Shown here piece by piece: positions 1-25,224 of a stretch of 25,224 bases of DNA. The stretch is from a virus. Under the pieces are notes generated by a model. It saw only the letters and a list, made by a program, of their open reading frames with translations. It made no database searches and had not been told where the DNA came from. Location of the stretch: positions 1 to 25,224 of the IMG/VR virus record IMGVR_UViG_3300042346_000502; one strand, written 5' to 3'. Position numbers and translations under genes: made by a program. Every line of letters starts with the position of its first letter. Within the stretch, counting starts at the first letter, position 1.

Positions 1-3000
1 AATGCGTCTTTAGTATCTATAACTGAACCATTGTAGTTTATCTGCCATCGCTCAACATCTAGTGTACCTTTAACTGTAGTCCATGAAAATTCTATACCTG
101 CAGTATTATTTATAGAACTGCTAATAATAGTGGCACTTGGTTTAGTAATACTCACCGGTACAGATGTACCATAGGTATTACCAGCTGTATCATACGCTGT
201 TATTACAGCATTTAATGTACCAGCCCAAGCAATATCAATAGTGGCTTCAGCTTTACTGACTGTAGTAGTATTACCATTTATAGTTACAGTATATCTATCA
301 ATAGGATAACTACCGATAACCGTAAGCCATTTTATAGTTGCTTTAGAGCCAAAATAAGTTACAGTTGCATTACCTAAACTGCCCACAGTTGGTAGAAGGT
401 CTACATGTAACCCTGCATTTTTATTACCAGAAGTATCATACACAACCACATAAAAATTCTGTAATGTACCAGCGGTATAACTAGGTATTGTAATACTAAA
501 ACTTTCTCCTGTGCTATTGCCTATGTATCCAGAGGTATGATATATATTATAATGTGAAAAATCCTCTGGTTTATCTATGTAATTCCATGTAAGATTAAGC
601 ATACCATTAGTTATATCACCAATTAAATTGGAAACTTGTGGTATAGGCTCTAAAGGCACTGTAATAGCCATAGCATCACTAATATTACCAAATATATCTT
701 CGGCATATACCTCGAATGTAGCAGAATTCATAGCTTGGATTCGTTTAGTAGTAAATGTATTTACTTGAACACTACCTAATAAATCATCATCATTGTAAAT
801 AAGAAAATGTTTAAAGTCTAATGGTTTATATGGGTACTCCCAAGTAAGGGTAAATATATTAGAACCCTCAGTACCTTGTAGGTTACTTACTGGATCTGGT
901 GGAGTACTTTTACCTTGCACTTGGTATTCTAGAATAGCATTATCTACTTTGAAAACGTAAGTTTCTTTATCGGTTAAACCAGTAATCTCAAATGCTGTAT
1001 TCCTAGCTGTACCAGCAAAAGTAAAGGTACTATCCGACAGTCGCCTATAATACACTTTATACGATAAAGATGCACCATACCAGCTTAATGATACTACAGT
1101 ATCAAGTACACCAGCCACATTATACTTTATATAGTCATAAGCTACTATATCTCTAGTTTCTAGGTTATTAACATAATTTGGTACTGGTAATTCCAAGGTA
1201 TCTTCATATATATTTTCATTATACTCGATAGCACTAATTTTTCTTTTAAAATCCTCGGCCATTGTTATAGACACAATACGCATCATTTTAGCATGTCTTG
1301 TAACCTGTCCAAAAGCATAAACAGATAACTCTGCAGGACCGTCAATGATATTAATAGTTTCTAACACTGTTACTAAGTTACCATTTGTACCAGTTACTTT
1401 GTAATAAAGTTGGTTATCAGTATTTGCATCAGATACCTGTATATAGTAATCTACACCAGATACCATACTAGTATCTTCTCTATCTATTTCAATGGTATGT
1501 AAGTCTACAATTCGCACTATGCGCCCTGAAATACCCCATTCAGGAACGTCATGAGATACATTTACAATATCACTAACCTTACAATGTATCGCATCGATAC
1601 TAGCCTCCCAAGAAGCTGTAATTGTAAGATACCTATTTTGGTTTAGATGATACTTGGCTTGACGTAAAGCCTGTAGTTTATTGGTACACCCTAATAAGTT
1701 AATACTTGTTTTATTTACTTGGGTAACTAAATCATAATTACCCTGTGCTACTTCTATAACTGTCCTATCATAATTATTATCAGCATCGTAGTAAGTAACT
1801 TCAATAATATTTGCTCTATCTTTAAGTGGCAAGAAGCTTTCAGAAAATGAATCCTGTATTATATTACCCATAGAGAATAGAAAACCTTGCACAGGATATT
1901 CTTTAGGCCTATCAACCTTAGCAGTAAAACTAGAGCCGAATTGCACAATATTTCCACGACCCAACTGGCAAATTAATTGTAACGCTTGACTCAAAGCTAA
2001 TGTTTGATCAAGTACAATATTACATGTAAAATTCTCAGAGGTACAGTAATCAGCCCAAGAAACAAATGATTGGTAATCAATCCTATCCATGGCAATTCCA
2101 GCACCATATCGAGAATTCGTTAATATATCGTAGGCTGCCCAAGCTGGGTTATTAAGATTGCCTGTTGTTCTACTTGCAATACAAGTTATTTTAGGTAGGC
2201 CTCCGCTTAATTGATCAGAGGCCTTAATTTTAAATGCTAATACTGCTGTATTTGGGTAAGTAAAGTCATCACTAACTGCTTCCTGTATAAATTCTAGTAA
2301 ACAAGATGATCCATGCCTTGTGTCAGTAGCAGGTGCTTCAACAAAGTGCGCACGTATTTCATATTTATTTGTTGGTAGCCCGGATAACTGAAATGTTTTT
2401 CTTAGTGGTGAAGCCTCATTACCAGTAACTGTGTAATAGGTAGTACTATTAGAGTTTACTCGAACTACCCAAGCCATTTGTATTGATGGGTCAATATCAG
2501 ATGATTGGTACAATTTACCATCTATAGGGTACACTGTACGAGTAATAGCATTTGATGGTACAGTAGTTACTGTATTCACAAACGTTGTTGCTGGGCTGCC
2601 AAAAGCTCTTTTATACACATCAAATGTACCTGTTCTATCAGCCTGCCAGTAGAATGTACCAGATATGTTGTTAACAGCAATTTTTTCAGGGCTTCTATCT
2701 ACATAATAATACTCATAGTCATAAGCATACTGACTAGTAGCAAAGTTACTCCAAGTACTAGAACCAATGGTTCTATACTCTAGTGCTACTTTAACAGAGT
2801 AATTACCTAAACTACCATCATTATTAGCTACCCATAATCCCTGAGGAAATACTAAACCTACATTTAATGATGAGACATTATCACCAGATGTACTAGCTAC
2901 CTGCCAACTTAGATCTGTATTGAGTTTCTTATTTACAGCAGTGTCCCGCCAAGTATCTGTAAATCCATTCATAACTGGTTGCACATTTATACCTAGTGCA

Positions 3001-3767
3001 TACGAGTATTCAACATTTGTATATTGACTTAGGTCATTATCATTAATTTCTATAGAATATATACTATCAAGTTGCCCCTCACCTACCGCATAAAGCATAT
3101 TGAGGTATTGGTCATTATCATTAATAGTTAGGTATTTACCGATAATCTGCGGTGTAACTCTATGTGTGCCATATATAATTGGTATAGCACCACCCTGTTG
3201 TATGGAGTTACCATTAGTATTCCAAGAGTATGTTTGTGAACTTTCCGCAAAGGAGTCTAAAGATGGCATACTAGGCACATCTGGCTTAAACATTGCATTT
3301 ATCAGCATAGATCCTGCAATCATTATACCAGTTTGTACAGCAATAACCACAGCAGCTGATGTATACGCACCAGCGGTTACTAACGCACCAACCTGCATCA
3401 TATTTGCACCGAGCAGTGCACTAGTTGCACCAGCACTAACTACAGCTAAAGCTATCATGGCAACCATAGCCATTATCTGTTTACCGCCACCACCGCCACC
3501 TCGTGGTACTAGTGATACACTAATAATGTCTGTAGACTGAATTATGAAATCACCATCTATAATCTCTTGATTTCTAGCTACGACAATATCGTAAATTTCG
3601 GTGTTATACTCATATAAATCAAGAATTTCTTTTAGAGTTGAACCTTCTTTAATTTCAGTCCGTGTTATATTAAAAGGGTCAAATGGATTATTATGTGTAA
3701 CTAAGCTGGGTACCCTATTTCTAACCATAGGGGCAACAATAGGTTCAGCTAATCTGATTTTTTCCAT
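1..3767 (-). CDS. Tail tip attachment (host specificity) protein J-like, with fused I-like N-terminus; incomplete at left edge
   Basis: The frame is open from an ATG at 3767 to base 1 (at least 1255 codons), so the C-terminus is missing. It is read from the minus strand with an AAAGG ribosome site 9 bases upstream. Residues about 20-95 look like a small ubiquitin-like (beta-grasp) domain ending in Pro-Arg followed by six Gly and Lys at 88-96. A hydrophobic Ala/Val/Ile-rich stretch follows (about 96-160), as in lambda gpI. A motif GGAIPIIYGTHRV then opens a J-type body. From about residue 870 the protein is a string of fibronectin-III-like domains with recurrent 'LTWxY' and 'Y.V.V.D..GN' patterns (about 955-1040, 1041-1120, 1120-1205, then onward). 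By analogy with lambda gpJ it forms the central tail tip and would contact the host receptor. The start overlaps the K-like gene by 19 bases. The J assignment is firm; the I-J fusion is inferred by eye. Confidence 0.85.
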   Translation of the reverse strand, partial: MEKIRLAEPIVAPMVRNRVPSLVTHNNPFDPFNITRTEIKEGSTLKEILDLYEYNTEIYDIVVARNQEIIDGDFIIQSTDIISVSLVPRGGGGGGKQIMAMVAMIALAVVSAGATSALLGANMMQVGALVTAGAYTSAAVVIAVQTGIMIAGSMLINAMFKPDVPSMPSLDSFAESSQTYSWNTNGNSIQQGGAIPIIYGTHRVTPQIIGKYLTINDNDQYLNMLYAVGEGQLDSIYSIEINDNDLSQYTNVEYSYALGINVQPVMNGFTDTWRDTAVNKKLNTDLSWQVASTSGDNVSSLNVGLVFPQGLWVANNDGSLGNYSVKVALEYRTIGSSTWSNFATSQYAYDYEYYYVDRSPEKIAVNNISGTFYWQADRTGTFDVYKRAFGSPATTFVNTVTTVPSNAITRTVYPIDGKLYQSSDIDPSIQMAWVVRVNSNSTTYYTVTGNEASPLRKTFQLSGLPTNKYEIRAHFVEAPATDTRHGSSCLLEFIQEAVSDDFTYPNTAVLAFKIKASDQLSGGLPKITCIASRTTGNLNNPAWAAYDILTNSRYGAGIAMDRIDYQSFVSWADYCTSENFTCNIVLDQTLALSQALQLICQLGRGNIVQFGSSFTAKVDRPKEYPVQGFLFSMGNIIQDSFSESFLPLKDRANIIEVTYYDADNNYDRTVIEVAQGNYDLVTQVNKTSINLLGCTNKLQALRQAKYHLNQNRYLTITASWEASIDAIHCKVSDIVNVSHDVPEWGISGRIVRIVDLHTIEIDREDTSMVSGVDYYIQVSDANTDNQLYYKVTGTNGNLVTVLETINIIDGPAELSVYAFGQVTRHAKMMRIVSITMAEDFKRKISAIEYNENIYEDTLELPVPNYVNNLETRDIVAYDYIKYNVAGVLDTVVSLSWYGASLSYKVYYRRLSDSTFTFAGTARNTAFEITGLTDKETYVFKVDNAILEYQVQGKSTPPDPVSNLQGTEGSNIFTLTWEYPYKPLDFKHFLIYNDDDLLGSVQVNTFTTKRIQAMNSATFEVYAEDIFGNISDAMAITVPLEPIPQVSNLIGDITNGMLNLTWNYIDKPEDFSHYNIYHTSGYIGNSTGESFSITIPSYTAGTLQNFYVVVYDTSGNKNAGLHVDLLPTVGSLGNATVTYFGSKATIKWLTVIGSYPIDRYTVTINGNTTTVSKAEATIDIAWAGTLNAVITAYDTAGNTYGTSVPVSITKPSATIISSSINNTAGIEFSWTTVKGTLDVERWQINYNGSVIDTKDA

Positions 3768-4141
3768 CTATAAATACCTTTTACATACCTATTATAATCA
3801 CTAATGTCACAAATGAACACACCTATTTTATCTAACGCTTGTAGTATCTTATCATTCCCAATGTATATAGCGAAATGCTGTACTACATTTGGATGATTTG
3901 GGTCATATGCCATTGCTATAACGTCACCCATCTTACATTCATCCACTAAATCCCAATGTCTAGCTATCTGATACATATAATCAATAAAAATACGTCTAGT
4001 ATCCTTACAGCTACTATTGAATTCTGGGATACCTATACTATATTCTGTTTTATAGAATAGCCTTATAAGACCATAGCAATCACACCCACTAAATGAATTA
4101 CCCCGATCAACAAAAGGTATACCAACATATTTATTAATCAT
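3749..4141 (-). CDS. Tail assembly NlpC/P60-family cysteine peptidase, lambda K-like
   Basis: This 130-residue protein has the NlpC/P60 (papain-like) signature: a nucleophile Cys22 in CDCYGLIRL, preceded by the typical 'GIPFVDRGNS..GCDCYGL' entrance, and a catalytic His89 in VVQHFAIYIG. In lambda-type tails this protein acts during tip assembly and may also cut peptidoglycan during DNA entry. Lambda K also carries an N-terminal JAB (Mov34/MPN) metalloprotease domain. That domain is absent here, so the protein is roughly the C-terminal half of lambda K. Its ATG overlaps the stop of the L-like gene (ATGA) and its end overlaps the J-like start by 19 bases, which suggests translational coupling in the order L-K-J. 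Confidence 0.88.
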   Translation of the reverse strand: MINKYVGIPFVDRGNSFSGCDCYGLIRLFYKTEYSIGIPEFNSSCKDTRRIFIDYMYQIARHWDLVDECKMGDVIAMAYDPNHPNVVQHFAIYIGNDKILQALDKIGVFICDISDYNRYVKGIYRWKKSD

Positions 4142-4770
4142 AGGCGTATTCCGCTAGTACCTACACCAGGAAATCCACCAAATCTACCAGAATTACCATA
4201 AGATTTACATTGACTAAGTGACTTATCACAAGTTATATCAGTACCTGTATAACCACATTCAATACTCTTAAACTTCCAGTAGCAGTACTCTTGAACAAAT
4301 CTACGCTTAGGGGTCATAATACTAAATGGGCTATCAGCATTAAGCACAAATGTTGCAGTCTCCGCATTGGTGCTAGGATGGGACAGTTCAAAGAATACTT
4401 CTTTAATAGGTTCTGGATTATCAAGTTCTTTACTATTTATAATAAAACAGGTACATTTTATTTGATTATTTTCTATACCGTATGTTTTAAGGTACTGGTC
4501 ATACTGAGAGATATACCGCTCAATTACACGTTGTTTATTATCAAGTGTTATAGTCCATTGCGGTATTTCTCCAGAACCGTCCTCAGTAAGCTCAGATATG
4601 TTAAAAGGGAATGCAAGCCAACTGGTAGAATCCCATTGTACATCATCGCCATTATTTGTTATAGTAATTGGGTTATCTACACCAGGAATAACTATTTTTA
4701 GTAGTATGTAAAATATAGAATCAGTACCTAATGCATTTTTCTCTTGTATAGCTGTCAGCGATAACGCCAT
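4138..4770 (-). CDS. Minor tail protein L-like (tail tip), probable Fe-S cluster protein
   Basis: This is a 210-residue protein of the lambda gpL family. The N-terminal two thirds are beta-rich and the C-terminus carries four spaced cysteines at 163, 172, 181 and 188 in the family pattern CYWxFKxxECGYTGxxxxC...C, followed by a FGGFPG motif. In lambda gpL the equivalent cysteines bind an iron-sulphur cluster, so the same is likely here. The protein should sit between the tail tube end and the J tip. The start ATG has AAAGGA about 7 bases upstream. The gene lies 15 bases after the M-like gene and overlaps K by 4 bases, which is the lambda M-L-K gene order. Confidence 0.85.
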   Translation of the reverse strand: MALSLTAIQEKNALGTDSIFYILLKIVIPGVDNPITITNNGDDVQWDSTSWLAFPFNISELTEDGSGEIPQWTITLDNKQRVIERYISQYDQYLKTYGIENNQIKCTCFIINSKELDNPEPIKEVFFELSHPSTNAETATFVLNADSPFSIMTPKRRFVQEYCYWKFKSIECGYTGTDITCDKSLSQCKSYGNSGRFGGFPGVGTSGIRL

Positions 4771-4785
4771 TAGTCATCCTTTTGA

Positions 4786-5139
4786 TTATATAGTCTCTAA
4801 TGTAATACTAGTATCATAAAGCATATACGCTCTATACTTTTTACTAATAGTTCCTTCTTTATAAGTAACTGTATAATCTATATTAGTTATTGGGTGTGTA
4901 AATATAAATGTAGAACCAACATTATTTAAGAAAAAGTCTTCTAGTATGTTGTATTCAATATCAGTTACATTTTCATAATTTAACTCAAAAGCCCTACGGC
5001 TTCTAGAAGAAGTACGCCTAACCTGTAAGTAATTAGACTCAAAACTAGTTTTAGTGATATTCACAGATGTCTGCTCTCCTGAACCTATACGTGGCATAGG
5101 AGCAGCTGTATTATTACTTGGTAATGGGTATAGTGCCAT
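4786..5139 (-). CDS. Minor tail protein M-like
   Basis: This 117-residue protein matches the lambda gpM family in length, position and pattern. It has a hydrophilic N-terminus, then a 'RRTSSRSRRAFELNYENVTD.EY..LEDFF' segment, then 'STFIFTHPITNIDYTVTY', typical of the short tail-tip/distal-tail proteins that follow the tape measure gene. It is expected to join the tape measure and tube end to the L-J tip. Its ribosome site (TAGGAGA) lies inside the last codons and stop of the tape measure gene. The two genes are separated by 3 bases, so the two are probably coupled. Confidence 0.8.
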   Translation of the reverse strand: MALYPLPSNNTAAPMPRIGSGEQTSVNITKTSFESNYLQVRRTSSRSRRAFELNYENVTDIEYNILEDFFLNNVGSTFIFTHPITNIDYTVTYKEGTISKKYRAYMLYDTSITLETI

Positions 5140-5142
5140 TGG

Positions 5143-8100
5143 CTATCTCCTAATCATATCTCGAACACCTTTTTTATTACGTTGAACCGCGTCAATCCAT
5201 ATATCTAGTACCATATTAGACATATCAGTTTTTGATTCAGATTTAGTAACTGCTAGTGTTTCCCCAGATTCATTCTTAATATTTACTTGTACAGACTGTA
5301 CGCCACCAGAATTACCAGAAGCATTAACTCCCAGTCTTCCTTGAGAATCTCTTTGTAACGGTATAACGGCCTCAGCCCCAGCTTCTCCTGCGATAGTACC
5401 TTTAGCAACATAAGTAGGGGAGGTGACTATAGAGTTCACATAGCTACCGCCCTTAGCTAGATATTTAGTACCGTCAGAACCAAACACGCCACCTTTGGCA
5501 GCTAACATACCACCAGTAGCACCGGTACCATCTATAAACCCTGTCCCCGCCATGGTACTACCACCACCACCGGTAAATGCATCAGCTATGCCAGTAAATG
5601 CACCAGCAATACCACTAGAAGCAGCGCCCATAAGTTGTCTAATTTGTAGGATCATCTGGTTAACTACCAGCTCTTGTATTAAACCTTTCAATACTTGATC
5701 TGTAATCTCTCTCGTAAGCTTTTTAAACTGCTCTTTACTACTGTACTGCTCTTTTATAGCAGCTGTCTGTTTATTGTATTCTTGAGTTATTCTAGCAGCC
5801 TCTTCACTATCTTTAGCGCTTGCTATGTCTCTATTGTACTGTTTCTTTAAATCACTAAGGGCTCTACTTTGATCGATACTAGAGGTTAGTATCCCTGATA
5901 GACCATCGGATAATGCACTGAGACCATCTTCAGTTACCCTCATGAGCCCTTTTGCAATAGTATTATTACGCTCATAGGCTATATTAGACTCTATTAGGAG
6001 TTGATTGTAGGTCTCAGCTCCTGAAACATGGTCTTTAGCATACTGGGCTCTATCCCTAGCGTTATCAGTAGCCTTCTTTTCTTCTGCTGAACCTGCTTGT
6101 CCTAGCTTGAAGCTCTCTTCTTGAATCTTAAGAATTTCAGCCTGTAGGTCTCTTTCTATTTTCATCTGCTCTAGGCGAACTTGTTCAGCACCAGTAACAG
6201 CCTGTAGAGCTTCCATCTCTACTGAGGCTGTGTCTACGGAGTAGTTATAGGCGTCTTTCTGTATCTTAAATTGACGCTCTTGTTCGGTAGTGAGGGCCTT
6301 ATTAAGCTTTAGTTGTAGCTCAGTCGTAGCAATTAAGTTACCTGCTAATACCTTACCCTCTTCGCCCATATCTAAGTATTGTTTTAGTAGCTGATCTCTA
6401 CCAGTTTCAATCTCTAGCTGCTTTTGATTACTAGTAAGGCGTATACGTTCTTCATCAGATATCATACCAGCAAGCCCGATTTGAGCATTCAGGGATACTA
6501 CCTGCTTTTCCATCTCACGAGTACTTTGTACGACTAAGGCATTTAACTCTACCTGTGCTTTTTCCCTTTCAGTAGCTACTTTTTTAATGTCTACTTGCTT
6601 ATCTTCTTCATTTCTAAAGGCTCCAGTTTTGCCAACTGAGGCATTAGATACTAAGGCAAGTTCGGCTTTTAAAGTCTTATTAACATGATACCACTTCTTT
6701 GCAGCCTCATCGGTAATACCCTTAGCTATAAAGTGCTCTTGCTCCTTCAGGGCTAGACTAGCTCTAGCGGATTCAAGTGCATCCTTAGCTAAGTTACGTG
6801 CATCTCTTTCCTCATCTGTATCACTATTAGTGTCTCCACCCCCACCCCCACCAGGTCCAGGAGGTGTTGGTAATGGGGTAGTTGTAAAGTCTAACTTATG
6901 TGGGCCAGCCTTAGTCCGGGCTTTTAACTCATCATACTTGTTAAGGATAGTGTCTATACTACCATCCATTTTCTTTAGGTAGGCATCTATTTGGGTATCA
7001 GCAGCCGCCTCCCAGGATTTATCCCCAGATAGCTTTGCTAGTAGTTTAGACAGGTAACCACCAGCTACCATAATACCACTAAAGAAATCTTGAATACCGG
7101 CTTGGGCTGTTGTAATACCTAAGGACACGAACTCAAAGAATCCAAAACCCTCAATCATAGCATCCCCAGCTTTACTGGTATCACCAACTACACCCGTAAA
7201 TAGTGCTTGAAGGCCAAACTGTATGTAGTTAAACATAGTACTAAAAGTATCGCTAACTACACCAAGCACGTTACCAATTACATCACCAAAGTCTATAGCT
7301 ATTTTTATTAGAGAACCAAAGATATCAGCAGCTGTCAATAGTACTTTCATAAATATACTAGTACCGCTTGTGAGCTCTTCTAGATACTTTGAGAATGTAC
7401 CATTAGTAACTTCCCCAAATGCAGAGGATGTTAAGGCTTTTCCCGCCTCATTAGCTATGTAACCTATAGCTACTTTAGCCCTTTCACCCATTACAGTATA
7501 GCTTAAAGCTACTTCATCAGCAGCTTTAGCTGATGCGCCTTGGGCCTTCTGTGCTGATAACATCAAAGCATCAAATAGTGGTTTACCATCCTTTGATGCT
7601 TTGGCAATAGCTAGCAGAGACTTTAGTGTTGCTTTATCTAATACTTGCCCAATCTGCTCTATGCCCGATGTATCAGCAGTCTTAAGTGTATTAAAGAACT
7701 GTGAGAGGGCCTCATTAGACTTTTCACCACCCTTTGCCATATCTATACTTAACTGCCTAACGTCTATTCCCATGCTTGAGAAGGCATGACGCACATCCTC
7801 AGACCCTGTTGAAAGCTGGTTAAAGAAACGACGTAATTCAGTACCAGATGTTGAAGAACCTTTACCTATCTGGCGCATACTAGCAGCTAACGCCCCTAAG
7901 GCTTCAACTGTGACACCTGCTTGTTGTCCTGCTGTAAGAATGTATGTTGACATTACTGCAAAATCAGCTACTGACGCCTTTGTATCATTCGCCATCTTAA
8001 CTATAACGTCGCCAAGCTCTCCAATAGACTTTGTAGGGTATAGAGACTGCCAGGACACTAAAACACCAGTGACAGTATCCATAGACTCCCCAGAGATCAG

Positions 8101-9582
8101 AGATAACTGACTAACAGCCTGCAGACTACCAGCTAATTTATCTCCTTCAATACCAGCACGGCCTAAGGCTAGAGCAGCATTATTAAGCTCATCGGTAGTA
8201 CCACCATAAGTGATACCTATACTATAAATGGACTCTTGCAATTTATTAGCTTGGGAATTAGAAAGCTCAAGAACACCCTTGAACATGTGCATAGCCTTAT
8301 CAGCCTCTAGAAATGCAGTAGTCATTGCACCTAGACTAGCAGCTACTGCAGCAATACCAGTACCAGCAGCCATATATTGGAAGGTTGTTGCTACTTTATG
8401 TCCAAAGGTTGTTCCACCTTCTATAGCACCCATAAAGGTCTTGCTCCAGGCTCTATGAGCTTCATTAGCAGCTTTAGTATGGGCTCTAGCCATTTTGTCA
8501 GCTTCGCTAGATACTACACTAGCTGCTCTAGTAGCGTTAGCCTGAGTATTCTGCCATACTTTACCTGGATCAGCCTTTAAGGTGTTACCAGAAGCCAAGT
8601 CACTATAGTCTCCATACACTTTACGTCCAGCAGTATCCTTAAATCCTGCTATAGGCTGGTTAATACTAGTAGCTCTACCCGCATAATGGTCTTTATACAA
8701 GGCTTCTTGTTTCTTGAGTATTCTTAACTTTTCTTGTAGTAGTCTATTTTCAGCATCTATCTCGTCACGGCGTGCCTTAGCCGCTAGGTCACTACGCTTA
8801 GCGCTGGCTAATTGTGCCTGTTCTAGCATATTCTGGTTTACTTTTTGGTATAGGCGCTCTTTCTCTAGTGCTAACTTGCGCTCCTCAGCTAATATACCAG
8901 CATTGTAGGATTTTTGATTGGCAATTTCATCAGCTATGCGGTCTGCTTTTTGTGAAAAGCCTTTGAATCCTGAGGTGTTATTAATAGCAGTAGCTATATC
9001 TTTCTGTATACCCCTCTGGAACAACATCTCAGATTTCTTTAAGCGTTGTAGGTATATGCGTTGTTGTAGCTCTCTAATAGCTAACTCTTCTTTTACCTTC
9101 TTAGTAGTTTCTTGTGCCTCTGCCTGCTCATATCTAGTAGAGTTACGTACAATACTTTGATGCTGCTTTGCTAGTCTTTCGCGCTCTGCAAGTTCTTGCT
9201 TTGCTAGTCTTTCGCGCTCTGCAACCTCTTTCTTTGGATCACCACCAAAAAGACCTGCCAAAGGGTTACTAGCTAGCATCTTATACGCAGAACCTTGAGC
9301 CTGAATTAGTTCAAGTTGACTAGCTAGAAGCTTTAGTTTGCGCTCTTCTGCGGCTATAACGGTGTTGCGTGAATCCATCTCCTGCTTATGGTAATTAGAA
9401 GTGCTTCTGGCATGCTGTTCCATAAATCTAGTGATGCGCTCTTCTTGTCTACTTATGTTATCTTGTATCTTACTTGCTTCATTGCTGGCAATCTGCAACT
9501 GCTTTCGTAGTGCATCTTGGTCTAGCTTTGTACGCATGACAATTTCTATAACCTCTTGCGTATTAGCACCATTATAAGCCAT
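5143..9582 (-). CDS. Tail tape measure protein
   Basis: At 1479 residues this is the longest complete gene, as expected for the protein that sets siphophage tail length. Residues 1-330 are charged, Gln/Arg/Lys/Glu-rich coiled coil with a small internal repeat (AERERLAKQ, twice). About 395-615 resemble the TP901-type tape measure core (KVATTFQYMAAGTGIAAV, then ALGRAGI.GDKL and a GTELRRFFNQL motif). About 745-815 are strongly hydrophobic and could cross the host inner membrane during DNA entry. A Pro/Gly linker (PTPPGPGGGGGG) near 900-915 leads to a second coiled coil. The C-terminus has the usual AGEAGAEAVIPLQRDSQGRLGV-type end motif. The start has AAGGA 7 bases upstream. By the usual rule of about 0.15 nm per residue, a tail somewhat over 200 nm is predicted. 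Confidence 0.93.
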   Translation of the reverse strand: MAYNGANTQEVIEIVMRTKLDQDALRKQLQIASNEASKIQDNISRQEERITRFMEQHARSTSNYHKQEMDSRNTVIAAEERKLKLLASQLELIQAQGSAYKMLASNPLAGLFGGDPKKEVAERERLAKQELAERERLAKQHQSIVRNSTRYEQAEAQETTKKVKEELAIRELQQRIYLQRLKKSEMLFQRGIQKDIATAINNTSGFKGFSQKADRIADEIANQKSYNAGILAEERKLALEKERLYQKVNQNMLEQAQLASAKRSDLAAKARRDEIDAENRLLQEKLRILKKQEALYKDHYAGRATSINQPIAGFKDTAGRKVYGDYSDLASGNTLKADPGKVWQNTQANATRAASVVSSEADKMARAHTKAANEAHRAWSKTFMGAIEGGTTFGHKVATTFQYMAAGTGIAAVAASLGAMTTAFLEADKAMHMFKGVLELSNSQANKLQESIYSIGITYGGTTDELNNAALALGRAGIEGDKLAGSLQAVSQLSLISGESMDTVTGVLVSWQSLYPTKSIGELGDVIVKMANDTKASVADFAVMSTYILTAGQQAGVTVEALGALAASMRQIGKGSSTSGTELRRFFNQLSTGSEDVRHAFSSMGIDVRQLSIDMAKGGEKSNEALSQFFNTLKTADTSGIEQIGQVLDKATLKSLLAIAKASKDGKPLFDALMLSAQKAQGASAKAADEVALSYTVMGERAKVAIGYIANEAGKALTSSAFGEVTNGTFSKYLEELTSGTSIFMKVLLTAADIFGSLIKIAIDFGDVIGNVLGVVSDTFSTMFNYIQFGLQALFTGVVGDTSKAGDAMIEGFGFFEFVSLGITTAQAGIQDFFSGIMVAGGYLSKLLAKLSGDKSWEAAADTQIDAYLKKMDGSIDTILNKYDELKARTKAGPHKLDFTTTPLPTPPGPGGGGGGDTNSDTDEERDARNLAKDALESARASLALKEQEHFIAKGITDEAAKKWYHVNKTLKAELALVSNASVGKTGAFRNEEDKQVDIKKVATEREKAQVELNALVVQSTREMEKQVVSLNAQIGLAGMISDEERIRLTSNQKQLEIETGRDQLLKQYLDMGEEGKVLAGNLIATTELQLKLNKALTTEQERQFKIQKDAYNYSVDTASVEMEALQAVTGAEQVRLEQMKIERDLQAEILKIQEESFKLGQAGSAEEKKATDNARDRAQYAKDHVSGAETYNQLLIESNIAYERNNTIAKGLMRVTEDGLSALSDGLSGILTSSIDQSRALSDLKKQYNRDIASAKDSEEAARITQEYNKQTAAIKEQYSSKEQFKKLTREITDQVLKGLIQELVVNQMILQIRQLMGAASSGIAGAFTGIADAFTGGGGSTMAGTGFIDGTGATGGMLAAKGGVFGSDGTKYLAKGGSYVNSIVTSPTYVAKGTIAGEAGAEAVIPLQRDSQGRLGVNASGNSGGVQSVQVNIKNESGETLAVTKSESKTDMSNMVLDIWIDAVQRNKKGVRDMIRR
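9164..9224. repeat. 33-base tandem duplication inside the tape measure gene
   Basis: A 28-base identical block occurs at 9164-9191 and again at 9197-9224, offset by 33 bases (11 codons). It duplicates the coiled-coil segment AERERLAKQ near residue 125 of the tape measure protein. The frame is kept, so this is a simple in-frame length change. Confidence 0.9.
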
Positions 9583-9601
9583 AATAATTCCTTAGTTCAA
9601 A

Positions 9602-10285
9602 TTACCTTTTGAGCTTAGCTCGTTCTTCTTCCATTTGCTTACGCTCATATTGACTAAGCTTATCTTTCATCTTCTGACTGGTAATAGCCCAAAATACTGG
9701 TTGGTTACCATAAGCACCTTCTTCAGGCAGCTGATTAGCCTCGGCTATCTTATGGGCCTCCATCACCTTACCAACTAATAGATTATCTTTAAGGGGTATT
9801 GGACATTCAGTATATACTTCATCACCTACTGTTAATCTATAACCATCTTCATGGTACTCAGCTTTATCTAAGTAAGGACAGTTCCTCTGGCGATCTAATC
9901 TACGCTCTTGGCATTTCTGACAAGACCAAGTCTCACCTTGAAACTTTGAGTCCATAAATAAATCTAGACTTAATTCAAGTTTATTATAGAACTCAAAGTC
10001 TGGATAGAATAATTCCATGAGCTTCTGTAATAGATCCTGCTGGATTTCTAATGGTAAATCTGAAGGTTTATCAAGACCATCAACATTTTCATAGGCAATT
10101 ACGCAATGATCTAGTAATAGATGGTCTATGAATTCAGGTATAATACCATCGGCAGCATAAGACGTCGCAATAAGAGTATATAGTTTAAAACTAGGGGATT
10201 GTATGAGGAAACGAGCCGGACGCACCGAGTCTCGCTCTGATTGTGGGATATACCAAAAATTAGTATAAAAATTTGAGTATATCAT
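9602..10285 (-). CDS. Unrecognised protein in tail-assembly-chaperone position, with a Cys cluster
   Basis: This 227-residue protein lies between the 131-residue G-like gene and the tape measure gene, where lambda has the gpT part of its tail chaperone. Visible features are a hydrophobic segment near 34-60, a Cys cluster C122-x2-C125-x10-C136 with a further Cys161 that could bind zinc, and a basic, highly charged C-terminal helix (from about 205). Lambda makes gpGT by a -1 frameshift. Here the -1 frame hits a stop at once, and this frame is +1 relative to the upstream gene and closed by a TAG just before its ATG, so separate translation is the simplest reading. An AAAGG lies about 7 bases before the ATG. 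The function is inferred from position only. Confidence 0.7.
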   Translation of the reverse strand: MIYSNFYTNFWYIPQSERDSVRPARFLIQSPSFKLYTLIATSYAADGIIPEFIDHLLLDHCVIAYENVDGLDKPSDLPLEIQQDLLQKLMELFYPDFEFYNKLELSLDLFMDSKFQGETWSCQKCQERRLDRQRNCPYLDKAEYHEDGYRLTVGDEVYTECPIPLKDNLLVGKVMEAHKIAEANQLPEEGAYGNQPVFWAITSQKMKDKLSQYERKQMEEERAKLKR

Positions 10286-10295
10286 AGAGGACCTT

Positions 10296-10691
10296 TTATT
10301 CTACTTCTTCAAAAAACACTTGGATCTTACTTGAGTCTCTGGAGATTGCTGTGACTACTGAAGATATCTCTTGGATATATTCAATGCCAATAGAAGCTAC
10401 CGTGTCGTCAAGGGCAATACCATCGGCTGACTTTTTAAACTCTAGGCCTTTACCATCAAGATCATTAATATTCTCCCAGCCTACCATAGACGCCTTACAT
10501 ACATCAAAGGCATAACGACCCATAGAGAAACTAATAGATTCACCTTCGCGCTTAACTACTGCATCTTCTAAAGTAAGAAGCGTTTTAATATCTAAGGCTT
10601 TAATAGTAACTGAAAATGGATTCTCTGTACCCTTCTGGTCTACAGGAACATACTTTAACTCTTTTTTATTTTTATTTACAACGATAGCCAT
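10296..10691 (-). CDS. Probable tail assembly chaperone, lambda G-like
   Basis: This 131-residue protein lies directly after the tail tube gene and before the gene preceding the tape measure, the usual place of tail assembly chaperones. The N-terminus is basic (VNKNKKELKYVPVDQKG), followed by a mixed alpha/beta core with the segments 'PFSVTIKALDIKTLLTLEDAV' and 'YAFDVCKASMVGWENI'. Proteins of this class are absent from the virion; they hold the tape measure in place while the tube polymerises. AAAGGAG lies about 8 bases before the start. It ends 10 bases before the next start. The assignment rests on size and gene order more than on sequence motifs. Confidence 0.6.
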   Translation of the reverse strand: MAIVVNKNKKELKYVPVDQKGTENPFSVTIKALDIKTLLTLEDAVVKREGESISFSMGRYAFDVCKASMVGWENINDLDGKGLEFKKSADGIALDDTVASIGIEYIQEISSVVTAISRDSSKIQVFFEEVE

Positions 10692-10720
10692 TACTGGACT
10701 CCTTTTATTTACCTTTTAGT

Positions 10721-10753
10721 TTGAGCCTAACTCAAGGAAGGCTCCTAAGAGCC
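10721..10753 (-). promoter_or_regulatory. Two small hairpins in the tail tube to chaperone gap
   Basis: In the 84-base gap after the tail tube gene there are two perfect 5-base stems, GGCTC/GAGCC at 10740-10753 (loop of 4) and TTGAG/CTCAA at 10721-10735 (loop of 5). No long T-run follows on the minus strand. They could protect the 3' end of tube mRNA or partly stop transcription, so that the tube is made in excess over the downstream proteins. This is inference only. Confidence 0.35.
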
Positions 10754-10775
10754 CTCGAAGTGTTAAGTCAGTATC

Positions 10776-11924
10776 TTAAGCGAAAGCGATAGATAAAGCA
10801 CGCTCTACTTCACCACAATCTGGTGACATAGCTTGGAAATTGATATTATCATACATAACACCGCTATCTTCACTACGACTAACTTCAGTGAATTTTACTG
10901 ATGGCATATATACTACCTGAAGCATAGGTGCAGTTTTACCACCATCACGGACTTTAAGCATTAGTGAACCAGTAGTACCAGCTTTAAACGCTTCAAAAGA
11001 TGTAGCACCAGTATACTCAACTTTAAATGAACCAGTAACACCTTTACCAGTAGCAAGTTTATTAGAAAGCCCATCAGTTGTAATTGAGTTAATATCAGCA
11101 ATTTCGGTAGTAACATTAATAGATAGGTCTTGCGCAGCATAGTTAGTACCCATAACGCTTAAAATTGCATTCTTACCAACTACAGGTTTTGCAACAGTAC
11201 ACGGCAATACTGGGGTTGTACCAGTATTATCTACAGTGAATCCTGCACCAGCTACTGTAAACTGTGAAGTTGCAATATTTCCTACAGGATAGCTTAGAGC
11301 AACATCAGAAACAACTACACCAAGATAATCATAATCGATTGGTGTACCACTTTGAGGCTTCAAGTTTTCACGAATTGCAAGACTTGGTACAGTATCATTA
11401 GGCTTAGGTAATATATAGGTAGCAAGACCAACTACAGCATCACCAGTTGTAGGTGCTTCCAATAGTACAGGGGCTACAGTAAGTGTGCTACCAGCAATTG
11501 CAGTAATTGTAGTATAACTATCACCAGCACCTAGATTAATTTTAACAATTTGACCTACTGCATAACCAACAGCAGATGTAACAATAATAGTACTAGTAGT
11601 TCCACCAGTAGCAGTGGTAGCAGTGGTATTATTAATAAATTTACCAATACCATTTTTATATAATAGGTGCCCATTAACACCAGTAGTGGCGTTATCACCA
11701 CTAACTTCAACAGTAATAGAACCACTAGATGTTTCTTGTCCTAGCAATGGTTCAAGTGCAACCATAGAGTTACGTACAACGTTACGCTCAAGATTTTCAA
11801 TAGATGTACTTAGGTCAGACCCAGTGTAATCTACGTAATCACTATTAGCAAAAGTTGGTGTGGCTGCGCCATAAGAAACTTCTTCAACTACAGCAATGCT
11901 GCGGCCTTTATTCAAAAATGCCAT
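10776..11924 (-). CDS. Major tail (tube) protein with inserted beta-module
   Basis: This 382-residue, Thr/Gly/Val-rich protein with regular beta-strand patterns lies between the tail terminator and the chaperone genes, the standard place of the tail tube subunit in siphophages. The N-terminus (MAFLNKGRSIAVVEEVSYGA) resembles the TTP family start. Residues about 105-168 form an extra beta-module (STIIVTSAVGYAVGQIVKI then SYTTITAIAGSTLTVAP) that also occurs, in diverged form, in the connector protein encoded at 12845-13387. The start has TAGGAGA 5 bases upstream, one of the better ribosome sites here, which fits high output. It is followed by hairpins that may limit read-through. Confidence 0.82.
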   Translation of the reverse strand: MAFLNKGRSIAVVEEVSYGAATPTFANSDYVDYTGSDLSTSIENLERNVVRNSMVALEPLLGQETSSGSITVEVSGDNATTGVNGHLLYKNGIGKFINNTTATTATGGTTSTIIVTSAVGYAVGQIVKINLGAGDSYTTITAIAGSTLTVAPVLLEAPTTGDAVVGLATYILPKPNDTVPSLAIRENLKPQSGTPIDYDYLGVVVSDVALSYPVGNIATSQFTVAGAGFTVDNTGTTPVLPCTVAKPVVGKNAILSVMGTNYAAQDLSINVTTEIADINSITTDGLSNKLATGKGVTGSFKVEYTGATSFEAFKAGTTGSLMLKVRDGGKTAPMLQVVYMPSVKFTEVSRSEDSGVMYDNINFQAMSPDCGEVERALSIAFA

Positions 11925-11932
11925 TATATCTC

Positions 11933-12358
11933 CTAATTACATGATAGTCTATATTGTACTTCTAATACAAATGTTGCAACCCTCTTAGGGCTGAACTCCG
12001 CATTATCATACTCTACAGCTATAAGATCTCTATCTATGAGTTTACTCCAGATAGCAGAATCATTTAAGATGGCTCTTTGTACGCCATCAACTACGTCATA
12101 TACCAGATTCTTATTGCCTGTACAATCCACATTCAGAGTAATAAGGAACATCCCATGGAAATCATACCCATCCATCTCTGGACTAGGGGCTGATAGCCTT
12201 GGGATTGCTTTAATAAGCTGTATGTAGGCTGCTGCACCTACAACCTCTTGAACAATAGGAGTCACTGGTAAACTTACATATACTGCGTCTAGCAACGTGG
12301 AGGCATTTAGTACAGCTTCTAGTTCATCTAGTATTTCTGCTGTGCGGCCATTAACCAT
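11933..12358 (-). CDS. Probable tail terminator protein (lambda U-like position)
   Basis: At 141 residues the size fits tail terminators (lambda gpU and relatives), which cap the finished tube and bind it to the head. The N-terminal helix (ILDELEAVLNASTLLDAVYV), the strands 'AYIQLIKAIPRL' and 'HGMFLITLNVDCTG', a middle helix and the final strand 'RVATFVLEVQYRL' match the alpha/beta terminator fold. Gene order agrees: it lies after the gp10-like gene and directly before the tail tube gene. AGGAGG lies 7 bases before the ATG used here. It overlaps the previous gene by 8 bases. Confidence 0.65.
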   Translation of the reverse strand: MVNGRTAEILDELEAVLNASTLLDAVYVSLPVTPIVQEVVGAAAYIQLIKAIPRLSAPSPEMDGYDFHGMFLITLNVDCTGNKNLVYDVVDGVQRAILNDSAIWSKLIDRDLIAVEYDNAEFSPKRVATFVLEVQYRLSCN

Positions 12359-12845
12359 CCATAAACCTCCTATTCTTTAATATATGAGCTATGCGTTCAT
12401 CTAGATCACCAGTAATTCTCTCCATAAAGCCTGGATATTTCTTTGCATTTAAGCGCTTTGCATAGTCCTCACCACCACTATTAATAGTGAAGTCATCGCG
12501 AAAACCACGATTAATGCTGATAGTACTTGACTTGGCATTGTCGCGTATACGAATAGAGTAGAATACGGAGTCTACAAGGAAGTTATCCTCATAACCCGCC
12601 TTCTTATTAGGACCATAGGAGTCTCTTGAGAGCTTCTTATAAGACCTAGGGTACTGACCATTAGTCTTAACCCACGGATTAGCAGTGATGCCCAACATCT
12701 GCCTAGACTGGTTAAGCCACTGCTTGGCTGAGGCTCGCAGTTCACTAACAAGTTGTCGTGCCCTAGTCCTAACCTTCTCAACACCTATACGCTCAAAGCG
12801 CTTTATAAGGCGTTGCTCTAGGTGTCGTAGGTCTACATTAATCAT
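12351..12845 (-). CDS. HK97 gp10-like neck / tail completion protein
   Basis: This 164-residue, very basic protein (many Arg and Lys) has a long N-terminal helix (DLRHLEQRLIKRFERIGVEKVRTRARQLV), then a segment 'DNFLVDSVFYSIRIRDN..STISINRGF' and 'RLNAKKYPGFMERITGDLDERI'. This is the usual look of the HK97-gp10/lambda-Z group that joins the head connector to the tail. It begins on the last base of the upstream connector stop (TAATG) and overlaps the terminator gene by 8 bases, so translation is probably coupled. Confidence 0.65.
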   Translation of the reverse strand: MINVDLRHLEQRLIKRFERIGVEKVRTRARQLVSELRASAKQWLNQSRQMLGITANPWVKTNGQYPRSYKKLSRDSYGPNKKAGYEDNFLVDSVFYSIRIRDNAKSSTISINRGFRDDFTINSGGEDYAKRLNAKKYPGFMERITGDLDERIAHILKNRRFMDG

Positions 12846-13387
12846 TAGATGAATGCCTGAGCATTAGGTGAGTACTCAGCGTATAGAGCAGCTACTAGTG
12901 CCGGTGGTTTAAGCTTATAACTAGCTTTATTACCTGCGCTATCTGTAACCGAGTCTAGGATAAAGGTATTCTTCTTCTGGCTCTCTACAAGGAACTTAGC
13001 ATGTAAGTATATTGCATACTGCAAGTCAAAATCTACTACAGTAGTATTGATAGTAACTGAAGTAGGCGCTATGGCAAATGCTGGGCTGACTTCTAAAGTT
13101 AAAGTAGTTAGTAGTGTATCAGCCGTACCACTCACGATAGTCGTATACTCTTGTCCGGACTGTACTAACATACCAATGTCTACATCCGTAGAATATGGAA
13201 TAGTAAAGGTTGTTGTTGTAGCTAAGCTTGTAGTTGCGGTGTAGGCTGACTGTACGTCGATACCATAGATACGTCTAATATAAGCAAAGATACTTCTGAG
13301 TACAATACCGTAGGTATTCTCATCAATATCCTGCACCTCCATTGCCGCCTTAAAGTTGGCAAAATTAAAATAGTAATTTGGTGCCAT
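12845..13387 (-). CDS. Head-tail connector/adaptor candidate (HK97 gp6-like position) with inserted beta-module
   Basis: This 180-residue protein is the first clear neck gene of the tail-side operon. The N-terminal (about 10-45) and C-terminal (about 118-172) parts are helical, as in HK97 gp6-type adaptors. A Thr-rich beta segment sits between them at about 55-115 (TTTTFTIPYSTDVDIGMLVQ, then EYTTIVSGTADTLLTTLTL). That segment has the same strand pattern as the insert in the tail tube protein. The connector role is inferred from position (following the capsid gene and before gp10-like) and from the helical frame. AAGGA lies about 7 bases before the ATG. Confidence 0.55.
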   Translation of the reverse strand: MAPNYYFNFANFKAAMEVQDIDENTYGIVLRSIFAYIRRIYGIDVQSAYTATTSLATTTTFTIPYSTDVDIGMLVQSGQEYTTIVSGTADTLLTTLTLEVSPAFAIAPTSVTINTTVVDFDLQYAIYLHAKFLVESQKKNTFILDSVTDSAGNKASYKLKPPALVAALYAEYSPNAQAFI

Positions 13388-13395
13388 CGTAGTCC

Positions 13396-13647
13396 TTATT
13401 TATTAGGAACTACTTTTGTTCCCACTTTAGGTTTCTCTTCAGCTTTAGCCTCAGCTTTAACTACTGGCTTCTCCTCAGCTTTAGCCTCAGCTTTAACTAC
13501 TGGCTTCTCCTCTGCAACCTTTTCAATACACCCAAAGGCTTTCTCAAGGTAGTCTGCAACTTCAGCCCTCACCTCATATACACCGCCAGGTATTAGGTGG
13601 AGTCCTTTACTGATCATAGTGGTTGTTCCGATGAATTTAACTTTCAT
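13396..13647 (-). CDS. Small protein with Lys/Glu/Ala-rich 12-residue repeats
   Basis: This 83-residue protein has a short folded-looking N-terminus (MKVKFIGTTTMISKGLHLIPGGVYEV, a small beta-barrel-like start common in head/neck accessory proteins), then a tail of two exact 12-residue repeats (EEKPVVKAEAKA) and a third partial one. The tail is probably disordered or helical and fully charged. Small proteins of this type between capsid and connector genes are often head-associated, but no family is recognised. AAAGGA lies 6 bases before the ATG, and the gene ends 8 bases before the connector start. Confidence 0.7.
   Translation of the reverse strand: MKVKFIGTTTMISKGLHLIPGGVYEVRAEVADYLEKAFGCIEKVAEEKPVVKAEAKAEEKPVVKAEAKAEEKPKVGTKVVPNK
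13439..13510. repeat. Exact 36-base tandem repeat, two copies, in the 83-residue gene
   Basis: Two identical 36-base units (13439-13474 and 13475-13510) encode the 12-residue Lys/Glu/Ala repeat. Perfect identity at DNA level points to a recent duplication. Confidence 0.95.
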
Positions 13648-13680
13648 TATTGTCCTTTAGTTGTGATTTTATGTGAACTC

Positions 13681-13791
13681 TCAGCCATCGTAATGACCAG
13701 CTTTAAATTCTTTATGGCATCTATATAAACCCCATCGGTATGTACCACCACTATCCCTAGGGCGCATACCCAAATCTCTTATTAATTCCAT
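13681..13791 (-). CDS. 36-residue ORF resembling the start of a phage homing endonuclease (possible remnant)
   Basis: An ATG at 13791 with a strong GGAGG ribosome site 5 bases away opens a 36-codon frame ending in TGA at 13681. It begins MELIRDLGMRPRDSGG and continues YRWGLYRCHKEFKAGHYDG. The 'xIIKDLGM ... Y.LY.C..C...FKA' layout recalls the zinc-ribbon N-terminus of free-standing HNH-type endonucleases common in phages. Here one Cys pair is incomplete and no nuclease domain follows in any frame. It may be a decayed endonuclease, or a short peptide still made from the promoter at 13893-13865. It is the first ORF of the tail-side transcript. The similarity is from memory of family patterns, not a search. 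Confidence 0.5.
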   Translation of the reverse strand: MELIRDLGMRPRDSGGTYRWGLYRCHKEFKAGHYDG

Positions 13792-13864
13792 AGTTCCTCC
13801 AAACTAAATATAAATTGCCTTAGCAGAACCTTGTGGAGGCAAGGCTCAATTAAAACAACCATAT

Positions 13865-13893
13865 ACTATACCATAACTTAGCTTATAAGTCAA
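13865..13893 (-). promoter_or_regulatory. Consensus sigma70-like promoter for the neck/tail operon
   Basis: On the minus strand TTGACT (13893-13888) is followed after exactly 17 bases by TATAGT (13870-13865). Transcription would start near 13858, after the capsid gene terminator, and read leftward into the 36-codon ORF and all neck and tail genes. The leader at 13845-13817 can form one of two competing stems (CCTTG/CAAGG or GCCTT/AAGGC) that share bases. Confidence 0.75.
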
Positions 13894-13908
13894 TAGCATA
13901 GTACATGT

Positions 13909-13945
13909 AATGTAAAAGTCTAAGGTTAGCCGAAGCTAGCCATTA
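13909..13945 (-). terminator. Hairpin terminator after the major capsid gene
   Basis: Two bases after the capsid stop codon the minus strand forms TAATGGCTAGC-TTCG-GCTAACCTTA (9 of 11 pairs, with the stable C-UUCG-G loop at 13934-13931), followed by GACTTTTACATT. The stem and loop are strong; the T-run is short, so partial read-through is likely. Confidence 0.65.
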
Positions 13946-13947
13946 GA

Positions 13948-15186
13948 TTACTTAGCGATGTTAATAATTGCTACAGCCGTCTTTCGTGCAGAATCCACTG
14001 CGGTAGGGTTAGAATCGACCCTGTCAAATACACCATTGAATCCAATACGTGCACTACCGACGAAAAGTACGCTCTGCTTGCTGATGTCCTTGTCAGTTTC
14101 CATGAGTGTTGCCCCAGTAGAATAGAAGCGGAAGTAATCACGGTTAAGCAATACTGCAGATGTCTTAGTGTTGTTTCCGCTAACTGCGTCAATTACACCA
14201 GATGCATTAACAGATGCTGGGATGTCAGAAGACATAACAACAGGAATACCAAATACAGAGTCAACAGCAGCACCAAACAATGTTGCATTCCCAGCAGCTT
14301 TATCACGAGTCAAGAATGATGGAAGCATACGTAGTTTGTTGTATGAATTTTGAGTTACCAAAAGTACAACTTTACCAGCAGATACTTGCATATCATCAAG
14401 ATACAATCCACCGAGCTCTTGAGCCTTAGAAATATCTTCTAGCCAGTCAGCCTCAGTCATTGCAGCTCCACCAGCGTCAACAGTACCTTTAGACAATGCA
14501 AGTTTACGAACACCTTTGAATGCTTTCAATGGGCTAGTAGCACCAACACCATTATCCATGTGAGTTGCAGTATCATCGCCGTTAACAACAGCAGCTTCAA
14601 TAGCACGAGCAATTGAATCAATTACACCCATACGAACTTCTTCAGCAAGGTTAATCAATGAGTCATCAAGAGCTTCATATGATTTTTGTACACGAGCCAT
14701 AATCTTCTTAACAAGATAGATCATAGTAGTGTAGCTCTCTGCAGAGTCAGTACCATCAGTAGCTTCAGAAACCATGTATGCAGTGATACCATTCAATGCG
14801 ATTGAATCATATTGACCAGGTGCAACTTCTTTGTATGGGAACAATGCAGCAACTTTCAATTGAGCTTGGATATCACGCATCATAGTACCAGTGAAACCAG
14901 AAGGCAACAATTTAGCGATGTCAGAAGTTACACCGATTGCTTTGAAGCGTGCATCAAGCTCAGCAGATTCTTTAGCATTGATAGAGCCGCGAACAGCCTT
15001 GATGATATAACCAAGTTCCCCAAGACGCTCAGCGTCAGCACCAAACGATTTCAAAGACGTACCTGTAACAACAGCAGCAGGAGCCTCAACTTCAGTAGCA
15101 GCAGCTACAGCAACTACAGCTTTTTCATTAATCTCTGCTTGTACACTTTTTACAGCATCAGCAACAAGAGCTTTCAATTTAGACAT
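13948..15186 (-). CDS. Major capsid protein (HK97 fold)
   Basis: This 412-residue protein follows the S78 protease gene, as in HK97-like phages. The first about 45 residues are Ala/Val/Lys-rich and helical (a short delta-like segment), and the capsid core follows. Typical features are the 'FPYKEVAPGQYDSIALNG' region, the long spine-helix segment 'EALDDSLINLAEEVRMGVIDSIARAIEAAVVNGD', and a C-terminal half with 'SYNKLRMLPSFLTRD', 'VFGIPVVMSSDIP' and 'ILNRDYFRFY'-like strands. The N-terminus may be removed by the protease. Codon use differs from the neighbours (more GCA/GCT/CGT/AAC and few CTA/ATA or CTAG), as expected for the most expressed gene. AAGGA lies 6 bases before the start. Confidence 0.9.
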   Translation of the reverse strand: MSKLKALVADAVKSVQAEINEKAVVAVAAATEVEAPAAVVTGTSLKSFGADAERLGELGYIIKAVRGSINAKESAELDARFKAIGVTSDIAKLLPSGFTGTMMRDIQAQLKVAALFPYKEVAPGQYDSIALNGITAYMVSEATDGTDSAESYTTMIYLVKKIMARVQKSYEALDDSLINLAEEVRMGVIDSIARAIEAAVVNGDDTATHMDNGVGATSPLKAFKGVRKLALSKGTVDAGGAAMTEADWLEDISKAQELGGLYLDDMQVSAGKVVLLVTQNSYNKLRMLPSFLTRDKAAGNATLFGAAVDSVFGIPVVMSSDIPASVNASGVIDAVSGNNTKTSAVLLNRDYFRFYSTGATLMETDKDISKQSVLFVGSARIGFNGVFDRVDSNPTAVDSARKTAVAIINIAK

Positions 15187-15217
15187 TTTAATCCTTAGTT
15201 TTTAATTAATTAAATTA

Positions 15218-15237
15218 TTGGCTGTTATGGTAGCCAA
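15218..15237 (-). promoter_or_regulatory. Hairpin in the protease to capsid gap
   Basis: The minus strand has a perfect 6-base stem TTGGCT/AGCCAA with an 8-base loop, followed by an AT-rich stretch and the capsid ribosome site. No promoter with proper spacing was found, so it may be an mRNA processing or stability element raising capsid expression. Low certainty. Confidence 0.3.
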
Positions 15238-15246
15238 CCAATGCTA

Positions 15247-16347
15247 CTAAGCTGCCGGAGCAACCACAGTAGTCATTTCTTGAACAATTGCATCTACTAC
15301 ATGACTCTCAATTTTATCAACAATGTTAGAGAGTGCTTCGTACAGGCTTTCTAGTTGCTCATCGGATAGCTGGGCTACATCTATAGTAGCTAGTGCATCA
15401 ATCCCAACCTTAATGTTATCTACAGGTTCTGGAGTTGCTTCTAGTTCCTCTTGAGGTGCGTCGCTTGGCTTATCATTAGCATCTACTGCCATATCTGCCT
15501 CACCTGAAGTAACCGTGGTGCCTTCTGCAGCTATTGAATCTTCAACAGGAGGCACGGGTTCAGGTTCAGGAGGATTTCGGATAGCTTCTAGCTCGTCATA
15601 GGCCTCAGGAGTCACTCCGAGTACAGCTTCTTTACTTTCTTCTTCTTTAACTTCTACATCCACGGTAATATCCTTTTGCTCCATCTCGAGCTTATGTTTT
15701 TTAAGTGCGCATGAGAAGCCATCGCAAGCTTCTTCATTCTCGACTTTAAGATCACTTTTTGCTAGTAATAGCATATTCTTATTAGTCCCATCCACTGACT
15801 TTAAGTTAGTCATACGGAATAGGGCTTCATGGTTTGAAGGTACTGCCACTAGAGAGATTTCAATAACCTCAGATCTAGCAATCTGTAAGTACTCTTCATC
15901 ATCTTGCTCTACAAGGTCAAAACCTTTAACTAACATACCAACTGAGAAGGCTTTAATTACACCAGACTTGACTGAGTTATACACAAAGTTAGTCAAGGCA
16001 TCATCTTTATACTTAAAGATTTTAGCTTTAATTAGCAATCCATCTTTATCATAGGTAGCTTCAAGCACTGAACCCACGGGCTTGTCCTGCTGATGGTTAA
16101 ATAGAATTGGTAAAATACCATTCTTTAATCTGCGAAGATCCATACCCCATGTATTAACATTCTCTTGGTCGGCGTCAATTACAAGCTCTTGGCTATCTGC
16201 ATATACCATTTTACTAGCATAACCAGATACTTCAATCCATTGCTCGTCGTTATTAACCATATCATTCTGGGTAAGGGCTTTGTGCTCAACTACAGATGTA
16301 ATTGCAAAGCTCTTATCTATTCTCTGGGGTTTATCTAATTCAATCAT
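15247..16347 (-). CDS. Prohead maturation protease, HK97 S78 family, with long acidic C-terminus
   Basis: This 366-residue protein has a serine protease domain in the first about 180 residues. His85 sits in ILFNHQQDKPVGSV, Ser135 in IKAFSVGM, and an acidic residue in the 'SEVIEISLVAVPSN' strand (Glu160 or Glu163) would complete the triad. The family digests scaffold and trims the capsid N-terminus in the prohead. Typical proteases of this family are near 200-230 residues; here an acidic, Pro/Glu-rich extension of about 180 residues follows (e.g. NPPEPEPVPPVEDS), ending in predicted helices. It could serve as an attached scaffold, since the capsid protein's own N-terminal segment is short. A strong AAGGAGG precedes the start. 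Confidence 0.88.
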   Translation of the reverse strand: MIELDKPQRIDKSFAITSVVEHKALTQNDMVNNDEQWIEVSGYASKMVYADSQELVIDADQENVNTWGMDLRRLKNGILPILFNHQQDKPVGSVLEATYDKDGLLIKAKIFKYKDDALTNFVYNSVKSGVIKAFSVGMLVKGFDLVEQDDEEYLQIARSEVIEISLVAVPSNHEALFRMTNLKSVDGTNKNMLLLAKSDLKVENEEACDGFSCALKKHKLEMEQKDITVDVEVKEEESKEAVLGVTPEAYDELEAIRNPPEPEPVPPVEDSIAAEGTTVTSGEADMAVDANDKPSDAPQEELEATPEPVDNIKVGIDALATIDVAQLSDEQLESLYEALSNIVDKIESHVVDAIVQEMTTVVAPAA

Positions 16348-16364
16348 TAACCCTCCTTATTAAG

Positions 16365-17711
16365 TTATTCACCGATGTTTCCTGCGCCACCGGTACTACC
16401 AGTAACTACATTCTCATTATCGGTACCACCAGCTGCACCATCAGGTGTATCACCCGCTAAGCCACTAGTATCAAATAGCTTTGCCATATCCACATCATAG
16501 TTCTGCAGACTTACTGGATATTGTCCTAGTAAATAGGCTGGTAAATAGTTCAAGTCTGCTGCAGCATCCGGTAATATAGGAAGCTCACACATCTCTCTAG
16601 CTTCATTAAAGCTAATGATACCTTGCTTAAGTAATCCCTGGGCTCTATCTGTCTTAACCTTAAGATCGTCTTTAAGAATCTCAACATCTTCAAAGTTAAG
16701 TTTTACTACAGCACCTTTAATCTTAAGAGTATTTCTAAAATATCTGGTAAATTGATACTCTACGGATCTAAAGACAGGCATCATTTGAATCTGAAAGAAT
16801 AGGCGACAGGCTGTGACTACGGCTGCGTCATTTACATAACCTGAGAAATCACCATATAGATATGGAGGAAGGCCAAACTGCTCAATTAGCAATGTATTGA
16901 TTGTCTTCAATGCTTCCATTATCTCACGCGGTGACTGCGCAGAGCTTACTTCTTTTACATCTACTTCCGTGTTAATAAACAAAGTCTTAGTTGCTGGTGT
17001 TTGTAGGAAGCTATCAAATGCTTCCTTTAATTGCCCAGCACTATCTTTACCCATAGGTTCCTTAGGGCTTATGATAGCGGACTTCTTACCACCTGCAGCA
17101 TAATACTCATTAGACTGACGCATTATATTAGATTGTAGCAACAGCATATCATTCAATGCTTTGAGGCGGCTAACTGCGTACACTAAGTTACTAGAACTAA
17201 TTCTAGGGGCGATGTATATAAGGTCTGTGGGCTTATAGATGACTTCTTGGCCACCCTCTGAGCTATAAACAAAACTATCAAAGAGGTTATTCTCTTTGGC
17301 ATATATCTTAAATCGGCTAACATCATAGCTAAAGAAGTTTTTAAACTTAGTAGCTTTATTATCCTGAGTTAGGACAATGGCTGCGCCCTGGGTAAATATA
17401 CTACCAAAGATCATACTCAATAGGTCATGCTCTGAGTCTTGGTCATTTGTATTATAAGTAAAGTCTACATTCTTAATCTTAAGAGGTTTTAACTTACCAT
17501 TAGCCATTTCAGAGAAGGTTTCAATCTTAGCCATAGACGCAATGTTAGCAATAACTCTAACTGCTTTATCTAAGGCTTCTACAGACTGTACATAGTCATT
17601 GTAAGTTGAATCATACTCTGACTTAGCACCTTGTGAGTACGCTATATAGTCTTGCTTAGCTGTAGGATTCTTGGTTATAGCATTCTTAGTAAATAAATTT
17701 AATAGGCTCAT
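16365..17711 (-). CDS. Portal protein, HK97 family
   Basis: This 448-residue protein forms the dodecameric ring at the capsid vertex through which DNA is packed. Family marks are the N-terminal helix 'VEALDKAVRVIANIASMAKI', the stem region 'LLIEQFGLPPYLYGDFSGY' followed by 'VTACRLFFQIQMMPVFRSVEYQFTRYF', and the wing/crown segment 'RAQGLLKQGIISFNEAREMCELPILP'. The length is slightly above the usual HK97 portal. The last about 35 residues are a Gly/Asp/Thr-rich disordered tail. Its ATG overlaps the previous stop (ATGA), so translation is coupled. Its place between TerL and the protease agrees. Confidence 0.9.
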   Translation of the reverse strand: MSLLNLFTKNAITKNPTAKQDYIAYSQGAKSEYDSTYNDYVQSVEALDKAVRVIANIASMAKIETFSEMANGKLKPLKIKNVDFTYNTNDQDSEHDLLSMIFGSIFTQGAAIVLTQDNKATKFKNFFSYDVSRFKIYAKENNLFDSFVYSSEGGQEVIYKPTDLIYIAPRISSSNLVYAVSRLKALNDMLLLQSNIMRQSNEYYAAGGKKSAIISPKEPMGKDSAGQLKEAFDSFLQTPATKTLFINTEVDVKEVSSAQSPREIMEALKTINTLLIEQFGLPPYLYGDFSGYVNDAAVVTACRLFFQIQMMPVFRSVEYQFTRYFRNTLKIKGAVVKLNFEDVEILKDDLKVKTDRAQGLLKQGIISFNEAREMCELPILPDAAADLNYLPAYLLGQYPVSLQNYDVDMAKLFDTSGLAGDTPDGAAGGTDNENVVTGSTGGAGNIGE

Positions 17712-18037
17712 GATACTGCCACCAATGGTACTGTCAATGTATCAAGCCCATCAATTACTAGGCTTAGACTTAAGGACTCTGCCCCAGTCCAATCTGTACT
17801 AGCGATAGTTGCGCTTAATGTAAACTCACCGTTACCTAGACTAGTTTCAGTAACTGCTGTAGGTAGCGCTACTTTATTCCTACCTGATACCTTTACTATA
17901 GTTGCTACCACTGCTATGGCATGCTGTAAGCCAAGGGTGTCAATAATGTATACCGGCAAAGTAAAGGCTGTATTGGGTGTGATTAAAGGATCTGATTGTT
18001 TTGTGAGGACCCATTTTGCTTTGTTAAAGAACTCCAT
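17708..18037 (-). CDS. Small beta-rich protein between large terminase and portal, function unknown
   Basis: This 109-residue protein is not recognised. After a short N-terminus (MEFFNKAKWVLTKQSD) it alternates hydrophobic strands (FTLPVYIIDTLG, AVVATIVKVSG, GEFTLSATIASTDWTG, LSLSLVIDG, LTVPLVAVS), a pattern that fits one Ig-like sandwich. It could be a capsid decoration or a packaging accessory. A very strong ribosome site (AAAGGAGGACT) suggests it is made in quantity. It follows TerL by 16 bases and overlaps the portal start by 4. Confidence 0.75.
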   Translation of the reverse strand: MEFFNKAKWVLTKQSDPLITPNTAFTLPVYIIDTLGLQHAIAVVATIVKVSGRNKVALPTAVTETSLGNGEFTLSATIASTDWTGAESLSLSLVIDGLDTLTVPLVAVS

Positions 18038-18053
18038 AGTCCTCCTTTATAAA

Positions 18054-19397
18054 TTATACTATTGTCATTCCTGCTAATTCTCTGCGGAAGTGTGTATAGA
18101 TTGCATACCGCAACGCTGCTAGCATATCCCAGTGGCTTCCTTCTGGGTCCTTATTAAATGGGTCAGAAGAACTCTTGGCATCTTTATACGTTACCATCTT
18201 GATTTGACGTATAAGCTCTGTGAGATTACGATTAATATAAAGCTTAGGTTTCTTATCATACCCTTGCAATGCCATTAGGTCATTTATACATGCTAAGCCA
18301 GCAGCTACTTTATTATTAGCTCTGGAGATCTCATAGTCATACTGGGTGCGTAGATCAAGCATTGTCTGAGCAGCCGATGGATCACCATACCGCTCCAGCA
18401 ATATACCTTTATTTCTAGTCTCCATATTCTTAAAAGCTTTTACATGATCCTTAGTCGGTCTGGCAGCTTCCTGATAGCCATCGTGTACATAAAAGTTCCC
18501 AGCATTATCTACATAGATTAAAATCATTGCAGTCGCATCCGAATGTCCCCAATCGTATCCTGCAATATAGGTAGCATTACTATCAAAGTATATATCAGAG
18601 GTATCATATAGATTATACTCACTACTGAAGGCATGAAACACACCCTGCCCAGTATCTAACCACTCAGCTAGTAGTTCTTGGCGATATACATGATCTGGTA
18701 ATAATTCTTTCTGCTGATCTAAGTAAGCCTTAGGTAGTAATGGATTACAGGTGCTTGGACTATTAAAGCTACGCCAGTTACTGTGACTACCTTCTTTAAG
18801 GAATAGGCCATGAAAGACAGTACCTTTACCTCTAGGAGTGCCTAGGAATACCGCCTTAGCATATAACTGGCCAGACTCGCGTACTCCGTAGTCTAACATC
18901 ATGGGGCCAAGGATCTCTTCAAATATACTTTTGAGGTCTTGGATTGATTGGGACTCATCAACAATCAATAGGCTTAGGCGTGAACCCAAGGCAGACTCAT
19001 AGTTTGTTTGAGTAACCGATGTAAATCTAGCACCATTCTCAAGTTCGATAGTAAACTGATTTTTATTGATAGACTTTACAGGTAGCTGCAAACCCTGTAC
19101 ATGCTTAAGAACTTCTTTAAACATAATGTCGGAGTTCTTGTAGCTTGGGGTCAATAGTATTGTATTACTAAAAGGAATAAGCAATTCTCTTAGTGCTATC
19201 ATAGCAGTTGAGAAGCTTTTACCTGAACGACGGCCTAGTACGATAACGTAGTGGTTTATCTCATGGTTGCTATCGAATACCTCAACAATTGGCCTCTGAC
19301 CATCATGAGGAGTAGCTTTTACTAAGTCCCATACTTTACTGAGCTTAACTTTATCGCTAACCTGTTGATACGTCCTAATCTCGTCATTAACTATCAT
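18054..19397 (-). CDS. terL: Terminase large subunit (packaging ATPase and nuclease)
   Basis: This 447-residue protein pumps DNA into the prohead and cuts it. The ATPase half shows Walker A GRRSGKS at 55-61, Walker B LLIVDE at 143-148 and a coupling motif GTPRGK at 186-191. The RNase-H-like nuclease half shows GYDWGHSD with Asp282, GDPSAA with Asp339, and the late acidic residue Asp424 in HWDMLAALRYAIY. The domains are complete and of normal size. It is the first gene of the leftward structural operon. The start ATG has AAAAGG 6 bases upstream, and a leader of about 130 bases separates it from the outward-facing module at 19574-19529. No small subunit lies on this strand. Confidence 0.95.
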   Translation of the reverse strand: MIVNDEIRTYQQVSDKVKLSKVWDLVKATPHDGQRPIVEVFDSNHEINHYVIVLGRRSGKSFSTAMIALRELLIPFSNTILLTPSYKNSDIMFKEVLKHVQGLQLPVKSINKNQFTIELENGARFTSVTQTNYESALGSRLSLLIVDESQSIQDLKSIFEEILGPMMLDYGVRESGQLYAKAVFLGTPRGKGTVFHGLFLKEGSHSNWRSFNSPSTCNPLLPKAYLDQQKELLPDHVYRQELLAEWLDTGQGVFHAFSSEYNLYDTSDIYFDSNATYIAGYDWGHSDATAMILIYVDNAGNFYVHDGYQEAARPTKDHVKAFKNMETRNKGILLERYGDPSAAQTMLDLRTQYDYEISRANNKVAAGLACINDLMALQGYDKKPKLYINRNLTELIRQIKMVTYKDAKSSSDPFNKDPEGSHWDMLAALRYAIYTHFRRELAGMTIV

Positions 19398-19528
19398 TGA
19401 AAACCTTTTAACTACATAGGAGAACCATTACTGACGCATTACGTACTCGTCTTGTCCTTTTATTAAGAAGTTGGAGTAACTCCCATACCACTTGTTCATC
19501 CTATGCACTTAGAAAACCTATTTACTAG

Positions 19529-19574
19529 TATATTGTGGGGTTGTACAAAAAATAAAGGCTTTTGCTAACTATTT
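19529..19574 (-). promoter_or_regulatory. Left copy of a 46-base outward-facing module, facing terL
   Basis: On the minus strand, AAATAGTTAGCAAA (19574-19561), 15 bases, then TACAACCCCACAATATA (19545-19529). The same two blocks with the same 15-base spacing occur on the plus strand at 20174-20219. A weak -35-like TTAGCA lies 17 bases before TACAAC. The module points at the structural operon, 132 bases from the terL start. It is probably a regulated (late) promoter or operator. Confidence 0.7.
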
Positions 19575-19616
19575 CTTATATAGAGCTTAGGTTTTATGAC
19601 TATATAGTATCTTCTA

Positions 19617-19645
19617 TTGACATTTAAGGTCTTTTATGCTATAGT
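19617..19645 (+). promoter_or_regulatory. Consensus sigma70-like promoter for the 120-residue gene
   Basis: TTGACA (19617-19622), 17 bases, TATAGT (19640-19645), a near-perfect promoter with start near 19652. It reads rightward through a leader of about 145 bases into the gene at 19796. Confidence 0.8.
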
Positions 19646-19659
19646 GTTATTGTTTATGT

Positions 19660-19700
19660 CCTGGAGTCCCCAGGCAAACTGAATATAATCTCTCAGAGAG
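19660..19700 (+). promoter_or_regulatory. Structured leader: hairpin and palindrome just after the promoter
   Basis: CCTGG/CCAGG at 19660-19674 makes a 5-base stem with a 5-base loop, and CTCTCAGAGAG at 19690-19700 is a perfect odd palindrome. Both lie within about 50 bases of the expected start, so they could be operator sites or leader RNA structure controlling the 120-residue gene. Confidence 0.4.
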
Positions 19701-19795
19701 CCCAGAAGGCTTTATACGTACAAAAGCAAGTTAGGATACCCCTAAGGGATTATCGTGGCTTCTAGGTACCTTAAAATGACGCACAGGAGCATCTA

Positions 19796-20158
19796 ATGAT
19801 TACAAAACAAAATACAGAACGAGTACGGGTATGTTACGCCTCAGGTTGCTACTCTAAATATAACCTTTGGGATAGCTATAGGCATGAACTCTTACCGACA
19901 GAAGTTGATAGTATCTTAAACTATGAGACATACCCAGAGGTTAGAGAAGACTTACATCAAGCAATACTAGACCTAGACCATTCAGTAACTAAATATAATG
20001 AATACCTCGTGAGTCTCCGCCATGAACAACAACAAGCAGAGTATATGGAACGCCGAGGAAAGCAGTATCCATATGAAGAAAATAAAAGACAACTAGATGC
20101 ATTGCTAGAAACAGAGCTAAAAGGCTTTAAAGTGGAGGCCCTAAAAAGGGCACTTTGA
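19796..20158 (+). CDS. Unrecognised 120-residue protein between two outward-facing modules; candidate regulator
   Basis: No family is recognised. The protein is charged and mostly helical: a short N-terminal part with two Cys (Cys13 and Cys18 in VCYASGCYSKY), then acidic helices (DLHQAILDLDHSVTKYNEYLVSLRHEQQQ) and a basic middle and C-terminus. A good ribosome site (AGGAG) lies 7 bases before the ATG, and it has its own sigma70-like promoter. The gene lies exactly between the two copies of the 46-base module that face the structural operon and the rightward operon. This makes it a candidate for the factor that controls them, but no DNA-binding motif was identified. A stem AAAGT-GCCCT/AGGGC-ACTTT overlaps its last codons (20129-20156). 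Confidence 0.75.
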   Translation: MITKQNTERVRVCYASGCYSKYNLWDSYRHELLPTEVDSILNYETYPEVREDLHQAILDLDHSVTKYNEYLVSLRHEQQQAEYMERRGKQYPYEENKRQLDALLETELKGFKVEALKRAL

Positions 20159-20173
20159 AGTCTAAGAAAGAGA

Positions 20174-20219
20174 AAATAGTTAGCAAATCGTCTTTTTTGC
20201 TATACAACCCCACAATATA
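20174..20219 (+). promoter_or_regulatory. Right copy of the 46-base outward-facing module, facing the plus-strand operon
   Basis: AAATAGTTAGCAAA (20174-20187), 15 bases, then TACAACCCCACAATATA (20203-20219), identical in both blocks and in spacing to the inverted copy at 19529-19574. It ends 157 bases before the ATG at 20377. The 15-base middle is T-rich in both copies but not conserved base for base. A T6 run lies at 20193-20198. Confidence 0.7.
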
Positions 20220-20376
20220 TAGCTGAAGGCCAAGGAAAGTACAGGTATACTATAGGAAGAAATTTCCTAGAAGATTATCTTATAGCTCATACTGCATATA
20301 CAACCAGCCGCAACTATTGGCATACCAAAATCATCTAAAATACAGTAAATAAACCAGTCAAATTAAACGGGGCGAA

Positions 20377-20904
20377 ATGAAAAAACTCACTATTATAAAT
20401 CCCAGTAGCAGATCCATAGTACTAAGTGATGTGTCAAGAGCTAAAGCAGCAGAGTGGCTTGGCGTTACACCATCGGCTATCAATAACACCCGTAGTGGTA
20501 TGATACAGGGCTACTTGCTCCTAGATATGTCCTTTCCTCATTGGGCTATTGGGTATAAGCTATCTGCTAAGGAGCAGGATCTATTAGGCCTAGCGCAGGT
20601 GGTTACACCTCAGATAGCCAGACAATGCACCGGCTGTGGTAGCACCCATGGCCTATTGGATAAATATGAGCTCTGTACTGTATGCCTAGGCTTAGCCGTG
20701 AATACATTGGGAACCATACGGCCCTCTAGAATGCCCATAGCAGTCACTGATGGCATAGATCAATGGCCTAGTATTAAGGCAGCCGCCTTGGCTACTGGAC
20801 GTAAACCGAGTACTGCAGCCTCAGCGATCTATAAATGCGCTATTGGTAAGACCAAGTCATACCTTGGAAAGCAATGGACAATACTACCTAAAGGAAACAT
20901 ATGA
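20377..20904 (+). CDS. Zinc-ribbon protein flanked by two NUMOD1-like DNA-binding segments
   Basis: This 175-residue protein has three visible parts. Residues about 16-50 (SRAKAAEWLGVTPSAINNTRSG...YLLLD) and about 130-170 (SIKAAALATGRKPSTAASAIYK...YLGKQWTIL) both follow the 'KAA..LG...SAI......K.Y.GK.W' pattern of NUMOD1-type helix-turn-helix units found in homing endonucleases and phage regulators. Between them is a zinc-ribbon pattern C84-x2-C87-x12-C100-x2-C103. No nuclease motif is present. It is therefore a likely sequence-specific DNA-binding protein, perhaps a transcription regulator or a domesticated endonuclease. It is first in a five-gene coupled operon; the ribosome site is GGGGCGA and its stop overlaps the next start by 4 bases. 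Confidence 0.75.
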   Translation: MKKLTIINPSSRSIVLSDVSRAKAAEWLGVTPSAINNTRSGMIQGYLLLDMSFPHWAIGYKLSAKEQDLLGLAQVVTPQIARQCTGCGSTHGLLDKYELCTVCLGLAVNTLGTIRPSRMPIAVTDGIDQWPSIKAAALATGRKPSTAASAIYKCAIGKTKSYLGKQWTILPKGNI

Positions 20905-21380
20905 GTTATAAAGCCAGAGACTTCCTCCTGGAACTAGACCAACCACCAGAGCCAATAGCCCTACCAGAACTGGACACTATAGAAGAGACTAAGAGTCTAC
21001 AGGTATTTAAGCCACTGGAACGTCAAGTAATAGAACTGGCCTTAGATGCCCTAAGTCCTGATACCATAGCCCTTAGGACTGCCTTGCCAGTATCAGTAGT
21101 CAGAGCTATCCTGGCTCGTAAGGATGTTAAAGAGCATTTGGAATTCCTATCCACAGAACTAAATGCTGCTGAGGTCATACGACTAAAGTCCCTATATGGG
21201 AAAGTCCTGGATGCTAGGATTGAAGAGGCTGATGGAGACCTTAGCAAACTCTCTAAGAGAGATACACTAGACATCATGAAAGCCTACCAGGAATTGTTAG
21301 TGGCGGAGCGTAAGGCTCAGAAGCCAGAGCAGGAACAGAATGTATTCATAAATATATTAAACCAAGTCATGGGAGATTAA
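20901..21380 (+). CDS. Probable terminase small subunit
   Basis: This 159-residue protein shows the layout of small terminase subunits. A short N-terminal arm leads to a helix-turn-helix-like region at about 37-72 (PLERQVIELALDALSPDTIALRT, then PVSVVRAILARKDV). Long oligomerisation helices follow at about 80-140, and a C-terminal strand/helix VFINILNQVMGD is of the kind that contacts the large subunit. It would recognise the packaging site and feed DNA to TerL. In most phages it lies directly upstream of terL on the same strand. Here it is 1.5 kb away on the opposite strand, separated by the promoter region. Alternatively it could be another helix-turn-helix protein. The ATG overlaps the previous stop (ATGA). 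Confidence 0.6.
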   Translation: MSYKARDFLLELDQPPEPIALPELDTIEETKSLQVFKPLERQVIELALDALSPDTIALRTALPVSVVRAILARKDVKEHLEFLSTELNAAEVIRLKSLYGKVLDARIEEADGDLSKLSKRDTLDIMKAYQELLVAERKAQKPEQEQNVFINILNQVMGD

Positions 21381-21596
21381 ATGACACTACCACTATACAC
21401 ATACGCAGATACTACACTGACTCTATGGCTACCTAGGCATGCTAGATTCAGCCTAGAGCCGGAGCTATCGTACTACAGAGACGATCCGCAAGGGCAGGCC
21501 TTTAGAGGGGCTAGATACGTAATAGAACAGGCACCGCCTCAGGTATGCCTTACCATCCTAGACCAGACCTATAGGTTAGTCAATGCAGGATCTTAG
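21381..21596 (+). CDS. Unrecognised 71-residue protein
   Basis: The start ATG follows the stop of the preceding gene without a gap (TAAATG), and the end overlaps the next gene by 14 bases, so it is a coupled member of the operon. The protein (MTLPLYTYADTTLTLWLPRH at its start) has several beta-strand-like stretches, many Arg, Pro and Tyr, and no motif I recognise. Confidence 0.65.
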   Translation: MTLPLYTYADTTLTLWLPRHARFSLEPELSYYRDDPQGQAFRGARYVIEQAPPQVCLTILDQTYRLVNAGS

Positions 21597-21876
21597 AATT
21601 AAACCATGGGGGCAGGTACCAGATTACGCCCCGGATGACATACAGCTAGCACTGCAAGGCTATGGCCCTAAGGAATTCCAGGAAGAGGTGCAGGCCTTTG
21701 TAGGTAAGTATGGACAACAGCTTACAGCCTCGGCTCTATGCCGAATCTTGGGCCTTGACTATAGCCAGTTGCCGGAGCGATCCTATGGGCAGTATTCAAC
21801 ACAAGCCATAGTAGTCCTTAGACCTCAGGCAGACCTAATGGCTGATATAGCTAAATTCCAGGCTGGGGTAATCTAA
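21583..21876 (+). CDS. Unrecognised 97-residue protein
   Basis: Mostly helical, acidic in the first half (DYAPDDIQLALQGYGPKEFQEEVQAF). It has a segment 'LTASALCRILGLDYSQLPERS' that could be a helix-turn-helix but is too short to assign. It overlaps the preceding gene by 14 bases and the next by one base (TAATG), with AGGATC as a weak ribosome site. Retained because of the continuous coupled arrangement. Confidence 0.65.
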   Translation: MQDLRIKPWGQVPDYAPDDIQLALQGYGPKEFQEEVQAFVGKYGQQLTASALCRILGLDYSQLPERSYGQYSTQAIVVLRPQADLMADIAKFQAGVI

Positions 21877-22904
21877 TGGCCAGGGGTAGACATGCCGCCG
21901 TGCCTAGGAGCCCATTATACAGCCCACTGACAGAGTTCATCAGAGGGCCTAGGGAATTGCCTGAGCATCAGGCTTATAACCAATATCAGCAGGACTATCC
22001 CTTGACTATCTCTCAGGCTGCTGAGTATATCCATTGCTCCCTATGTAATGATACAGTGGCTGTGATACGGCATCAGCCCAGGACTCCTTTACAGTTCTCA
22101 ACGTACCACCCACAGCCGCCACGATCCTGCCGGTGCAAGAACCTACATGCCATGGTTGACCATAGGGGGATGCCTAGGATATACACAGACCATCCCGAGA
22201 CTATCAGCTTCAGGGTACCATTTAAGACTCAAGGCCATTGGCTAGGTCATAATAACCTTCTGGACTACCCACAGCTTCCTATTAGCCAACTACTACTGGA
22301 TGGTCCTAAGCCGCAGAGATCCCATGAGCCACCTAAGCTAGACCCATTGCTGCTCTATACAGATACCTTAGAAATTATTAACTACGATGACCTAAGGTTA
22401 CCTCCTGTGGGGTTCAGCCGTAAGCTAACGCCTCAGGAGCGTTATTGCTTCTATAGACAGTATGCCTTAGCCTATAAGATCATTATAAGGACTCCTAAGA
22501 TGGTCTACTATCCCAATGGCTTGACCCTGCACCCCAGCAAGCCTAGGCCCGCCAATATCATGACTTGCACATACCTTAACATTGAAATAAATATGCTTCA
22601 TCTCCACCACAGACGTGGCAATCCTACGGTCACCTCAGGCTATCCCTATAATGTAGCTAGTCCTAGCCTTAACCACTACATCCACCGCCGTAACCATTGG
22701 ATGCAGAGGTACTATGCAGCTTATAAGCTTAACCCACAGGCTGCCATAAGGAGTCTGGAGCATCTACATATAATCCGCATAGATCATAATGAATCTATCA
22801 TTCCTCCAATCCCCATTAAAATACTAATAGCCTCCGATAAACTCACCCTCCGCAGTAATCCCCCTAAGTACTCAGGTCCTGGCCGACCCAAGCGCCAAGG
22901 CTGA
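21876..22904 (+). CDS. Unrecognised basic 342-residue protein with Cys pairs and AT-hook-like tail
   Basis: Not a recognised family. Residues 54-57 (CSLC) and 85-87 (CRC) form a C-x2-C ... C-x-C pattern that could bind zinc, in a region that begins with an 'SQAAEYIHCS' helix. The rest is very rich in Pro, His, Tyr and Arg (e.g. HHRRGNP, HYIHRRNHWMQRYY). The last residues GPGRPKRQG resemble an AT-hook (Gly-Arg-Pro core), suggesting DNA or RNA binding. It is the last gene of the plus-strand operon, starting on the previous stop (TAATG). GC content appears higher than in the tail genes, and CTAG-containing codons are frequent. The function is unknown; a nucleic-acid-binding role is inferred. Confidence 0.7.
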   Translation: MARGRHAAVPRSPLYSPLTEFIRGPRELPEHQAYNQYQQDYPLTISQAAEYIHCSLCNDTVAVIRHQPRTPLQFSTYHPQPPRSCRCKNLHAMVDHRGMPRIYTDHPETISFRVPFKTQGHWLGHNNLLDYPQLPISQLLLDGPKPQRSHEPPKLDPLLLYTDTLEIINYDDLRLPPVGFSRKLTPQERYCFYRQYALAYKIIIRTPKMVYYPNGLTLHPSKPRPANIMTCTYLNIEINMLHLHHRRGNPTVTSGYPYNVASPSLNHYIHRRNHWMQRYYAAYKLNPQAAIRSLEHLHIIRIDHNESIIPPIPIKILIASDKLTLRSNPPKYSGPGRPKRQG

Positions 22905-22913
22905 GCCCTTGGC
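22894..22913 (+). terminator. Hairpin at the end of the plus-strand operon
   Basis: GCCAAGG (22894-22900) pairs with CCTTGGC (22907-22913) across the stop codon, loop of 6. No T-run follows (the next bases are C-rich), so if it ends transcription it would be by another route. It may only protect the mRNA end. Confidence 0.35.
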
Positions 22914-23343
22914 TCCCACCCCACTACACCTCCCAAGGCACTTTCAAAAATAATCCCCCAAATTTCTACGGGCCCCTCTAGTATACCATAAGTAACCTTA
23001 AAGAATAACCACCCCCCGCCTATGCTACAAAAAGAATTGCATTAAGTGTAACCTATTGTAACACTCACAAAGTTTAACCAATAGTAACAGCTATAAGCTA
23101 TTCTTATTTATTCTGTAAGCTATTGTTATAATACCATAAGTCACTAAAAAGCCATATAATACGCTATACGCCTTGATAGTGTCATTTAATAGCATAGCAT
23201 TAGACACTTATAGCGTGTCTATAACCACTCTTAAAACGTCCCAAAACTAATTTTATTTTTTAAGCTTAGAGGCTATGATATAACATTTTCTTATACTTTA
23301 TTAAGTAGTGCTATAAGTTTTTATTATAAGCCATACTCTTAAA
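22914..23343. other. Non-coding AT-rich region with scattered short repeats
   Basis: No credible gene on either strand in this stretch. It holds a C-run (near 23013), the degenerate repeat pairs listed separately, and several copies of TATAGCGT or its complement (23162, 23211; another at 25088). One extended -10-like element TGTTATAAT (23124-23132) lacks a -35. The composition marks the end of the phage gene block and the start of the repeat-rich locus. Confidence 0.6.
23049..23129 (+). repeat. Two degenerate direct-repeat pairs (15-mer at 26-base step; 14-mer at 22-base step)
   Basis: TAACCTATTGTAACA at 23049-23063 and TAACCAATAGTAACA at 23075-23089 agree at 13 of 15 bases. TAAGCTATTCTTAT at 23094-23107 and TAAGCTATTGTTAT at 23116-23129 agree at 13 of 14. 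Short AT-rich direct repeats near helical-turn spacing in non-coding DNA resemble initiator-binding sites. Confidence 0.6.
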
Positions 23344-23420
23344 GGGGTGATGAGGGGTGATGAGGGGTGATGAGGGGTGATGAGGGGTGATGAGGGGTGA
23401 TGAGGGGTGATGAGGGGTGA
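23344..23420 (+). repeat. Perfect 10-base G-rich tandem repeat, 7.7 units
   Basis: The unit GGGGTGATGA is repeated without change from 23344 to 23420 (eight GGGG blocks separated by six bases). It lies in non-coding DNA; the unit length is not a multiple of three. The plus strand has the spacing needed for a G-quadruplex with six-base loops. It could be an array of protein-binding sites at one-turn spacing, or a slippage-prone minisatellite. Confidence 0.95.
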
Positions 23421-23553
23421 ATATTTTCTAACATTCCTTAACAATATACAACGGGGCACGCTCTTAGTTACTCTCTAAGCCATACCTTTAAAAATCGTTT
23501 ACGACGTTATAGTGTGTATTTTATACGGGAAACTGTATACTCTAGCCTATAAA

Positions 23554-23631
23554 TATTGCATTTTGTCATATTTTTAATTGTAGTATTGCATTTTGTCATA
23601 TAATAGACACTTAATATGACAAAATGCAATA
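23554..23631. repeat. Three identical 18-base elements at exact 30-base steps, the third inverted
   Basis: TATTGCATTTTGTCATAT occurs at 23554-23571 and 23584-23601, and its exact complement at 23614-23631. Starts are 23554, 23584 and 23614, close to three helical turns apart, so all would face one side of the DNA. They lie 36 bases upstream of a consensus promoter (23667-23695). They are probably binding sites for an initiator or autoregulator. Confidence 0.95.
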
Positions 23632-23666
23632 TTGTACTAAAAAAGTGCCTTAAATGTATTTTGCTA

Positions 23667-23695
23667 TTGACTTATATCTAAAATAAGAATATAAT
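23667..23695 (+). promoter_or_regulatory. Consensus sigma70-like promoter for the right-hand genes
   Basis: TTGACT (23667-23672), 17 bases, TATAAT (23690-23695). The start is expected near 23702, leaving a leader of about 25 bases with the ribosome site AAGGGGAT before the TTG start at 23727. Confidence 0.85.
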
Positions 23696-23726
23696 ACGCT
23701 TCAATTCATATTACTAAGGGGATACA

Positions 23727-23978
23727 TTGAAAAACATCAAAGAGGTACTGATACATTTAGACGCTCATCGGGTACAACTATATAACCGCTACACTACTAC
23801 TAAAACATTATACGATACATACAAAGAGGAAAATAATAGTGATATGATGTTAGTGTGTGAGTATCAAGGTTATTTTGATTTATACACCGAAGTTACAAAA
23901 ATTATTTGTGACATTTTAGACGTTGAGTTTTGTTTTTACGTTTCAGAAACTAAAGAATTTTTAGAGGTGGTAAAATGA
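23727..23978 (+). CDS. Unrecognised 83-residue helical protein, TTG start
   Basis: The start is TTG, chosen because AAGGGGAT lies 5 bases upstream, the promoter ends just before it, and no ATG offers a better site near the N-terminus. The protein (MKNIKEVLIHLDAHRVQLYN at its start) is acidic and helical with heptad-like Leu/Ile/Tyr spacing. Its stop overlaps the next gene's ATG by 4 bases. It shares a general plan with the next protein (MKxxK start, LY in the first helix, acidic Ile/Leu-rich C-terminal helix 'ICDILDVE' versus 'IEEILEDIKLE'), so the two may be distant paralogues. Function unknown; autoregulation through the upstream 18-base elements is possible. Confidence 0.7.
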   Translation: MKNIKEVLIHLDAHRVQLYNRYTTTKTLYDTYKEENNSDMMLVCEYQGYFDLYTEVTKIICDILDVEFCFYVSETKEFLEVVK

Positions 23979-24187
23979 AAAAATTAAAAGCATTATACGA
24001 GCTAAAACTCGCAGTATACAAACGCCTATACATTGAAGCGGATAATAAGCTTTTTGAAGCGGTTACTAACCGAGAGGACGTACAAAGCCTTAACGTCAAA
24101 TATTTAGTTAGACAAAGTGCAAAATTATTAGGCAATATCGAAATAATAGAGGAAATTTTGGAAGATATTAAGCTAGAATTAATTTAA
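23975..24187 (+). CDS. Unrecognised 70-residue helical protein
   Basis: Coupled to the preceding gene (ATGA overlap, with GAGGTGG upstream inside that gene). The protein is all-helical and rich in Lys, Leu and Glu, with no cysteine and no recognised motif. Its stop codon lies in the left arm of the terminator at 24184-24218, so the two small genes form a compact two-gene unit. It may be a distant paralogue of the gene before it. Confidence 0.7.
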   Translation: MKKLKALYELKLAVYKRLYIEADNKLFEAVTNREDVQSLNVKYLVRQSAKLLGNIEIIEEILEDIKLELI

Positions 24188-24218
24188 GAGGTTGTATACT
24201 ACCTCTTAACTTTTATAT
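24184..24218 (+). terminator. Rho-independent terminator after the two small genes
   Basis: TTAAGAGGT (24184-24192) pairs perfectly with ACCTCTTAA (24201-24209), loop of 8, followed by CTTTTATAT. This is the clearest terminator in the window. Confidence 0.85.
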
Positions 24219-24220
24219 AG

Positions 24221-24234
24221 TCCCCTTTGGGGGA
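24221..24234 (+). promoter_or_regulatory. Small GC hairpin in the gap before the 220-residue gene
   Basis: TCCCC (24221-24225) pairs with GGGGA (24230-24234), loop of 4, just after the terminator. No convincing promoter was found between it and the gene at 24305. Confidence 0.35.
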
Positions 24235-24304
24235 TTATTAGAGGTTTATTTATTTAGTTGCTCCAAGAGCTTACACAATCCGAACATTGAAAAAAGGGGA
24301 TAAA

Positions 24305-24967
24305 ATGAAAAATGAATTACAAGCGGTGATTAACGAAAACGAGTCCACAACTGCATTAAAAGCGGTTACGACCAATATCGAAAAAACAATCAAGAGTATT
24401 GACGATAATACAGTGATTAAAAAAGTAGCAACCGCCAATATTAAAATAGAAAAAGAAAATGTTTTGCATTACGTCAAAACACTATTGGAAACGCCAACGG
24501 CACAAATAGAGTTAGATAACCCCTTGTTTGCGGGTACTAATATCCTATATTTATACCTACAATCTAAATTGGCGCACGTCGAAATTAATGACAAATCCAC
24601 CGAAAAAGTCATAAATCTGATTTTGTGGACAGTTAAGAATACAGGGATTAACCCATTGACATTAATCAACGGTTACAAGGAACTTGAAGTGCTCAAAAAG
24701 TATTTTGCTAACCTTGCGATAATTGAAGGAATGACTCGTGAAAATGTCCAAAGCCAACTAAACTACATTATCCGTTTTGAGTCACTGATTAATAACTATT
24801 TATTAGGGGAAAAATCAGAATATCCAACGCCTTCAAAAATGCGAAAGTCTGAAGCCTTAAAGCCATTATGGACGGCTTTAAGAGGGGAAGGACTAAAACT
24901 CAAAGATTTTGATTATCCTTCAATTGTAGAATGGTTGAATGTATGGGATACCGAAAAAGCACTTTAA
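24305..24967 (+). CDS. Unrecognised 220-residue helical protein of the repeat-rich locus
   Basis: The start is set at the ATG at 24305 with AAAGGGGAT about 4 bases upstream. An in-frame TTG at 24287 lacks a ribosome site, so the longer form is less likely. The first about 70 residues are charged and polar (INENESTTALKAVTTNIEK); the rest is helical with hydrophobic runs (TNILYLYLQSKLAHVEI, VINLILWTVKNTGINPLTLI) and a C-terminal part rich in Lys and Trp. No initiator (Rep), ParA/B or recombinase motif is recognised. It lies between the three 18-base elements on the left and the 11-base array on the right, so a role in replication or maintenance of this locus is possible but unproven. Three in-frame AAGCGGT words occur in this and the preceding gene. 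Confidence 0.75.
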   Translation: MKNELQAVINENESTTALKAVTTNIEKTIKSIDDNTVIKKVATANIKIEKENVLHYVKTLLETPTAQIELDNPLFAGTNILYLYLQSKLAHVEINDKSTEKVINLILWTVKNTGINPLTLINGYKELEVLKKYFANLAIIEGMTRENVQSQLNYIIRFESLINNYLLGEKSEYPTPSKMRKSEALKPLWTALRGEGLKLKDFDYPSIVEWLNVWDTEKAL

Positions 24968-24976
24968 GGTACTATA

Positions 24977-24998
24977 ATACCCACTTTGTAGTGGGTAT
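24977..24998 (+). terminator. Hairpin after the 220-residue gene
   Basis: ATACCCAC (24977-24984) pairs perfectly with GTGGGTAT (24991-24998), loop TTTGTA, beginning 9 bases after the stop codon. The following GTTAGTGTCTTA is only mildly T-rich, so this is a probable but weak terminator. The 149 bases from here to the 11-base array hold no supported gene. Confidence 0.6.
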
Positions 24999-25147
24999 GT
25001 TAGTGTCTTAGAGCACGTACCGTATGAAAAAGCGGTTAGTCATATTTGATTTGATGGTGGATAACATTAGTAAAATAGTGCCACTTTATAGCGTAAGATA
25101 GTATCAAAACACTATTATAAATCAATCCAATGTTAAAAAACGACGTT

Positions 25148-25224
25148 TACGGCTATGCTACGGCTATGCTACGGCTATGCTACGGCTATGCTACGGCTAT
25201 GCTACGGCTATGCTACGGCTATGC
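25148..25224 (+). repeat. Perfect 11-base tandem repeat, seven units, running to the right edge
   Basis: TACGGCTATGC is repeated exactly seven times from 25148 to 25224, the last base of the window, so the array may continue. An 11-base unit is about one helical turn, as in iterons. It lies in non-coding DNA after the 220-residue gene. Because the window stops within it, it may also be an assembly break or a genome end. Confidence 0.95.

Follow-up and report, generated by a model that had tools for sequence, protein, structure and literature searches.

Matched inverted modules around a small gene between divergent terminase arms of a phage: candidate control sites

The divergence point and its paired modules

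The window analysed here is the whole of virus record IMGVR_UViG_3300042346_000502 (25,224 bases), which is itself a fragment. It contains a point from which genes run in both directions (Table 1). On the minus strand lies terL, the gene of the large terminase subunit, preceded by a leader, and on the plus strand an operon that includes the gene of the small terminase subunit, TerS. Between them sits a small gene for a 120-aa protein, with a promoter of its own, and this gene is bracketed by two inverted copies of a 46-base module. The window ends (25148-25224) in a perfect tandem array of seven TACGGCTATGC units, which is probably the reason why the assembly stops there.

Table 1. Features of the divergence point in the window and module pairs of the related phages G001 and L016
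Feature	Position	Strand	Description
terL, large terminase subunit	18054-19397	-	First gene of the head/tail arm
terL leader	19398-19528	-	Conserved stem-enclosed structure at 19413-19507
-10-like hexamer TATACT	19527-19532	-	Outer edge of module 1; 5/6 match; best -35 match 3/6
Module 1	19529-19574	-	AAATAGTTAGCAAA-N15-TACAACCCCACAATATA; faces terL
Host-type promoter TTGACA-17-TATAGT, extended TG	19617-19645	+	Promoter of the small gene; 11/12 consensus
Small gene (120-aa protein)	19796-20158	+	Homologues in G001 and L016; predicted helix-turn-helix-like (residues 4-41) and helical hairpin
Module 2	20174-20219	+	Same fixed parts AAATAGTTAGCAAA and TACAACCCCACAATATA, same N15 spacing; faces TerS operon
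Weak -10-like hexamer TATATA	20216-20221	+	Outer edge of module 2, same register; best hexamer 4/6
175-aa four-cysteine protein	20377-20904	+	First gene of the divergent operon
TerS, small terminase subunit	20901-21380	+	PHROG 3802 in all three phages
Three further operon genes	21381-21596, 21583-21876, 21876-22904	+	No assigned function
Module pair of G001	87501-87550 and 87952-88001	- and +	CTTAAAGTTTGCTTAAA-N10-TTTGTAGTAAACCNATAAAATAC; brackets small-gene homologue
Module pair of L016	4384-4433 and 4947-4996	- and +	AAATTCTTTTCAAAACTTGGGGAGA-N8-AATCTTCGCTATATAGT; brackets small-gene homologue

Each module consists of two fixed parts and an intervening spacer. The fixed parts of the two copies are identical at all 31 positions, with the spacer matching at only 6 of 15, giving 37/46 overall. 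When the fixed parts alone were scored, the inverted match was 31/31, and 100 Markov-shuffled versions of the region gave 26 at best; identity over the unmasked 46 bases stood out less clearly, at 37 where shuffling reached 32 at most. Neither half of the module was found elsewhere in the window above chance. An exact search of IMG/VR for the right half gave one hit only (L001), which falls within a coding gene in a phage unrelated to this one and was set aside as a chance occurrence. Module 1 is 132 bases from terL and module 2 is 157 bases from the operon. An earlier note on this DNA had located the pair and given both distances, all of which hold on the sequence. It had also called the copies outward-facing; that they are inverted stands, but the repeat itself does not give the orientation, as any inverted pair can be read either way.

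The small gene is served by a sigma70-like promoter, which was likewise described beforehand and is a real consensus match. Its product was said to belong to no known family, and searches of Pfam, PHROG and PDB sequences indeed returned no match, nor was any relative found in cultured phages. A structure modelled with confidence from three homologous sequences (pLDDT 82) has short helices at residues 4-16, 21-27 and 34-41, arranged as in a helix-turn-helix, followed by a long helical hairpin. The structures matching it are mostly helix-turn-helix domains, at E-values above 0.8 and thus not significant, the best in the PDB being DeoR and LuxR-type regulators and Tc3 transposase; matches of 49-52 residues at 1.5-2.2 angstrom were also seen in phage endonucleases. 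Judged from this model, the protein is predicted to be helix-turn-helix-like and is probably DNA-binding. The possibility that it is a small terminase was considered and rejected, as it matches no TerS family and its profile comparison with the phages' own TerS gave a probability of 0.2%.

The 175-aa protein that opens the operon is zinc-finger-like with weak helix-turn-helix hints, and is a further possible DNA-binding regulator. Its predicted structure (pLDDT 33) was useless. It has a relative in G001 (L012 6761-7390, minus strand), one of the two related phages described below, and an uncertain one in the other, L016.

The locus in two related phages

IMG/VR was searched with TerL, the small protein, the leader, the capsid and the portal, and yielded two relatives in total, which came from TerL and from an alignment of portals; a genome collection searched with TerL and capsid yielded none. 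Both relatives are uncultivated. The first, G001 (IMGVR_UViG_3300033485_000006), has 89,401 bases and a TerL 73% identical to that of the window; about 124 bases inside terL are present at both of its ends, which makes the map near-complete and circular. It holds relatives of 20 window genes in unchanged order, and all of its coding diverges from this locus. The second, L016 (IMGVR_UViG_3300020048_000570), is a fragment of 26,482 bases with a portal 52% identical. Both have terL on one strand and, on the other, the homologue of the small gene with the TerS operon after it.

Each relative has its own inverted pair of modules around the small-gene homologue (Table 1). In G001, a search of the 89 kb allowing up to three mismatches found no further copies, so that there are exactly two. 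The common form in the three phages is that of two fixed parts with a spacer constant in length and free in sequence, 46-50 bases in all, inverted around the same gene; past this size and bipartite form the three module sequences follow no clear common scheme. Over 50 bases the modules are alike within each genome (identity 0.82, 0.90 and 0.90), while between genomes the identity is random or close to it (0.54-0.70 against a shuffled baseline of 0.61 +/- 0.04). This contrast indicates joint change of the two sites within each genome. Gene conversion by itself does not account for it, as the spacers would then have been levelled too, and these are unmatched. The pair is real and recurrent, and very probably represents functional, co-evolving regulatory sites. 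The earlier note had looked to related phages for the same paired module, and had held that modules lost where the genes are kept would speak against its reading. The matched pair, its place, its bipartite form and the small gene are all kept in G001 and L016, and only the module sequence is not, so that this test, applied to sequence alone, would mislead.

The small protein has also changed quickly. Its homologues (118 and 136 aa) share 31% and 28% identity with the protein of the window, a far faster divergence than that of TerL or TerS (73% and 48%, window against G001). Of its promoter, both relatives have the TTTAAGGT spacer together with a correspondingly spaced -10 hexamer.

The best conserved part of the region is the terL leader. 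The leader of the window (19398-19514, minus strand) is 91% identical to that of G001 (L012 8026-8142, plus strand) over 117 bases, where the terL coding DNA reaches 70% and the small gene 58%. Four substitutions fall in its outer stem, two of them forming a compensatory pair, and pairing is kept by all. A shuffle control of the structure is uninformative with two sequences (240/500), and two are also too few for a covariation statistic; the slide control and a direct reading of the substitutions favour structure. The leader has no match in Rfam. A possible reading frame of 27 codons beginning with GTG is open there in both the window and G001.

In the operon leader beyond module 2, the element TATACTATAGG occurs in the window (20246-20256) and in L016 (4355-4365, minus strand). 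It is also present once in G001, at 5046, before another gene.

Possible functions of the modules

The edges of the modules bear on the direction in which they might be read. In five of the six arms a -10-like hexamer with at least five of six matches lies at the outer edge, for which the chance in random intergenic windows is 0.14 per arm, the arms within a genome not being independent. At the inner edge no hexamer of this quality is present in any of the six. This count is suggestive of outward promoters, and the outward direction would also be favoured by the conservation of the terL leader and by the divergent coding of G001. None of the arms has a -35 hexamer 16-18 bases before the -10, the best match being 3/6 in every one, and this implies an activator or a phage sigma factor. 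An ordinary -35/-10 pair picked out by eye within the window module (TTAGCA-17-TACAAC, 4/6 each) was dropped, as it is not carried over to the relatives.

No sigma70-type site facing terL was found in the whole intergenic stretch of the window. A leader with structure implies a transcript starting upstream of it, and module 1 lies there. On the other side, no terminator was found after the small gene, and transcription from that gene's promoter might therefore also extend into the operon. A candidate reader is encoded by G001, namely a sigma factor of 211 aa (L010 8409-9044; PHROG 351, E-value 7.9e-10), for which Pfam region 4 falls just below the cut-off and region 2 was not detected. A search for a single-subunit phage RNA polymerase (PF00940) gave no match, and the control set likewise gave none.

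The reading preferred here, with a probability of about 0.6, is that the modules are twin phage-specific promoters or activator sites that co-regulate the two divergent arms. The host-type promoter would act first, and the bracketed gene would yield its small helix-turn-helix-like protein. A later phage factor, either this protein or a phage sigma factor, would then recognise both modules, and transcription would start outward both ways, into terL and the head/tail genes and into the operon with terS, raising the two terminase subunits in step with the virion proteins. With one factor reading both sites, their likeness would be maintained in each genome even as the pair drifted from one genome to the next. 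The promoter activity, the outward direction, the late timing and the identity of the binding protein are what we infer. The earlier note had proposed a compact divergent late-control system at this point, and much of its substance is retained, namely the paired target-like sites and a regulator-like gene with a host-type promoter, a layout that recurs in two relatives; the late timing belongs to the inferred part. More tentative is the fuller proposal that the small protein founds a new helix-turn-helix regulator family, co-evolving with its own two bipartite sites of 46-50 bases and switching on both arms, with lineage-specific sets that do not cross-react and with the terminase subunits split between two matched promoters.

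The same arrangement could serve repression. In the immunity region of lambda, outward-facing operator pairs lie around the repressor gene and are alike within a phage and different between related phages. By analogy, the small protein would bind both sites, possibly bridging them in a loop, and would silence the outward promoters and perhaps the promoter of its own gene. The locus is similar to that of lambda in having matched sites on both sides of a gene for a protein with predicted DNA binding, alike within a genome only and changing together between phages. Moreover, one module of G001 has its inner box overlapping the promoter of the small gene, an overlap that would allow autoregulation there; in the window about 43 bases separate this promoter from the closer module. 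The locus differs from that of lambda in its two single sites instead of operator triplets and in its flanks, which are terminase and structural genes and not early genes. No integrase or resolvase family (PF00589, PF00239) was found in G001 or in the L016 fragment, control genomes being positive, and RIIA together with replication genes points to a lytic phage. A repressor switch is unlikely.

The nearness of both terminase genes to the pair raises the alternative of a pac-like packaging site, at which TerS or the small protein would bind the matched sites and direct the first cut. Phage SPP1, with its paired packaging sites around a cut, offers a precedent, and a helix-turn-helix followed by a helical hairpin resembles small terminases in outline. 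Each of the three phages nevertheless encodes TerS separately from the small gene, and no search identified the small protein as TerS. Packaging does not need a symmetric pair 600 bases apart, and the -10-like outer edges and the conserved leader would be left unexplained. This explanation is unlikely.

A replication origin at the divergence point, where the coding strands part and near which the GC skew of G001 changes sign, is very improbable. The skew minimum of G001 lies nearer 82-84 kb, where a non-coding stretch of 1.4 kb with ten 11-base tandem repeats is the better origin candidate. Non-coding tandem arrays are found beyond the TerS operon both in the window (23343-23420, a 10-base unit repeated 7.8 times) and in G001 (83521-83640, an 11-base unit repeated 10 times). 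From its position near the skew minimum, the G001 stretch is a candidate replication origin. Inverted repeats around one small gene could also suggest the ends of a mobile element, recombination sites that flip a segment, or arms levelled by gene conversion, since recombination can level inverted arms, but these are largely excluded by the constancy of place, gene and orientation in three diverged phages, by the lack of any integrase or resolvase in G001 or L016, and by spacers that differ while both sides match, which neither levelling nor a crossover core would leave.

Comparison with known control systems

As twin promoters or activator sites, the modules have parallels among phages whose late promoters are read by factors of their own. 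In phiEco32 and 7-11, late promoters occupy similar positions with dissimilar sequences and each set is read by the phage's own sigma factor (gp36 and gp47, respectively), those of 7-11 being bipartite with fixed spacing (PMC8948821). The modules are comparable in that position is kept and sequence is dissimilar between relatives, and the sigma factor encoded by G001 is a candidate for reading them. They differ in that phiEco32 and 7-11 have 6-8 promoters with short elements across the genome (PMC8948821), whereas here exactly two sites of about 50 bases stand back to back around one gene. The late promoters of Mu have poor -10 and -35 hexamers and a site for the activator protein C upstream of the -35 position (PMC4461284). 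Although the modules are also without a -35, Mu has four late promoters and not an inverted pair around the activator gene, and family searches revealed no sequence relation of the small protein to Mu C.

In kind, the locus can be classed with matched control sites at divergent phage promoters, of which it is a variant. What is new is that the sites bracket a fast-changing regulator and are bipartite, near 50 bases long and peculiar to each phage, and that the terminase subunits are split between the two arms. Placing the same site at the head of two opposite operons, with one factor reading both, is a possible way to keep them in step. The pattern of sites matched within genomes and different between them in three phages would represent a natural record of protein-DNA co-evolution, with three sets of regulator and site.

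The phages concerned have TerL and major capsid proteins 24-27% identical to those of T5-like phages (Demerecviridae), with the order terL, portal, protease, capsid in common, and on these similarities the group is related to them only very distantly. The T5-like phages differ at the locus itself, as the gene before terL there runs the same way, with no divergent regulator between. The late genes of T5 use the host sigma70, and the mechanism of the switch between its gene classes is stated as unknown (PMC7472727), which makes a compact candidate switch in distant relatives useful.

A further promoter form recurs in the relatives, consisting of TTTAAG-N5-TTTAAGG followed by a TATAAT-like hexamer, without TTGACA. 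It is present on the minus strand in G001 (32209 and 87957) and in L016 (4941), and may be a hint at the host group.
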